A stretch of 64,000 bases of DNA from assembly GCF_002968335.2 (NCBI RefSeq), contig NZ_CP134398.1, forward strand, positions 2,666,001-2,730,000, written 5' to 3'. A program made the position numbers and the translations under genes. The DNA is from Mycobacterium sp. ITM-2016-00316. GTDB lineage: Bacteria; Actinomycetota; Actinomycetes; Mycobacteriales; Mycobacteriaceae. Under the pieces are notes generated by a model. It did no database searches. It was not told where the DNA came from and saw only the letters and a list, made by a program, of their open reading frames with translations. Within the stretch, counting starts at the first letter, position 1. Every line of letters starts with the position of its first letter. Of the stretch, positions 1 to 64,000 are shown one piece after another.

Positions 1-798
1 AAGTACGCCGAGCCGAGGATCGCGCATCGCAACCTGGAGACCCTGCTGGCGGCGACCCTGGAATCCACCCTGCTCGATACCGAGGGGCTGGGGGACTTCG
101 CGGAGAGTGCCTACACGGTGCTCGACGACCTGGCCGCGCGGGCGCAGCGGGCCTATGCCGAACTGGTGCATGAGACACCGGGATTCGTGCAGTACTTCAA
201 GGAATCGACACCGGTCAGTGAGATCGGGGCGCTCAACATCGGCAGTCGCCCGACCTCGCGCAAACCCACCACCGCCATCTCGGATCTGCGGGCGATTCCC
301 TGGGTGCTGGCCTGGAGCCAGTCGAGGGTGATGCTGCCCGGCTGGTACGGCACCGGTACCGCGTTCGAGGAGTACATCGCCGGCGACGACGCCAAGCTGG
401 ACACGCTGCGCGACCTGTATGAGCGCTGGCCGTTCTTCCGGACGGTGCTGTCCAATATGGCTCAGGTGCTGGCAAAATCGGATCTCGGCCTGGCCGCCCG
501 ATATGCCGAACTGGTTGCCGACGAGGATCTGCGGGCCCGGGTGTTCGACAAGATCGTTGCCGAACACGAGCGCACGGTGCGGATCCACGGGCTGATCACC
601 GGCCAGGATGACCTGCTGGCCGACAACCCGGCGCTGGCCCGGTCGGTGTTCAACCGGTTCCCCTACCTGGAGCCGCTGAACCACCTGCAGGTCGAACTGC
701 TGCGCCGGTTCCGGTCCGGTGACGAGGACGAACTCGTGCAGCGTGGCATCCTGCTGACCATGAGCGGGCTGGCCAGCGCGCTGCGAAACTCCGGCTGA
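1..798 (+). CDS. ppc: Phosphoenolpyruvate carboxylase, C-terminal part
   Basis: Partial gene, open at the left edge of the window; 265 C-terminal residues are present in frame 1. The enzyme carboxylates phosphoenolpyruvate to oxaloacetate in the cytoplasm, refilling the TCA cycle. Family signatures are visible: GALNIGSRP (the conserved IGSRP loop), [13 protein letters not shown], the aromatic [10 protein letters not shown] segment, and a C-terminus ending NSG, close to the invariant NTG that closes the active site in most PEPCs. Its position next to pgl-opcA-zwf-tal-tkt matches mycobacterial synteny. The stop codon lies 3 bases before the convergent monooxygenase stop. Identification is firm; only the N-terminal two thirds are missing. 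Confidence 0.97.
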
Positions 799-801
799 GG
801 G

Positions 802-1920
802 CTACCCGGCAAACAGGTCGATCAGGCCGAGGGGTGCCCGCTCACCCAGGCACAGGTCGAGGGTCTCGTGCGCTTCCGCGGCGACCGCCGCGCTGCGGGT
901 GAAGAGTCGGTCTTCATAGGCGGCGAGCGCGTCCTCAGCCGCTCCGGGATGCGCGGCGATCGCCGCGGCGAGTTCGGCGCCGTCGAGCATCGCTAAGTTC
1001 GCGCCGTCACCGGATGGCGGCATCAGATGCGCGGCGTCGCCCAGGAGAGTCACCCCCGGGACCCGGTCCCAGCGGTGTCCGTTCGGAAGGGTGTAGACCA
1101 TCCGTGGCATCGGCGCAGTTTCGCCGGCGGTGATCAGCGCGGTGAGTTCTGGTGCCCACCCGTGTAATTCGGCAGCCACCCGGGACACCGCGACGCCGGC
1201 GTCGGCGAAATCGATGGCGTCGACCCACTCTGCGGCACGTTTCAGCAGGACATAGGTGTGGATGACATCGCCCGCCTCGCGGTGCGCGACGACACCCTGT
1301 CCCGGGCTGAGCGAATACATGGCGCCGCCGCCGACCGCGCCGGCCACCATGGGGTGCCGCGCGTCGACGTCATGCAGGTACGTCTCGACGAACACCGCGC
1401 CGACGTACTCGGGCGTCGCGTCGGACACCAGCGGCCGGATCCTCGACCAGGCGCCGTCGGCCCCGACGAGCAGATCCGTCGCGGCGGCGGAGCCGTCCTC
1501 GAAGGACAACTCGTGACGACCATCACCGAGCGGCCGGGCCCCGGTGACCTTGCGTCCCCACTGCACCGTGCCGGCGGGCAGTGCGTCGAGCAGAATCCGG
1601 CGGAGGTCACCGCGCAGCACCTCCGGGCGTACCCCGGTGCCGTCGTCGGGAATGTCGAGCAGCACCGCCCCGTGCCGGTCGAGGATTCTTGTCGCCTCGC
1701 CGCCGCGATGGATGATCGTCTGGAACTCATCGGTGAGCCCCGCCATGGCGAGCGCGAGCTGCCCGTCGTGCTCGTGGATGTCGAGCTGGCCGCCCTGTGT
1801 GCGCGCGGCCGGTGAGGGATCCGAGTCGTAGACCGTCGCGGCGATGCCGTGGACGTGCAGCACCCGGGCGAGGGTGAGACCGCCGAGGCCGGCGCCGACG
1901 ATGGTGACGGGTGCCTGCAT
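802..1920 (-). CDS. TetX-like FAD-dependent monooxygenase
   Basis: 372-residue group A flavoprotein hydroxylase. Seen: GAGLGGL dinucleotide-binding loop at residues 9-15, QGGQLDIHEHDGQLAL at 42-57 (very like the TetX substrate-side segment), RPEVLRGDLRR near 98-108, GADGAWSR at 153-160, and the FAD ribityl motif GDAAHLMPPSGDGANLA at 294-310. These are the landmarks of TetX-type tetracycline-degrading monooxygenases and their soil homologues, which use NADPH and O2 to hydroxylate polycyclic aromatics. The start ATG has an AAGGA Shine-Dalgarno. It is transcribed divergently from a TetR regulator across tandem operators, so it is probably inducible. The real substrate is unknown; drug inactivation is only one possibility. 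Confidence 0.85.
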   Translation of the reverse strand: MQAPVTIVGAGLGGLTLARVLHVHGIAATVYDSDPSPAARTQGGQLDIHEHDGQLALAMAGLTDEFQTIIHRGGEATRILDRHGAVLLDIPDDGTGVRPEVLRGDLRRILLDALPAGTVQWGRKVTGARPLGDGRHELSFEDGSAAATDLLVGADGAWSRIRPLVSDATPEYVGAVFVETYLHDVDARHPMVAGAVGGGAMYSLSPGQGVVAHREAGDVIHTYVLLKRAAEWVDAIDFADAGVAVSRVAAELHGWAPELTALITAGETAPMPRMVYTLPNGHRWDRVPGVTLLGDAAHLMPPSGDGANLAMLDGAELAAAIAAHPGAAEDALAAYEDRLFTRSAAVAAEAHETLDLCLGERAPLGLIDLFAG

Positions 1921-1939
1921 GATGTTCCTTCCCGAACGA

Positions 1940-1980
1940 CTGGAACGCTGTTCCAGTGATTATCATGGAACAACGTTCCA
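1940..1980. promoter_or_regulatory. Tandem TetR-type operators
   Basis: Two perfect inverted repeats share one motif. Site 1 at 1940-1956 reads CTGGAACGCTGTTCCAG (arms 7, spacer 3). Site 2 at 1966-1980 reads TGGAACAACGTTCCA (arms 6, spacer 3). Their centres are 25 bases apart, and they fill the short space between the divergent monooxygenase and tetR genes. They are the likely binding sites of the adjacent regulator, controlling both genes. Confidence 0.8.
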
Positions 1981-1999
1981 GTTGTGTCAAAATGGCGGG

Positions 2000-2653
2000 A
2001 TGGCAGGCAAGGGGCGCGCGGATGCGCTGTCGAAGCAGCGGATCATCGAGAACGCAATCGAGATCCTGGACGCCGACGGACAGGACGCGCTGACGTTCCG
2101 TGCGCTCGCCGCCCGCCTCTCCACCGGGAGCGGGGCCATTTACTGGCACGTCGCGAACAAGGACGACCTGCTGGAGGCAACCACCGAGGACGTGATCGCC
2201 CGTGCGTTGGCGGGGGTGGGCGGCACGGAGCCGCGGCGGGTGATCCGCGATATCGCCATCCGGGTCTTCGACGCCATCGACACGCGCCCGTGGGTGGGTA
2301 CCCAACTGGCGCGCAAACCGTGGCAGTCGGCCATGCTGCGGATCTTCGAGGGCATCGGCGGTCAGTTCCAGGCCATGGGCATACCCGAACCGGAGCAGTT
2401 CGACTGCGCGTCCGCGCTCGTCGGATACATCCTGGGGCTCGCCGCGCAGTACTCATCGGTCGCCGGACTGCGCCCCGGCGAAACGGATCGATCGGCGTTC
2501 CTGGATACCGTTGCGGCGCAATGGACACGGCAGGATCCCGACGACTACCCGTTCGTGCACCGGATCGCGGCCCAACTGCGCGAGCATGACGATCGCGAGC
2601 AGTTCCTCTTCGGCATCGACCTGATCCTGGCCAGCGTCCGGACGGAGCGTTAG
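2000..2653 (+). CDS. TetR family transcriptional regulator
   Basis: 217 residues from the ATG at 2000; an upstream extension of the frame runs through the operators and is not credible. The N-terminal HTH spans about residues 10-55, with the recognition segment GSGAIYWHVANKDDLLEA, whose YWHV..K..L core resembles that of TetR itself. The C-terminal half is the variable helical ligand and dimer domain. It is divergent from the TetX-like monooxygenase with two palindromes between them, so it most likely represses that gene and itself until a substrate-like ligand binds. The 3' end overlaps the convergent coiled-coil gene by 4 bases. The ligand cannot be read from the sequence. Confidence 0.88.
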   Translation: MAGKGRADALSKQRIIENAIEILDADGQDALTFRALAARLSTGSGAIYWHVANKDDLLEATTEDVIARALAGVGGTEPRRVIRDIAIRVFDAIDTRPWVGTQLARKPWQSAMLRIFEGIGGQFQAMGIPEPEQFDCASALVGYILGLAAQYSSVAGLRPGETDRSAFLDTVAAQWTRQDPDDYPFVHRIAAQLREHDDREQFLFGIDLILASVRTER

Positions 2654-3021
2654 AGCCGGGCCACCCGGCGAACCTGGGAGACGGCGCCGCGGATCGCACT
2701 CTCCACGGTGGCCAGCGGTGACGCGACGGCCTCGCCGATCTCGACGATGGCCTCCACCCGGGACACGATCTGCTCGAGCCGATCCACCATGGCGATCAGT
2801 CGCGGTGCCAGTTCGTCGATGCTGGTGATGGTCTTGTTGAACCGGTCGAGGGTGACGTCGAGGTCGCCGATCGAATGGTTCAGCGTGACCACCGTGCGGT
2901 CGAGGTCGGTGAGCAGTGTTTCCACCTGGACGACGGTGGCGTCGGCGTTCAGCGCCGCCTGCGTCAGCGTCTTGATGCGCCGCGTCGCCGGACGGGTACG
3001 GCCGTCGCCTTTGTCTGCCAT
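2650..3021 (-). CDS. Small predicted coiled-coil protein
   Basis: 123 residues from the ATG at 3021. No enzymatic motif is visible. After a basic N-terminus (residues 1-20, several Arg/Lys) comes a long run of heptad-like Leu/Val/Ile spacing from about 25 to 95, for example VETLLTDLDRTVVTLNHSIG and LIAMVDRLEQIVSRVEAI. This suggests an extended helical hairpin or coiled coil, possibly peripheral to the membrane. A short amphipathic C-terminus follows. I do not recognise a named family. Convergent overlap with tetR (4 bases) suggests tight packing of a real gene. Function unknown. Confidence 0.6.
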   Translation of the reverse strand: MADKGDGRTRPATRRIKTLTQAALNADATVVQVETLLTDLDRTVVTLNHSIGDLDVTLDRFNKTITSIDELAPRLIAMVDRLEQIVSRVEAIVEIGEAVASPLATVESAIRGAVSQVRRVARL

Positions 3022-3077
3022 GGGGTCAGTATGGCGGCCCAGGGAACCAAAACGCGCCAAGGTGCGTCTGATCTTGT

Positions 3078-3209
3078 ATGGCGAACTTCTGTGACGGAAG
3101 CCCGCGGCTGCGTCCCGACGCCGGTTCGGCCCGGGCGGTCGCCGACTATCTGGCCGGCTACGGCGAGGCGCTGGCCGACCAGTGCCCAGAACTCCAGCCC
3201 GACGAGTGA
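3078..3209 (+). CDS. Possible small protein, 43 residues
   Basis: An ATG at 3078 opens a 43-codon frame ending at TGA 3207-3209, just 13 bases before the next gene. The predicted product is acidic, with ALADQCPELQPDE at the C-terminus and two cysteines (C5, C37). There is no clear Shine-Dalgarno, though the frame has codon usage like its neighbours. It could be a genuine mycobacterial small protein or chance. Proximity to the PLP-enzyme gene would allow cotranscription. Low confidence. Confidence 0.3.
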   Translation: MANFCDGSPRLRPDAGSARAVADYLAGYGEALADQCPELQPDE

Positions 3210-3222
3210 GAACTCTGCTTGA

Positions 3223-4308
3223 ATGGCGACGGTGCTGACGCGACCGCTCGGTGTCGAAACACCGGCCTTGGTGGTCGATCTCGGGCGGCTGAAGGCCAAC
3301 GTGACGGCGATGGCGGAAAGTACACGCGCCAAGGCGGTCGATCTGCGGCCGCATGCCAAAACGCACAAGAGCATCCAGATCGCCGAGCTCCAGATGGCGG
3401 CGGGCGCGGTCGGCATCACCGTTGCGACGGTCTCGGAAGCGGAGGCATTCGCCCGTCACGGGATCGACGACATCTTCATCGCCTACCCGGTGGTGCCGGT
3501 CGGCGCCAAAGCGCGGCGATTCCGCGAACTCGCCGAGGGCGTTCGGCTCCGTGTCGGGGTCGAGAGTGCCGCGGGTGCCGCGGCCATCGCCGAGGCGTCC
3601 GGGGGCACAGATGTCTCGGTGTTGATCGAGATCGACAGCGGGCAGCACCGGACCGGGGTGCGGGCGCCGGACGCGGCCGCGCTCGCCGCGCAGTGCCGGC
3701 GAGTGGGTGTGAGCGTCGCCGGTGTCTTCACCCACGGCGGCCACGCGTACGCGGGCCCCGATGCACCGCACGCCGCCGGGACCGACGAGGGATATCACCT
3801 GGAATACGCGGCCCGCGCGCTGAATGACGCGGGTTTCGCCGTCTCGGTGGTGAGCGCGGGATCGACACCCACCTGGCGTGCCGCCCGCCCACCCGTCGTC
3901 ACCGAGGAGCGCCCGGGGACTTACGTGTTCGGGGACCGTCAACAGGTCGCGCTGGACGCCCAGCGGCAAGACGGCTGCGCCGCCTGGATCGCGGCCACTG
4001 TGGTCAGTGCACGCGAAGGGCGGGTGGTCATCGATGCCGGATCGAAAGCGCTCACCGGTGAGCGGCCGAGCTGGCTGGATGGCTTCGGAATCGTCCCCGA
4101 GCTGGGAAATGCGGTCGTCACCCGGGTTTCGGAGCATCACGGCATGCTCGACGACGTCGACATCTCGGGCCTCGCCGTCGGCGACATGGTTTCCGTGCTG
4201 CCCAATCACATCTGCACGGCCGTGAACTTGTTCGACGAGTACGTCGTCGTCGACGACGGTCAGGTGATCGACCGGTGGCAGCTGGTCGCCCGGGGCAGGA
4301 ACGCCTAG
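3223..4308 (+). CDS. D-threonine aldolase / D-serine dehydratase-like PLP enzyme
   Basis: 361 residues, fold type III (alanine racemase N-domain) PLP enzyme. The cofactor lysine lies in LRPHAKTHKS (residues 41-50). The C-terminal metal-binding motif of eukaryotic-type D-serine dehydratases and D-threonine aldolases is present as HIC at 329-331. Family members cleave D-threonine to glycine and acetaldehyde, or eliminate D-serine to pyruvate and ammonia, with PLP and a divalent metal. Residues 160-230 hold the usual GVFTHGGHAY and SAGSTPTW segments. It stands alone, converging on pgl with a 2-base gap. The exact D-amino acid cannot be decided by eye. Confidence 0.85.
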   Translation: MATVLTRPLGVETPALVVDLGRLKANVTAMAESTRAKAVDLRPHAKTHKSIQIAELQMAAGAVGITVATVSEAEAFARHGIDDIFIAYPVVPVGAKARRFRELAEGVRLRVGVESAAGAAAIAEASGGTDVSVLIEIDSGQHRTGVRAPDAAALAAQCRRVGVSVAGVFTHGGHAYAGPDAPHAAGTDEGYHLEYAARALNDAGFAVSVVSAGSTPTWRAARPPVVTEERPGTYVFGDRQQVALDAQRQDGCAAWIAATVVSAREGRVVIDAGSKALTGERPSWLDGFGIVPELGNAVVTRVSEHHGMLDDVDISGLAVGDMVSVLPNHICTAVNLFDEYVVVDDGQVIDRWQLVARGRNA

Positions 4309-4310
4309 GT

Positions 4311-5030
4311 TCAGCCCGGCAGCTTGCTCGCCGCGGCCTTGTCCAGCAGCCACACGGTGGCCTCCCGGCCGACCGCGCCCGCCGCGGGGATGTCGACAGC
4401 CGCGGCACCGCCGATCGCGGCCGCGGCCGCCTCGGCCTTCTCGGCTCCGGCCACCACCAGCCACACCTCACGGGCCCGGCGCACCGCGGGCAGCGTCAGC
4501 GTGATGCGGCGCGGCGGAGGCTTGGGGGATTCGGTGACGGCGATCACCAGCCGTGAGTCCTCGCGCACCGCGTCGGTGTCGGGGAACAGCGAATTGATGT
4601 GGCCCTCGCCGCCCATCCCGAGCAGGTGCACATCGAACTCCTCGGGCAGCAGTTTCTCGTAGGCCTGCGCCGCTGCCTCGATATCGTCGCCGAACTCCCC
4701 GTCGCTGGCCGCCATCTCGTGCACATTCGCCGACGGGATGGAGATGGTCTCCAGCAGCGCCTCGCGGGCTTGGCGGTAGTTGCGGTCGGCGTCCTCGGCG
4801 GGCACGAAGCGTTCATCGCCCCAGAACAGCTGCACCTTGGACCAGTCGACATCGGGGGCATAGGCCGCGACATGGCGCAACAGTGCGATCCCGACGGTGC
4901 CACCGGTGAGCACGACCACCGCGTGTCCGCGGCCGGCGATCGCCGAGGTGATGGCACCGACCAGCCGGGCTCCGGCTGCCGCGGCGAGTTCCCCGGCGTC
5001 GACGTAGGTCTCGATCACCTGTTCAGACAT
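4311..5030 (-). CDS. pgl: 6-phosphogluconolactonase
   Basis: 239 residues. Hydrolyses 6-phosphogluconolactone, the product of Zwf, to 6-phosphogluconate in the oxidative pentose phosphate pathway. Seen: the [11 protein letters not shown] phosphate loop near residue 40, [17 protein letters not shown] near 70-85 (the conserved WGDER of the family), and [13 protein letters not shown] near 138-150, the catalytic-region motif. Last gene of the leftward tkt-tal-zwf-opcA-pgl operon; its start overlaps the end of opcA by 8 bases, indicating translational coupling. Confidence 0.95.
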
Positions 5031-5934
5031 AAGTCACCTTGTCGATTCCGCGCAACGCTTCCAAGTAGATCTCATCGGCATCCAGGCGCCGCATGTCTTC
5101 GGCCAGGCAGTCGCGGGTCTCCCTGCGGGCCAACGGAATCTGGGCATCCGGCTTGCCGGTGCGGGTGAGCGTCGCGGTCACCCCTTCCTGGGGGCGGCTC
5201 AGGGTGATCGTCTCGCTGGGCCGGGTCAGTTCGATCTTCAGCTCGCCGACCGCGCGGGTGACGGGGCAGTCCAGCCGGCCGACCAGCCAGCCGGCCAGGA
5301 TGTCGAGCGCAGGCTCTTCCCTCAGACCGGACACCACCACCTCGGTGATCGGCTCGTGCGGTGCCTGATCCACCGCGGCGGTCAGCAGGGCGCGCCAGTA
5401 GGTGATCCGGCTCCAGGCCAGGTCGGTGTCACCGGCGGTGTATCCGGCCAGCCTGCTCTTGATGCAGGCCAACGGGTTCTCGCCGTTGGTGGCGTCGGTG
5501 ATCCGGCGGATCGCCAAGCGGCCCAGCGGATCCTGCGCGGGTACCTCGGGCGCGAGATCCGGCCACCAGGTCACCACCGGGGTGTCGGGCAGCAGGAACG
5601 GGGTGACGACGCTGCTGGCGTGGTTGGCCAGCGGTCCGGACAGTCGCAGCACCACGACCTCATTGGCCCCGGCATCGCTGCCGACCCGCAGCTGGGCGTC
5701 GAGGCGGGCCTCGGTGCTCAGCCGGTCCCCGGGGATCACCACGATGACGCGGCAGGGGTGCTCGCGGCTGGCGGCGTTGGCCGCCTCGATCGAATCCTCC
5801 AGGATCGCTTCGGTATCCGGGGCGATCACCAGCGTGAGCACCCGGCCCAGCGTGATCGCACCGCCCTCCTCGCGCAGGGCGACGATCTTCTTGTTGATGG
5901 CACCGGTGTTGGTGTCCGGCAGGTCGATGATCAT
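5023..5934 (-). CDS. opcA: Glucose-6-phosphate dehydrogenase assembly protein OpcA
   Basis: 303 residues from ATG at 5934 ([17 protein letters not shown]); the frame is open further upstream but that part overlaps the zwf end and lacks family character. OpcA binds and activates glucose-6-phosphate dehydrogenase in cyanobacteria and actinobacteria; it has no catalytic site of its own. The characteristic [19 protein letters not shown] segment is near residue 130-150, and [18 protein letters not shown] follows near 220. It lies directly between zwf and pgl, as in other mycobacteria, with an 8-base overlap into pgl. Confidence 0.95.
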
Positions 5935-5947
5935 CGGGATCCTCGGT

Positions 5948-5967
5948 TCTCCGCGCGAGCGCTCATC
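5948..5967 (-). repeat. Stop-codon-spanning intergenic repeat copy
   Basis: On the minus strand this 20-mer reads GATGAGCGCTCGCGCGGAGA and spans the zwf stop codon. It differs at only two positions from the 20-mer at 49802-49821, which spans the stop of the DUF58 gene. Both sit between cotranscribed genes, so this looks like a dispersed junction repeat rather than coding conservation. Confidence 0.55.
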
Positions 5968-7504
5968 ACGGTCGCCTCCATTCGCGCCCGGTCCGGTGCA
6001 GCATCTCGAAGGCCGACTCCGGGCCCCAGGTGCCCGACTCGTAGGTATCCGGTGTGCCGTGCGACGCCCAGTACTCCAGCGCGGGATCCAGGATCTTCCA
6101 GGACAATTCGACTTCGGCATTGACCGGGAACAGCGATGGCTCGCCCAGCAGCACGTCCAGGATCAGCCGTTCGTAGGCCTCGGGTGACTCCTCGGCGAAC
6201 GCGGAGCCGTAGGAGAAGTCCATGCTGACATCGCGGACCTCCATGGCGTTGCCGGGCACCTTGGACCCGAACCGCAGGGTGATGCCCTCATCGGGCTGTA
6301 CCCGGATCACCAGCGCGTTCTTGCCCAGCTCTTCGGTCATGGTGGCGTCGAAGGGCAGGTGCGGCGCCCGCTTGAAGACCAGAGCGATCTCGGTGACCCT
6401 GCGGCCCAAGCGCTTTCCGGTGCGCAGGTAGAACGGCACGCCCGCCCACCGGCGGGTGTCGACGTCAACCGTGATGGCCGCGAAGGTTTCGGTGCCGGAG
6501 GTCTTCGAGAATCCTTCCTCGTCGAGCAGTCCGACCACCTTCTCGCCGCCCTGCCAGCCCGCCGCGTACTGACCCCGGGAGGTGGTCTCGTCCAGCGGTT
6601 CGGCGAGCCGGCTGGCGCCGAGCACCTTGATCTTCTCGGCCTGCAACTCGGCGGGGGAGAAGTTGACCGGCTCCTCCATCGCGGTGAGTGCGAGCAGCTG
6701 GATCAGGTGGTTCTGGATGACATCGCGCGCGGCGCCGACACCGTCGTAGTACCCACCTCGCCCGCCCAGTCCGATGTCCTCGGCCATGGTGATCTGCACG
6801 TGGTCGACGTAGTGCGCGTTCCAGATCGGCTCGAACATCTCGTTGGCGAACCGCAGCGCCAGGATGTTCTGCACCGTCTCCTTGCCCAGGTAGTGGTCGA
6901 TGCGGAACACCGAGGATTCCGGAAAGACGCTGTTGACCAAGGCGTTGAGCTCCTCGGCGCTGGACAGGTCGTGCCCGAACGGTTTCTCGATGACGACCCG
7001 GCTCCAGGTGTCGCCCGGCTTCTCGGCCAGACCCGACCGCGACAGCTGCTCGAGCACCTGCGGGAATGCCTTCGGCGGGATCGACAGGTAGAACGCGTGA
7101 TTGCCGCCGGTACCGCGTTCGGTGTCCAGGGTGTGCAGGGTCTCTGCGAGCCGTCCGAAGGCCTCGTCATCATCGAAAGCGCCTTGGACGAACCGGAATC
7201 CCTCCGCGAGCCGGTCCCACACCTCTTGGCGGAACGGTGTGCGGGCGTGCTGTTTGACGGCGTCGTAGACGACCTTGGAGAAGTCCTCGTCCGCCCAGTC
7301 GCGCCGGGCGAACCCGACCAGCGCAAAACTCGGCGGCAGCAGACCGCGGTTGGCCAGGTCGTAGATCGCCGGCATCAGTTTCTTGCGGGCCAGGTCTCCG
7401 GTGACCCCGAAGATCACCACCGCACAGGGCCCCGCGATCCGGGGCATGCGCTTGTCGCGTTTGTCCCGCAGCGGGTTACGCCAGGCGGCGGCGGTATCGG
7501 TCAT
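5966..7504 (-). CDS. zwf: Glucose-6-phosphate 1-dehydrogenase
   Basis: 512 residues, the normal length. Oxidises glucose-6-phosphate to 6-phosphogluconolactone, making NADPH (or reduced F420-linked pools indirectly). Seen: nucleotide-binding [14 protein letters not shown] at about 30-43, the signature active-site motif RIDHYLGKE near residue 200 with the catalytic His, and [11 protein letters not shown]. It matches the mycobacterial Zwf2 type. The ATG at 7504 overlaps the tal stop (ATGA), so translation is coupled. Together with tal and tkt it channels carbon through the pentose phosphate pathway. Confidence 0.97.
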
Positions 7505-8616
7505 TTCTTCGCGGCGTCGAGCTGTCCCTGGGTGGCTTCGAGCAACTCGGCCCAGGACTTCTCGAACTTGTCCACACCCTCCTCTTCGAGGAGCTTGAAC
7601 ACATCGTCGAGATCGACACCGACCTCGACCAGTCCGTCGAACACGCCCTGGGCGGCATCGGCGGTTCCGCTGACGGTGTCACCGGTGACCACGCCGTGGT
7701 CGGCGACCGCGTCGAGAGTCTTCTCCGGCATGGTGTTCACCGTGTTCGGCGCCACCAGTTCGGTGACGTAGAGGGTGTCCGAGTAGTCGGGATTCTTGAC
7801 GCCGGTGGATGCCCACAGCGGGCGCTGCGCCCGGGCCCCCGCGCCCTTCAGCGCGGTGAAGCGCTCGCCACCGAACTCTTCTTCGTAGGCGGCGTAGGCG
7901 AGACGGGCATTGGCCACACCGGCCTGACCGCGCAGATCCAGCGCCGCCTGGGTGCCGATCTTGTCCAGCCGGGCATCGATCTCGCTGTCCACCCGGGACA
8001 CGAAGAACGAAGCGACGGAATGGATCTTGGACAGATCGTGACCGGCGTCCTTGGCCTTCTCCAGCCCGCTCAGGTACGCGTCGATCACGGCACGGTGCCG
8101 CTCCACCGAGAAGATCAGCGTCACGTTCACCGAGATGCCCTCGGCGATCACCGCGGTGATGGCGGGCAGACCGGCCAGCGTCGCCGGGATCTTGATGAGC
8201 AGGTTGGGCCGGTCGACGATCTTCCAGAGTTCTTTGGCCTGTTCGACGGTCTTGTCGGTGTCATGCGCCAGGCGCGGGTCGACCTCGATGGACACCCGGC
8301 CGTCGACACCGTCGGAGGCCTCGTACCGCTCGGTGAACAGATCGCAGGCATTGCGGACATCGTCGGTGGTGACGGCCAGAATCGTGGCGTCCACATCCGA
8401 GCCGGTCGCGGCCAGTTCGTTGACCTGCTCGTCATAGGCATTGCCCTTGGACAGGGCGGCCTGGAAGATCGACGGGTTGGTGGTGACGCCGACGACACTC
8501 TTGGTGGCGATCAGCTCGGCGAGGTTGCCGGTCTGCAGGCGTTCACGGGACAAGTCGTCGAGCCAGACGGAGACGCCGGCGGCCGACAGTGCTGCGAGAT
8601 TCGGGTTCTGAGACAT
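7501..8616 (-). CDS. tal: Transaldolase
   Basis: 371 residues, the long actinobacterial transaldolase (TalB subfamily 2). Transfers a dihydroxyacetone unit from sedoheptulose-7-phosphate to glyceraldehyde-3-phosphate. Seen: [10 protein letters not shown] at residues 43-52 and LLIKIPAT at 139-146, where K142 is the expected Schiff-base lysine; [19 protein letters not shown] is near 255-275. It is the second gene of the operon, 44 bases behind tkt and overlapping zwf by 4. Confidence 0.96.
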
Positions 8617-8660
8617 GATGTTTGGCCTTACTCCCTAGTTGTCTTCCGACCGCTGGGCGG

Positions 8661-10751
8661 TCAGTTGTCCAGTGTGCGTTCGGCAGCAGCGACGACGGCT
8701 TCAGCGGTGAAACCGAACTCACGGAACAACGTCTTGTCATCGGCGGATTCGCCGTAGTGCTCGATCGAGATGATCTCGCCGGTGTCGCCGACGAGCTTGT
8801 GCCAGGACTGCGCGATGCCGGCCTCGACCGCCACGCGTGCCGACACGTCGGGCGGCAGCACCGAATCGCGGTACTCCTTGGGTTGGGACTCGAACCATTC
8901 GACACAGGGCATCGACACCACGGCGGCTACGATGTCCTTGTCGGCCAACAGTTTCTTGGCCTCCACCGCCAGCTGTAGCTCTGATCCGGTGGCGATGATG
9001 ATCACCTCGGCGTCGGCCGCGTTGTCACCGCCGAGCACATATCCGCCCTTGGCCACCCCGTCGGAGTCGGTGCCTTCCAGCACCGGAACGCCCTGGCGGG
9101 TGAGGATGAATCCGACCGGACCGGCCGTGTTGCCGCGGGCGATGATGCTCTTCCACGCGTACGCCGTCTCGTTCGGGTCACCCGGACGCACGACGGACAG
9201 GTTCGGGATGGCGCGCAACGCCGACAGGTGCTCGATCGGCTGGTGGGTGGGGCCGTCCTCGCCGAGACCGATGGAATCGTGGGTCCAGATGTAGATGGTG
9301 TCGATCACCATCAGCGAGGCCAGTCGGACCGCGGGGCGCATGTAGTCCGAGAACTGCAGGAACGTTCCGCCGAAGGCGCGGGTCGGCCCGTGCAGCACGA
9401 TGCCGGACAGGATCGAACCCATGGCGTGCTCGCGGATACCGAAGTGCAGCACCCGGCCGTACCAGTCGGCGGTGAAGTCCTCGGTGGAGATGCTCGGCGG
9501 ACCGAACGATTTCACGCCCTTGATGGTGGTGTTGTTGCTGCCGGCGAGATCGGCTGAGCCACCCCACAATTCGGGCAGCTTCGGGGCCACGTCGTTGAGC
9601 ACCTGGCCGAACGCGGCGCGGGTGGCGACGGCCTTGGAACCGGGCTCCCAGTAGGTGATGTCGGCATCCCAGCCCTCGGGCAGTTCCTCGGCCGTCAGAC
9701 GGTCCAGCAACTTCTTGCGCTCGGGCTCGCGCTCGGCCCATGCGTCGAAGCCGGTCTGCCACTTTTCGTGTGCCTCACGGCCACGGTCGACGAGCTTGCG
9801 GGTGTGCTCGATCACCTCGGGGCGGACCTCGAACTTCTTGTCCGGATCGAAGCCGAGGATCTTCTTGGTGGCCGCGACCTCGTCGTCACCGAGCGCCGAG
9901 CCGTGCACGCCCCCGGTGTTCATCTTCGTGGGGGCGGGGTAGCCGATGATGGTGCGGATGGCGATGAACGACGGCTTGTCGGTCACCTTCTTGGCCTCGG
10001 CGATGGCCTCTTCGATGGCGACCACGTTCTCGCCGCCGACGATCTCCTGGACGTGCCAACCGTAGGCGCGGTACCGGTCGGCGACGTTCTCGCTCAACGC
10101 GATGTCGGTGTCGTGCTCGATGGAGATGTGGTTCTTGTCATAGAAGACGATCAGGTTGCCCAGCTGCTGGGTGCCGGCCAGCGAGGAGGCCTCGCTGGTC
10201 ACGCCCTCTTCGATGTCGCCGTCGGAGGCGATGACGTAGATGTGGTGGTCGAACGGGCTCTCGCCGGCGGGGGCATCGGGGTCGAACAGGCCGCGCTCGT
10301 AGCGGGCGGCCATGGCCATCCCGACGGCGGAGGCGAGTCCCTGGCCCAGCGGGCCGGTGGTGATCTCGACGCCCTTGGTGTGCCGGAACTCGGGGTGCCC
10401 CGGGGTCTTGGACTTCCAGGTCCGCAGCGCCTCGATGTCTTCGATTTCCAGACCGAAGCCGCCCAGGAACAGTTGCAGGTAGATGGTGAGGCTGGAATGC
10501 CCACAGGACAACACGAAACGGTCGCGGCCCAGCCAGTGGGTGTCGGACGGGTCGTGCTGCAGCTGGCGCTGGAACAGGGTGTATGCCAGCGGGGCGAGGC
10601 TCATCGCGGTACCGGGGTGGCCGTTGCCGACCTTCTGGACCGCATCGGCGGCCAGCACGCGCACCGTGTCCACCGCGACCGTGTCGAGGTCGGACCAGTC
10701 GTCGGGGTGGTTCGGTTGTGTGAGGGCAGTTATCTCTTCGGCGGTGGTCAC
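8661..10751 (-). CDS. tkt: Transketolase
   Basis: 696 residues from GTG at 10751 (VTTAEEITALTQ). A GTG 9 bases upstream is in frame, but the AGGAG Shine-Dalgarno would be too close to it; 8 bases separate AGGAG from the chosen start, and mycobacterial homologues begin the same way. Transfers two-carbon units between sugar phosphates using thiamine diphosphate. Seen: GNGHPGTAMSLAPLAY near 40-55, the ThDP/Mg motif from ASDGDIEEGV to DKNHISIEHD (170-210), and FGIREHAMG with the catalytic Glu near 420. First gene of the pentose phosphate operon. Confidence 0.97.
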   Translation of the reverse strand: MTTAEEITALTQPNHPDDWSDLDTVAVDTVRVLAADAVQKVGNGHPGTAMSLAPLAYTLFQRQLQHDPSDTHWLGRDRFVLSCGHSSLTIYLQLFLGGFGLEIEDIEALRTWKSKTPGHPEFRHTKGVEITTGPLGQGLASAVGMAMAARYERGLFDPDAPAGESPFDHHIYVIASDGDIEEGVTSEASSLAGTQQLGNLIVFYDKNHISIEHDTDIALSENVADRYRAYGWHVQEIVGGENVVAIEEAIAEAKKVTDKPSFIAIRTIIGYPAPTKMNTGGVHGSALGDDEVAATKKILGFDPDKKFEVRPEVIEHTRKLVDRGREAHEKWQTGFDAWAEREPERKKLLDRLTAEELPEGWDADITYWEPGSKAVATRAAFGQVLNDVAPKLPELWGGSADLAGSNNTTIKGVKSFGPPSISTEDFTADWYGRVLHFGIREHAMGSILSGIVLHGPTRAFGGTFLQFSDYMRPAVRLASLMVIDTIYIWTHDSIGLGEDGPTHQPIEHLSALRAIPNLSVVRPGDPNETAYAWKSIIARGNTAGPVGFILTRQGVPVLEGTDSDGVAKGGYVLGGDNAADAEVIIIATGSELQLAVEAKKLLADKDIVAAVVSMPCVEWFESQPKEYRDSVLPPDVSARVAVEAGIAQSWHKLVGDTGEIISIEHYGESADDKTLFREFGFTAEAVVAAAERTLDN

Positions 10752-10969
10752 TACCTTCACTCCTAAATTCTCTGCGCTGCGGACTTCGCTACCTCAAACA
10801 CCCTAGTGCGGCGGAGTCATCCACCGCAGACCGGTTGGTGCAGGTTTAGGTGTCTGTTCACGCTGAACAAACTCGCCACACCCACCCTGCGGTGCGGGGC
10901 GGACTGCGGTGCGGTCTACCATCGTCTGTAGTAGAAGCCCGCGTGACCGTCGCCCGAGGAGTTATTTGC
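10752..10969. promoter_or_regulatory. Divergent tkt / ctaB promoter region
   Basis: 218 bases without a gene between the divergent tkt and ctaB. On the minus strand a TAGGGT (TANNNT-type -10) lies at 10805-10800, about 50 bases before the tkt GTG, followed by an AGGAG Shine-Dalgarno. On the plus strand GAGGAG at 10956-10961 serves ctaB. No operator palindrome was evident. Confidence 0.45.
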
Positions 10970-11896
10970 GTGAGCATTCGCGAGCGCCGGCCGGTCAGTG
11001 GCGCACCGAATCGGATACGAACCACGGTCCTTTCGTACCTGGCGTTGACGAAGCCGCGTGTGATCGAGCTGTTGCTGGTCACGACGATCCCGGCCATGCT
11101 GCTGGCCGATCGCGGCACCGTTGACCCGCTGCTCATCCTGAACACCCTGATCGGCGGCATGATGGCCGCCGCCGGTGCCAACACCCTGAACTGCGTCGCC
11201 GACGCCGACATCGACAAGGTGATGAAGCGCACCGCTCTGCGGCCGCTGGCCAAGGCGTCGGTGCCGACCCGGCATGCGCTGATCTTCGGGCTGGTGCTGA
11301 CCGCGGGATCGTTTGCGTGGCTGTGGTGGAGCACCAATCTGCTCTCCGGCGTGCTGGCGCTGGCGACCATCGCCTTCTACGTGTTCGTCTACACCCTGCT
11401 GCTCAAACGGCGCACCTCGCAGAACGTCGTGTGGGGTGGTGCCGCCGGGTGCATGCCGGTGATGATCGGCTGGTCGGCGGTCACCGGCACGATCCAGTGG
11501 CCGGCGCTGGTGATGTTCCTGATCATCTTCTTCTGGACGCCGCCGCACACCTGGGCGTTGGCCATGCGCTACAAGGAAGACTACAAAGCCGCCGGGGTGC
11601 CGATGCTGCCCGTGGTGGCCACCGAACGCCAGGTCACCCGCCAAATCTTGATCTATACCTGGCTGACGGTGCTGACCACGCTGAGCCTGGCACTGGCCAC
11701 CGGGTGGTTGTATGCGTCGGTGGCACTGCTTGCCGGTGTCTGGTTCCTGGTGATGGCCCATCAGCTCTACGCGGGCGTGAAACGTGGGGAGCCGGTGAAG
11801 CCGCTGCGGCTGTTCCTGCAGTCCAACAACTACCTCGCCGTCGTGTTCTGTGCGCTGGCCGTGGATTCCGCAATGGCCCTGCCGCAGCTGTTCTGA
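10970..11896 (+). CDS. ctaB: Protoheme IX farnesyltransferase (heme O synthase)
   Basis: 308 residues from GTG at 10970, chosen because GAGGAG sits 8 bases upstream. An integral-membrane UbiA-family prenyltransferase that adds farnesyl to heme B to make heme O for the aa3 cytochrome oxidase. Seen: the first prenyl-diphosphate motif NCVADADID with D78 and D82, the downstream [19 protein letters not shown], and [15 protein letters not shown] carrying the second acidic site; eight or nine hydrophobic segments. CtaA, the next enzyme of the heme A pathway, is encoded further along at 25085-26032. Confidence 0.96.
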
Positions 11897-11912
11897 CCAG
11901 TACGGTCCGTGT

Positions 11913-12857
11913 ATGACCTTGCCTGTCAGTCCCGATAATTTCGCCCGCGCGGAGTCCGACCTGTACTTCGGCAATATCGTCGGAGGTGACGGCTTCGGCG
12001 CGCTGCACCACTTCCGGGAACTGAGCCCGGTCGACGAACAGCTGGTGATCCGGCAGAACCGCGACACGCTGTACTCGGCCGGGGTGTTCGACCTCGATGC
12101 CGGTCCCGTGACCGTCACGCTGCCCGACAGCGCCGGACGCTTCATGTCCCTGCAGGTCATCACCGAGGACCACTACGTGCCGGCCGTCGTCTATGCGCCG
12201 GCCGAACTCACCATCACCCGGGCGGACGCCGGCACCCGGTACATTGCCACGGCCTTGCGCACTCTGGTCGACCCCGACGATGCCGCAGACCTCGCCGCGG
12301 TACACGCACTGCAGGACGCCATCGCCGTCTCTCAGCCCGGTGGACCGGGCAGCTTCGCGGTGCCGGACTGGGATCCGGTCAGCCAGAAGACGGTGCGCGA
12401 CGCGCTGATCACGTTGTCGACGACGGTGCCCGACAGCTTGCGCACCTTCGGGGAGAAATCGGCGGTCGACCCGGTGCGCCATCTCATCGGGACGGCCTAC
12501 GCGTGGGGCGGGAACCCCGAGCGCGATGCGTTCTACCTCTCGGTCGTCCCGGTCGCGAACGACGGCGCCACCGTGCACAGACTCGTCGTCAAAGACGTTC
12601 CGGTGGATGGTTTCTGGTCGGTCACCGTCTACGACAAGAGCGGCTATTTCGCGCCGAACCCGCAGAACGCCTACTCGGTGAACAACATCACCGCCGTGCG
12701 GGAAGCCGACGGGAGCACCATCATCGGTTTCGGTGGCGAGCAGGGGCCCAATCTGCTGCCGATCACCGAGGGCTGGAACTACATCGTGCGGATGTACCGG
12801 CCGCGACCGGAGATCCTGGACGGAACCTGGAGCTTTCCGGCGGCGCAGCCCGTCTGA
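11913..12857 (+). CDS. DUF1254/DUF1214-type protein
   Basis: 314 residues from ATG at 11913. A TACGGT -10 element ends 6 bases before this ATG, so the mRNA is probably leaderless and the start is well defined. The N-terminal half (NRDTLYSAGVFDLDAGPVTV, SAGRFMSLQVITEDHYVP) is typical of DUF1254. The C-terminal part with FWSVTVYDKSGYFAPN and NYIVRMYRP is the DUF1214 lectin-like beta fold. No signal peptide is visible. These domains occur in many actinobacteria; the biochemical role is not established. It follows ctaB by 16 bases. Confidence 0.8.
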   Translation: MTLPVSPDNFARAESDLYFGNIVGGDGFGALHHFRELSPVDEQLVIRQNRDTLYSAGVFDLDAGPVTVTLPDSAGRFMSLQVITEDHYVPAVVYAPAELTITRADAGTRYIATALRTLVDPDDAADLAAVHALQDAIAVSQPGGPGSFAVPDWDPVSQKTVRDALITLSTTVPDSLRTFGEKSAVDPVRHLIGTAYAWGGNPERDAFYLSVVPVANDGATVHRLVVKDVPVDGFWSVTVYDKSGYFAPNPQNAYSVNNITAVREADGSTIIGFGGEQGPNLLPITEGWNYIVRMYRPRPEILDGTWSFPAAQPV

Positions 12858-12902
12858 GGCCGGACCGCTTCCCGGCCATAAGCAGCGGTTCCGGTGTGAC
12901 GA

Positions 12903-13784
12903 ATGTCTACCATGACGATCATGATCATCGGGTGGCTGTTCCGGGCCATGGCGGGCCTCGTCGTGGTGTTCGCCCTTGCGGCCTGCTCGGCCGGATCCCC
13001 ACCCGGTCCACCGGGAACGGCCGAGGATCTCACGGCCGGTGGTGGCTCCGCCGCGGAGACCATGCCGCTCACCGGCCCGGCACCGCAGGATGCGCCGAAG
13101 GCGCCGCCGCAGGTGCAACGCGACGTCGTCAAGACGGCCACCATCTCGGTCACCGCCGACGACCCGCCGGCCGCGGCGGACCGCGCGTCGGCGCTCGCGA
13201 CCGAAGCCGGTGGGCGGGTGGACGGTCGCACGGAGTACGGCGGGTCGGCACTGGACCGGGCCCGGATCACCCTCACCCTGCGGGTGCCCGCCGACAAGCT
13301 CGACGGTGTCATCGACGGCCTGAAAGGTCTGGGCAAGGTCGAGTCGTTGGACATGCAGGCCGAGGACGTCACCAGCCAGCGCGTCGACCTGGATGCCCGC
13401 ATCAAGGCGCTGCAGACCTCGGTGGACCGCCTGCTGGCGATCATGCGCGATGCCCGTGACCCGTCGGCGCTGATCGAGGCGGAAAGCGCCCTGTCGCAGC
13501 GCCAGGCGGATCTGGACAGCCTGCGCGCGCAACGCGCCGCGCTGGGGGAGCAGATCAGCTACAGCACGGTCACCGTCGACCTGGTCGCCGGTGCGACCGG
13601 CGGTCCGGCACCCGAGGAATACCGGGGCTTCCTCGGCCAGATGGAACGCGGCTGGGATGCGCTGGTCGACACCGGGTCGAACCTGTTGCTGCTCGTCGGT
13701 CTGCTGCTGCCCTGGGTCGGCGCCGCGGTGGTGGGGCTTGCCCTGCTGTTCGGTCTGTACCGGCTGGTGCGCGCGCGCCGTTAA
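12903..13784 (+). CDS. DUF4349 lipoprotein
   Basis: 293 residues. A hydrophobic N-terminus ends in a lipobox-like LAAC with the lipidation cysteine at C28. A Pro/Gly-rich linker follows, then a globular DUF4349 core with VQRDVVKTATISVTADDP and ARITLTLRVPADKLDGVIDG. A heptad-rich coiled coil covers about residues 170-225 (SVDRLLAIMRDARDPSALIE and SQRQADLDSLRAQRAALGEQ). A C-terminal membrane helix runs over about 262-287, ended by RLVRARR. It is thus anchored at both ends, outside the membrane. DUF4349 proteins are widespread envelope proteins of unknown role. The stop overlaps the convergent quinone reductase by 4 bases. Confidence 0.85.
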   Translation: MSTMTIMIIGWLFRAMAGLVVVFALAACSAGSPPGPPGTAEDLTAGGGSAAETMPLTGPAPQDAPKAPPQVQRDVVKTATISVTADDPPAAADRASALATEAGGRVDGRTEYGGSALDRARITLTLRVPADKLDGVIDGLKGLGKVESLDMQAEDVTSQRVDLDARIKALQTSVDRLLAIMRDARDPSALIEAESALSQRQADLDSLRAQRAALGEQISYSTVTVDLVAGATGGPAPEEYRGFLGQMERGWDALVDTGSNLLLLVGLLLPWVGAAVVGLALLFGLYRLVRARR

Positions 13785-14752
13785 GGCACCAGCACGACGG
13801 AGCCGACGGTCCGGCGGCCCTGCAGATCGGTGTGCGCCCGCGCGGCCTCGGCCAGCGGGTAACGCTCGCTGACCGTGATGGTGATCGACCCGTCGGCGAT
13901 GGCATTGATCACTTCGCCTGCCCGCCAAGCGAACTCGTCGGCGGTGCGGGTGTAGGCGCCCAGGCTGGGCCGGGTCAGGAACACCGACCCCGCCGTATTG
14001 AGCCGCTGCGGATCGAACGCGGGCACCGGCCCGCTGGCGGCGCCGAACAGGGCAAGCGTGCCGCGCACCGCGAGGCTGGCCAGGCTGGCCTCGAAGGTGG
14101 AGGCTCCCACCCCGTCGTACACCGCGGCGACCCCGCCGTTGCTCAGCCGTTTGACGGTGGCGCCGAACTCCTCGGCGTCCTCCGGGTACTCCAGCACCTC
14201 GACCGCACCGGCCTGCCGGGACAGTTCGGCCTTCTCCGGGGTGGACGCGGTGGTGATCACCCGGGTCCCCATGCTGGTGGCCCACTGGGTCAGGATCAGA
14301 CCCACCCCTCCGGCACCTGCGTGCACCAGAATCGTGTCGTTGGACTGCACGGCGTACACGGACTTCAGCAGGTAATGCGCCGTCATCCCCTTCAGCAGCG
14401 CCGATGCCACCGCGTCCGGGGCAACCCCGTCTGGCACGTAGGCGACGTAATCGGCTGGGGCGACGGAGAAATCGGCGTACGCGCCGACGGCGTTGGCGGT
14501 GACCACCCGGTCCCCGACGGTCAGCGCCGCGACATCCTCACCCACGGCGGCGACGGTGCCGCACACCTCGCTGCCCGAGACGAACGGCAGTTCGCGCGGG
14601 TACTGCCCCGAGCGGAAGTAGGTGTCGATGAAGTTCACGCCGATAGCCTCGGCCTTGATCAGCACCTCACCGGGGCCGGGCGACGGCGCATCCTTCTCGA
14701 CGTAGTTCAGGACCTCGGGTCCGCCGGTCTGGGCAACTTCGATGGCATGCAT
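13781..14752 (-). CDS. qor: Quinone oxidoreductase, MDR superfamily
   Basis: 323 residues starting at MHAIEVAQTGGPEVL. A zinc-independent medium-chain reductase that passes electrons from NADPH to quinones. Seen: the substrate-side NFIDTYFRSGQYP at 40-52, the cofactor loop AGAGGVG at 145-151, and the typical C-terminal HTDLQGRRTVGSVVLVP. No structural zinc cysteines are present, as expected for QOR. An alternative start 15 bases upstream (MDDRD) is in frame but sits on the divergent promoter. Synteny with ctaB matches M. tuberculosis qor (Rv1454c). Confidence 0.92.
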   Translation of the reverse strand: MHAIEVAQTGGPEVLNYVEKDAPSPGPGEVLIKAEAIGVNFIDTYFRSGQYPRELPFVSGSEVCGTVAAVGEDVAALTVGDRVVTANAVGAYADFSVAPADYVAYVPDGVAPDAVASALLKGMTAHYLLKSVYAVQSNDTILVHAGAGGVGLILTQWATSMGTRVITTASTPEKAELSRQAGAVEVLEYPEDAEEFGATVKRLSNGGVAAVYDGVGASTFEASLASLAVRGTLALFGAASGPVPAFDPQRLNTAGSVFLTRPSLGAYTRTADEFAWRAGEVINAIADGSITITVSERYPLAEAARAHTDLQGRRTVGSVVLVP

Positions 14753-14769
14753 ATCTCTATCATCCATAT

Positions 14770-15708
14770 GTGAAGCTGGCCCGCCCCGACGTGTTCCATC
14801 CCCGCATCGTGTTCGCCAGTTGCGCGGCACTTCCCGAAGGCGACAGCGATGACGAGGGCCTGGTCGAGGCCCTGCGCACGCGCGGCCTGCCGGTCAGCTG
14901 GAAGTCCTGGGACGACCCGGCCACCCTGGAGGCCGACCTGGTGGTGTTGCGCGCCACGTGGGACTACAGCGAGCGTCTCGACGAGTTCCTGGCCTGGACG
15001 CGAGCGGTGCGCAACCTGCTGAATCCGCCGGACGTGGTGGCATGGAGCACCGATAAGCACTATCTGCTGGATCTGGCGCAGGACGGTCTGCCGATCGTGC
15101 CCACCCGGTACTACGCGGTCGGCGATACGGTGCGGGCGCCCCAGTGCGAGGTGGTGGTCAAACCCGCCGTCGGCGCCGGATCGGTGGGCGCGCAACGGTT
15201 CGTCGACCCCCGTGCGGCGGTGGCCCACGCGCAAGCGCTGCAGGCCGACGACCGCGCGGTGTTGGTGCAGCCCTATGACCCGCGGATCTCCGGCGGGGAG
15301 ACCGCGCTGGTGTTCCTCAACGGTGAACCCTCCCACGCCTTCACCAAGGGTCCGATCCTGCCGCCGGCCGGGCGCGGACCGGAGTTCGAGCAGACCGGGA
15401 CGTTCGCCGCCGAGAAACTCGGCGCCGCCGACCCCGCCGACGAGGTGTGGGAGGTCGGTCACGCCGCGGTGGCCGCGGCGACGACACGGTTCGGCATCCC
15501 GGCACGCGATCTGCTCTACGCGCGCGTCGACGTCATCGGCGGGGCCGATGACCCGCGGCTGCTGGAATTGGAACTCGTCGAACCGTCGCTGGGGTTCCGC
15601 CAGCTCGGCGCGACCGATAAGCGGCGCGCCGAACGTGAGTACGCGCTCGGCGTGGAAGCGGCCCTGATCCGGCTGGGGCTCGGCCCGCTGTCACACCGCG
15701 GGGCGTGA
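14770..15708 (+). CDS. ATP-grasp domain protein
   Basis: 312 residues from GTG at 14770. TATCAT (14758-14763) lies 6 bases before the GTG, suggesting a leaderless transcript. The N-terminus (RIVFASCAALPEGDSDDEGL) is a pre-ATP-grasp Rossmann-like domain with the characteristic RATWDYSERLDEFLAW at about 61-76. The ATP-grasp part shows CEVVVKPAVGAGSVGAQRF near 130-148, LVQPYDPRISGGETALVFLN, and the metal-binding LLELELVEPSLGFRQ near 265-280. The family resembles DcsG, the cycloserine-forming ligase, and many uncharacterised actinobacterial ATP-dependent ligases. It sits where mycobacteria carry the conserved Rv1455-position gene. Substrate unknown. Confidence 0.8.
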   Translation: MKLARPDVFHPRIVFASCAALPEGDSDDEGLVEALRTRGLPVSWKSWDDPATLEADLVVLRATWDYSERLDEFLAWTRAVRNLLNPPDVVAWSTDKHYLLDLAQDGLPIVPTRYYAVGDTVRAPQCEVVVKPAVGAGSVGAQRFVDPRAAVAHAQALQADDRAVLVQPYDPRISGGETALVFLNGEPSHAFTKGPILPPAGRGPEFEQTGTFAAEKLGAADPADEVWEVGHAAVAAATTRFGIPARDLLYARVDVIGGADDPRLLELELVEPSLGFRQLGATDKRRAEREYALGVEAALIRLGLGPLSHRGA

Positions 15709-16052
15709 TCGCAGTGCTCGATGCCGATGATGTCCAGCGCATCGCACTGTCGCTACCCGAGACCAGGGAGAAGGAGCGCTGGGGGCATCCGACCTTCGAC
15801 GTGGCGGGCAAGATGTTCCTCACTGTGCCCGACGACCAGACGTCGATTGCGGTGCGCTGCCCGAGATTTGATCGCGAGGAGCTGATCGCCGCCGAGCCGC
15901 ACAAGTTCTGGGTGCCCCCACACGAAGCGCCATCGGCGTGGGTGCGGGTTCGGCTCGACGCCCTGGAAGACGCGCGGGAACTGCACGACATTCTGCTGGA
16001 CTCCTGGCGGCAGGCGGCCCCGAGCAGGCTCACCGACCTCGAGGACTCCTGA
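15705..16052 (+). CDS. MmcQ/YjbR family protein (DUF419)
   Basis: 115 residues; the GTG start overlaps the ATP-grasp stop (GTGA), so the two are translationally coupled. Seen: ALSLPETREKERWGHPTFDV (the hallmark LP.t.e...wG...f.V of the family), KMFLTVPDDQTSIAVRCP, and a C-terminal helix DALEDARELHDILLDSWRQA. YjbR proteins have a CyaY/frataxin-like double-wing fold; DNA binding has been suggested but no common function is established. Coupling to an ATP-grasp enzyme is a useful functional hint. Its stop abuts the first base of the convergent ABC ATPase stop. Confidence 0.85.
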   Translation: MIAVLDADDVQRIALSLPETREKERWGHPTFDVAGKMFLTVPDDQTSIAVRCPRFDREELIAAEPHKFWVPPHEAPSAWVRVRLDALEDARELHDILLDSWRQAAPSRLTDLEDS

Positions 16053-17108
16053 CTAGACCGGGTCGACGAGGCGCACCCCGGTGCGTACATCGAACCGGTG
16101 CACATCACGCGCCGACAGTTCGACCGTGGCGCCAACGGTGACATCGGACAGTGCCGCCGCCTCGACGACGCTGGTCAGCTGCTGATCGGCCGAGCGGACC
16201 GTGATGATGGCCCGCGGCCCGAGCAGTTCGACGAGTTCGACCACCGTGGCCCCGTCCGGGGACGGGGTGAGGATCAGGTCGTCGGCACGCACCCCGATCG
16301 TGACCGCACCCGCATCGGGGCCGCCCACCGTGATCCGCACGCCGGATTCGGTACGCAATTCACCGCCGGTGACCGCGCCGTCGATCAGGTTCATCTTCGG
16401 GCTGCCGACGAAGGTGGCCACGAAGGTGTCGGCCGGTCGGCGGTAGACCTCCTCGGGTGGGCCGGCCTGGGCGATGCGACCCTCGCGCATCACCACGATC
16501 CGGTCCGACAGCGTCATCGCCTCTTCCTGGTCGTGGGTGACATAGAGCGAGGTGATGCCCAGTCGGCGTTGCAGCCGCAGGAGTTCGGTACGGGTCTCGA
16601 CGCGCAACTTGGCGTCCAGGTTGCTCAGCGGTTCATCGAAGAGGAAGACCGCGGGTTCGCGGATGATGGCCCGTCCGATCGCCACCCGCTGCTGCTGCCC
16701 GCCGGAGAGATCCTTGGGCTTGCGTTCGACGAGCGCGCCCAGGCCCAGCGATTCGGCGATCTCGTCGGCCCGCCGGAGTGCCTCGGTGCGGGGAATCTTC
16801 TTGGCCCGCAACGGAAAGGCGATGTTCTCCCGCACCGAAAGATGCGGATAGAGCGCGTAGTTCTGGAACACCATCGCGATATCGCGGTCCTTGGGTTCCA
16901 GCGCGGTCACATCGCGATCACCGATCCGGATGGTGCCGGCGCTGACCGCTTCGAGCCCGGCCAGCATGCGTAGCGAGGTGGTCTTACCGCAGCCGGACGG
17001 TCCGACCAGCACCGTCATGCTGCCGTCGGCGAGTTCCAGGTCCAGGTCCGACACCACGCTGGCCGACCCGAACGATTTGCCGACCTTGGAGAAAGTGACC
17101 GATGCCAT
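16053..17108 (-). CDS. CUT1 sugar ABC importer, ATP-binding subunit
   Basis: 351 residues from ATG at 17108; the open frame upstream is antisense to the permease and discarded. A MalK/MsmK/UgpC-type ATPase of carbohydrate importers. Seen: Walker A GPSGCGKT at 36-43, Q-loop FQNYALYPHL, signature LSGGQQQR at 134-141, Walker B VFLFDEP at 154-160, and a C-terminal TOBE/OB region from about 235, the usual regulatory domain of CUT1 ATPases. Last gene of the leftward kinase-SDR-SBP-permease-permease-ATPase operon. A dedicated ATPase means the importer is complete. Confidence 0.92.
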   Translation of the reverse strand: MASVTFSKVGKSFGSASVVSDLDLELADGSMTVLVGPSGCGKTTSLRMLAGLEAVSAGTIRIGDRDVTALEPKDRDIAMVFQNYALYPHLSVRENIAFPLRAKKIPRTEALRRADEIAESLGLGALVERKPKDLSGGQQQRVAIGRAIIREPAVFLFDEPLSNLDAKLRVETRTELLRLQRRLGITSLYVTHDQEEAMTLSDRIVVMREGRIAQAGPPEEVYRRPADTFVATFVGSPKMNLIDGAVTGGELRTESGVRITVGGPDAGAVTIGVRADDLILTPSPDGATVVELVELLGPRAIITVRSADQQLTSVVEAAALSDVTVGATVELSARDVHRFDVRTGVRLVDPV

Positions 17109-17128
17109 TCTTGTACAACCTCGCTTGT

Positions 17129-17944
17129 CTAGTACTTGACCGCGCCGCCGCTGATCCCCTGGACCAGGCGTCGCTGGATGAAGAAGCTGGCGATGACGAC
17201 GGGGATGATCGCGATCATGATCGCCGCGCTCATGGTGCCGATCTGCACTCCGCGGAAGGTGTTGAAGTTCGCGATGGCCACCGGCAGGATCGCCGCGTTT
17301 CCGGGGGCCAGGATCAGCCCATAGAACAGGTCGTTCCACGACAGCGTGAACCCGAAGATGCCGGCGGCGCCGATACCGGGGTACACCTGCGGCAGCACCA
17401 CCATCCGGAACGCCTGCCACCGGGTGAATCCGTCCACCCTCGCCTGCTCCTCCAGTGAGGCGGGCACCGCCTCGAAGAAGCCGATCAGGAACCAGGTGAC
17501 CAGCGGCAGCACGAAGGACAGGTGCGCGAAGATCACCGGTGCCAGGGTGTCGGTCATCCGCAGCGCCTGCGCCATGGTCAGGAACGGGAACACCATCACC
17601 GCCGGCGGAACCACCTGCGCGGCAAGCATGCCGAATCGGGTCAGCGATCCGCCGGCCCGGTACTTGGCGATCACATAGGCGCCCATGCTGCCGACCACCA
17701 GGCTGATCGCCACCGTGATGACGCCGACGAGTGCGCTGCGACCGGCGGCGGCGAACACCCCGGACTCGACCACGGCCTGCCAGTTCGCCAGGCTGGGAAC
17801 GAAGGCGAACAGGAACGGTTCCGACATCTGTTGGGGTGTCTTGAAGCTCGCGAGCGCCACCCAGACGATGGGGAACAGCACGAAGACGAACGCCGCGGTG
17901 AGCACCGCGAGGCGCAGGACCTCGAGGGGGCGGGGCCGGCTCAT
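17129..17944 (-). CDS. CUT1 sugar ABC importer, permease (MalG type)
   Basis: 271 residues with six predicted membrane helices. The cytoplasmic EAA loop, which contacts the ATPase, appears as EEQARVDGFTRWQAFRMVVL near residues 185-205. The N-terminus LRLAVLTAAFVFVLFPIVWV and the FKTPQQM segment are typical of the second (MalG-like) CUT1 permease. The start overlaps the end of the first permease by 4 bases (ATGA), so the pair is translationally coupled. Acts in the cytoplasmic membrane. Confidence 0.92.
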   Translation of the reverse strand: MSRPRPLEVLRLAVLTAAFVFVLFPIVWVALASFKTPQQMSEPFLFAFVPSLANWQAVVESGVFAAAGRSALVGVITVAISLVVGSMGAYVIAKYRAGGSLTRFGMLAAQVVPPAVMVFPFLTMAQALRMTDTLAPVIFAHLSFVLPLVTWFLIGFFEAVPASLEEQARVDGFTRWQAFRMVVLPQVYPGIGAAGIFGFTLSWNDLFYGLILAPGNAAILPVAIANFNTFRGVQIGTMSAAIMIAIIPVVIASFFIQRRLVQGISGGAVKY

Positions 17945-18816
17945 CGGAGGGCACCCTTCTGCGTCGACCCGGCGCGGTTGCGCTCCATGGCGCGGAACGC
18001 CGCCACGATCACGACCAGTACGAGCGCCAGCACGATGAAGGCCATGGCGCTGGCCTGGGCGAGCCGGAAGAACTGGATGCCTTCGAGATACATGAAGTAC
18101 TGCAGGGTCTGGGTGTCGGTGCCCGGGCCGCCTCGGGTGGTGGCGTAGATGTACTCGAAGACCCGAAGGGCATCCAGGCCGCGCAGCAGCACCGCGACGG
18201 TGAGCACCGGGGCCAGCATCGGGATGAGCACCCGGCGCAACCGGTACACCGGGCCGGCGCCGTCGACGCGGGCGGCCTCCATGGGTTGTTTGGGCATGGA
18301 CTCCAGGCCGGCCAAGATCAGCAGCACCATGAACGGCGTCCACTGCCAGACATCGATGAAGGCCAGCGTCAGCAAGGCCTTTCCGGCGCCGAAGAAGTCG
18401 TAATCGGCGCCCACCGCGTGCAGCAGCGCCGGCACTGCGCCGATCTGATCGTTGAGCAGGAAGCGGAAGATCAGCCCGACCGCAATCGGGGTGATGAACA
18501 TGGGCGCGAGCACGATCGCCCGGGACAGGTCCTTGGCCCAGCGTTGCTGATGCAGGGCAAGGGCGAGCGCGAAGCCGAGAACCAGTTCGAGGCTCACCGC
18601 GATCACCACATACATGGCGGTGGTCGCGAAGGCCTCCCAGAACGCCGGATTGGTCAGCGCGCTGGTGAAATTGGCCGCACCCACGAAATCCGGTTGCGTG
18701 CGATCGGTCAGCTTGTAGTCGGTCACTGACAGATACGCCGCGTAGCAGAGCGGGAATCCGACGGCCACGGCGAACAGGGCGAGCAGCGGCGTGAGCATGC
18801 CGTACTTGAACGTCAT
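17941..18816 (-). CDS. CUT1 sugar ABC importer, permease (MalF type)
   Basis: 291 residues from ATG at 18816 (MTFKYGMLTPL); a GTG 9 bases upstream is also possible. Six membrane helices are predicted. The EAA loop reads EAARVDGAGPVYRLRRVLIP near 205-225, and the periplasmic-side SVTDYKL and NFTSALTNPAFWEAF segments are typical of MalF/SmoF-like permeases. It lies between the binding protein and the second permease in the cassette operon. Similarity in style is to the sorbitol/mannitol (Smo) and related polyol importers, but substrate cannot be read from a permease. Confidence 0.92.
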   Translation of the reverse strand: MTFKYGMLTPLLALFAVAVGFPLCYAAYLSVTDYKLTDRTQPDFVGAANFTSALTNPAFWEAFATTAMYVVIAVSLELVLGFALALALHQQRWAKDLSRAIVLAPMFITPIAVGLIFRFLLNDQIGAVPALLHAVGADYDFFGAGKALLTLAFIDVWQWTPFMVLLILAGLESMPKQPMEAARVDGAGPVYRLRRVLIPMLAPVLTVAVLLRGLDALRVFEYIYATTRGGPGTDTQTLQYFMYLEGIQFFRLAQASAMAFIVLALVLVVIVAAFRAMERNRAGSTQKGALR

Positions 18817-18868
18817 CGCGGACACCCCATCCGTCCTGTGCGCCAGGTGGCCGTCGGATTCCCGAGGG

Positions 18869-20167
18869 TCACTGCTGGATCCGCTCCGCAGCTGCCTGCG
18901 CATCACGCAGTGCGTCGGCGACGCTCTTGTTGCCTGCGGCGGCATCGTTGAGCTCGGTGCCGACCGCCTGGATCATCTCTTCGCCGCCCTTGCCCTGGGT
19001 GAGCGGGGCCGCGTCGGCCAGGATCTCGCCGACCGTCTTGTAGTAGTCGGCGCCGTACCCGTCGGCGAGCACCTGCGGGTTGTTCAGCGAGCTCTCCCGG
19101 ATCACGGCACCACCATCGGCGACCCGCTGCGCGTCGATCTCGGGTGAGGTCACCCACGAGGCGAACGCCCAGGCGGCGTCGGCGGCCCCGGAGTTGGCGG
19201 GAATCGCCCAACTCCAGGACCCCAGAGCGGATTTGCCGCCGGGGATGGGGGCAAGCGCAAACTGTCCGGCACGTTCTGCCGAAGCGCCCTCGGGATCGTT
19301 GAGCGCGGGCAGGTTCCAGTTGTAGCCGATCATCGAGGCGGCCATACCGCCGGAGACGGAGCGGAACGCCTCGTCGAAACCCCAGGACAGGCTGTTCGCC
19401 GGCGCCGCGGTCTTATAGGTCTCGATATAGGCGTCCAGGGCGCGGGCGGCTTCCGGCGTGTCCAGCGAGGGCTTGCCGTCCTCGCCGTAGATCGATCCGC
19501 CTGCGGCGAACAGCCAGTTGGCCCATTCCTCGAAGATCTTGTAGCCGCGCTGGGGCTGCATCGCGATGCCGGCGCGGTCGGCGGTCTTGAGCCGCTGCGA
19601 GGTGGACACCAACGCGTCCAGATCGGTGGGGACACTCTGCCCCGCCGATGTCAGATCACCGGTGTTGTAGATGTAGCCCAGCGCGTAGTTGTAGAACGGG
19701 ACGCCGTAGGTGGTGCCCTCGACGTCGGTGATCGCCGTCAGCGAGTCGAAGAAATCTTCCGGCTGGTAGTCCGGGGTGGCCGCGATCCGGTCGCCCAGCG
19801 GCTGCAGGAAGCCGGCGTCGGCGAAATCGTCCATCCAGGGGTTGTCCACCACGATGAGGTCGTAGGCGGGCTGCGAGGCCTGGAACGAGGACACCAGGCG
19901 GTCCCGCATCTGGTCGAAGGTCATCGTCTCGATCTCGACCTTGATATCGGGATACTTCTGATTGAACTGCCCGACAAGGCCTTTGACGATGTCGGTGTCG
20001 GGGACGTTCTCCATCAACACCCGCACCGTGGCGTTGGTGTCGGTGGGAATCTCACCGAGACCCGACGAGCTCTGCTCGCCGGATCCGCCGCTGCCTGCGC
20101 AGCCGGCGAGGGTCAGGCTGGTGGCGGCGATGATCGCGGGCAACCAGCGCAAGGTTGGGATTTTCAT
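18869..20167 (-). CDS. Extracellular sugar/polyol-binding lipoprotein
   Basis: 432 residues from ATG at 20167. Signal peptide with lipobox LAGC (C23), then a Ser/Gly-rich tether and a cluster B solute-binding fold: TVRVLMENVPDTDIVKGL, DLIVVDNPWMDDFADAGFL, and TYGVPFYNYALGYIYNTGDL. The late SWSWAIPANSGAADAAWAFA is typical of CUT1 binding proteins. It captures the substrate outside the membrane and delivers it to the two permeases encoded downstream. A 52-base gap separates it from the upstream SDR gene. Confidence 0.92.
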   Translation of the reverse strand: MKIPTLRWLPAIIAATSLTLAGCAGSGGSGEQSSSGLGEIPTDTNATVRVLMENVPDTDIVKGLVGQFNQKYPDIKVEIETMTFDQMRDRLVSSFQASQPAYDLIVVDNPWMDDFADAGFLQPLGDRIAATPDYQPEDFFDSLTAITDVEGTTYGVPFYNYALGYIYNTGDLTSAGQSVPTDLDALVSTSQRLKTADRAGIAMQPQRGYKIFEEWANWLFAAGGSIYGEDGKPSLDTPEAARALDAYIETYKTAAPANSLSWGFDEAFRSVSGGMAASMIGYNWNLPALNDPEGASAERAGQFALAPIPGGKSALGSWSWAIPANSGAADAAWAFASWVTSPEIDAQRVADGGAVIRESSLNNPQVLADGYGADYYKTVGEILADAAPLTQGKGGEEMIQAVGTELNDAAAGNKSVADALRDAQAAAERIQQ

Positions 20168-20219
20168 GGTCCTCTTCTCTTTGTCCGGGTGGATCGAGCG
20201 TGTGCGGGCGATGGTGGAC

Positions 20220-21008
20220 TCAATCCATGTAGGCACCGCCGTTGACCGACAGTGCTTCTCCGGTGATGAACCGGGCATCTTCGGAGACCAGGAACGCCAC
20301 CGCACGGGCGACGTCGTCGGGGGTCTGCAGGCGACCCAGGGGAGTGGCGTCGACCCAGGACTTGCGCACACCGTCGGGAGTGGATCCGGTGAGCAACGCC
20401 TCCCACTCCAGCTCGCGGGACTGCATCGGAGTGGCCACGAAACCGGGGCACACGCTGTTGACCGTGATGCCCTGGGGGGCAAGCTCGAAGGCCATCGCCT
20501 GAGTGAGCCCGAGGACGCCGAACTTGGAGGCCACGTAGTCCGCCAGGAATGGCACCCGGCCCTGTTTGGCCGCCATGGACGCGGTGTTGACGATGGTGCC
20601 GCGCACTCCGGTGCGGATCATTGCCCGCGCGGCGGCCTGGCCGCACAGAAAGACACCCTTGAGGTTGATGTCGAGGCTGCGGTCCAGTTGGTCGGTGGAC
20701 ACGTCGACGAAGCGCGCCATCGCCGAAATCCCCGCGTTGCTCACCCAGGCGTGCAGTCCCACCCGATCGGCCACGTCGTCGGCGAGTTGCGCTGATCCGG
20801 CGGCGTCGGTGACATCGAGTCGGGCGGCCTCGTGCCCGGTCCCGCTCAGCACCGCACGGGTCTGCTCGGCGGCCTCGGCGTCGATATCGGTGACGATGAC
20901 CCGCCAGCCCCGCTCGGCGAGGGTGGCGGCGATGGCGCGTCCGATGCCCGAACCCGCGCCGGTGACGACGGCGGTCTGGGTGCTGGCGGTGGTGTCGGGG
21001 GTGGTCAT
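20220..21008 (-). CDS. SDR family dehydrogenase (probable polyol/sugar oxidation)
   Basis: 262 residues. Classical short-chain dehydrogenase: TGAGSGIG at 16-23, an acidic residue after beta-2 (VTDIDAE, D40/D42), which favours NAD over NADP, SNAGIS at 89-94, and the catalytic triad S143, Y157, K161 in MAAKQGRVPFLADYVASK. The C-terminus ends SVNGGAYMD. Next to a sugar importer and an FGGY kinase it most likely oxidises the imported polyol to a ketose, or acts on a sugar at C2/C3. Start overlaps the kinase stop by 4 bases. Substrate unproven. Confidence 0.87.
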   Translation of the reverse strand: MTTPDTTASTQTAVVTGAGSGIGRAIAATLAERGWRVIVTDIDAEAAEQTRAVLSGTGHEAARLDVTDAAGSAQLADDVADRVGLHAWVSNAGISAMARFVDVSTDQLDRSLDINLKGVFLCGQAAARAMIRTGVRGTIVNTASMAAKQGRVPFLADYVASKFGVLGLTQAMAFELAPQGITVNSVCPGFVATPMQSRELEWEALLTGSTPDGVRKSWVDATPLGRLQTPDDVARAVAFLVSEDARFITGEALSVNGGAYMD

Positions 21009-22492
21009 GGCCGTGCCTTTCGGGCGATGCGGTGGGAGATGGGGGTCAGCACGTCGCCGAGTTCGCGCCACTGGGCGTAGGCCTCGGCGTAGCGGTCGAC
21101 GTTCTGCGGGTTGGGCACGACAGGTTCGCCGACGGTCTGGAACATCGCGGTGTTGTCCCAGCCGTCGAGCAGCCCGGTGCCGACCGCGGCGATCACCGCG
21201 GCACCCAGTGAGGCGCCCGGGTGACCGACGATCGGGGACAGCGGGGTGCCCAGCACATCGGCGAGGATCTGCTTCCACAGCACCGACCGGCTGCCTCCGT
21301 TGGTGACCAGCGCCCGGTGCAATGGCACACCCATCGAGGCGAACACCTCGGTGTGGTGCCGGAAACCGTAGGCGATCGCTTCCAGCACGGACCGGTACAT
21401 GTCCGCGCGGTTGTGGGCGAGGTCGAGTCCGACGAAGGCGCCGCGTAGATCGGGGTCGTGCAGGGGGCTCTTCTCGCCGAGAAAGTAGGGCAGACAGAGG
21501 ATTTCGCCCGGGTTGCGGGTGTCGGCCTCATCGTCGAGGTCCACCAGGTCGATACCGCCGGACAGGGTCTGGAACCAGCGGATCAGGCTGCCGCTGGTGG
21601 CCATGCAGCCGTTGGGCAGCCACCGTCCGGGCACGGGGTGCGCGTCGAGATAGAGCCGGGCATCGATGACCGGCTGATCGGCGGCGACCAGGATGTCCCC
21701 GGCGCCACCGAGTTTCACCAACCAGTCACCCTCGGCGTTGATGCCTGCGGCGTAGGCCGAGAGCACATGGTCGGCCCCGCCGACGATCAGCGGCAGGCCG
21801 GCGGTCAGTCCGGTGGCCTCGGCGGCCGCGACGCTGAGCGCGCCGGCTTGGGCGCCGGGGGCGAGTGCGCCGGGCACCAGTTCCGCGGACAGGCCTGCCG
21901 CGGCGTACATCGGCTCGAAGCGTTCACCGGTGATCGTGCCGAGCCCGGCTTCCAGTGCCCAGTTCAGCTCCACATGCGCGGGCGCGCCGAGGGCCATCAG
22001 CACCCAGTCGTAGGAGCCGACCAGGTGTGTCGTGCGGCTCCAGGTCTCGGGTTCGTGGCGTTGCAGCCACAACGCGGTCGGGCCCACCGATTGTTGGGTC
22101 ACCGCGGAACCGGTTGCGCGCAGCACGGTCTCGTCGTCGAGCGCGCGCTGGAGTTCGGTGATCTCGGCGGTCGCGCGGGCGTCGTTCTGGAGCAGGGCGC
22201 GCCGGACCGGGGCGCCGGTACCGTCCACCGGCACGACGGCCGGGACCATACCGGTGGTGGACAGTGCGCCGATCCGGTCGGGGGTGACGCCGGAGGTGGC
22301 CAGCACGTCGCGGATGCCGGCGTGCACGTTGCGCAGCCATTGGGTCGGATCGGCCTCGGCGTGGCCGGGGGCATCGGAGAACAGCTGAGCGTCGTGGGTG
22401 GCCTGGGCGACGATGCGGGCTCGGCCGATATCGACGAGCACGGTCTTGGTACCGGTGGTGCCGATATCAATGCCGATGGTGAACTCCGGCAT
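21005..22492 (-). CDS. FGGY family carbohydrate kinase (xylulokinase-like)
   Basis: 495 residues from ATG at 22492, preceded by GAAGGGAT; an in-frame ATG at 22519 would add nine residues. Seen: phosphate-1 loop GIDIGTTGTK at 7-16, QNDARATAEI near 100 (catalytic Asp region), the GGADHVLSAYAAGI adenosine-side loop, and the C-terminal VTNGGSRSVLWKQILADVLG with the conserved GG.S..W.q..AD. The closest named relatives by motif are xylulose and other ketose kinases. It would phosphorylate the ketose made by the coupled SDR, trapping it in the cell. First gene of the leftward catabolic operon. Confidence 0.9.
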   Translation of the reverse strand: MPEFTIGIDIGTTGTKTVLVDIGRARIVAQATHDAQLFSDAPGHAEADPTQWLRNVHAGIRDVLATSGVTPDRIGALSTTGMVPAVVPVDGTGAPVRRALLQNDARATAEITELQRALDDETVLRATGSAVTQQSVGPTALWLQRHEPETWSRTTHLVGSYDWVLMALGAPAHVELNWALEAGLGTITGERFEPMYAAAGLSAELVPGALAPGAQAGALSVAAAEATGLTAGLPLIVGGADHVLSAYAAGINAEGDWLVKLGGAGDILVAADQPVIDARLYLDAHPVPGRWLPNGCMATSGSLIRWFQTLSGGIDLVDLDDEADTRNPGEILCLPYFLGEKSPLHDPDLRGAFVGLDLAHNRADMYRSVLEAIAYGFRHHTEVFASMGVPLHRALVTNGGSRSVLWKQILADVLGTPLSPIVGHPGASLGAAVIAAVGTGLLDGWDNTAMFQTVGEPVVPNPQNVDRYAEAYAQWRELGDVLTPISHRIARKARP

Positions 22493-22539
22493 GCCATCCC
22501 TTCGGTTGATGTCCGCCATGTGGTCGTTGCGGTGGGACC

Positions 22540-22635
22540 ACCATACTTACTCTGTTATATTCTCACAAGACATGTGCGATAGTCACGTTAACTCACGAGA
22601 ACCTCCTGGATTACTGTGATTTAGTAACATACGGT
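22540..22635. promoter_or_regulatory. Divergent cassette promoter with three operator-like sites
   Basis: Three sites share the 5-5-5 form TGTGA-N5-TCACA with few mismatches: 22553-22567 TGTTATATTCTCACA, 22573-22587 TGTGCGATAGTCACG, 22615-22629 TGTGATTTAGTAACA. Their centres (22560, 22580, 22622) are 20 and 42 bases apart, near two and four helical turns. On the minus strand TTGTGA (22568-22563), a 17-base spacer and TATGGT (22545-22540) form a good promoter for the kinase operon. On the plus strand TACGGT at 22630-22635 may serve the BtpA gene. The operators overlap both promoters. Confidence 0.7.
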
Positions 22636-22684
22636 TAACGCAGCACAGCTCGGAAAGACCCAGACGACGCGGAGAGGCGCCCCC

Positions 22685-23500
22685 ATGACCAGTTGGCTCG
22701 ATGATGTATTTGCCGTGCAGAAGCCCGTGATCGCGATGCTGCATCTGGCGGCACTTCCGGGCGATCCCGGCTTCGACTCGGCCGCGGGCGTCCGGGCGGT
22801 CGTGGACCGCGCCAAGGAGGAATTGGCCGCGCTGCAGGAAGGCGGTGTCGACGGCGTCATGGTCTCCAACGAGTTCAGCCTGCCGTACCTGACCAAGACC
22901 GAGCCGATCACCGCCATCACCATGGCCCGGGTGATCGGTGAGTTGCTGCCCGATTTCACCGTGCCCTACGGCGTGAACGTGCTGTGGGATGGTCGCGCCT
23001 CGATCGACCTGGCGGTGGCCACCGGTGCCCAGTGGGTGCGCGAGATCTTCACCGGCGTCTACGCCAGCGATTTCGGCCTGTGGGACACCAACGTCGGCGA
23101 GGTCGCGCGGCACCGGCACCGCGTCGGGGGTGCCGGGGTGAAGCTGCTGTTCAACATCGTCCCGGAGTCGGCGGTCTATCTGGCCGACCGTGATCTGGCC
23201 TCGGTCACCGCCACCACGGTCTTCGCGACGAAACCCGATGCCATCTGCGTGTCCGGTCTGACCGCGGGGGCATCCACCGACGCCCAGGCGCTGCGGGTGG
23301 TCAAGGACAATGCCGGCGCGGTGCCGGTGTTCGTGAACACCGGTGTGCGCGCACACAATGCGGCCGAACAGCTGTCCATCGCCGACGGAGCGGTCGTCGG
23401 CACCTATTTCAAGCAGGACGGGGTGTTCGAGAACCGTGCCGTGGCCTCCCGGGCCGCGGAACTGATGGACGCGGTGAAGGAATTCCGCACGACGTTATGA
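22685..23500 (+). CDS. BtpA/SgcQ family TIM-barrel protein
   Basis: 271 residues, normal family length. Seen: PVIAMLHLAALPGDP near residues 14-28 (the hallmark of BtpA/SgcQ), DGVMVSNEFSLPY, VPYGVNVLWDGRASIDLAVA, WVREIFTGVYASDFGLWD and the late VFVNTGVRAHNAAEQLSIAD with GTYFKQDG, which builds a phosphate-binding-like loop. The family was named for a photosystem I assembly factor in cyanobacteria, but most members are in heterotrophs beside sugar genes (E. coli sgcQ), which suggests an enzymatic role on a phosphorylated sugar. It is divergent from the kinase operon and coupled (ATGA) to the phosphatase-like gene. Confidence 0.85.
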   Translation: MTSWLDDVFAVQKPVIAMLHLAALPGDPGFDSAAGVRAVVDRAKEELAALQEGGVDGVMVSNEFSLPYLTKTEPITAITMARVIGELLPDFTVPYGVNVLWDGRASIDLAVATGAQWVREIFTGVYASDFGLWDTNVGEVARHRHRVGGAGVKLLFNIVPESAVYLADRDLASVTATTVFATKPDAICVSGLTAGASTDAQALRVVKDNAGAVPVFVNTGVRAHNAAEQLSIADGAVVGTYFKQDGVFENRAVASRAAELMDAVKEFRTTL

Positions 23501-24228
23501 CCGAGCAATTGCGCCTGCTGGCGATCGAGGCCGCCCGGCTCGGGGCCGCGGTGTGCCTGCGGCACTGGGGCGAGACAATGCACCTCGCCACCAAGAGCGC
23601 CGCCGGCGATGTGGTGACGGCGGTGGACCGTGCCGCCGAGGAGGCCGTGCGTGCGGCGCTGCTGGAGGCCAGACCCGATGACGGTGTGCTCGGCGAGGAG
23701 CTGCCCGAGCGGATCGGCACCGGCTCGGTGCAGTGGGTCGTCGACCCGCTCGACGGCACCACGAACTACATCCGGCGCCTGCCGCATTTCGGTACCTCGG
23801 TGGCGGCCCGGTCGACGGCCGACGGCAGCTGGCTGGCCGGTGCGGTGTGCGCGCCGGCCCTGGGGATGACCTGGAGTGCCGCCAAAGGTCTTGGTGCTCA
23901 ACTTGACTCAGGATCCGGGGAGGTGCGGCTGCCGCTGGCGCTGATGGAGTCGTCGGTGCGATTGGTGGGCACCGGGCTGTCCTACGATCCCGGCCACCGG
24001 CGCAGACAGTTGCGCGAACTCGGCACCGCGATGGCCGAATACACCGATATGCGCCGATTCGGGGCGGCCGCACTGGATCTCTGCCTGGTGGCGCAGCGCA
24101 GCCTGGATGCCTTCTTCGAGGATGATCTCGCCGTGCACGACTGGGCGGCGGGCGCGCTGATCGCCGAGGAGGCCGGCGCGGTGGTGACGCGCTCCGAAAG
24201 CGCCGGGGCGTCAGCGCGCTGGCGGTGA
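23497..24228 (+). CDS. Inositol monophosphatase-like protein, probably frameshifted at its 3' end
   Basis: 243 residues as read. Mg-dependent phosphatase motifs are intact: GEE at 66-68, DPLDGTTN at 83-90, and HDWAAG at 214-219, supplying the metal-binding acidic residues. The product stops abruptly after EEAGAVVTRSESAG, where family members continue for about 20-30 residues. Adding one G to the G-run at 24205-24208 would instead give GGVSALAVTGRAVRARALTD and a stop at 24272, a 258-residue protein with a normal-looking end. So a one-base deletion (biological or sequencing) is likely. Its start overlaps the BtpA stop (ATGA). It may hydrolyse a sugar or polyol phosphate in the cassette pathway. 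Confidence 0.8.
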   Translation: MTEQLRLLAIEAARLGAAVCLRHWGETMHLATKSAAGDVVTAVDRAAEEAVRAALLEARPDDGVLGEELPERIGTGSVQWVVDPLDGTTNYIRRLPHFGTSVAARSTADGSWLAGAVCAPALGMTWSAAKGLGAQLDSGSGEVRLPLALMESSVRLVGTGLSYDPGHRRRQLRELGTAMAEYTDMRRFGAAALDLCLVAQRSLDAFFEDDLAVHDWAAGALIAEEAGAVVTRSESAGASARWR

Positions 24229-25044
24229 CTGGTCGCGCGGTGCGCGCTCGCGCCCTGACCGATCTGCGTTGACACACACCACCGAGACACCCGCCGCACG
24301 CAGCGCCTCGACCGCCGGATGGGTGGCCGGCCCATCGGTGACCAGGATCGAAATCGCCGACACCGGTGCCACGTTGATCAACTGCACCCGGCCGAGTTTG
24401 GAGGCGTCGGCGGCCACGATCACCCGGTCCGCCGCCCGCATTGCCGCCTGTTTCACGTTGCCTTCCTCGCGGTGGTACTCCGAGGCGCCGCGCTTACCGT
24501 CCACCCCGGCGATGCCCATCACGTAGGTGTCGCAGTTGTACCGCAGGTAGAAGTCCTCGGCCTCGGCGCCGATCAGGCTCAGCTCACCGGGCCGGACCTT
24601 GCCGCCGGTCAGCAGGATCGTGGTGTCCGGTTCGTCGGCGAGTTCGATGGCGACCAGCACGCTGGGGGTGATCACGGTCAGCCCCAGATCGCGGCCCTTG
24701 ACGGCCCGCGCAACCGCCAGCACCGTGCTGCCGCTGTCCAGGATGACGGTCTCGCGCGGGGTCAGCAGGTCGGCCACCGCGTGCGCGATGTGCAGTTTCT
24801 CATCGGCGGAGTCGGCGGCGCGCGCGTCGAAGGACGGCTCGGTCGACTTGCCGCCGAATGCGATCGCGCCACCGAGTACCCGGCGCGCGACGCCCTGCTC
24901 CTCGAGCCGCTCGATATCGCGACGGATGGTCATCTCGGACACGTCGAATTCATCGGCCAGGGTGGCGAAGTCGACCTCGCGGTCGGTATGGATCCGCGCG
25001 GCGATCGCTGCTCGGCGCGCGTGCGCGTTCAGGCCGGGGGTCAT
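24211..25044 (-). CDS. DeoR family transcriptional repressor of the cassette
   Basis: 277 residues. N-terminal DeoR HTH with VDFATLADEFDVSEMTIRRD (about 24-43), then the sugar-phosphate-sensing DeoRC domain: VILDSGSTVLAVARAV, TILLTGGKVRPGELSLIGAEA, VMGIAGVDGKRGASEYHREE and VIVAADASKLGR, with the usual phosphate-binding GSGS/TGG loops. Such regulators release DNA when they bind a phosphorylated sugar, here presumably the kinase product. A TAGGCT -10 lies 6 bases before the ATG (leaderless), and a palindrome matching the cassette operators overlaps its -35 region, implying autorepression. The 3' end overlaps the phosphatase gene by 18 bases. Confidence 0.9.
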   Translation of the reverse strand: MTPGLNAHARRAAIAARIHTDREVDFATLADEFDVSEMTIRRDIERLEEQGVARRVLGGAIAFGGKSTEPSFDARAADSADEKLHIAHAVADLLTPRETVILDSGSTVLAVARAVKGRDLGLTVITPSVLVAIELADEPDTTILLTGGKVRPGELSLIGAEAEDFYLRYNCDTYVMGIAGVDGKRGASEYHREEGNVKQAAMRAADRVIVAADASKLGRVQLINVAPVSAISILVTDGPATHPAVEALRAAGVSVVCVNADRSGRERAPRDQSPPAR

Positions 25045-25050
25045 TCCGAC

Positions 25051-25081
25051 AGCCTAGGTCAAAGTTGTGAATTAATCACAA
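25051..25081 (-). promoter_or_regulatory. deoR promoter and palindromic operator
   Basis: TTGTGAATTAATCACAA at 25065-25081 has perfect 6-base arms around a 5-base AT spacer. It covers the expected -35 region of the TAGGCT -10 (25056-25051) that precedes the deoR start by 6 bases. Its core TGTGA-N5-TCACA matches the three degenerate sites in the divergent cassette promoter, making this the reference operator. Confidence 0.75.
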
Positions 25082-25084
25082 CAA

Positions 25085-26032
25085 TCACACCGTGATGGTG
25101 TTGCGTTCTCGCATCGATGCCCACAGTGCTGCAGTGGCCGCGGTGCATGCGCCCGCCCCGGCGACGTGTAACGCCACCAACGCCTCGGGCACGCCGGTGA
25201 AGAACTGCACGGCGCCGAGCGCACCCTGGGCGGCGGCCAGGCCAACGACCACGCCCAGCCGTGTCAGCACCGGCCGGGGCGCGCGGACCGCCAGCAGCGC
25301 GAAGCCGAGTGCCACCAGCAGTGAGAGATAGGAGATCAGCAGCGTCGAGTGCATGTGCACCAGGGTGGTGATCTCGACCTCCAGGCGGGGCACTGGACGC
25401 TGCAGGCTCTTGTCGCCCGCGTGCGGTCCCGCGCCGGTCACCATGGTGCCGGTCACCAGAACGGCCGACAGGGCGATCCCGCTCAGAGCGGTCAACTGGC
25501 GCAACGGTGTGGGCACCACGGTCGCCGGTTCGCCGTCGTCGGGCTCGCCGATCTTGGCGTACAGCAGCACCGACAGCCACACCATCGCCATGGATACCAA
25601 CAGGTGGATGGCGACGGTCCACCAGAGCAGGCCGGTGAGCACCGTGATCCCGCCGATGACCGCCTGTGCGACGGTCGAGGCCGGCATCAGCCAGGCGTAG
25701 GCCAGTATCTCGCGCCGCCGCCGGGCCCGGGTGACGGCGATGACCGCGGCCGCCGCGGTGAGCACGACCAGGAAGGTCAGCATCCGGTTGCCGAATTCGA
25801 CGGCCTGATGGATGCCGGCGACCTCGGCGTGCGGGACCGGGGTGAAACTGCCGGGGAAGCACTGCGGCCAGGTGGGGCAGCCGAGCCCGGAGGCCGTGAC
25901 GCGCACGATGGCTCCGGTGACGGCGATACCGCCCTGGGTGAGGATGACCAGCGCCGCGACGATGCGCTGCGCACGCAGGCTGGGCACGGGCAGCGTGTCG
26001 ACGAGTCTGAGGAAAAGTCGTCCGACAGCCAC
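25085..26032 (-). CDS. ctaA: Heme A synthase
   Basis: 315 residues, integral membrane with about eight helices. Oxidises the C8 methyl of heme O (made by CtaB) to give heme A for cytochrome aa3 oxidase. Seen: VTASGLGCPTWPQCFPGSF with the paired cysteines of type CtaA, the heme-ligand histidines in AGIHQAVEFGNRML, AIHLLVSMAMVW and LVHMHSTLLISY, and a final LVALHVAGAGACTAA. A TACGAT -10 ends 6 bases before the GTG at 26032, again a leaderless arrangement that fixes the start. Confidence 0.95.
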   Translation of the reverse strand: MAVGRLFLRLVDTLPVPSLRAQRIVAALVILTQGGIAVTGAIVRVTASGLGCPTWPQCFPGSFTPVPHAEVAGIHQAVEFGNRMLTFLVVLTAAAAVIAVTRARRRREILAYAWLMPASTVAQAVIGGITVLTGLLWWTVAIHLLVSMAMVWLSVLLYAKIGEPDDGEPATVVPTPLRQLTALSGIALSAVLVTGTMVTGAGPHAGDKSLQRPVPRLEVEITTLVHMHSTLLISYLSLLVALGFALLAVRAPRPVLTRLGVVVGLAAAQGALGAVQFFTGVPEALVALHVAGAGACTAATAALWASMRERNTITV

Positions 26033-26052
26033 GGCCCGATCGTAGAGCAGCG

Positions 26053-26646
26053 CTAACTACGGGTTGTAGTAGGGCCTGTCCGGCGCGGCGCGACGAACGG
26101 CACCAGCACCTCGTCGACGAGTTCGACCACCAGGTCATCGGTGATGGGGTCGCCGGTGACCAGCAGGCGATGCCACAGCACGCTCTGTCCGAGTTCCCGG
26201 GCGATGTGTACCGGCACGTCCGGGCGGACGTCACCGCGTTCGATGCCGCGGGCCAGCAGTGCGGCCATCTCTTGCTTGCGCCACCCGATCACGTCGGCGC
26301 GAAACGCGGTGGCCAGCGTCGCGTCGCCGGCCATGGCGGCCACGGCGGCCCGCATGGCGGCGCCCTGCGGGCCGGTGAACAGCGCCGCCCACCCGCGCAG
26401 CACGGCCAGCATGTCGGTGCGATAGCTGCCGGTGTCCTGGTGCGGGATGGCCGCCTTCGCGGTGCGCAACAGGGTGTCACGCAACAGTTCTCGTCCGTCC
26501 GCCCAGCGGCGGTAGAGCACCGGCTTGCTGGTACGCGCGGTGGCGGCGACCGCCTCCATCGTCACGGCGGCCGGGCCGTGTTCGGTCAACAGGGCGACGA
26601 CGGCGCCGTGGATCGCGGTATCGAGTTCGTCGCCACGGCGCCGCAT
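26053..26646 (-). CDS. TetR family regulator
   Basis: 197 residues. HTH at about residues 10-55 with VTMEAVAATARTSKPVLYRR and WADGRELLRDTLL, the TetR signature. A helical C-terminal domain follows (TetR_C_11-like by its VLWHRLLVTGDPITDDLVVE end, seen in many actinobacterial members). A near-perfect Shine-Dalgarno GAGGAGG precedes the ATG. It is divergent from the DAPG-hydrolase-like gene with two operators in the 82-base gap, so it very probably represses that gene. Ligand unknown. Confidence 0.88.
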   Translation of the reverse strand: MRRRGDELDTAIHGAVVALLTEHGPAAVTMEAVAATARTSKPVLYRRWADGRELLRDTLLRTAKAAIPHQDTGSYRTDMLAVLRGWAALFTGPQGAAMRAAVAAMAGDATLATAFRADVIGWRKQEMAALLARGIERGDVRPDVPVHIARELGQSVLWHRLLVTGDPITDDLVVELVDEVLVPFVAPRRTGPTTTRS

Positions 26647-26660
26647 GAAACCTCCTCATA

Positions 26661-26720
26661 GGAAACGCTTGCGTATCTTACGCGCGCGCCGCAGGATATA
26701 AGAAACGCAATCGTATCTTG
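26661..26720. promoter_or_regulatory. Paired operators of the TetR / hydrolase promoter
   Basis: Two 20-base copies lie exactly 40 bases apart: GGAAACGCTTGCGTATCTTA at 26661-26680 and AGAAACGCAATCGTATCTTG at 26701-26720. They share GAAACGC-N3-CGTATCTT. Each is also imperfectly self-complementary (AAGAAACG against CGTATCTT in the second), as expected for a TetR dimer site. One copy sits near each divergent gene start. Confidence 0.75.
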
Positions 26721-26728
26721 GAGGTCTG

Positions 26729-27373
26729 ATGAGCCGTCCCGTGCTCTATCCGCTGCGCACCGTCGACTCGGCCACGGTGCGCTATACGGCCGCGCCACAC
26801 CGTCGCCGAAGGGTGACCATCGACCACCGTCCGCTGCGCGGGGTGACGCCGTCGATGCTGCTGGACTGGTTCTCCGGGCTCGGCGGGACGATGGACTACG
26901 GCGGTGAGGTGATCGACCGATACCTGGCCTGGCATCCCATCGACCACATCAGATGGGAACTGGCCGCCGGCGAGCACGCGGCCGAGGGTGCCCGGTTCCG
27001 GATCGTGGAGGCCTTCGGCGGGCGACCGGAATACCGCGTCGACGTCGTCGACCGGGTGGAGAAACTCGACGAGACCGGGATCCGGCTGGTGCAGCGGGTG
27101 GCCGGGGTGATGGTGTTCAGCCTGGAGCACACCTGGTCTGCGGGCGACGACGGCACCCACTACGTGAGCGTCCTCGACGTCGGGGCCCGCACACCGCTTT
27201 TCCGGCCGGTGAACGCCCATCTCTGCCGAAAGTTCCCGGATCACATGGCGCGCGCCTGGGTTCGGCACAACATCGAGGAGGTCGGCCAGTTGGAGTTTCT
27301 GCTGCCCGGCCTCAACACCAGATCGCCAGCTGCCGGCCGCGACCGTCGACCTGCGGCGGATCCGGCAGGCTGA
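26729..27373 (+). CDS. DAPG-hydrolase (PhlG)-like protein
   Basis: 214 residues after a GGAGG Shine-Dalgarno. Seen: AWHPIDHIRWE (about 70-80), FRIVEAFGGRPEYRVDVV (about 90-107) and RAWVRHNIEEVGQLEFLLP (about 174-192). The HNIEE stretch gives His-x3-Glu, the same spacing as the zinc ligands of PhlG, the hydrolase that cleaves a C-C bond in 2,4-diacetylphloroglucinol; the earlier His and Glu fit the other two ligands. I infer a zinc-dependent C-C hydrolase of aromatic ketones, under TetR control. The C-terminal tail (NTRSPAAGRDRRPAADPAG) runs into the convergent DUF429 gene for 62 bases. Confidence 0.6.
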   Translation: MSRPVLYPLRTVDSATVRYTAAPHRRRRVTIDHRPLRGVTPSMLLDWFSGLGGTMDYGGEVIDRYLAWHPIDHIRWELAAGEHAAEGARFRIVEAFGGRPEYRVDVVDRVEKLDETGIRLVQRVAGVMVFSLEHTWSAGDDGTHYVSVLDVGARTPLFRPVNAHLCRKFPDHMARAWVRHNIEEVGQLEFLLPGLNTRSPAAGRDRRPAADPAG

Positions 27374-27992
27374 ACGCCGCCCCGGTGGCGATACGGTGCG
27401 CACTCCACGCCGCGGCGCCCGCATCGAGCACGTCATCGGCGGGTACCGCCGCGACGGCGCGGCCCAGGTCCTCGGGGATGTCGATGCCATGCGAGGTCAG
27501 CATCCGGAGCCGGGCGCGCTGGCCACGCCAGCTCTTCTTCTTGCCGTCGGCGGCCAGCAGACCCATTTCGTGAAAGGACAGCTCGGGGTGCACCTCGTGC
27601 AGGGGCAGCCCGGTCTCGTCGTGCAGAGCCTCGGCCTCCAGGAACTTTCGCCGCAGACCCCAGGTCTGGATGCTGATGCCGGTGCCGGTGAGGGCTTTCG
27701 CCGCGGCGGTGGCCGCCGCATGGTCGGGCGCGTCGAACACCGGGCGGGGCGGCATCGCGAACAGACTCGACGACCGGGCACCGAGACGGCGTCGGGCGGC
27801 CCGGTCCGAGGCGCGCACCTCGGAGTCCAGCAGGCCCAGCGGTATGTCGACGCCGATGGCGACCGCGTCGGGTGCGGCGGCCACCAGACCGCCCAGCGTC
27901 TCGTCCACATGGGCGCCGGCATAACGCCCGTCCCGGAGCTCGATGCCGACCCAGCCGTGCTTCCAGCCGTCGACCCCGAGCACCGTGCTCAC
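27312..27992 (-). CDS. DUF429 family protein (predicted RNase H-like fold)
   Basis: 226 residues from GTG at 27992, whose first bases overlap the ABC permease stop (GTGA). Seen: VLGVDGWKHGWVGIELRDG at the N-terminus (beta-1 with the conserved GvD..k.GW), AVAIGVDIPLGLLDS, RRRLGARSSSLFAMPPRPVF and the acidic HEVHPELSFHEMGL. This is the DUF429 pattern, predicted to be an RNase H-fold nuclease, but no activity is established. Translational coupling to an exporter operon is unusual and may hint at a linked role. Confidence 0.8.
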   Translation of the reverse strand: MSTVLGVDGWKHGWVGIELRDGRYAGAHVDETLGGLVAAAPDAVAIGVDIPLGLLDSEVRASDRAARRRLGARSSSLFAMPPRPVFDAPDHAAATAAAKALTGTGISIQTWGLRRKFLEAEALHDETGLPLHEVHPELSFHEMGLLAADGKKKSWRGQRARLRMLTSHGIDIPEDLGRAVAAVPADDVLDAGAAAWSAHRIATGAAFSLPDPPQVDGRGRQLAIWC

Positions 27993-28762
27993 GTGAAGCG
28001 GAACCAGCGCAGCGCGGCCAACGCCGAGAGCACCCCCCAGGCCGCCAGCACGGCGATGCCGAACCAGTCCGCCGACAGCGTCATCGCCTGCGTCAGCGAC
28101 TCGGTCAGCGCACCCGACGGTGTCAGCCGCGCCACCCAGCGCAGCGCCGCGGGCACCGGACCGCCGTCGAGCGTCAGGGCGCCCAGTCCGGCGAAGACGA
28201 ACCACAGCAGGTTTGCCAGGGCCAGCACGATCTCCGAGCGCAGTGTCCCGCCGAGCAGCAGTCCCAGTGCGGCGAAGGTCGCGGTGCCGAGCGCGATCAC
28301 CACCGCGCCCAGTGCCAGGGCGCCCACCTCGGGGCGCCACCCCAGGGCGATGCCGATGCCGCCCAGCAGGATCGACTGCAGGAACACCACGGCCACGACG
28401 GCCAGCGACTTGCCGGCGACGATGCCCCACACCGGAAGTGCGGTGGCGCCGAGCCGTTTCAGCGCGCCGTAACGGCGGTCGAAGGCCACCGCGATGGCCT
28501 GCCCGGTGAAGGCCGTCGAGATGACCGCCAGCGCCATGATCGCGGGGGTGAAGGTGGCCGCCCGGTTGGCACCGAAGTCGCCGAGCGGCAACAGGGTCAG
28601 GCCGATCAGCAGGGTGATCGGGATGAACATGGTGAGCAGCAGCTGCTCACCGTTGCGCAGCAGCAACCGCAGCTCCAGGCCGAACTGCGCGATCAGCATC
28701 TGGCGCACCCCGGCCGGGCGCGGGTCGGGGGTGAAGGTGCCCGCGGCGAAACGATTGCTCAC
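27989..28762 (-). CDS. ABC-2 type exporter permease
   Basis: 257 residues from GTG at 28762, overlapping the ATPase stop by 4 bases. Six predicted membrane helices, with LRNGEQLLLTMFIPITLLIG at the start of the membrane part and FDRRYGALKRLGATALPVWG as the ABC-2 cytoplasmic loop. It pairs with the adjacent DrrA-like ATPase. The arrangement ctaA ... permease, ATPase, mptB matches Rv1457c-Rv1458c-Rv1459c of M. tuberculosis. The exported molecule is unknown; linkage to the mannosyltransferase MptB suggests a cell-envelope substrate. Confidence 0.88.
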   Translation of the reverse strand: MSNRFAAGTFTPDPRPAGVRQMLIAQFGLELRLLLRNGEQLLLTMFIPITLLIGLTLLPLGDFGANRAATFTPAIMALAVISTAFTGQAIAVAFDRRYGALKRLGATALPVWGIVAGKSLAVVAVVFLQSILLGGIGIALGWRPEVGALALGAVVIALGTATFAALGLLLGGTLRSEIVLALANLLWFVFAGLGALTLDGGPVPAALRWVARLTPSGALTESLTQAMTLSADWFGIAVLAAWGVLSALAALRWFRFT

Positions 28763-29691
28763 GATCTCAACTCCCTGCCGGTCAGATCGAGGAAGACTTG
28801 TTCCAGGCTGCGCTGTTCCACCCGCATGTCGGTGGCCAGCACGTTCACCCGCGCGCACCACGCGGTCACCGTGGCCAGCACCTGTGGATCGATGTGTCCT
28901 TCCACCAGATACTCCCCGGGCGTGGCCTCGGTGGCCCGGTAATCCTCCGGAAGCGCCGAGATCAGCAGGGTGAGATCGAGTTTCGGTGGGGCGGTGAAGC
29001 GCAGCTGGTTCTCTGCGCCGTTGCGCATCAACTCTGCCGGCGTGCCCGCGGCCACCGTCGCGCCGTGGTCGATGATGACCAGCCGGTCGGCCAGCTCCTC
29101 GGCCTCGGTGAGTTGATGGGTGGTCAGCACGACCGTCACGCCGTCGCGGCGCAACGCGTCGATCAGCTCCCACACCACGATGCGCGCATGTGCGTCCATA
29201 CCGGCCGTCGGCTCGTCCAGGAACACCAGATCCGGGCGGCCGACGACCGCGCAGGCCAGGGCCAGGCGCTGCTGCTGGCCGCCGGAGAGCCGGCGATAGG
29301 TCGTGCGTGCGGCATCGGCGAGGCCGAGCGTGTCCAGCAGCCACTGCGGGTCGAGGGGATTGGCGGCGTAGGCGGCCACCAGATCGAGCATCTCGCCGGC
29401 GCGGGCCGCGGGGTAGCCGCCGCCGCCCTGCAGCATCACGCCGATGCGCTCACGCAGTTTGGCGTTGTCGGTGGTCGGGTCGAGGCCGAGGATCTCGATG
29501 CTGCCCGCGTCGGGACGCAGGAAGCCCTCGCACATCTCGATGGTGGTGGTCTTGCCCGCGCCGTTGGGCCCGAGCAACGCGAACACCTCGGCGCGGTGCA
29601 CCTCGAGGTCGAGATTGTTCACCGCGATCGTCGCTCCGTAGCGCTTGGTCAGGCCGCGCAGCCGCACGACGGGCTCAGAACCGGTGGTCAC
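28759..29691 (-). CDS. ABC exporter ATP-binding protein (DrrA-like)
   Basis: 310 residues. Walker A GPNGAGKT near 39-46, signature RLSGGQQQRLALACAVVG near 134, Walker B LVFLDEPTAGMD near 155-166, then a C-terminal DrrA-type extension (EDYRATEATPGEYLVEGHID) that is typical of drug/lipid exporters. Translation is coupled both ways: its ATG overlaps the mptB stop and its stop overlaps the permease GTG. Energises export through the adjacent ABC-2 permease. Confidence 0.92.
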   Translation of the reverse strand: MTTGSEPVVRLRGLTKRYGATIAVNNLDLEVHRAEVFALLGPNGAGKTTTIEMCEGFLRPDAGSIEILGLDPTTDNAKLRERIGVMLQGGGGYPAARAGEMLDLVAAYAANPLDPQWLLDTLGLADAARTTYRRLSGGQQQRLALACAVVGRPDLVFLDEPTAGMDAHARIVVWELIDALRRDGVTVVLTTHQLTEAEELADRLVIIDHGATVAAGTPAELMRNGAENQLRFTAPPKLDLTLLISALPEDYRATEATPGEYLVEGHIDPQVLATVTAWCARVNVLATDMRVEQRSLEQVFLDLTGRELRS

Positions 29692-31340
29692 GGAGATTCA
29701 GCGTAAGCGTCGGGTCTGGCAGCCGGTGGCTCCGGTCCGGGTCGGCGGTCATCGGGCCCTGGATCGGGCAGCGGGCGCCACGGCAGCCGACGGTAGGTGA
29801 GCGCGATCAAGAGTGCCACGATCACGGCGCTGGCCAGCGTGGCGTCGACGATCTGGAACAGGGCGAACCGGTCGCCGTTGGCGGTCGGCCCGAATATGCC
29901 CACCACCAGCGTCATCGCGATGGCGGAGCCGCGGAATCCGGGTCGGGTGGCCCACGTGGCCAGCGGGATGATGGCCCACAGCAGGTACCAGGGCTGGACC
30001 ACCGGGAACAGCAGAACCGTGGCGCCGAGCGCGACACCGAGGCCGCCGACGGGGTGCAGCCGGCCGCGGAAGACCGCCAGCAGCAGCCAGGTCACCAGGA
30101 TTGCGATGATGATCACACCGATGCCACGGGTGAGCCCCAGTACGGAGGTGGTGTGGTCACCGAGGCCGAGCAGGATGCCGACCTGCCCGGTGCCCAGCGC
30201 GATCAGGGTGGGCGGTGACATCCAGGACCGCACCACGTTCGCGGTGCCCAGGGTGAACAGCCAGCCGAAGCCCAGGCCGCTGGCCCAGCCGATCACGGCC
30301 ATCACCGCCAACGACAGTGCGCCCAGGGAGAACCCGGCAGCCAGCAGTGCCCTGAAGGTGCCGCCCCAGCGCCACGCCAGCGCCATCACGATGAAGCCCA
30401 TCGCCAGCAGCGAGGGCAATTTGACCTGGGAGGACATCGTGACCAGCACGGTGCCGGCGACCAGCATCGCGGTGGCTCGGGGCGGGATCCGCCACTGCCC
30501 GTCGCGGACGCCGTCGATACCGCGCAGCGCGAACTCGGTGCCCGCCAGCATCAGGCCGAGCATCAACGCCTCGTTGTGGATACCGGCCACCAGATGCATG
30601 AACAGCAGCGGATTACACGGACCCAGCCACAGTGCGCTCACCTCGTGTACACCGCACCGCTGCGCCAAACGCGGGGTGGCCCAGACGATGAGTCCGACAC
30701 CGACGAGCACCACCAGCCGGTGGCACAGCACGGCGGCGACGATGTTGTCACCGGTGAGCACCGATATGCCCTCGCCGATCCACAGGAAAAGCGGACCGTA
30801 CGGGGCCGGGGTCTCGCGCCACAGGCTGGGCACCGACAGGGTGAAGACGTGATCCAGGCCGAGCCCGGGCGCCGGGCCGACCAGATACGGGTCCAGACCG
30901 AGCCGGGCGATCTGGCTCTGCGCCAGGTAGGAGTAGACGTCCTTGCTGTACATCGGCGGGGCGATCAGCAGCGGCAGCAGCCACAGCATGAGCGTGCGAT
31001 CCAGTTGGCTGCGGGACATCCGGTGCGGTCCGAGGGCGAACCGGCCCAGCATCAGCCAGGCCAGCGCCATCATCACCGCGCCGGTGGTGGTCATCGTCAG
31101 GGATACGGTCTGGATGCGTGAGGGCAGGTTGAGCAGACGGACGCCGAACGTGGGGTCCTGGACGACCGGCCGGGCGCCGGCGCCGAGCGCGCCGATCGCC
31201 ATGAGGACGGTTCCGGTCGCGCCGAATACCCTGGTGCGACGCAGTGAGACGACCTCAGCGCCGGTGAGGGGTGACCCGACCGACCGTTCGTCGGCGTGCC
31301 ATCGGGCGACCGCCGAGCTGAAGGACCCAAGGGCGGTCAT
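29688..31340 (-). CDS. mptB: Alpha-(1->6)-mannopyranosyltransferase
   Basis: 550 residues, GT-C membrane glycosyltransferase with about twelve helices. It extends the alpha-1,6-mannan core of lipomannan/lipoarabinomannan from polyprenyl-phosphomannose on the outer face of the membrane. The catalytic acidic motif of the first external loop is seen in APPMYSKDVYSYLAQSQIAR. PYGPLFLWIGEGIS and HLVAGIHNEALMLGLMLAGT are further family landmarks. Position next to sufR and the ABC exporter matches Rv1459c. TACGCT ends 6 bases before the ATG at 31340, so the transcript is probably leaderless. Confidence 0.9.
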   Translation of the reverse strand: MTALGSFSSAVARWHADERSVGSPLTGAEVVSLRRTRVFGATGTVLMAIGALGAGARPVVQDPTFGVRLLNLPSRIQTVSLTMTTTGAVMMALAWLMLGRFALGPHRMSRSQLDRTLMLWLLPLLIAPPMYSKDVYSYLAQSQIARLGLDPYLVGPAPGLGLDHVFTLSVPSLWRETPAPYGPLFLWIGEGISVLTGDNIVAAVLCHRLVVLVGVGLIVWATPRLAQRCGVHEVSALWLGPCNPLLFMHLVAGIHNEALMLGLMLAGTEFALRGIDGVRDGQWRIPPRATAMLVAGTVLVTMSSQVKLPSLLAMGFIVMALAWRWGGTFRALLAAGFSLGALSLAVMAVIGWASGLGFGWLFTLGTANVVRSWMSPPTLIALGTGQVGILLGLGDHTTSVLGLTRGIGVIIIAILVTWLLLAVFRGRLHPVGGLGVALGATVLLFPVVQPWYLLWAIIPLATWATRPGFRGSAIAMTLVVGIFGPTANGDRFALFQIVDATLASAVIVALLIALTYRRLPWRPLPDPGPDDRRPGPEPPAARPDAYAESP

Positions 31341-31428
31341 GCGAGCAGCGTAGCGGCCGGGCTTTTGTGGCCCGCCACGGTTAGGACCGGCGGCCCGGCG
31401 GGGTCGGGCCGGGGTGTCCCGCCCTGGT

Positions 31429-31480
31429 TAGGGTTACCTTGCTGGAACCCTAGGTCGAATTCCGACACAATGATGTTGTG
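31429..31480. promoter_or_regulatory. Palindromes in the mptB-sufR intergenic region
   Basis: Two inverted repeats lie just before sufR. The first (31429-31452) is TAGGGTT, 10 bases, AACCCTA, with perfect 7-base arms. The second (31466-31480) is CACAATGATGTTGTG, with perfect 5-base arms, and covers the GTG start itself. Either could be the SufR operator for autorepression of the suf operon. Confidence 0.55.
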
Positions 31481-32232
31481 AAAATAAATCCGGAGGCACC
31501 GGGCGCGGCGGCAACCGCGCCCACCTTGGTGTCTCCGGACGGTCACACCCGTAGCGCGATCGTGCAGTTACTGCTGGAGGGCCCGGTCACCGCGGGTGAC
31601 ATCGGCCAGCGCCTCGGTATCTCGGCCGCCGGCATCCGTCGGCATCTCGACGCCCTGATCGACGCCGGAGACGCACAGGCCAGCGCGGCGGCGGCCTGGC
31701 AGCACAACGGGCGGGGCAGGCCGGCCAAACGGTATCGCCTGACCGCGGCCGGACGTGCAAAGCTCTCGCACGCCTATGACGACCTGGCGGTGGCCGCGAT
31801 GCGTCAACTCCGCGAGATCGGCGGCGACGACGCGGTGCGCACCTTCGCCCGTCGCCGTATCGACACCATCCTGGCGGGGATCTCCGAGGTGAGCGATCCG
31901 GACGCGGTCGAGCAGACCGCCGACCAGATGGCCGCCGCACTGACCGACGCCGGGTACGCGACCACCACCACACCGGTGGCCGGTCCGTTGTCCGGTGTGC
32001 AGATCTGCCAGCATCATTGCCCGGTGTCACACGTTGCCGAGGAATTTCCCGAGCTGTGTGACGCTGAACAAGAGGCGTTCGCCGAGATCCTGGGCACCCA
32101 CGTGCAGCGGCTGGCCACCATCGTCAACGGTGATTTCGCGTGCACCACCCACGTTCCACTGGGACCTGACAAGTCCCTACCTGTTCGGCCCACAGCCTGC
32201 GCCGAATCCACCACCACACAAGGAGTGTCGCC

Positions 32233-32236
<4 letters not shown>
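31478..32236 (+). CDS. sufR: SufR, iron-sulfur-sensing repressor of the suf operon
   Basis: 252 residues. N-terminal winged HTH ([20 protein letters not shown], about 37-56, with [17 protein letters not shown] as the wing). The C-terminal part carries the cluster-binding cysteines in [20 protein letters not shown] and a fourth candidate in DFACTTHVP. In M. tuberculosis and cyanobacteria the homologue binds an Fe-S cluster and represses suf genes when the cluster is intact. The stop overlaps the sufB ATG (ATGA), so the regulator leads its own operon. Confidence 0.93.
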
Positions 32237-33659
<1,423 letters not shown>

Positions 33660-33663
<4 letters not shown>

Positions 33664-34865
33664 CGGGCGAGCTGACTACCGCGGTCGAAGGCGGCCGTAA
33701 AACCGGTTCGGCTCTGAATGCCAACAAGGGCGAGCAGTTCGCCTCGTTCGACGTCGACGCGTTCGAGGTGCCCGGTGGTCGCGACGAGCTGTGGCGGTTC
33801 ACCCCGCTCAAGCGTCTGCGCGGCCTGCACGACGGTACGGCGCCGGCGACGGGTTCGGCACTGATCGAGGTGACCGAGCGCCCCGGGGTGACCGTCGAGA
33901 CCGTCCAGCGCGACGATCCGCGCCTCGGCCAGGGCGGTGTGCCGTCGGACCGCGTTGCGGCCCAGGCGTACTCGTCGTTCGGCAACGCGACCGTGGTGAC
34001 CGTGGCCCGAGACACCGAGGTCGGCGAGCCCATCGAGATCGTCGTCACCGGCCCCGGTGCGGGCAACGTCGCCTACGGGCACCTGCAGATCCGGGTGGAA
34101 GAGCTGTCCCGGGCGATCGTGGTGGTCGACCTGCGCGGCAGCGGCACCTACGCCGACAACGTCGAGATCATCGTCGGCGACTCGGCCGGACTCGGCGTCA
34201 TCTGGATCGCCGACTGGGCCGATGACATGGTGCACGTCAGTTCGCACCATGCCCGCCTGGGCAAGGATTCGGTGCTTGGCCACGTCAACGTCACCCTCGG
34301 TGGCGATGTGGTGCGCACCACGGCCACCGTGCGATTCACCGCCCAGGGCGGCGAGGCTCAGCTGCTCGGTACCTACTTCGCCGACGACGGCCAGCACTTC
34401 GAGTCCCGGTTGCTCGTCGACCATGCGGTACCGAATTGCAAGTCCGATGTGCTCTACAAGGGTGCGCTGCAAGGTGATCCGGCCTCCGACAAGCCGGATG
34501 CGCACACCGTGTGGATCGGTGATGTGCTGATCCGCGCCGAGGCCACCGGCACCGACACCTACGAGGCGAACCGCAACCTGGTGCTCACCGACGGCGCCCG
34601 CGCCGACTCGGTGCCCAACCTGGAGATAGAGACCGGTGAGATCGCCGGCGCCGGACACGCCAGTGCCACCGGCCGTTTCGATGACGAGCAGTTGTTCTAT
34701 CTGCGCGCCCGGGGCATTCCCGAGGAGGCGGCCCGCCGCCTGGTGGTCCGCGGCTTCTTCGGCGAGATCATCGCCAAGATCGCCGTGCCCGCCGTGCGCG
34801 AGCGCCTGACCGAAGCCATCGAACGAGAACTAGCCATCACGGAATCGAAAGCGACCCAAGAATGA
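33660..34865 (+). CDS. sufD: Fe-S cluster assembly protein SufD
   Basis: 401 residues, right-handed parallel beta-helix protein related to SufB. Forms the SufB-SufD heterodimer that binds two SufC ATPases. Seen: the N-terminal [20 protein letters not shown], the central [19 protein letters not shown], and the C-terminal [16 protein letters not shown] region ending [14 protein letters not shown] that matches SufB's end. Its GTG start overlaps the sufB stop and its stop overlaps the sufC ATG. Confidence 0.96.
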
Positions 34866-35629
34866 CCACGCTCGAAGTCAAAGACCTGCACGTCTCCGTC
34901 GCCAATCCTGAAGGTGGCGACGACACTCCCATCCTCAAGGGCGTCAACCTGACCGTGAAGTCGGGGGAGACCCACGCGGTGATGGGTCCCAACGGATCCG
35001 GCAAGTCCACCCTGTCCTATGCCATTGCCGGCCATCCCAAGTACAAGGTCACCTCCGGCTCGATCACCATCGACGGTGCCGACGTGCTCGAGATGAGCGT
35101 CGACGAACGCGCCCGTGCCGGCCTGTTCCTGGCCATGCAGTACCCGGTCGAGGTCCCCGGTGTGTCCATGTCGAACTTCCTGCGGACCGCGGCCACCGCG
35201 GTACGCGGCGAGGCCCCGAAGCTGCGGCACTGGGTCAAAGAGGTCAAGGGCGCGATGACCGACCTGGACATCGATCCGACGTTCAGCGAGCGCAGCGTCA
35301 ACGAGGGCTTCTCCGGTGGTGAGAAGAAGCGCCACGAGATCCTGCAGCTGTCGCTCCTCAAGCCGAAGATCGCCATCCTGGACGAAACCGACTCCGGTCT
35401 CGACGTCGATGCGCTGCGCATCGTGAGCGAGGGCGTGAACCGCTACGCCGAGGCCGAGAACGGTGGCCTGCTGCTGATCACGCACTACACCCGGATCCTG
35501 CGCTACATCCGGCCGCAGTTCGTGCACGTGTTCTTCGACGGCCGGATCATCGAGTCCGGCGGTCCCGAGCTCGCCGATCAGCTCGAAGAGAACGGCTACG
35601 AGCGATTCACTCAGGCAGCATCAACCTAG
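34862..35629 (+). CDS. sufC: Fe-S cluster assembly ATPase SufC
   Basis: 255 residues, soluble ABC ATPase of the SufBCD complex. Walker A GPNGSGKST at 42-50, Q-loop AMQYPVEVPG, signature FSGGEKKRHEI, Walker B IAILDETDSGLD, typical of SufC (the DETDSGLD variant rather than DEPT). ATP binding by SufC drives conformational change of SufB-SufD during cluster assembly. Translation is coupled with sufD by a 4-base overlap. Confidence 0.97.
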   Translation: MTTLEVKDLHVSVANPEGGDDTPILKGVNLTVKSGETHAVMGPNGSGKSTLSYAIAGHPKYKVTSGSITIDGADVLEMSVDERARAGLFLAMQYPVEVPGVSMSNFLRTAATAVRGEAPKLRHWVKEVKGAMTDLDIDPTFSERSVNEGFSGGEKKRHEILQLSLLKPKIAILDETDSGLDVDALRIVSEGVNRYAEAENGGLLLITHYTRILRYIRPQFVHVFFDGRIIESGGPELADQLEENGYERFTQAAST

Positions 35630-36922
<1,293 letters not shown>

Positions 36923-36956
36923 CGGCGGGCACGAGCGCAGCGACCGGGGGTGTTGG

Positions 36957-37415
36957 ATGAGAATGGAACAGATGTACCAGGAAGTGATCCTGGACCATTA
37001 CAAACACCCGCATCACCGCGGACTGCGCGAGCCGTTCGGCGCCGAGGTGCATCACGTCAATCCCACCTGCGGTGACGAGGTGACCCTGCGGGTGGCGCTG
37101 TCCGCCGACGGCGAGACGGTCGAGGACATCTCCTATGACGGCCAGGGCTGTTCGATCAGCCAGGCCGCGACCTCGGTGCTCACCGATCAGGTGATCGGGC
37201 AGAGCGTCGGCGATGCCCTCAAGACGGTGGCCGCGTTCACCGAGATGATCTCCTCGCGTGGGAACGTTGAGGGGGATGAGGATGTGATCGGCGACGGAAT
37301 CGCCTTCGCCGGTGTGGCGAAGTATCCCGCGCGGGTGAAATGTGCCCTGCTCGGCTGGACGGCCTTCAAGGCTGCTCTGTCCGAGGCCAGCCATGATGTG
37401 GAGGACAAACGATGA
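36957..37415 (+). CDS. sufU: SufU, zinc-dependent sulfur-transfer protein
   Basis: 152 residues from ATG at 36957. Its zinc-site residues are visible: C38 and D40 in NPTCGDEV, C65 in GQGCSIS, and C129 in RVKCALLGW. SufU accepts persulfide from SufS in Gram-positive and actinobacterial Suf systems. The 34-base gap after sufS has a GC-rich segment with GAGCGCAGCGAC, a sequence style often seen in mycobacterial intergenic repeats. The stop overlaps the sufT start (ATGA). Confidence 0.95.
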   Translation: MRMEQMYQEVILDHYKHPHHRGLREPFGAEVHHVNPTCGDEVTLRVALSADGETVEDISYDGQGCSISQAATSVLTDQVIGQSVGDALKTVAAFTEMISSRGNVEGDEDVIGDGIAFAGVAKYPARVKCALLGWTAFKAALSEASHDVEDKR

Positions 37416-37768
37416 GCGACACCGTCAATACCGACCCCGTGAACGAGGAACTGCTCGCCGACCTCGAGGAGGCCATGCGTGACGTGGTGGACCCCGAACT
37501 CGGCATCAACGTCGTCGACCTCGGCCTGGTGTACGGCCTGAACCTGGAAGAGGGTGAGGCGGGCACCGTCGCGCTCATCGACATGACGCTCACCTCGGCG
37601 GCCTGTCCGCTCACCGATGTGATCGAGGACCAGACCCGCACCGCGCTGATCGGCGCCGGGCTGGTCAACGAGATCAAGCTGAACTGGGTGTGGAACCCGC
37701 CGTGGGGTCCGGACAAGATCACCGACGACGGTCGCGAGCAGTTGCGCGCGCTCGGCTTCACCGTCTGA
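37412..37768 (+). CDS. sufT: DUF59 / MIP18 family Fe-S protein SufT
   Basis: 118 residues. DUF59 fold with MRDVVDPELGINVVDLGLVY near 28-47 and the conserved cysteine in MTLTSAACPLTDVIEDQ near residue 65. SufT-type proteins help maturation of Fe-S targets. It closes the sufRBDCSUT operon, which is a near-continuous chain of 4-base stop/start overlaps except before sufS and sufU. Confidence 0.93.
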   Translation: MSDTVNTDPVNEELLADLEEAMRDVVDPELGINVVDLGLVYGLNLEEGEAGTVALIDMTLTSAACPLTDVIEDQTRTALIGAGLVNEIKLNWVWNPPWGPDKITDDGREQLRALGFTV

Positions 37769-37833
37769 CCCGGTATCGGTTGGCCCGGGGACATACTGGG
37801 AATCTGTAGACCAGCCGAGACGTTAGGAAGAAC

Positions 37834-38187
37834 GTGACTACACAGGACATCACCGCAGCTGAGTTCAAGGCGATCGTCGACGAGAACGACATCGTCCTCG
37901 TCGACTTCTGGGCGTCGTGGTGCGGTCCATGTCGCGCGTTCGCCCCCACGTTCGGCGCGTCCGCGGACAAACATCCCGATATCGTGCACGCGAAGGTCGA
38001 CACCGAGGCCGAACCCGAGCTGGCGCAGGCCGCCGAGATTCAGGCGATCCCGACCTTGATGGCCTTCAAGAAGGGCCACCAGGTGTTCCGGCAGTCCGGC
38101 GCACTGGGTGCCGCCCAGCTCGAGGAGCTCATCGCCAAGATCAAGGAATTCGACATCGACGCGGCCGTCGCGTCACAGGAGAACTGA
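37834..38187 (+). CDS. trxA: Thioredoxin
   Basis: 117 residues from GTG at 37834, with an AGGAAG Shine-Dalgarno. The active site WCGPC is at residues 29-33, with VLVDFWASWCGPCRAFAP and the cis-proline segment AIPTLMAFKKG near 75. A soluble disulfide reductase. The C-terminal FDIDAAVASQEN extends slightly beyond classic thioredoxins. In M. tuberculosis a thioredoxin gene also follows the suf operon. No thioredoxin reductase gene is adjacent here. Confidence 0.93.
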   Translation: MTTQDITAAEFKAIVDENDIVLVDFWASWCGPCRAFAPTFGASADKHPDIVHAKVDTEAEPELAQAAEIQAIPTLMAFKKGHQVFRQSGALGAAQLEELIAKIKEFDIDAAVASQEN

Positions 38188-38209
38188 ACCACGCGCTAAC
38201 GTGCTCGGC

Positions 38210-39046
38210 GTGGCTGAGCACAGCGAGTTCGTCCTCGTCGACCGTCCCGAGCCCGGCGTGGCGTTGGTCACCCTGAACCGGCCCGAGCGGATGAACTCGA
38301 TGGCCTTCGACGTCATGGTGCCGCTGCGCGCGGTGATCGGTGATCTGCATCATGACAACGGGGTGCGGGTCGTCGTGTTGACCGGCGCCGGCCGCGGGTT
38401 CTCCTCGGGTGCCGACCACAAGTCGGCGGGTTCGGTACCGCACGTCGAGGGCCTGACCCGGCCGTCGTTCGCGTTGCGCTCCATGGAGGTGCTCGATGAC
38501 GTCATCCTGGGGCTGCGCAAGCTGCACCAGCCGGTGATCGCCGCCGTTAATGGTGCCGCCATCGGCGGCGGTCTGTGTCTGGCCTTGGCCTGCGATATCC
38601 GTGTCGCCGCAGCTGGGGCGTATTTTCGCGCGGCCGGCATCAACAACGGGCTGACCGCCAGCGAGCTCGGTCTGTCCTATCTGCTGCCCCGCGCCATCGG
38701 CGCGTCACGCGCCTTCGAGATCATGCTCACCGGCCGCGATGTCGACGCCGCTGAGGCCGAGCGGATCGGGCTGGTCTCCGCCGTCACCGCTCAGGACGAC
38801 CTGCTGTCGCATTGCCTGGAGATGGCGCGGGGGATCGCGGCGTTCTCCCGGCCGGGAACCGAATTGACCAAGCGCACACTGTGGAGTGGACTGGACGCCG
38901 GTAGCCTGGAAGGCCATATGCAGGCCGAGGGTCTCGGTCAGCTCTATGTGCGTCTACTCACCGCCAACTTTGAAGAAGCGGTCGCTGCGCGCAAAGATAA
39001 GCGGTCGCCGGTGTTTTCTGATGACCGGGGTACCGACGACACGTAG
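38210..39046 (+). CDS. echA12: Enoyl-CoA hydratase/isomerase family protein
   Basis: 278 residues from GTG at 38210, chosen because TAACGT ends 7 bases upstream (leaderless pattern); a GTG at 38201 is in frame. Crotonase fold: LTGAGRGFSSGADHKS (oxyanion-hole region), AAVNGAAIGGGLCLALACDI, and FRAAGINNGLTASELGLSYL. It closely matches M. tuberculosis EchA12 (Rv1472) in sequence and position. The usual glutamate pair is partly replaced in this subfamily, so hydratase activity is an assumption. The C-terminus includes ELTKRTLWSGLDAGSLEGHM. Confidence 0.9.
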   Translation: MAEHSEFVLVDRPEPGVALVTLNRPERMNSMAFDVMVPLRAVIGDLHHDNGVRVVVLTGAGRGFSSGADHKSAGSVPHVEGLTRPSFALRSMEVLDDVILGLRKLHQPVIAAVNGAAIGGGLCLALACDIRVAAAGAYFRAAGINNGLTASELGLSYLLPRAIGASRAFEIMLTGRDVDAAEAERIGLVSAVTAQDDLLSHCLEMARGIAAFSRPGTELTKRTLWSGLDAGSLEGHMQAEGLGQLYVRLLTANFEEAVAARKDKRSPVFSDDRGTDDT

Positions 39047-39067
39047 TCAACATGAGGAGGTAGTTGC

Positions 39068-40696
<1,629 letters not shown>

Positions 40697-40789
40697 GGCT
40701 GGCTGCAAGACAATTCGCGCGTTCCCCCGCGCCGTGTTTGCTCGGTTCCTAGTCTGGGTATCCGCGACGTTGCACCGGGAAGTGGGGAG

Positions 40790-40999
40790 ATGTCGATGAG
40801 TGAAACCAGGATGAGTGAAACCAGTAGGTCCCGTGAGCAGATCCTGACCGAGCTGCGCAGCGCGTACGAGCGGGGGGCCAGCATCAGGTCGCTGGTGGCC
40901 GAGACCGGCCGCTCGTATGGGTCCGTGCACAGCATGTTGCGCGAGTCCGGAACCCGAATGCGCAGCCGTGGGGGACCGAACCACCGCCGCGCAAGTTAG
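40790..40999 (+). CDS. Small helix-turn-helix protein
   Basis: 69 residues, preceded by GGGGAGA. The core EQILTELRSAYERGASIRSL followed by VAETGRSYGSVHSMLRESG is a compact HTH of the transposase/Trp-repressor-like kind, with a basic C-terminal end RMRSRGGPNHRRAS. It matches the Rv1473A-position small regulator conserved between the ABC-F gene and acnR in mycobacteria. Likely a nucleoid or transcription factor; target unknown. Its stop overlaps the convergent acnR stop by 4 bases. Confidence 0.85.
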   Translation: MSMSETRMSETSRSREQILTELRSAYERGASIRSLVAETGRSYGSVHSMLRESGTRMRSRGGPNHRRAS

Positions 41000-41568
41000 C
41001 CGCCGGCGGGCTGGCGCACCGAATCCTCGACGAGGTCCAAGACCGCGCTGAGGTTTTCGGTATCCTCGCCGGAGGCAAGGCGTGCCACCAGACCATCGAG
41101 CACCAGATCCAGATAGGTCTGCAGCACCGCGCCCGGCACGTCATCGCGCAGGCGTCCGGCCTGTTTCTGCTTGCGCAGACGTTCGGTGGTCGCCGCCGAC
41201 AACTCGGCCGACCGCTCGGCCCAACCCTGATGGAACGCAGGGTCATTACGGAGCTTGCGGGCGATCTCCAGCCGGGTGACCAACCAGTCGAATTGATCGG
41301 GTGCGGCAAGAAGATCGCGCATCACCTGGATCAATCCTTCGCGGGCGGCCACATCGGCCATCCGCTCGGCGTCTTCGCGCGCCAACTCGAAGAACAGCGT
41401 GTCCTTGTCGCGGAAGTGGTGGAAGATGGCGCCGCGCGACAGCCCGATGGTGTGTTCGAGCCGTCGCACGGTCGCCTTCTCGTATCCGTACTCGGCGAAG
41501 CAGCGGCGGGCGCCGTCGAGGATCTGGCGGCGCCGTGCGGCCAGATGGTCGTCGGTTACCCGTGGCAC
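40996..41568 (-). CDS. acnR: AcnR, TetR-type repressor of aconitase
   Basis: 190 residues from GTG at 41568. HTH with RCFAEYGYEKATVRRLEHTI and GLSRGAIFHHFRDKDTLFFE (about 20-62). Location immediately downstream of acn (44-base gap, same strand) matches corynebacterial AcnR and M. tuberculosis Rv1474c. In Corynebacterium glutamicum the protein represses acn and senses citrate and metal. A matching operator is present in the acn promoter at 44489-44504. Part of the acn-acnR transcription unit. Confidence 0.92.
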   Translation of the reverse strand: MPRVTDDHLAARRRQILDGARRCFAEYGYEKATVRRLEHTIGLSRGAIFHHFRDKDTLFFELAREDAERMADVAAREGLIQVMRDLLAAPDQFDWLVTRLEIARKLRNDPAFHQGWAERSAELSAATTERLRKQKQAGRLRDDVPGAVLQTYLDLVLDGLVARLASGEDTENLSAVLDLVEDSVRQPAGG

Positions 41569-41612
41569 GGTGCGTCCGCTGCCTGTATATCCCGAGTCCT
41601 GCCGCCCGTCGC

Positions 41613-44441
<2,829 letters not shown>

Positions 44442-44481
44442 CTAGATCTTGCCGCGACGGGCTGTGTCGACGGCGTTGCTG

Positions 44482-44504
44482 ATCCTAACAGTACGCTTGT
44501 CCTG
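44482..44504 (-). promoter_or_regulatory. acn promoter with AcnR-type operator
   Basis: CAGTACGCTTGTCCTG at 44489-44504 is a 6-4-6 inverted repeat with one mismatch. It fits the known corynebacterial AcnR motif (CAGNAC, four bases, GTACTG). On the minus strand it stands directly before a TAGGAT -10 (44487-44482), so a bound repressor would block RNA polymerase. Distance to the acn ATG is about 50 bases. Confidence 0.7.
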
Positions 44505-44667
44505 CAAGGCGCTGCGGGTCGGGTCCAGTCTTCTCCAGTTGCCCGTTCGATGCGACCCGGATGGCCAGATCGTGGGATCGCCGCGGTGATCACGCGGGAA
44601 TCACTTCGCGATGACGAGTCGTGAGTCGGGTGCGGCCGCACGGTTGGCGCGACGGTACGGTGCCTGT

Positions 44668-45201
44668 GTGACCGGACCGCACGTACTCCCGCACCTGCCG
44701 GGCTACATTCCGCCCGACGTGGACATGAACCTGGTCAAGGAGCAGACCGGCGAGGGTGGCGTGAGCGCCCCCGCGGGCACCGACATCACCGCATTGCAAC
44801 AGGTCGTGGCCGAGGCCAACCAGGACGGTATCGACCTCAAGATCGTCGTCATCGCCAACAACCCGCCCATCGACACCCCGTTGCGCGATATCGCCACCGA
44901 GGTGGGTGCGGCCCATCCGGGTTCGACGGTGCTGGCCATCAGTCCGTCCTATGCCGGAACGTTCAGTCCGGTATATGACCGTGTCACTCTGGAAGCCGGT
45001 CAGGATCTGGCGAAAACAGGCGATCCGGTGCAATCTTCGAAGAATTTCGTTGCCGAGTTGCAGACCCCCGACTTTCCCTGGATGCCGTTTACCATCGTGC
45101 TTGTTCTCGGCGTTGCGGTCGCTGCGGTATTCACTCGTATGCTGCAGGTTCGCGCGAAGCGCGGCGTTGCTGACGAGGCCCCCACGTCGACTGCCGACTA
45201 A
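44668..45201 (+). CDS. Small membrane protein (DUF6676-type, Rv1476 position)
   Basis: 177 residues from GTG at 44668. TACGGT (44656-44661) ends 6 bases before this GTG, which favours it over an ATG at 44611. The N-terminal part (DITALQQVVAEANQDGIDLK, STVLAISPSYAGTFSP) resembles a small alpha/beta Rossmann-like domain. A single C-terminal membrane helix, MPFTIVLVLGVAVAAVF, is followed by the positive RMLQVRAKR, so the soluble part should face outside. The gene always stands before ripA in mycobacteria; a role with peptidoglycan hydrolysis is possible but unproven. Confidence 0.8.
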   Translation: MTGPHVLPHLPGYIPPDVDMNLVKEQTGEGGVSAPAGTDITALQQVVAEANQDGIDLKIVVIANNPPIDTPLRDIATEVGAAHPGSTVLAISPSYAGTFSPVYDRVTLEAGQDLAKTGDPVQSSKNFVAELQTPDFPWMPFTIVLVLGVAVAAVFTRMLQVRAKRGVADEAPTSTAD

Positions 45202-45255
45202 TCATCGAACATTTGGTCGCGAATTCGAATATCACCATTCGATAACGCTCGATTC

Positions 45256-45293
45256 AATTACATTCATGTAATTTGTTACTAAAGTTTCTTTAG
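45256..45293. promoter_or_regulatory. AT-rich double palindrome upstream of ripA
   Basis: AATTACATTCATGTAATT (45256-45273, perfect 8-base arms, 2-base spacer) is followed 6 bases later by CTAAAGTTTCTTTAG (45279-45293, perfect 6-base arms, 3-base spacer). They lie in a strikingly AT-rich stretch (about 45220-45292) that contrasts with the surrounding GC-rich DNA. They sit about 125-160 bases before the ripA start. Either operator or upstream activating sequence; no T-tract terminator is evident. Confidence 0.6.
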
Positions 45294-45415
45294 CGCGTGA
45301 TGTGACGTACGGTGCAAACAGTGCTCGTGATGCAGGTGTGATTCCTGTGACTCACGGCACGCAAGTGATGTTGTGCCGACACTGTTCGCGTTGAGCCCTA
45401 GGAGACTTGAGTCGA

Positions 45416-46861
45416 ATGAGACGCACCCCTGGCGCCTCCGCCTCCCGGAACTACGGGCGAGTCTGCGCGATCCCGCTGTCGTTGGGGATTCTGTTCGCGG
45501 GCGCCGTGCCCGATGGCCCGATCACCGGGCCGGTCGCGATCGCCGAGCCGGTCGGCCCGGAGGGCGTGGCCGCCCTCGTCGCCGCCGTCGCCGATGCCAA
45601 CCAGCGGCTCCAGGACCTCGGCGCGGCCGTGCAGGCCCAGCAGGAGAGCGTCAACAAGGCGCTCGTCGGAGTGCAGGATGCCCGCGATGCCGCGCTCGCG
45701 GCCCAGCAGCAGGTCGACGCGAGCCAGCGCAGCGTGGCGGATGCCAACGCCGCAATTGCCGACGCGCAGAAGCGGTTCGACACCTACGCCGTCGCGGCCT
45801 ATGTCAATGGGCCCGCCGCCTCCTACCTCACCGCCGCGGATCCGGCCGACGCGTTGCGCACCGCCGCGGCCGGCCAGGCGATGGCCATCAGTTCGCAGCA
45901 GGTGATGTCCGATCTGCAGCGGGCCCGCACCGATCAGGTCAACCGTGAATCGGCAGCCCGGCTGGCCAAACAGAACGCCGACAACGCCGCCGCCGCCGCA
46001 CAATCGAGCCAGGACGCCGCGGTGGCCAGCCTCACCGAAGCGCAGCAGGTCTTCGGTTCTCAGCAGTCCGAACTGGATCGCCTTAGCGCCGAACGCAGTG
46101 CGGCGCAAGCGAAATTGGCCGCCGCACGGCCGGCCCAGGCGCCCGCCGCCGCACCCGCGGCCGCGGCGCCGAATGCCGGTGCCGGCCCCGCGGCCACCCC
46201 CGCGGCTGCGGACTGGGACCGCACACCGGGCGCGGCCGCACCGGGGGCGCAGTCCAGCCAGTGGGACCTGACGCTGCCCGCGATCCCGAGTGCATTCGTC
46301 AGTGGCGATCCGATCGCGATCATCAACGCGATTCTTGGCATCATGCAGACCTCGGCGCAGCTGACGGCGGACATGGGCCGCAACTTCCTGCAGAAGCTGG
46401 GCATCCTGCCGACCCCGACCGGATACACCAACAACGGCGCGATCCCGCGGGTGCACGGCCAGGCCGCCTCGGAATTCGTCATCAAGCGCGCCATGTCGCA
46501 AATCGGCGTGCCCTACTCGTGGGGCGGCGGAAACGCCGCAGGAAAGAGCAACGGGATCGACCAGGGCTCCGGCACAGTCGGTTTCGACTGCTCGGGGCTG
46601 GTGCTCTACGCCTTCGCCGGGGTGGGTATCAAACTGCCGCACTATTCGGGATCGCAGTACGACATGGGGCGCAAGGTCCCGACATCGCAGATGCGTCGTG
46701 GCGATGTCCTGTTCTGGGGCCCGGGCGGCAGCCAGCATGTGGCGATCTATCTCGGCAACAACCAGATGATCGAAGCCCCCTACACCGGCTCGCACGTCAA
46801 GATCTCGCCGGTGCGCACCAGCGGCATGACCCCGCACGCCGTCCGATACATCGAGTATTAA
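45416..46861 (+). CDS. ripA: Peptidoglycan endopeptidase RipA
   Basis: 481 residues from ATG at 45416 with AGGAG 11 bases upstream; the TTG at 45407 is too close. Signal peptide over about residues 1-40, then a long coiled coil (about 45-215) that blocks the active site in the zymogen, an Ala/Pro-rich linker, and a C-terminal NlpC/P60 domain. The catalytic triad is C392, H441, E453 (in GFDCSGL, GSQHVAIY and MIEAPY), with the same spacing as M. tuberculosis RipA. It cleaves D-Glu-meso-DAP bonds at the septum with RpfB, needed for daughter-cell separation. ripB follows at once. Confidence 0.96.
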   Translation: MRRTPGASASRNYGRVCAIPLSLGILFAGAVPDGPITGPVAIAEPVGPEGVAALVAAVADANQRLQDLGAAVQAQQESVNKALVGVQDARDAALAAQQQVDASQRSVADANAAIADAQKRFDTYAVAAYVNGPAASYLTAADPADALRTAAAGQAMAISSQQVMSDLQRARTDQVNRESAARLAKQNADNAAAAAQSSQDAAVASLTEAQQVFGSQQSELDRLSAERSAAQAKLAAARPAQAPAAAPAAAAPNAGAGPAATPAAADWDRTPGAAAPGAQSSQWDLTLPAIPSAFVSGDPIAIINAILGIMQTSAQLTADMGRNFLQKLGILPTPTGYTNNGAIPRVHGQAASEFVIKRAMSQIGVPYSWGGGNAAGKSNGIDQGSGTVGFDCSGLVLYAFAGVGIKLPHYSGSQYDMGRKVPTSQMRRGDVLFWGPGGSQHVAIYLGNNQMIEAPYTGSHVKISPVRTSGMTPHAVRYIEY

Positions 46862-46875
46862 CCGTAGGGAAATCC

Positions 46876-47586
46876 TTGAACGCCTTGACTTCCAAACGCT
46901 TCAGAAGCCTCACCCGTGTGCTGGCCGCACTGGCGGTCGCCGGTGCGATGGCGCTCGGCGCGGCGTCCCCGGCCGCGGCTGCCCCGGAGTGGGATCCGAC
47001 ATTGCCCGCCGTCCCCAGTTCCGGTGCTCCCGGCGACCCGGTGGCCATCGCGAACGCGTCGTTCCAGGTGAGCAAGATCGCGCTGGAGACCACGCAGAGC
47101 CTGGGTTCGAAGTTCCTGCAGACCATCGGGCTGGCGCCCACACCGGCCGCGGGTGGTCTGCCCACCGGTGCCCGCGTGCGCGGCCCGGCCGCCATCGAGT
47201 ACGTCATCCGCCGCGGCGGATCCCAGATCGGGGTGCCCTACTCGTGGGGCGGCGGCACACTGACCGGCCCCGGACCCGGCGTGGACTACGACGCCGGGAA
47301 GATGGGCTACGACTGCTCGGGCTTCACCCGGTACGCCTTCGCCGGCGTCGGCGTGCAGATCCCGAAGTACTCCGGCGACCAGTACAACACCGGCCGCCCG
47401 ATCCAACCGTCTCAGGCCAAGCGCGGCGACCTCATCTTCTGGGGCCCCGGCGGGAGCCAGCACGTGGCCATCTATCTGGGCGGCGGCAAGATGCTGGAGG
47501 CCTCCGGCAGCGCCGAGAAGGTGACCGTCAGCCCGCTGCGCACCGCGGGGATGTCGCCGCACCTGGTTCGTATCATCGAGTCCTGA
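46876..47586 (+). CDS. ripB: Peptidoglycan endopeptidase RipB
   Basis: 236 residues. The start is TTG at 46876, selected because AGGGA lies 5 bases upstream and the product then begins with a basic n-region (NALTSKRFRSLTRV) and signal peptide ending ASPAAAAPE. No coiled coil is present, so unlike RipA it is not self-blocked. NlpC/P60 domain with C147, H196, E208 in YDCSGF, GSQHVAIY and MLEASG. Its catalytic domain is closely related to that of RipA, and the two genes are separated by 14 bases. Confidence 0.93.
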   Translation: MNALTSKRFRSLTRVLAALAVAGAMALGAASPAAAAPEWDPTLPAVPSSGAPGDPVAIANASFQVSKIALETTQSLGSKFLQTIGLAPTPAAGGLPTGARVRGPAAIEYVIRRGGSQIGVPYSWGGGTLTGPGPGVDYDAGKMGYDCSGFTRYAFAGVGVQIPKYSGDQYNTGRPIQPSQAKRGDLIFWGPGGSQHVAIYLGGGKMLEASGSAEKVTVSPLRTAGMSPHLVRIIES

Positions 47587-47722
47587 CGCCACGGCGGGCG
47601 GGCGGGCGACGTCGACGGATTCCGAACTGCCTGGAATAGTTGACGGCGGACGCCCCGCCGCCTCGGCGGACGTCGGCGAATACCAGCGAGTTTGTACGAC
47701 AACCATCGTGGGAGGAAGCTAG

Positions 47723-48859
47723 ATGACGTCACCGAGTGGGCCGCCGCAGGGCGCCGGAGGCTACGCAGGCCCGGCCCCGACGCAGGGTTACCCGCCCGGC
47801 ACGCAGAGCGCTCCGCCCGCCAATGCGAACCTGCAGAACGAGGTCCATACCCTCGAGCGGGCCCTCTTCGAGGTCAAGCGCATCATCGTCGGTCAGGACC
47901 TGTTGCTCGAGCGCATGCTGGTCGGTCTGCTCGCCAAGGGCCACGTCCTGCTCGAAGGTGTGCCCGGCGTCGCCAAGACCCTGGCGGTCGAGACCTTCGC
48001 CAAGGTGGTCGGCGGCACCTTCGCCCGCATCCAGTTCACCCCCGACCTGGTGCCCACCGACATCGTCGGTACCCGTATCTACCGGCAGGGCCAGGAAGAG
48101 TTCGATATCGAACTCGGCCCCGTCGTCGTCAACTTCCTGCTCGCCGACGAGATCAACCGCGCCCCGGCCAAGGTGCAGTCCGCGCTGCTGGAGGTCATGG
48201 CCGAGCGCAAGATCTCCATCGGTGGCAAGACGTTCCCGTTGCCGTCGCCGTTCCTGGTGATGGCCACCCAGAACCCGATCGAGCAGGAGGGTGTCTACCA
48301 GCTGCCCGAGGCGCAGCGTGACCGCTTCCTGTTCAAGCTCAACGTCGACTACCCGTCGCCGGAGGAAGAGCGCGAGATCATCTACCGGATGGGCGTCAAA
48401 CCGCCGGAGCCCAAGCAGATCCTGAACACCGGTGACCTGCTGCGCCTGCAGGAGGTCGCGGCCAACAATTTCGTGCACCACGCGCTGGTCGACTACGTGG
48501 TGCGCATCGTCACCGCGACCCGCGAGCCGGAGAAGTTCGGTATGCCCGACGCCAAGTCGTGGATCGCCTACGGCGCGTCGCCGCGTGCCTCGCTGGGCAT
48601 CATCGCCGCCTCCCGCGCGCTGGCGCTGGTGCGCGGGCGTGACTACGTCGTGCCCCAGGATGTCGTGGAGGTCATCCCGGACGTGCTGCGGCACCGTCTG
48701 GTGCTCACCTACGACGCGCTGGCCGATGAGGTCTCCGCGGAGACGGTGATCAACCGCATCATGCAGACCGTCGGTCTGCCGCAGGTGAATGCGATTCCGC
48801 AGCAGGGTCATTCGGCGCCTCCCGGGGTGCCCGCCGCGGCGGCGGCCGGCGGTCGGTGA
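47723..48859 (+). CDS. moxR1: MoxR family AAA+ ATPase
   Basis: 378 residues. N-terminal Gly/Pro-rich tail (1-38), then AAA+ core: Walker A GVPGVAKT at 79-86, Walker B LLADEINRAP near 150, sensor 1 ATQNPIEQEGVYQLPEAQRD, and the lid domain. MoxR proteins act as chaperones, usually with VWA and DUF58 partners encoded downstream, as here. In M. tuberculosis MoxR1 has been linked to folding of RipA, whose gene lies just upstream. Its stop overlaps the DUF58 start (GTGA). Confidence 0.94.
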   Translation: MTSPSGPPQGAGGYAGPAPTQGYPPGTQSAPPANANLQNEVHTLERALFEVKRIIVGQDLLLERMLVGLLAKGHVLLEGVPGVAKTLAVETFAKVVGGTFARIQFTPDLVPTDIVGTRIYRQGQEEFDIELGPVVVNFLLADEINRAPAKVQSALLEVMAERKISIGGKTFPLPSPFLVMATQNPIEQEGVYQLPEAQRDRFLFKLNVDYPSPEEEREIIYRMGVKPPEPKQILNTGDLLRLQEVAANNFVHHALVDYVVRIVTATREPEKFGMPDAKSWIAYGASPRASLGIIAASRALALVRGRDYVVPQDVVEVIPDVLRHRLVLTYDALADEVSAETVINRIMQTVGLPQVNAIPQQGHSAPPGVPAAAAAGGR

Positions 48860-49806
48860 CCAGCTCCGGCCGCCGCGCGGTCGACCTCCCCTCGCTCAAG
48901 CGTGGTGAGATCCGCGACCCTGCCCTGACCGCGGCCTTGCGCAAGCTCGAGCTGACGGTGCGCCGCAAGCTCGACGGGGTGCTGCACGGCGATCACCTCG
49001 GCCTGATACCCGGTCCCGGTTCGGAGTCGGGAGAATCGCGGATGTATCAGCCCGGCGACGATGTGCGCCGGATGGACTGGTCGGTGACCGCGCGCACGAC
49101 CCATCCGCATGTCCGGCAGATGATCGCCGACCGCGAGCTGGAAACCTGGCTGGTGGTCGATGTCTCGGCCAGTCTCGATTTCGGCACCGCGGGTTGTGAG
49201 AAGCGGGATCTGGCGGTGGCCGCCGCTGCGGCGATCACCTTCCTCAACAGCGGCGGCGGCAACCGGATCGGCGCGCTGATCTCCAACGGCGACACCCTGC
49301 GGCGGGTGCCTGCGCTGTCGGGCCGGCTGCACGAACAGGAACTGCTGCGGGCCATTGCCACCACCCCGCAGGCGCCCCCCGGGGTGCGGGGTGACCTGGC
49401 CGCGACCATCGACGCGCTGCGCCGCCCGGAACGCCGGCGCGGGATGGCCGTCATCATCAGCGATTTCCTGGGGCCGATCGACTGGATGCGGCCGTTGCGG
49501 GCGATCGCCGGACGCCACGAGGTGTTGGGCATCGAGATCATCGACCCGCGCGATGTCGAACTGCCCGATATCGGCGATGTGATCCTGCAGGACACCGAGA
49601 CCGGGGTGACTCGCGAGTTCACCATCGACGAGAAGTTGCGCGACGATTTCGCGCGCGCCTCCGCGGCGCACCGTGACGAGGTCGCCCGCACACTGCGGCG
49701 CTGCGGCGCGCCGCTGCTGACCCTGCGCACCGACGGGGACTGGATCGCCGATGTGGTCCGGTTCGTGGCCAATCGCCGCCGGGGCGCCCTGGCGGGCGGC
49801 CGATGA
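48856..49806 (+). CDS. DUF58 domain protein
   Basis: 316 residues. DUF58/VWA-like fold with RMYQPGDDVRRMDWSVTART (the hallmark YQPGDDvR.iDW, about 56-75), TWLVVDVSASLDFGTAGCEK near 98-117 with a degenerate MIDAS (DVSAS), and MAVIISDFLGPIDW. Member of the MoxR-DUF58-VWA module; thought to form a complex on which MoxR acts. Translation is coupled to moxR. The stop codon is embedded in an intergenic repeat. Confidence 0.9.
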   Translation: MTSSGRRAVDLPSLKRGEIRDPALTAALRKLELTVRRKLDGVLHGDHLGLIPGPGSESGESRMYQPGDDVRRMDWSVTARTTHPHVRQMIADRELETWLVVDVSASLDFGTAGCEKRDLAVAAAAAITFLNSGGGNRIGALISNGDTLRRVPALSGRLHEQELLRAIATTPQAPPGVRGDLAATIDALRRPERRRGMAVIISDFLGPIDWMRPLRAIAGRHEVLGIEIIDPRDVELPDIGDVILQDTETGVTREFTIDEKLRDDFARASAAHRDEVARTLRRCGAPLLTLRTDGDWIADVVRFVANRRRGALAGGR

Positions 49807-49877
49807 GCGCTTGCGCGAAGAGGAGAAAGTTCCGATGAGCGCTTGCGCGAAGAGCGAACAGAGCCGATGAGTGCTTG
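49801..49877 (+). repeat. Tandem stop-codon-spanning repeat
   Basis: CGATGAGCGCTTGCGCGAAG begins at 49801 and again at 49833, a 32-base period, each followed by AG; a third, shortened copy starts at 49864 (CCGATGAGTGCTTG). The first copy contains the TGA of the DUF58 gene; the later copies carry in-frame-looking ATGAG/TGA sequences without continuing the protein. A related copy with two differences spans the zwf stop at 5948-5967. Confidence 0.65.
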
Positions 49878-49908
49878 ATGACTACGACACCGAAATGACA
49901 AGCTGCAC

Positions 49909-50916
49909 ATGACTTTGCCGTTGCTCGGACCGATGAGCCTGTCGGGCTTCGAACACAAGTGGTTCTTCCTCTTCCTGCTGGCTGTCCTGGGACTGGTCGG
50001 CCTCTACGTTGTCGTCCAACGGGCCCGCCAGAAGCGGATCCTGCGCTTCGCCAACATGGAGCTGTTGGAGAAGGTCGCGCCCAAACAGCCCACCCGGTGG
50101 CGGCACCTGCCGGCGATCCTGCTGGTGTCCGCCCTGGTCCTGCTGACCGTGGCGATGGCCGGACCGACCAACGATGTGCGGGTGCCGCGCAACCGGGCCG
50201 TGGTGATGCTGGTCATCGACGTCTCCCAGTCGATGCGGGCCACCGATGTCGCCCCGAGCCGGCTGGTCGCCGCCCAGGAGGCCGCCAAGCAGTTCGCCGA
50301 CCAGCTGACCCCGGGGATCAACCTCGGCTTGATCGCCTACGCCGGCACCGCCACCGTGCTCGTCTCGCCGACGACCAACCGTGAGGCCACCAAGAACGGT
50401 ATCGACAAGCTGCAGCTCGCCGACCGCACCGCCACCGGTGAAGGCATCTTCACCGCGTTGCAGGCGGTCGCCACCGTCGGTGCGGTGATCGGCGGCGGTG
50501 ACGAGCCCCCGCCGGCCCGCATCGTGCTGATGTCCGACGGTAAGGAGACGGTGCCGTCTAACCCGGACAACCCCAAGGGCGCCTACACCGCGGCCCGAAC
50601 CGCCAAGGACCAGGGCGTGCCCATCTCGACGGTGTCCTTCGGCACCCCGTACGGCTACGTCGAGATCAACGAACAGCGTCAGCCGGTGCCCGTCGACGAC
50701 GAGATGCTGAAGAAGATCGCCGACCTCTCCGGCGGTGAGGCGTTCACCGCGTCCAGCCTTGAACAGCTCAAAGAGGTCTTCAGCTCGCTGCAGCAGCAGA
50801 TCGGCTACGAGACCATCAAGGGCGACGCCAGCGTCGGCTGGCTGCGCCTCGGAGCGCTGGTGTTGGCGTTGGCCGCGCTGGCCGCGCTGCTGATCAACCG
50901 TCGACTGCCGGGCTAG
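49909..50916 (+). CDS. VWA-domain membrane protein
   Basis: 335 residues. Two N-terminal membrane helices (about 17-36 and 68-85), a von Willebrand A domain with MIDAS DVSQS at 104-108 and the later Thr/Asp sites ([21 protein letters not shown]), and a C-terminal helix near 309-330. BatA-like topology places the VWA domain on one face between helices. Third part of the MoxR-DUF58-VWA module. A 102-base gap with repeats separates it from DUF58, so expression may be less tightly coupled than the first two genes. Confidence 0.92.
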
Positions 50917-50922
50917 TCCTGT

Positions 50923-52527
50923 CTAAAAGGGCGGGTCGCTGTCACTTTCCGCGCGTTCGAGGGCGCGTTGGAGTTGGTTGCGTGCGCGTTCGGTGTTGAT
51001 GCGTTGGGCGCGGTCTTGGGCGCGGGTGCGTTGTCGGAGCGGCATCTTGGTGTCGCGGTCGTTGTCGTCGATGAGGGTGATCGCGCGTTTTCGGGGGATG
51101 GGTGTGTCAATGTTCCAGTGCGGGAACAAGATTGCCGCTCCGGGGGCTTTCTGGTAGCTGTGCCCGGTGGGTGCAGTCCAGTGGATGCTGCCGTCGGGTT
51201 TCGCGGTGGGCTCCCAACCACCGAAAGTCTTGACCAAATGGTGCAGACGGCACAGCGGCCCGAGGTTGCCCGGATGGGTGGCTCCCGCCGGCCACGGGGT
51301 CAGGTGGTCGAGGTCGCAGCGGTGTGCGGCCCGGTTGCAGCCGGGGAAGCTGCAGGTCATCGAGCGCATCCGGACGAACGCGGTCAGAGAGGCCGACGGC
51401 CGGTATCGGGGTTCGGCGGGTAGATCGGCGATCTCGGCGAGGGGTTTGATGGTGGCGCCGCCGGCGACGAGTTCGGCGAGCATGGCGGCCGGGATGATGT
51501 CGCCATCGAGCATCACCCCGGGGCTCGGGTTGCACGCCGCGGGTGCCTTTTCATCACCCGACGCCGCGGGGGTCTGCGGCTCGTGTTCCGGTGCAGCGGG
51601 TTCGGTCTCCTTGGTCTCAGGCGGCTCGGTCTCCGCGGGCTCGGAGTCTGGGGTGCCCGCAGCGCCGGGCCTGGTCTGCCGCGGGGTGTTCTCACTGGCG
51701 GCGGGCTCCTGGTCGGTGAGCGCGTAGATGGTGATCGCGCCGGCGCGCGGGTCCTTCCCGCTGCCCGCACAGCCGGCGTCCCCGCACAGGCACGTGAGGC
51801 GCTCCAGCGCAGGCCCCACCACACCCAGTGCAGCCAGGGCCGCGGCACGCAGCTCCCCGCGGCGGCGCGGATCATTCGAGCAGACGGTGTCGGCCAGGGC
51901 GTTGAGGCGTTGTTCCAGGATCTTTTTGTCGGTGATGCGCAGCCGTCCCCAGAACGAGGCCACACCGTTGGGGTCGTCCTTGTCGTCGAACTCGACGTAG
52001 AGGTCCTTGGCGGCCCGCCGGGAGCGCACGACGGCTTCGGGGTCGAACTTCTCCACCCACAGATCCACCGCCCCGATCAACTGCTTCTCCGAATGCGCCC
52101 CGTACTCGCCCGCTTCACCGGCAATCGCGGCGTCGATCAACCCGAGCGCGTCCTCGTCGACGACCAGATGCGTGCGCCAGGTGATCGCATCGATCACCGA
52201 CGCCGAGATGACTCCCGTGGCGAACAGGGCCGCGGTGCGGGGTAGCCGGTCACGCAACGCTTGGGCGATGCGCATCTGCTTGGACGCCGCATACGGATTG
52301 AGGTTGCAGGCCGCCGCGACCGCGGCCTGCGCCCACGCCCAGCCATCGATCACCTGATGAGCAACAGTGTCATCCTCGTCATCGCACTGGCGGGCGATCA
52401 CTTCGCCAATCAGGGCCAGCCGCTGCGCGGCGGCCATAGCCTCGGTCTGGGTCATGGTGGTGACCGCGGAGATGAGCGCCTCATCGCTCAACCCGGCGAG
52501 TGCGCCACGATCCAAACCTTCGAACAT
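50923..52527 (-). CDS. 13E12 / DUF222 family HNH endonuclease-like protein
   Basis: 534 residues. N-terminal DUF222 helical domain (about 1-260), a Pro/Glu/Thr-rich linker (about 270-335, for example SEPAETEPPETKETEPAAPE), and a C-terminal HNH-like zinc domain with MRSMTCSFPGCNRAAHRCDL followed by DHLTPWPAGATHPGNLGPLC and RLHHLVK: the CxxC, HCDLDH and N..LC..HH pattern. This is the mycobacterial 13E12 repeat family, often multicopy and located at variable sites. A LexA-type box covers the start codon, and TAGTAT ends 7 bases before the ATG, so this is an SOS-type leaderless gene. Function is unknown; nuclease activity is predicted from the HNH motif only. Confidence 0.88.
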   Translation of the reverse strand: MFEGLDRGALAGLSDEALISAVTTMTQTEAMAAAQRLALIGEVIARQCDDEDDTVAHQVIDGWAWAQAAVAAACNLNPYAASKQMRIAQALRDRLPRTAALFATGVISASVIDAITWRTHLVVDEDALGLIDAAIAGEAGEYGAHSEKQLIGAVDLWVEKFDPEAVVRSRRAAKDLYVEFDDKDDPNGVASFWGRLRITDKKILEQRLNALADTVCSNDPRRRGELRAAALAALGVVGPALERLTCLCGDAGCAGSGKDPRAGAITIYALTDQEPAASENTPRQTRPGAAGTPDSEPAETEPPETKETEPAAPEHEPQTPAASGDEKAPAACNPSPGVMLDGDIIPAAMLAELVAGGATIKPLAEIADLPAEPRYRPSASLTAFVRMRSMTCSFPGCNRAAHRCDLDHLTPWPAGATHPGNLGPLCRLHHLVKTFGGWEPTAKPDGSIHWTAPTGHSYQKAPGAAILFPHWNIDTPIPRKRAITLIDDNDRDTKMPLRQRTRAQDRAQRINTERARNQLQRALERAESDSDPPF

Positions 52528-52540
52528 GTGTTCTATACTA
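52520..52540 (-). promoter_or_regulatory. LexA (SOS) box over the 13E12 promoter and start
   Basis: On the plus strand TCGAACATGTGTTCTA (52520-52535) matches the mycobacterial LexA consensus TCGAAC-N4-GTTCGA at 11 of 12 defined positions. It overlaps the ATG of the 13E12 gene (52527-52525). The minus-strand -10 TAGTAT (52540-52535) abuts it. LexA bound here would sit on the transcription start itself. Confidence 0.78.
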
Positions 52541-52677
52541 CTCGCGACCCCGACATCGGAAAACGGAAGTTTGGCCGCGTTGACTCATCGGAAATGCGCG
52601 ACGAACGGCCGCGAAGCTCGTTGCGGGTCTGGCTGCCGCTTTTAGCGCCTCGAGGTTCGACGGTCCATACCCCCGGG

Positions 52678-53760
52678 CTAATACCGCGCGGTCCCGGCCT
52701 GGAGCGGCGGGTACTCGCCGGTCGGCGCGCCGTCGATCGTGGTGCCGGCGAACTGCAGTGCCATCCGCAGCGAGTCCTCGATGGCGGGGTGATGGGTCAT
52801 GGCGAAACGGGACACCGCATCGAGGCGGTGCAACTGATCGGCGTCCAACTCCACGTCCAGGCCGGCCAGGTTGCTCTCCAGATGGGCCAGTCGGCGGGCG
52901 CCGACGATGGGCACCACGGTGCCGGGCCGCGACCGCAGCCAGGCCAGCGCGACCGCGGCGGCCGTGGTGCCGAGCTCTTCGGCGACGGCGGCCACCGCGT
53001 CGATGACGTCGTACTCGGCGTCGCTCGGTGCGCCCACAAAGGCGGCACGCGCGGAATCGCCGACATCGCTGCCACGGCGGTACTTGCCGGACAGGAAGCC
53101 GTTGCGCAGCGGGCTCCAGGTCACCAGGGCGAGGTCCTGGTCCAGCGCCAGCGGCACTGCCTCGCCCTCGACATCGCGGGCCAGCAGCGAGTATTCGAGT
53201 TGCAGGGCGATCAGCGGGGTCCAGGATCTCAGCGCCGCCATGGTCTGGGCCTGCGCGGTGACCCAGGCCGGGATGTTGGAGAACCCGAGATAGCGGATCT
53301 TGCCGGCGCGGACCAGGTCGTCGAGGGTGCGCATGGTCTCTTCGATCGGTGTGTGCCGGTCCCAGTTGTGCAGCCAGTACAGGTCGATGTGGTCGGTCCG
53401 CAGCCGGCGCAGGCTCTGCTTGAGCTGGGTGATGATCGATCGTCGCCCGGCCCCGCCACCGTTGGGATCGCCGGGGGTCATGTTGGTGAAGAACTTGGTG
53501 GCCATGACGACACGATCGCGCCGCAGCGGGTGCCGGTGAAAGTAGTCACCGAGGATCTTCTCGGAGTGCCCGTTGGTGTAGAAGTTGGCGGTGTCGACGA
53601 AGTTCCCGCCGCGACCGAGGTAGGTGTCCAGGATGGCCTCCGCTTCGGCGACATCGCAGCCGGCGCCCCCGGGATCCTCCCCGAAGGTCATGGCTCCCAA
53701 CGCGAATGGGCTGACACGCAGCCCGGACCGACCGAGGGTGACATAGGTTTCGAGTGTCAT
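52678..53760 (-). CDS. Aldo/keto reductase
   Basis: 360 residues, (beta/alpha)8 NADPH-dependent reductase of the AKR11/12-like bacterial group. Seen: VSPFALGAMTFGEDPGGAGC, the catalytic tetrad Asp/Tyr in FVDTANFYTNGHSEKILGD, Lys in VVMATKFFTN, His in DLYWLHNWDRHTPIEETM, and C-terminal NADP-binding VPIVGARRLAHLESNL. It is divergent from an AraC regulator with direct-repeat operators between, a layout resembling YqhC-YqhD aldehyde-response pairs. Probable role: reduction of reactive aldehydes or ketones; substrate unproven. The C-terminal tail (TTIDGAPTGEYPPLQAGTARY) is extended. Confidence 0.9.
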   Translation of the reverse strand: MTLETYVTLGRSGLRVSPFALGAMTFGEDPGGAGCDVAEAEAILDTYLGRGGNFVDTANFYTNGHSEKILGDYFHRHPLRRDRVVMATKFFTNMTPGDPNGGGAGRRSIITQLKQSLRRLRTDHIDLYWLHNWDRHTPIEETMRTLDDLVRAGKIRYLGFSNIPAWVTAQAQTMAALRSWTPLIALQLEYSLLARDVEGEAVPLALDQDLALVTWSPLRNGFLSGKYRRGSDVGDSARAAFVGAPSDAEYDVIDAVAAVAEELGTTAAAVALAWLRSRPGTVVPIVGARRLAHLESNLAGLDVELDADQLHRLDAVSRFAMTHHPAIEDSLRMALQFAGTTIDGAPTGEYPPLQAGTARY

Positions 53761-53828
53761 GGGTGCTCCTTGGAAGTGTGGGATGTACTGCTCCCATGCA
53801 ACCCTGCGCGCCGCCGGCTCGGTAGACC

Positions 53829-53862
53829 GATCCTGCTCAACTCTTGCCTGATCCTGCCAACT
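53829..53862. promoter_or_regulatory. Direct-repeat operators for the AraC regulator
   Basis: GATCCTGCTCAACT (53829-53842) and GATCCTGCCAACT (53850-53862) are direct repeats 21 bases apart, two helical turns, as preferred by AraC/XylS dimers. They lie just before the AraC GTG (53879) and 70-110 bases upstream of the divergent reductase gene. Confidence 0.6.
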
Positions 53863-53878
53863 TTGACACTATCGGGCT

Positions 53879-54781
53879 GTGTCAGGCAACCCGCTGGCCG
53901 AGTTGGCCGCGCTCATCACCGCACACGCGCGGCCGGATATGACCACCGCGATCGACGGACTGTTGGTGTCCAGCGTCGCCGACACCGCGCCGGAGTACTC
54001 GCTGACCGAACCGCTGCTGGTGGTGATGGTCCAGGGCGGCAAGCGTCTGCTGCTCGGGGACCGCGTCTTCGAGTACCGCGGCGGGGAGATTCTGGTGGTC
54101 ACCGCGCAACTCCCGGTCAGCGGACACTTCATCGAGTGCTCCGCACAGGCACCGGCACTGGCGGTGGGACTGGTGTTGCGGCCGCCGGCCATCGCGGAGT
54201 TGTTGCTGCGCGGCAGCGGCGCCCGGCGCCGGCCCGGCACGCAGAGCGCCATGGCGACCGGCCGCGCCGATCCTGACCTGCTGGACGCGGTGCTGCGGCT
54301 GGTGCGGTTGCTGGACAGTCCCGCCGACGCCGTGGTCCTGGCCCCGCTGATCGAGCAGGAGATCCTGTGGCGGCTGCTGCGCGGTACGCACGCCGAGGTG
54401 GTGGCCCAGATCGGTTCGGCGGGAAGCGGTCTGGCCCACATCAACCCGACGATCCGGTGGATCAGGGAAAACTACGCGGAACCGCTGCGCATCGCCGACC
54501 TCGCCGCGATGGCCGGAATGAGTCCGTCGGCGTATCACCGGCACTTCCGCGCCGTCACTGCGATGAGCCCACTGCAGTTCCAGAAGCACATCAGGCTGCA
54601 GGAGGCCCGTGCGCTGCTGGTGGCCGAACCCGGCGATATCGCGGGTATCGGCCACCTCGTCGGGTATGACAGCCCCACCCAGTTCAGCCGGGAGTACCGC
54701 CGGATGTTCGGTGCGCCACCCGGCCGGGACGCGGCGCGCCTGAGCGCCGCCCACGGTATGACCGCGGCCCATCTTCCGTGA
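53879..54781 (+). CDS. AraC family transcriptional regulator
   Basis: 300 residues from GTG at 53879. The N-terminal AraC_N-type cupin-like sensor (AITAHARPDMTTAIDGLLVS-style start with LLVVMVQGGKRLLLGDRVFE) is followed by two HTH motifs (about 205-295): IADLAAMAGMSPSAYHRHFR and IGHLVGYDSPTQFSREYRRM. Similar regulators (YqhC type) activate neighbouring aldo-keto or alcohol dehydrogenases in response to aldehydes. Divergent from the reductase, with paired operators, so activation of that gene is the natural inference. Confidence 0.9.
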   Translation: MSGNPLAELAALITAHARPDMTTAIDGLLVSSVADTAPEYSLTEPLLVVMVQGGKRLLLGDRVFEYRGGEILVVTAQLPVSGHFIECSAQAPALAVGLVLRPPAIAELLLRGSGARRRPGTQSAMATGRADPDLLDAVLRLVRLLDSPADAVVLAPLIEQEILWRLLRGTHAEVVAQIGSAGSGLAHINPTIRWIRENYAEPLRIADLAAMAGMSPSAYHRHFRAVTAMSPLQFQKHIRLQEARALLVAEPGDIAGIGHLVGYDSPTQFSREYRRMFGAPPGRDAARLSAAHGMTAAHLP

Positions 54782-55600
<819 letters not shown>

Positions 55601-55619
55601 AAGAGATAGGGACTTTCAC

Positions 55620-56429
55620 ATGACAGGCTTTCTCGAAGGCAAACGGATCCTCGTCACGGGGATCATCACCGACAGCTCGATCGCGTTCCACATCGCCAAG
55701 CAGGCCCAGGAGGCCGGCGCCGAACTGGTGCTGACCGGTTTCGACCGGATGAAGCTGATCCAGCGCATCGCCGACCGGCTGCCCAACCCGGCGCCGCTGC
55801 TCGAGCTCGATGTGCAGAATTCCGAGCACCTCGACTCGTTGGCGGGTCGCATCACCGAGGTGATCGGTGAGGGCAACAAACTCGATGGCGTAGTGCACTC
55901 CATCGGTTTCATGCCGCAGACCGGAATGGGTGTGAACCCGTTCTTCGACGCGCCGTACGAGGATGTCGCCAAGGGCATCCACATCTCGGCGTACTCCTAC
56001 GCCTCGCTGGCCAAGGCGACCCTGCCGGTGCTCAACAGCGGCGGCAGCATCGTCGGCATGGACTTCGACCCGACCCGGGCGATGCCCGCCTACAACTGGA
56101 TGACGGTCGCCAAGAGCGCACTGGAGTCGGTGAACCGCTTTGTCGCCCGTGAGGCCGGACCGTTCGGCGTGCGCTCCAATCTCGTTGCCGCCGGACCCAT
56201 CCGGACCCTGGCCATGAGTGCCATCGTCGGTGGCGCACTGGGCGCGGAGGCCGGCGACCAGATGCGTCTGCTCGAGGAAGGCTGGGATCAGCGCGCGCCG
56301 GTCGGCTGGAACATGAAGGATCCGACCCCGGTCGCCAAGACGGTCTGTGCACTGCTGTCGGACTGGCTGCCCGCCACCACCGGCACCATCATCTACGCCG
56401 ACGGCGGCGCCCACACCCAGCTGCTATAG
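55620..56429 (+). CDS. inhA: Enoyl-ACP reductase InhA
   Basis: 269 residues, identical in length to M. tuberculosis InhA. NADH-dependent reductase of FAS-II and the target of isoniazid and ethionamide. Seen: [15 protein letters not shown] with I16 and I21, S94 in [10 protein letters not shown], and catalytic Y158 and K165 in [15 protein letters not shown]. The residues commonly changed in resistant strains (I16, I21, S94) are wild type here. Follows fabG1 closely; an AGGGA lies upstream of the ATG. Confidence 0.98.
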
Positions 56430-56440
56430 CGGGGTCGGCC

Positions 56441-57472
56441 GTGGAATTCGATGCCCTGCTGCTGCTCTCCTTCGGAGGGCCGGAGGGCCCCGAGCAGGTG
56501 ATGCCTTTTCTGGAGAACGTCACCCGGGGCCGGGGTATCCCGCGCGAGCGCCTCGAAGCGGTGGCCGAGCACTATCAGCACTTCGGTGGAGTCTCGCCGA
56601 TCAACGGGATCAACCGCGCGCTCATCGAACAGATCGAGGCGGTCACCGACCTGCCGGTGTACTTCGGCAACCGCAACTGGGAGCCCTACGTCGAGGACAC
56701 CGTTGCGGCCATGCGCGACAACGGTGTTCGGCGCGCCGCGGTGTTCTCCACCTCGGCCTGGGGTGGGTACTCCGGGTGTGCGCAGTACCAGGAGGACATC
56801 ACCCGAGCGCGTCTGGCGGTCGGGGAGTCCGCGCCGGAACTGGTGAAGCTGCGCCAGTATTTCGACCATCCGCTGTTCGTGGAGATGTTCGCCGACGCCA
56901 TTTCCGATGCCGCACAGACGCTTCCGGAGGACCTGCGCCCCGGGGCGCGGCTGGTGTTCACCGCGCACTCGATACCGCTGCGGGCCGCCGCGCGCTGCGG
57001 CACCGACCTCTATGAGCGTCAGGTCCGCTACGCGTCACGGTTGGTGGCCGCCGCGGCCGGCTACCAGGATTTCGACGTGGTGTGGCAGTCCCGATCCGGC
57101 CCGCCGCAGGTGCCCTGGCTGGAACCCGATGTCGGCGACCACCTCGACGTCCTCGCCGGGCAGGGCATCAAGGCCGTCATCGCGTGTCCGATCGGGTTCG
57201 TCGCCGACCATATCGAGGTGGTGTGGGATCTCGACAACGAACTCGCCGAACAGGCCGACGCTGCCGGCGTGGCACTGGCGCGGGCCAGCACGCCCAACGC
57301 CCAACGACGTTTCGCCGAACTGGTCGTCGGGCTGATCGACGAACTCCGTATGGGTGGCGAGGCCGTCAGAGTTGCCGGCGCGCAACCGGTTCCGGGTCAG
57401 GGGAGCAGCGTGAACGGCGCGTTCTGCACACCGGCCTGCGAGCCGGTCAGCGCTCCCAGGCCGAGTACATGA
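56441..57472 (+). CDS. hemH: Ferrochelatase (coproporphyrin ferrochelatase type)
   Basis: 343 residues from GTG at 56441, 11 bases after inhA. Inserts Fe(II) into coproporphyrin III in the actinobacterial heme pathway. Seen: [55 protein letters not shown] with the catalytic His, [20 protein letters not shown], and [21 protein letters not shown] cysteine pair near the C-terminus (FCTPACEP) and C-rich SGCAQYQ are where actinobacterial enzymes bind a 2Fe-2S cluster; four ligands cannot be confirmed by eye. The 3' end overlaps the convergent gene by 26 bases. Confidence 0.95.
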
Positions 57473-58295
57473 TGGCGCTGATCGCGGCCAGCCTGGCGGT
57501 GCGCACCACCGAGGCCAACGGCCGCAGGGTGTCCGAGGCGATGCGGATCTCCGAGCTGGTCTGAAGCCCGATCGGCATCAGCCCGGAGCTGGCGGTGATG
57601 ATCGCGTCCACGTGCGCGGCGTTCTCCAGCACCCGCAACGCGCGTTCGGGGGCATGATCGGGCAGCCGGTGCAATCTGGTTGCCTCCAGCAGCTGTTCGA
57701 CCATGCCGCGCGGGTCATCGATGTCCGCGGCGCCGATGCCGGCGCTCAATGCGCCGAGTGCATCGGCGGCCGAACGCACCGCGGACCTCAGCGTGTACTC
57801 GGCGTCGCCGAGATCGCTGTGCTCGACAACGGCCGCGGTCCCGGCCGAATACACCGTCCACGCCAGCGAGACCGGGTCGGGATCGAAGTCCGGATCGTCG
57901 ACGTCCTCGTAGTCATACTCGGGGACCATGCCGACCGACCGACGCGGATCCTGGCCGACGATGATCGCCTCGCCCATGGTGATGGCGTCGCGCTGGAACT
58001 GCGTGTCCGGTGGTAGGCCGCGCACATCGCCGGGGACCGGCAACACCAGCGTCAGCGGCGGAGCGCCCTGCGGCGGGCCTGCGGCGGTCCGCATCGTCTG
58101 CAACAGCGACATCGTTCCGGAGTGAAACAGGTCCGGCCAAGGCAGGCCGGTGGAGCCCGCTGCCACCGAATCGTAGGCGGTGACGGAATGCTTTGGTGCC
58201 CATTGAGATAGCGCGTCGAGCACGTCGTCGGGCGCGGCAACGCCCGCAAGCCAGGCGTTGACCCAGACCGTCAGCGAAGCGCTCGGACACCACAT
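57447..58295 (-). CDS. Conserved protein, Rv1486c type
   Basis: 282 residues, no signal peptide or membrane helix obvious beyond a short hydrophobic C-terminal region ([12 protein letters not shown]). An acidic loop [19 protein letters not shown] lies near residue 130-150. I see no catalytic motif. It holds the position and strand of Rv1486c, between hemH and the nfeD gene, and starts 58 bases from the divergent NfeD start. A TACACT element lies 9 bases before its ATG, giving at most a very short leader. Function unknown. Confidence 0.8.
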
Positions 58296-58340
58296 AGTTC
58301 TGGGAGTGTAGTTGTCGGTCGCTCATACGGCCGGATTCGC

Positions 58341-58346
58341 TACGCT
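58341..58346 (+). promoter_or_regulatory. -10 element of the nfeD gene
   Basis: TACGCT ends 7 bases before the ATG at 58354. It defines a leaderless start for the NfeD protein and argues against the longer in-frame start at 58312. Confidence 0.6.
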
Positions 58347-58353
58347 GACACCC

Positions 58354-58785
58354 ATGCCCCCATGGATCTGGCTGGTCGCAGCGTTGGGACTGGCAGGCGC
58401 CGAGGCGCTGACCGGTGACCTCTTCCTGCTGATGCTCAGTGGTGGCGCGCTCGCGGCTGCCGGTGCGGCATTCGTTTTCGACTGGCCGATCTGGGCCGAC
58501 GGCGCGGTGTTCCTGGTCATCTCGGTGCTGTTGCTCGTCCTCGTGCGGCCGGTGCTGCGCCGGCGGATGTCATCGAGCACCGGCCTGCCGGACCCGGCCA
58601 AGGCGCTGGAGGGCAAGGGCGCGCTGGTGCTCTCGCAGGTGTCCCGGCACGACGGCCAGGTGAAGCTCGACGGCGAAGTGTGGACGGCACGCCCACTCAA
58701 CGACGACGATGTGTTCGAACCGGGCGATCAGGTCACCGTCGTGCACATCGACGGGGCCACCGCGGTGGTCTACCGCGCCATGTGA
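58354..58785 (+). CDS. NfeD-like membrane protein
   Basis: 143 residues from ATG at 58354. Short N-terminal membrane helices (PWIWLVAALGLAGAEALTG, LLMLSGGALAAAGAAFVF, DGAVFLVISVLLLVLV) and a C-terminal OB-fold domain (ALEGKGALVLSQVSRHDGQV, VWTARPLNDDDVFEPGDQV). NfeD proteins pair with SPFH proteins in membrane microdomains, and the SPFH gene follows 36 bases downstream, as in Rv1487-Rv1488. Confidence 0.92.
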   Translation: MPPWIWLVAALGLAGAEALTGDLFLLMLSGGALAAAGAAFVFDWPIWADGAVFLVISVLLLVLVRPVLRRRMSSSTGLPDPAKALEGKGALVLSQVSRHDGQVKLDGEVWTARPLNDDDVFEPGDQVTVVHIDGATAVVYRAM

Positions 58786-58821
58786 GCTACAGCAGTCGAA
58801 CTGGATCTGGAGGGAGTCGTC

Positions 58822-60057
58822 ATGGACGGTACATACGTAGGTCTCGTGCTGCTCGTGGTCTTTGTCATTTTCGCCGTGGTGGTGGTCGCCAAGTCGGTGG
58901 CGCTCATCCCGCAGGCCGAGGCGGCGGTGATCGAGCGCCTCGGCCGGTACAGCAAGACGGTGTCCGGGCAACTGACGTTGCTGCTGCCGTTCGTCGACAA
59001 GATCCGTGCCCGGGTGGATCTGCGGGAGCGGGTGGTGTCCTTCCCGCCGCAGCCGGTGATCACCGAGGACAACCTGACGGTCAATATCGACACGGTCGTC
59101 TACTTCCAGGTCACCGACCCGGCCAAGGCGGTGTACCAGATCAGCAACTACATCGTCGGCGTCGAGCAGCTGGCCACCACCACACTGCGCAATGTCGTCG
59201 GCGGGATGACCCTCGAGCAGACGCTGACGTCGCGCGATTCCATCAACGGCCAGTTGCGCGGGGTGCTCGACGAGGCGACCGGCCGGTGGGGCCTGCGGGT
59301 GGCCCGGGTCGAGCTGCGCAGCATCGACCCGCCGCCGTCGATCCAGGACTCGATGGAAAAACAGATGCGCGCCGATCGCGAGAAGCGCGCCATGATCCTG
59401 ACCGCCGAGGGCAGCCGGGAGGCGGCGATCAAGGCGGCCGAGGGACAGAAGCAGGCCCAGATCCTGTCGGCCGAAGGCGCCAAGCAGGCCGCGATCCTGG
59501 CGGCCGAGGCGGACCGGCAGTCCCGCATGCTGCGGGCCCAGGGCGAACGCGCCGCGGCCTACCTCCAGGCCCAGGGCCAGGCCAAGGCCATCGAGAAAAC
59601 CTTCGCGGCGATCAAGAACGGCCGGCCTACCCCGGAGATGCTGGCCTACCAGTACCTGCAGACGCTGCCGCTGATGGCCAAGGGCGAGGCCAACAAGGTC
59701 TGGCTGGTGCCCAGCGATTTCGGTTCGGCGCTGCAGGGTTTCACCAAGCTGCTGGGGGCGCCGGGCGAGGACGGTGTGTTCCGCTACACCCCGTCGCCGG
59801 TCGAGGACTCGCCGTCGTCCGCGGCGGACGACGCCGAAGAGGTTGCGGACTGGTTCAACACGCAAACCGATCCGGAGATCGCCCAGGCGGTGGCACGCGC
59901 CGAGGCCGAGGCGCGTAAGCCCATTGCGCCGATGGGATCGGAATCCCGGGCATCCGTCGAGGCGCCGACCCAGTCGCAGGCGTTGAACGCCCCGACGAGT
60001 CCGCCGGGAGCTCCCGGGACACCCGGCATGCCCGGTGGCACCCACCGCGCCCCGTAA
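58822..60057 (+). CDS. SPFH domain protein (QmcA/paraslipin-like)
   Basis: 411 residues with GGAGGGAG Shine-Dalgarno. One N-terminal membrane helix (GLVLLVVFVIFAVVVVAKSV), an SPFH domain (IPQAEAAVIERLGRYSKTVS; YKI-like TVNIDTVVYFQVTDPAKAVY), a long charged coiled coil rich in Ala/Glu/Gln (about 190-275, AEGAKQAAILAAEADRQSRM), and a low-complexity Pro/Ala tail ending GTPGMPGGTHRAP. Such proteins form large rings in the membrane and cooperate with NfeD partners, whose gene is upstream. Role in mycobacteria: envelope integrity, inferred. Confidence 0.93.
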   Translation: MDGTYVGLVLLVVFVIFAVVVVAKSVALIPQAEAAVIERLGRYSKTVSGQLTLLLPFVDKIRARVDLRERVVSFPPQPVITEDNLTVNIDTVVYFQVTDPAKAVYQISNYIVGVEQLATTTLRNVVGGMTLEQTLTSRDSINGQLRGVLDEATGRWGLRVARVELRSIDPPPSIQDSMEKQMRADREKRAMILTAEGSREAAIKAAEGQKQAQILSAEGAKQAAILAAEADRQSRMLRAQGERAAAYLQAQGQAKAIEKTFAAIKNGRPTPEMLAYQYLQTLPLMAKGEANKVWLVPSDFGSALQGFTKLLGAPGEDGVFRYTPSPVEDSPSSAADDAEEVADWFNTQTDPEIAQAVARAEAEARKPIAPMGSESRASVEAPTQSQALNAPTSPPGAPGTPGMPGGTHRAP

Positions 60058-60099
60058 CGCACGCACCGCGTGCGGCGATACACCACGTGATTGCGTGGT
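60058..60099 (+). terminator. Tandem hairpins after the SPFH gene
   Basis: CGCACGCACCGCGTGCG (60058-60074, perfect 7-base arms, 3-base loop) starts right at the SPFH stop. A second hairpin ACCACG, 6 bases, CGTGGT (60082-60099) follows. No U-tract is present, which is usual for mycobacterial terminators. Confidence 0.55.
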
Positions 60100-60258
60100 C
60101 GACGCCTGAGATTTTCCTGATGGATTGACGGGGTCGAACATTTTTTCCTGCCGCAAGGACTTATTGCATGTTCTAATGGCATATCGGTGATTTGCTGGCC
60201 GTGGGCAGGGTCTTTTGCCGGTGCGAAAACGAAATGGCGACGTGATGACGGGGACGCG

Positions 60259-61548
60259 ATGAGCAAGGCGTGCGTGCGGAGCGCGGTGGGCGCCGGCATG
60301 CTCTCCACCATGCTGTTGATCGGTGGTCCCGTGGCCGTGGCGGTGGCCGACACCGATTCCGGGACCGGCACCTCGGGTTCGACCGGCGCCGGGCAGGGCG
60401 AGAGTTCCGGCACGAACAGCGGTACCGCGAAACCCGGCAACGACCTCGGCGCAGGTCTGCGCACCACGATGCGGCAGTCGATGACCGGCGTGCGCAGTGT
60501 GATCAGCCCGTGGAGGGCACAGCGACCCCAACCCGGCTTCGGTAGCCGCCCGCGCACCACCATCCCGACCGTTCCGGACTCTTCCACCGGCCCGACCGAC
60601 CTCGAGCTGGTGGCGCCCGAGACGGCCGGCACCGATACCGGGGCGGGTACTCCCGGACAGCAGACCGCGCCGGTGGCCGACAACTCGACCGCCCCCGAGC
60701 CCGCCAAACCGGCCGGCCCGCCGCCGGCGCGTCCGGTGTCGGTCAAGGCTCCGCTGAGCTACGACAAGCTGCCCGAGGTGGCGCACACGGTGGGTAACAC
60801 CGTTGTCTCGGTGCTCAATTCGACGCAGCAGACGGCCACGGCGGTGCCCACCCTGCTGGCCGGACTGCCCGGCTCCACCACACCGGTCTCCGACGTCATC
60901 AACACTATCGAGTTCATGCTGACCTCGGTGAGTACGTCGGTCGGCACCATCGCGGCGCTGCCCGGCGAGCTCGGCGCCCTGATGGACGTCAGTACCCCGC
61001 CCGTCACCCCGATCGGCGTGGCGCCGGCCGCGCGGCCGATGACGGCGCCGACCGGACCGATCGATCTGCCCGGGCTGCTGCTGCCGCAGGCGCCGGCCAC
61101 GTCACTCGGCGCCGGTGCCGTCGCATCTGCCCCGGCCGCGCCCGCGCCGTCCCCGGTCACCCCGGTCAGCGTCGAGCAGATGTCCGCGGTCACCACCGCG
61201 CCGCTGGGTGTGAGCGGCCTGACGGCCTCGGGTGCGCCCGAGTCATTCCTCGATCGTGCGGTCAGCACGCTGCTGGTCCCGATCTCGATCGCGACGCTCG
61301 CCGCAGTGGCGCTGCCCGGCGTGGGCGGGCTGCTGGTCATCTGCGCGCTCGGCATCCGGATCGGGTACCGCCAGGCCAAGGCCGGATGGGCCATCCGCGT
61401 GGCGGGCATTGCGCGCTTCGCCGGGTCGGGCCCGATGGGCGTGGTGCGCTCGGGCTCGATGATCACGCTGCACACCAAGCGCCCCGCGGCGGCCCGTACG
61501 GCCGGCCGGCTGCGTCTGGTGGACAGCTCCTTCGAACAGGCCGCCTGA
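60259..61548 (+). CDS. Exported Pro/Ala-rich protein with C-terminal membrane helix
   Basis: 429 residues from ATG at 60259. Signal peptide with VRSAVGAGMLSTMLLIGG and the cut near VAVADT. Residues 35-180 are Thr/Ser/Gly/Pro-rich and unstructured; 180-330 are mixed, with APAARPMTAPTGP and a Val/Ala/Pro tract (SAPAAPAPSPVTPVSVEQMS). A hydrophobic helix ISIATLAAVALPGVGGLLVI near 357-376 precedes a basic end (RIGYRQAKAGWAIR). I know no named family. Mycobacterial cell-surface proteins often have this layout. The 201-base upstream gap is AT-rich around 60110-60185, a likely promoter and leader. Confidence 0.65.
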   Translation: MSKACVRSAVGAGMLSTMLLIGGPVAVAVADTDSGTGTSGSTGAGQGESSGTNSGTAKPGNDLGAGLRTTMRQSMTGVRSVISPWRAQRPQPGFGSRPRTTIPTVPDSSTGPTDLELVAPETAGTDTGAGTPGQQTAPVADNSTAPEPAKPAGPPPARPVSVKAPLSYDKLPEVAHTVGNTVVSVLNSTQQTATAVPTLLAGLPGSTTPVSDVINTIEFMLTSVSTSVGTIAALPGELGALMDVSTPPVTPIGVAPAARPMTAPTGPIDLPGLLLPQAPATSLGAGAVASAPAAPAPSPVTPVSVEQMSAVTTAPLGVSGLTASGAPESFLDRAVSTLLVPISIATLAAVALPGVGGLLVICALGIRIGYRQAKAGWAIRVAGIARFAGSGPMGVVRSGSMITLHTKRPAAARTAGRLRLVDSSFEQAA

Positions 61549-61551
61549 GCG

Positions 61552-62286
61552 CTATCCGTTGACGGCGGGTTCGTCGCCGGTCGAGCGTTCGCCCTGCGAC
61601 CGGCGGTGCACCCGGATCTCGTAGACCAGCCCGGCGAGTCCCACGCCGGCGGTACACGCCGACACCAGGAACAACAGCGGGCTGATATTGCCGGTGAGGG
61701 CATCGCCGAGGATCACCACCGCCGCCGTCCCGGGAAACACGCCGATCAGCGTGGCCACCGAATAGGGCAGCAGTCGCACCGCGGACGCACCCGCCGCATA
61801 GTTGAGCACCGCGAACGGCACCGCCGGAATCATCCGCATCGACAACACCGTCACCCAACCACGGTCGCGCAGCCGGGCGTCCAGTGATTCGACGCGGGGA
61901 TGCAGGGTCAGTCGGCTGAGTTGCCAGCCGGCCGCCCGCACCAGGATCACGGCCAGCACGGCGCTGAGGGTGCTCGCGGCGACCGCGATGCTGACGCCCA
62001 CCAGCGGCCCGAAGAGCAGGCCGGCCGCGAGTGTGAACGCGGTCCGGGGAAACGGGAAAACCGTCATCACGATGTGGGCGGCGAAGAACGCGAGCGGAAA
62101 CCACGGGCCGGCCGCCCTCGCCCAGTCGCGCAGCTGGATCGCACTCGGCAGCGGCACCAGAATCGCGACTGCGACGAGGATCACAATTGTGGCGGCGATG
62201 CCCACCACACGACGCCGGGGCAATTGGGTGGCCGTCGACGTCACTGCGGTCCAGACCGTGCGCAACGTGGTGACGACGGGTTTCAC
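61552..62286 (-). CDS. TVP38/TMEM64 family membrane protein
   Basis: 244 residues from GTG at 62286 (VKPVVTTLRTVWTAV), with GGGAG just upstream; a longer start at 62379 is in frame but has a low-complexity N-terminus. DedA-superfamily (VTT domain) protein with about six helices. Seen: GPWFPLAFFAAHIVMTVFPF, PRTAFTLAAGLLFGPLVGV and RMIPAVPFAVLNYAAGASAV, the signature F-x-P...G and R.ipvvPf motifs. Related proteins are phospholipid scramblases or flippases. Position matches Rv1491c, divergent from mutA. Confidence 0.88.
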   Translation of the reverse strand: MKPVVTTLRTVWTAVTSTATQLPRRRVVGIAATIVILVAVAILVPLPSAIQLRDWARAAGPWFPLAFFAAHIVMTVFPFPRTAFTLAAGLLFGPLVGVSIAVAASTLSAVLAVILVRAAGWQLSRLTLHPRVESLDARLRDRGWVTVLSMRMIPAVPFAVLNYAAGASAVRLLPYSVATLIGVFPGTAAVVILGDALTGNISPLLFLVSACTAGVGLAGLVYEIRVHRRSQGERSTGDEPAVNG

Positions 62287-62398
62287 GTCTCCCAACCCTA
62301 CGGGGCGGGGGCCGGTGCCGCCGACAACGCTACTGCTCAGTAGCTTTTGCCCGCCGTACGCTGCCGTGATACCGATCATTTAGCCTCAGGTGAAAGAG

Positions 62399-62414
62399 GC
62401 CAGTCACAGCTGGC
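62399..62414. promoter_or_regulatory. Inverted repeat upstream of mutA
   Basis: GCCAGTCACAGCTGGC has perfect 5-base arms with a 6-base spacer. It sits 46-61 bases before the mutA start, in the gap shared with the TVP38 gene. A regulator site for methylmalonyl-CoA mutase is possible; no known motif is matched. Confidence 0.35.
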
Positions 62415-62459
62415 TAATCTAACTAAGTCAGACAACGCTTTTTAACCCAGGAGCGGCGA

Positions 62460-64000
62460 GTGTCCTCGAGCGTCATTGAATCGGATCGCGAGCGCTGGCG
62501 CTCCGGCGTGGCCGGCGTGCTGGCGAAGAGTCTGCGGCGCGACGCCGCGGATCTGCCTGCCGAACCGGAACGGCTGCTCGACTCGCCGACCTACGAGGGC
62601 TTCCCGGTCCGGCCGCTCTACACCGCACTCGACGCGGTACCCGAGTCGCCGTTGCCCGGGCAGTGGCCGTTCGCCCGGGGCGGGGATGCGCGCCGCGATG
62701 TGCTGAGCGGCTGGAAGGTCGCCGAGCAGTTCCCGGTGACGGCTTCCGGAACCTCGGAGGCCAACGGAGCGCTGTTGCTGGCCTTGACCGAGGGCACCAG
62801 CGCGTTGGTGCTGCGGGTGGGCGAGCCCGCTGGGGTGGCACCGGCCGAGCTGGACCGGCTGCTCGACGGCGTGTACCTCGATCTCGTGCCGGTGGTGCTG
62901 GACGCGGGTGCCGAATACGTCGCCGCCGCCGACGCCGTGCTGGCGCTGATCTCCGATTTCGACGACGAACAGCGCGGCCGGTTGTCGCTGGATCTGGGCG
63001 CCGACCCGCTGACCGCGCCGCTGAGCGGACGGGCGGCGGCGAGTGTCGACGATGTCACCGCGATCGCCGTGCGTACGGCCGGTCAGACCGGGGTGCGGGC
63101 CGTCACGGTCGACGGCCCCGCCCTGCACAACCTCGGTGCCAGCGCGTCCTGGGAGCTCGCCGGGGCCGTCGCGGCCGGCGTGAGTTACCTGCGCCTGCTG
63201 ACGGAGGCCGGTGTGCCGGTGTCCGACGCCCTGCGCCATGTCAGCTTCCGCTTCGCCGCCGACGACGACCAGTTCATGACGATCGCCAAACTGCGCGCCG
63301 CGCGCCGGCTGTGGGCTCGGGTGGCCGAGGTCGCCGGTGACGGTGCGGCGGGTGCCGCAGTGGTGCACGCGGTCTCCTCGGCGCCGATGATGAGCCAGCG
63401 CGATCCGTGGGTGAACATGCTGCGCACCACGCTGGCCGCGTTCGCCGCCGGTGTCGGTGGTGCCGACACCGTCCTGGTGGCGCCATTCGATGCCGCCATT
63501 CCCGGTGGACTGCCCGGTACCGCAACCAGTTTCACCCGACGCATGGCCCGCAACACCCAGCTGTTGTTGCTGGAGGAATCCCACCTGGGCCGGGTGCTCG
63601 ACCCGTCGGCCGGTTCGTGGTTCGTCGAGGACCTGACGGCGCAGCTGGCAGAACAGGCCTGGGCGCATTTCCAAGAGCTTGAGTCGCGTGGCGGATTCGA
63701 GGCGGCCCGCGATCACCTCGCCGAGCAGATCGCCGCGGTGCGGGACCAGCGCGCCGACGACATCGCGCACCGCCGTACCTCGCTCACCGGTGTCAACGAG
63801 TTCCCGAACCTGGGGGAGAAGCCGCTGCCGCACACCGGCGAAGCCGCAGGCATCGTGCGCTACGCGTCCGGTTTCGAGGCATTGCGGGACCGGTCGGATG
63901 CCTACCTGGCCGAGCACGGGAAACGGCCCGAGGCGGTGCTGCTCCCGCTGGGCCCGCTCGCCGAACACAACATCCGGACCACCTTCGCGTCGAACCTGCT
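62460..64000 (+). CDS. mutA: Methylmalonyl-CoA mutase small subunit, N-terminal part
   Basis: Open at the right edge; 513 codons visible from GTG at 62460, with AGGAG six bases upstream. Beta-like small subunit that pairs with MutB in the B12-dependent interconversion of succinyl-CoA and methylmalonyl-CoA. Seen: FPVRPLYTALDAVPESPLPG, WPFARGGDARRDVLSGWKVA, the barrel strand VDGPALHNLGASASWELAGA, and the conserved MMSQRDPWVNMLRTTLAAFA with APFDAAIPGGLPGTATSF. Synteny matches Rv1492. The C-terminal cobalamin-like domain and mutB lie beyond the window. Confidence 0.95.
   Translation, partial: MSSSVIESDRERWRSGVAGVLAKSLRRDAADLPAEPERLLDSPTYEGFPVRPLYTALDAVPESPLPGQWPFARGGDARRDVLSGWKVAEQFPVTASGTSEANGALLLALTEGTSALVLRVGEPAGVAPAELDRLLDGVYLDLVPVVLDAGAEYVAAADAVLALISDFDDEQRGRLSLDLGADPLTAPLSGRAAASVDDVTAIAVRTAGQTGVRAVTVDGPALHNLGASASWELAGAVAAGVSYLRLLTEAGVPVSDALRHVSFRFAADDDQFMTIAKLRAARRLWARVAEVAGDGAAGAAVVHAVSSAPMMSQRDPWVNMLRTTLAAFAAGVGGADTVLVAPFDAAIPGGLPGTATSFTRRMARNTQLLLLEESHLGRVLDPSAGSWFVEDLTAQLAEQAWAHFQELESRGGFEAARDHLAEQIAAVRDQRADDIAHRRTSLTGVNEFPNLGEKPLPHTGEAAGIVRYASGFEALRDRSDAYLAEHGKRPEAVLLPLGPLAEHNIRTTFASNL

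Follow-up and report, generated by a model that had tools for sequence, protein, structure and literature searches.

A DeoR-associated CUT1/SDR/FGGY gene cassette with an SgcQ-type BtpA protein in a mycobacterium, a candidate route for sugar alcohol catabolism

Nine adjoining genes in the window (the whole 64-kb stretch of DNA that was analysed) make up a cassette that we read, with a probability of roughly 0.55, as a DeoR-controlled system that takes up and catabolises a sugar alcohol, or a very similar small polyhydroxy compound, and in which a BtpA family protein would act on a phosphoketose. BtpA is the new element in an otherwise precedented polyol-locus gene set. In the proposed route, the CUT1 importer would take up the sugar alcohol, an NAD-type SDR would oxidise the polyol, and the resulting ketose would be phosphorylated by the FGGY kinase to a ketose phosphate. 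BtpA, as an SgcQ-type, phosphate-binding TIM barrel, would then convert the phosphoketose by epimerisation/isomerisation or by aldol cleavage and so feed it into central metabolism, while the IMPase may dephosphorylate side or overflow products. The DeoR protein would act as a repressor that senses a pathway phosphosugar and controls both divergent promoters as well as its own.

Gene layout, operators and conserved linkage

Open reading frames and profile matches place all nine genes at 16053-25044, in the order and families given by the first-pass annotation (Table 1): a minus-strand run of FGGY, SDR, SBP, permeases and ATPase, a plus-strand run of BtpA and IMPase, and deoR on the minus strand. 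The 4-base overlaps reported inside both operons were located at three junctions, FGGY/SDR (21005-21008) and permease/permease (17941-17944) in the minus run and BtpA/IMPase (23497-23500) in the plus run, and the 3' end of deoR shares 18 bases with the tail of the IMPase gene. The description of the cassette as one unit holds for one regulated set with a common operator but not for one operon, as there are three apparent transcription units. A promoter scan was uninformative, with 0 sigma-70-like sites (0.8 expected), and gave 12 terminator-like matches (2.8 expected). The host is described as a soil mycobacterium; in its genome the block sits inserted within a housekeeping locus.

Table 1. 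Positions of the genes and operator sites in the window
Feature	Position	Strand	Basis or context
CUT1 importer ATPase (UgpC/MalK type)	16053..17108	-	PF00005, OB_MalK, TOBE_2
CUT1 permease (MalG-like)	17129..17944	-	PF00528
CUT1 permease (MalF-like), 4-base overlap with MalG-like permease	17941..18816	-	PF00528
CUT1 binding lipoprotein	18869..20167	-	Profile, Foldseek, lipobox LAGC
SDR dehydrogenase	20220..21008	-	Profile and residue motifs
FGGY sugar kinase, xylulokinase-like	21005..22492	-	FGGY_N and FGGY_C
Operator 1, TTGTGAGAATATAACA	22553..22568	-	Divergent FGGY/BtpA promoter region; conserved in related loci
Operator 2, CTGTGATTTAGTAACA	22614..22629	+	Divergent FGGY/BtpA promoter region; conserved in related loci
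BtpA/SgcQ family protein, SgcQ-like residue set	22685..23500	+	Profiles, predicted fold, alignment
IMPase-family phosphatase	23497..24228	+	PF00459 and metal-site motifs
DeoR-family regulator, HTH and DeoRC sensor domain	24211..25044	-	Profiles
Operator 3, palindrome TTGTGAATTAATCACAA	25065..25081	.	20 bases upstream of deoR start codon

The common operator motif noticed at first stood up to counting. For TGTGA-N5-TNACA, the window contains 4 match rows (two sites, and one palindrome that scores on both strands) versus 0.24 expected, and 0 of 100 shuffles gave 4. The exact form TTGTGA-N5-TNACA is nearly confined to the cassette: of its 4 rows genome-wide, three lie there (from two sites, as one of them is read on both strands), and the single exact site outside it is at 5364949-5364964. 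With up to one mismatch allowed, the genome-wide count (17+21) matches that of the control (17+22), and therefore the exact motif alone is informative. Related loci yielded 104 operator rows versus 0 in reversed sequences, with sites in 48 of 80 loci, many of which are closely related to each other. These rows represent 84 distinct sites, each of which lies upstream of the start of a DeoR, BtpA or FGGY gene by 300 bases at most.

Of the 80 best genome loci, 58 have BtpA together with SDR, FGGY, binding protein and DeoR, and the standard full gene order is found in 31 loci; all 80 were retrieved via BtpA, so that cassettes without BtpA are not visible in them. Orthologous SBP, permeases, ATPase, SDR, FGGY, BtpA and DeoR are also present on Thermus, Labrenzia and Shinella plasmids (loci L146, L147, L148 and L151). 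The linkage of BtpA is kept across three phyla, with its neighbours rearranged but retained. A true regulon member, as first proposed, BtpA is tied to the cassette by this linkage, by the operators and by the plasmid orthologous sets.

Importer, dehydrogenase, kinase and phosphatase

The family assignments support the polyol-type CUT1/SDR/FGGY set. The importer ATPase scores 426 bits, slightly below the UgpC subfamily cut-off of 432, and the top Foldseek matches of the binding lipoprotein are 5iai and 4rya, the depositors' name for the latter being Sorbitol. Judged from its sequence, the SDR is probably an NAD-dependent polyol dehydrogenase; an acidic residue after beta-2 and YxxxK were read by eye, and a search of the sequence for the pattern S-x12-Y-x3-K gave no match. 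The kinase is above the cut-offs of FGGY_N and FGGY_C, carries the motifs GxDxGT and GGxD, and falls below the xylulokinase XylB equivalog TIGR01312 (279.9 versus a cut-off of 380.25 bits). The phosphatase matches PF00459 with 157.8 bits (cut-off 27) and has the metal-site motifs GEE, DPLDGTTN and HDWAAG; WDxAAG, looked for in the same sequence, is absent. Its scores for the inositol-1-monophosphatase and histidinol-phosphatase equivalogs (118.6 versus 332 and 124.9 versus 275 bits) are under the cut-offs. Naming the kinase, dehydrogenase or phosphatase through NCBIfam was dropped, as none of the three reached an equivalog cut-off.

An IMPase stands beside BtpA in 25 of the 80 best loci, in four arrangements. 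The pathway is unlikely to depend on it, since the search detected none close to BtpA in the other 55 loci (contig ends cut 14 of the 80 short); HAD phosphatases take its place in other loci. In a tree of these proteins the branches are long, and the cassette IMPases do not clearly separate as one clade from the host genome's own paralogue at 2442206.

BtpA and the readings of its role

The cassette's BtpA is well above the cut-offs of PF03437 (272 versus 30 bits) and TIGR00259 (285.5 versus 153.4 bits), and well short of that of the photosystem I biogenesis equivalog NF045918 (141.7 versus 400 bits). Its predicted structure is a phosphate-type TIM barrel (pLDDT 95), and a sequence search of the PDB returned no relative (best E 0.23). 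Many phosphate barrels tie in the fold comparison (Z 16.8-18.3 among the 50 matches listed), and for this reason assignment of the reaction by nearest fold was rejected. Hexulose-phosphate synthase, KDPG aldolase and RPE were among the phosphate TIM-barrel families considered for precedence, and a 3-hexulose-phosphate-synthase, KDPG-aldolase or RPE reaction was weighed. Marks of those families are a DxKxxD motif, a lysine on beta-6 and the metal residues of RPE, none of which is apparent in the BtpA sequence. PF03437 matches occur in 5 of 14 well-known control genomes, 3 of them above the cut-off, and in 29 of 396 sampled genomes of the host's phylum.

In an alignment made without a cyanobacterial row, the cassette's type of BtpA is distinguished by Glu120 and Glu161, positions that carry Asn and Lys in the other type, and residue 63 of the other type is F in 5 of 11 rows. 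Tentatively, and at somewhat less than even odds, we suggest that SgcQ-type BtpA proteins are enzymes of a class of their own, set apart by their catalytic residues (E63, E120 and E161, with N62, D102 and R119, at the barrel strand ends), and that they carry out one undescribed ketose phosphate step. That step would be the common node at which sugar routes by way of polyols (SDR/FGGY), of a PTS and of linked peptidases meet; DeoR and BtpA would travel together while upstream enzymes change because DeoR would sense this node.

It is rather unlikely, though worth weighing, that the cassette encodes an ordinary pentitol pathway, in which SDR and FGGY alone lead to xylulose- or ribulose-5-phosphate, and BtpA and IMPase have an accessory repair role, clearing dead-end phosphates (polyol phosphates, for instance) or directing them elsewhere. 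An SDR and an FGGY kinase are a sufficient pathway for xylitol, ribitol or arabitol, and the phosphatase is optional and comes from different superfamilies. In addition, the Labrenzia HAD comes nearest to the hexitol phosphatase HxpB among the NCBIfam models, although its score is far below the cut-off (77 versus 191 bits). What argues against mere repair is that BtpA and DeoR persist when other enzymes replace SDR and FGGY: DeoR is present in 74 of the 80 loci, all BtpA-retrieved, and 12 loci, 8 of which have a Dak cluster, carry an M29-type protein within their BtpA/FGGY cluster.

We consider it improbable that BtpA is a non-enzymatic, stabilising or regulatory partner. The model for such a role is cyanobacterial BtpA, which in the available text of PMC11449065 serves photosystem biogenesis and interacts with and stabilises glutamyl-tRNA reductase (GluTR); likewise, the part of PMC13343008 at hand ascribes 'PTS chaperone-like features' to SgcQ, and the cassette's protein does belong above the TIGR00259 cut-off. 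However, its equivalog score for photosystem I biogenesis is low, the strand-end residue set differs between the BtpA types in the alignment described above, and the cassette contains neither a GluTR gene nor a PTS.

Doubtful to a similar degree is that an amide- or acyl-linked sugar is imported rather than a free polyol, in which case BtpA would act on the sugar moiety once released. Peptidases, deacetylases and amidohydrolases do recur in other BtpA clusters: besides M29, there is M42 in locus L029 and in the sgc operon, an M20-like protein below cut-off in L122, PIG-L in L143 and L145, and isochorismatases with an allophanate hydrolase in L150. Moreover, a subset of nitrogen-containing substrates induces sgc, according to the available part of PMC13343008. 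Yet no such hydrolase is found in the cassette, nor is one annotated in the Thermus, Labrenzia and Shinella stretches shown.

That BtpA and IMPase merely lie beside a polyol operon by chance is next to impossible, despite the presence of any BtpA in only 36 of 148 same-genus genomes and the insertion in a housekeeping locus: the neighbourhood search suggested in the first-pass annotation found BtpA recurring with FGGY and binding protein, and the linkage across phyla, common operators and plasmid sets rule out chance for BtpA and make it quite unlikely for the IMPase.

Comparison with known systems

The sugar-alcohol reading has its closest family-level precedent in the smo locus of Sinorhizobium meliloti, which serves sorbitol, mannitol and D-arabitol. 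As given in the accessible text of PMC10433430, smo comprises the CUT1 importer SmoEFGK, the sorbitol dehydrogenase SmoS and SmoC, a negative regulator similar to the DeoR-type EryD, and the cassette likewise has a CUT1 importer, an SDR polyol dehydrogenase and a DeoR-type regulator. The same text adds that SMc01502, a putative phosphatase, and SMc01503, a putative carbohydrate kinase, may belong to the region. BtpA and a phosphatase had been called non-standard at first; this stands for BtpA, a word absent from the smo paper, but a kinase with a phosphatase near a polyol locus was already known. A second dehydrogenase, MtlK, is part of smo in that account, whereas none is among the cassette's nine genes.

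The plasmid cassettes differ in the phosphatase: Labrenzia and Shinella have a HAD phosphatase, not an IMPase, and the Thermus stretches shown include an isomerase-like TIM barrel, with no phosphatase annotated. No study of these CUT1/SDR/FGGY/BtpA cassettes was found in the open-access literature searched. Cyanobacterial BtpA shares the family name and the PF03437 and TIGR00259 matches, but the cassette's protein is far under the cyanobacterial equivalog cut-off, and the available text of PMC11449065 describes no sugar operon for the cyanobacterial protein. The interaction with GluTR, a tetrapyrrole enzyme, is the only molecular role reported for BtpA in the part of that source at hand. Elsewhere, PMC11433714 names the BtpA family and nothing further in its accessible part, and BtpA and polyol terms have zero occurrences in PMC9007349 (PLoS Genet 2022).

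The initial statement that no described pathway has this gene set is borne out in that none with an assigned BtpA reaction was found in the open-access literature searched, most subscription papers lying outside that scope; it needs amending for the sgc operon of Escherichia coli and Salmonella (locus L144). A 2026 paper proposes a pentitol link for E. coli sgc as a hypothesis, stating in the text available that substrate and functions are not established (PMC13343008), and sgc is termed a PTS for an unknown sugar in the accessible part of PMC5797941. Mutants in sgcC and sgcX grew without a defect on the usual carbon sources (PMC13343008). SgcQ, the BtpA of sgc, is 59% identical to the cassette's protein and agrees with it at residues 63, 120 and 161; in both systems a sugar importer, a phosphosugar enzyme and a DeoR regulator stand beside BtpA. 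In contrast, sgc has a PTS where the cassette has CUT1 and FGGY, and an M42 metallopeptidase and a ribulose-phosphate-epimerase-like protein where the cassette has SDR and IMPase. The cassette makes BtpA chemistry testable: the binding protein would lead to the substrate, SDR and FGGY to the substrate of BtpA, the residue shortlist to its catalytic site, and the operator to inducers. An answer on the cassette's BtpA would bear on sgc too.

Cassette layout and insertion site

The nine genes proposed as one cassette in the first-pass annotation lie where it placed them, in a source genome of 5.99 Mb, and all nine proteins exceed Pfam cut-offs. None of the kinase, the dehydrogenase and the phosphatase attains an NCBIfam equivalog cut-off. 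The nearest relative, Mycolicibacterium frederiksbergense LB 501T, encodes an identical BtpA (100%), with the other eight cassette proteins at 96-99%.

Cassette genes and operator sites in the window
Feature	Position	Strand	Remark
ATPase	16053-17108	-	
Permease	17129-17944	-	
Permease	17941-18816	-	
Binding lipoprotein (SBP)	18869-20167	-	
SDR	20220-21008	-	
FGGY kinase	21005-22492	-	
Operator sites, two			TGTGA-N5-TNACA, within the 192-base divergent FGGY/BtpA gap
BtpA	22685-23500	+	
IMPase-type phosphatase	23497-24228	+	
DeoR regulator	24211-25044	-	convergent with the phosphatase gene, 18-base overlap
Operator palindrome			TGTGA-N5-TNACA, 20 bases upstream of deoR

The insertion site was examined through ctaA, found in 17 of the 18 other same-genus genomes searched. 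In 15 of these 17, ctaA adjoins a homologue of the gene at 14770-15708 with no cassette between; one of the two remaining genomes has a short contig, and the other lacks a matching neighbour. Because these genes adjoin in 15 of 17, the block of ~9 kb entered between two conserved neighbours in the lineage of the window. Five related loci (L013, L014, L016, L017, L019) carry the cassette on the opposite side of the same gene pair. The product of 14770-15708 has 312 residues and no Pfam match at E 0.001. Mycolicibacterium litorale F4 (L062:10001-10813) has BtpA alone, with no cassette gene nearby; it is flanked by the same gene clusters as the full cassette in L043, so its other cassette genes have probably been lost.

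Conservation of the gene set and its operator

The related loci L002-L081, the best 80 of 142 matches, were all found through BtpA, with identity thresholds defining the presence of each gene; 14 of the 80 are shortened by contig ends. SBP, SDR, FGGY, BtpA and DeoR occur together in 58 of these best 80, and the same five with the ATPase and both permeases in 57. Taken singly, among the same 80 of 142, the counts are DeoR 74, SDR 64, ATPase 62, PermG 62, PermF 61, SBP 61, FGGY 60 and IMPase 25. The order DeoR-FGGY-SBP-permeases-ATPase-SDR-BtpA on one strand is found in 31 loci; BtpA is divergent in some others. Orthologous sets reside on plasmids of Thermus thermophilus (L146, L148), Labrenzia (L147) and Shinella (L151), with identities to the window of 41-43% (FGGY), 48-51% (SDR), 33-38% (SBP) and 43-45% (BtpA). 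A Rhizobium leguminosarum plasmid (L149), where PLSDB annotates few genes, matches all cassette genes except the binding protein and IMPase. PF03437 is patchily distributed: 36 of the 148 genomes from the same genus have it, as do 29 of 396 across the phylum, and 23 of these 29 exceed the cut-off.

The motif TGTGA-N5-TNACA gives four match rows in the window against 0.24 expected, the rows representing two sites and one palindrome counted on both strands. The longer TTGTGA-N5-TNACA has four exact rows genome-wide, three of them inside the cassette; the sole other exact site lies outside the window, at G000:C1:5364949-5364964 in the same genome. When one mismatch is allowed, the count for the genome is no higher than the control, and we therefore claim only the exact motif. 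Among the related loci, the motif is present in 48 of the best 80 of 142 matches, with 104 rows in total and 0 when the sequences are reversed; the 80 hold many close relatives, so that the 48 are not independent events. The rows collapse to 84 distinct sites, every one lying no more than 300 bases before the start of a DeoR, BtpA or FGGY gene.

BtpA and phosphatases in other contexts

Twelve loci carry a different FGGY (30-34% identical) with a protein of an M29-type, metallopeptidase-like cluster directly behind, an assignment made by Pfam on the cluster representative in L072 only, and retain the same DeoR (54-67%) and BtpA (74-80%). Four have an MFS importer (L020, L023, L027, L040), all with the operator motif; the other eight (L065, L067, L069, L072, L074, L076, L078, L079) combine a CUT2 importer with a Dak-cluster protein, and none of them shows it. 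L029 holds another FGGY with M42, and the sgc operon (L144) has M42, PTS IIB and IIC, SgcQ, a ribulose-phosphate-epimerase-like protein and DeoR. Other BtpA clusters, in L029, L144 and L122, thus also hold M42 or M20-like genes.

Among the 24 phylum-wide loci (L111-L134), BLAST or Pfam places a kinase or PTS near BtpA in eight (L112, L122, L123, L125, L126, L127, L129, L132), with PfkB kinases in L122, L126, L127 and L129. L130, L131 and L133 are like L132 by gene lengths alone, the reading-frame caller returned no frames for L111 and L124, and no kinase or PTS was seen in the remaining 11, of which the Pfam neighbour scan covered L115 and L128. At L132:6122-10327, the neighbours of BtpA are PTS components of the sorbose/mannose type and an IF-2B-type protein; the top NCBIfam model of the latter is ribose-1,5-bisphosphate isomerase, scoring below cut-off. 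At L129:9535-13316, BtpA lies beside the PfkB kinase, a xylose-isomerase-like barrel and a SIS protein whose closest match, below cut-off, is fructoselysine-6-phosphate deglycase, a cluster resembling an Amadori-product operon. On Rhizobium leguminosarum pRLN4 (L150:5726-11289), BtpA and FGGY adjoin two isochorismatase-family hydrolases, an allophanate hydrolase and genes for a CUT1 importer, a set that points to a sugar bound to a ureido or amide group. L143 and L145 have CUT1, isomerase, PIG-L, Gfo/Idh/MocA and alpha/beta hydrolase genes, and no annotated kinase in the BtpA cluster.

IMPase homologues lie near BtpA in 25 of the 80 loci (best 80 of 142 matches). Four arrangements occur: immediately behind btpA (the window, L002-L019), past the ATPase (L043, L046, L054, L056, L060), some distance downstream of btpA (L045), and next to deoR (L047). 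PF00459 gives eight match rows in the genome, read as six genes, from which we calculate a chance of about 2% per lineage for an IMPase within 10 kb. The tree of cassette IMPases does not resolve their position relative to a paralogue in the genome. A HAD phosphatase next to FGGY replaces IMPase in the Labrenzia and Shinella cassettes, HAD adjoins BtpA in L122, and a metallophosphoesterase-like protein lies between BtpA and FGGY in L123; among the 57 full cassettes (best 80 of 142 matches), 33 lack an IMPase of at least 40% identity inside the locus. The phosphatase function thus recurs through unrelated proteins, yet is not obligatory.

Proposed pathway and comparison with known systems

Import, then oxidation, then phosphorylation is the order established for polyol pathways, and the families of the cassette imply that its substrate would be handled likewise. 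The BtpA step would come downstream of the kinase. We infer this placement of BtpA from two considerations. First, BtpA has a phosphate-type fold, and kinases or PTS components occur in its clusters in otherwise unlike operons. Second, DeoR stays with BtpA while the upstream genes change; phosphosugars are the usual signal of DeoR-family regulators, which fits an action after the kinase. BtpA might catalyse an epimerisation, an isomerisation or an aldol cleavage, and no set of BtpA residues was found that decides among these three. The interest of the cassette is that it makes BtpA, an old family of unknown function, testable.

The smo locus of Sinorhizobium meliloti has CUT1, SDR and a negative regulator resembling the DeoR-type EryD, with a phosphatase and a carbohydrate kinase, both putative, as possible members (PMC10433430). 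The pairing of kinase and phosphatase is therefore not novel, as smo may have both. CUT1, SDR and DeoR-like control are common to both systems, whereas BtpA is present in the window and the word is absent from the smo paper. Cyanobacterial BtpA is reported to be an interaction partner of glutamyl-tRNA reductase that stabilises the enzyme (PMC11449065); the BtpA of the window scores far under the equivalog of that protein. For E. coli sgc, a 2026 study puts forward a link to pentitol chemistry as a hypothesis and ascribes chaperone-like features to SgcQ; it also reports that sgc is induced on some nitrogen-containing substrates and that mutants (named strains sgcC and sgcX) grow without defect on the carbon sources tested (PMC13343008). 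The role proposed here for BtpA agrees with the pentitol idea for sgc and differs over the role of SgcQ.
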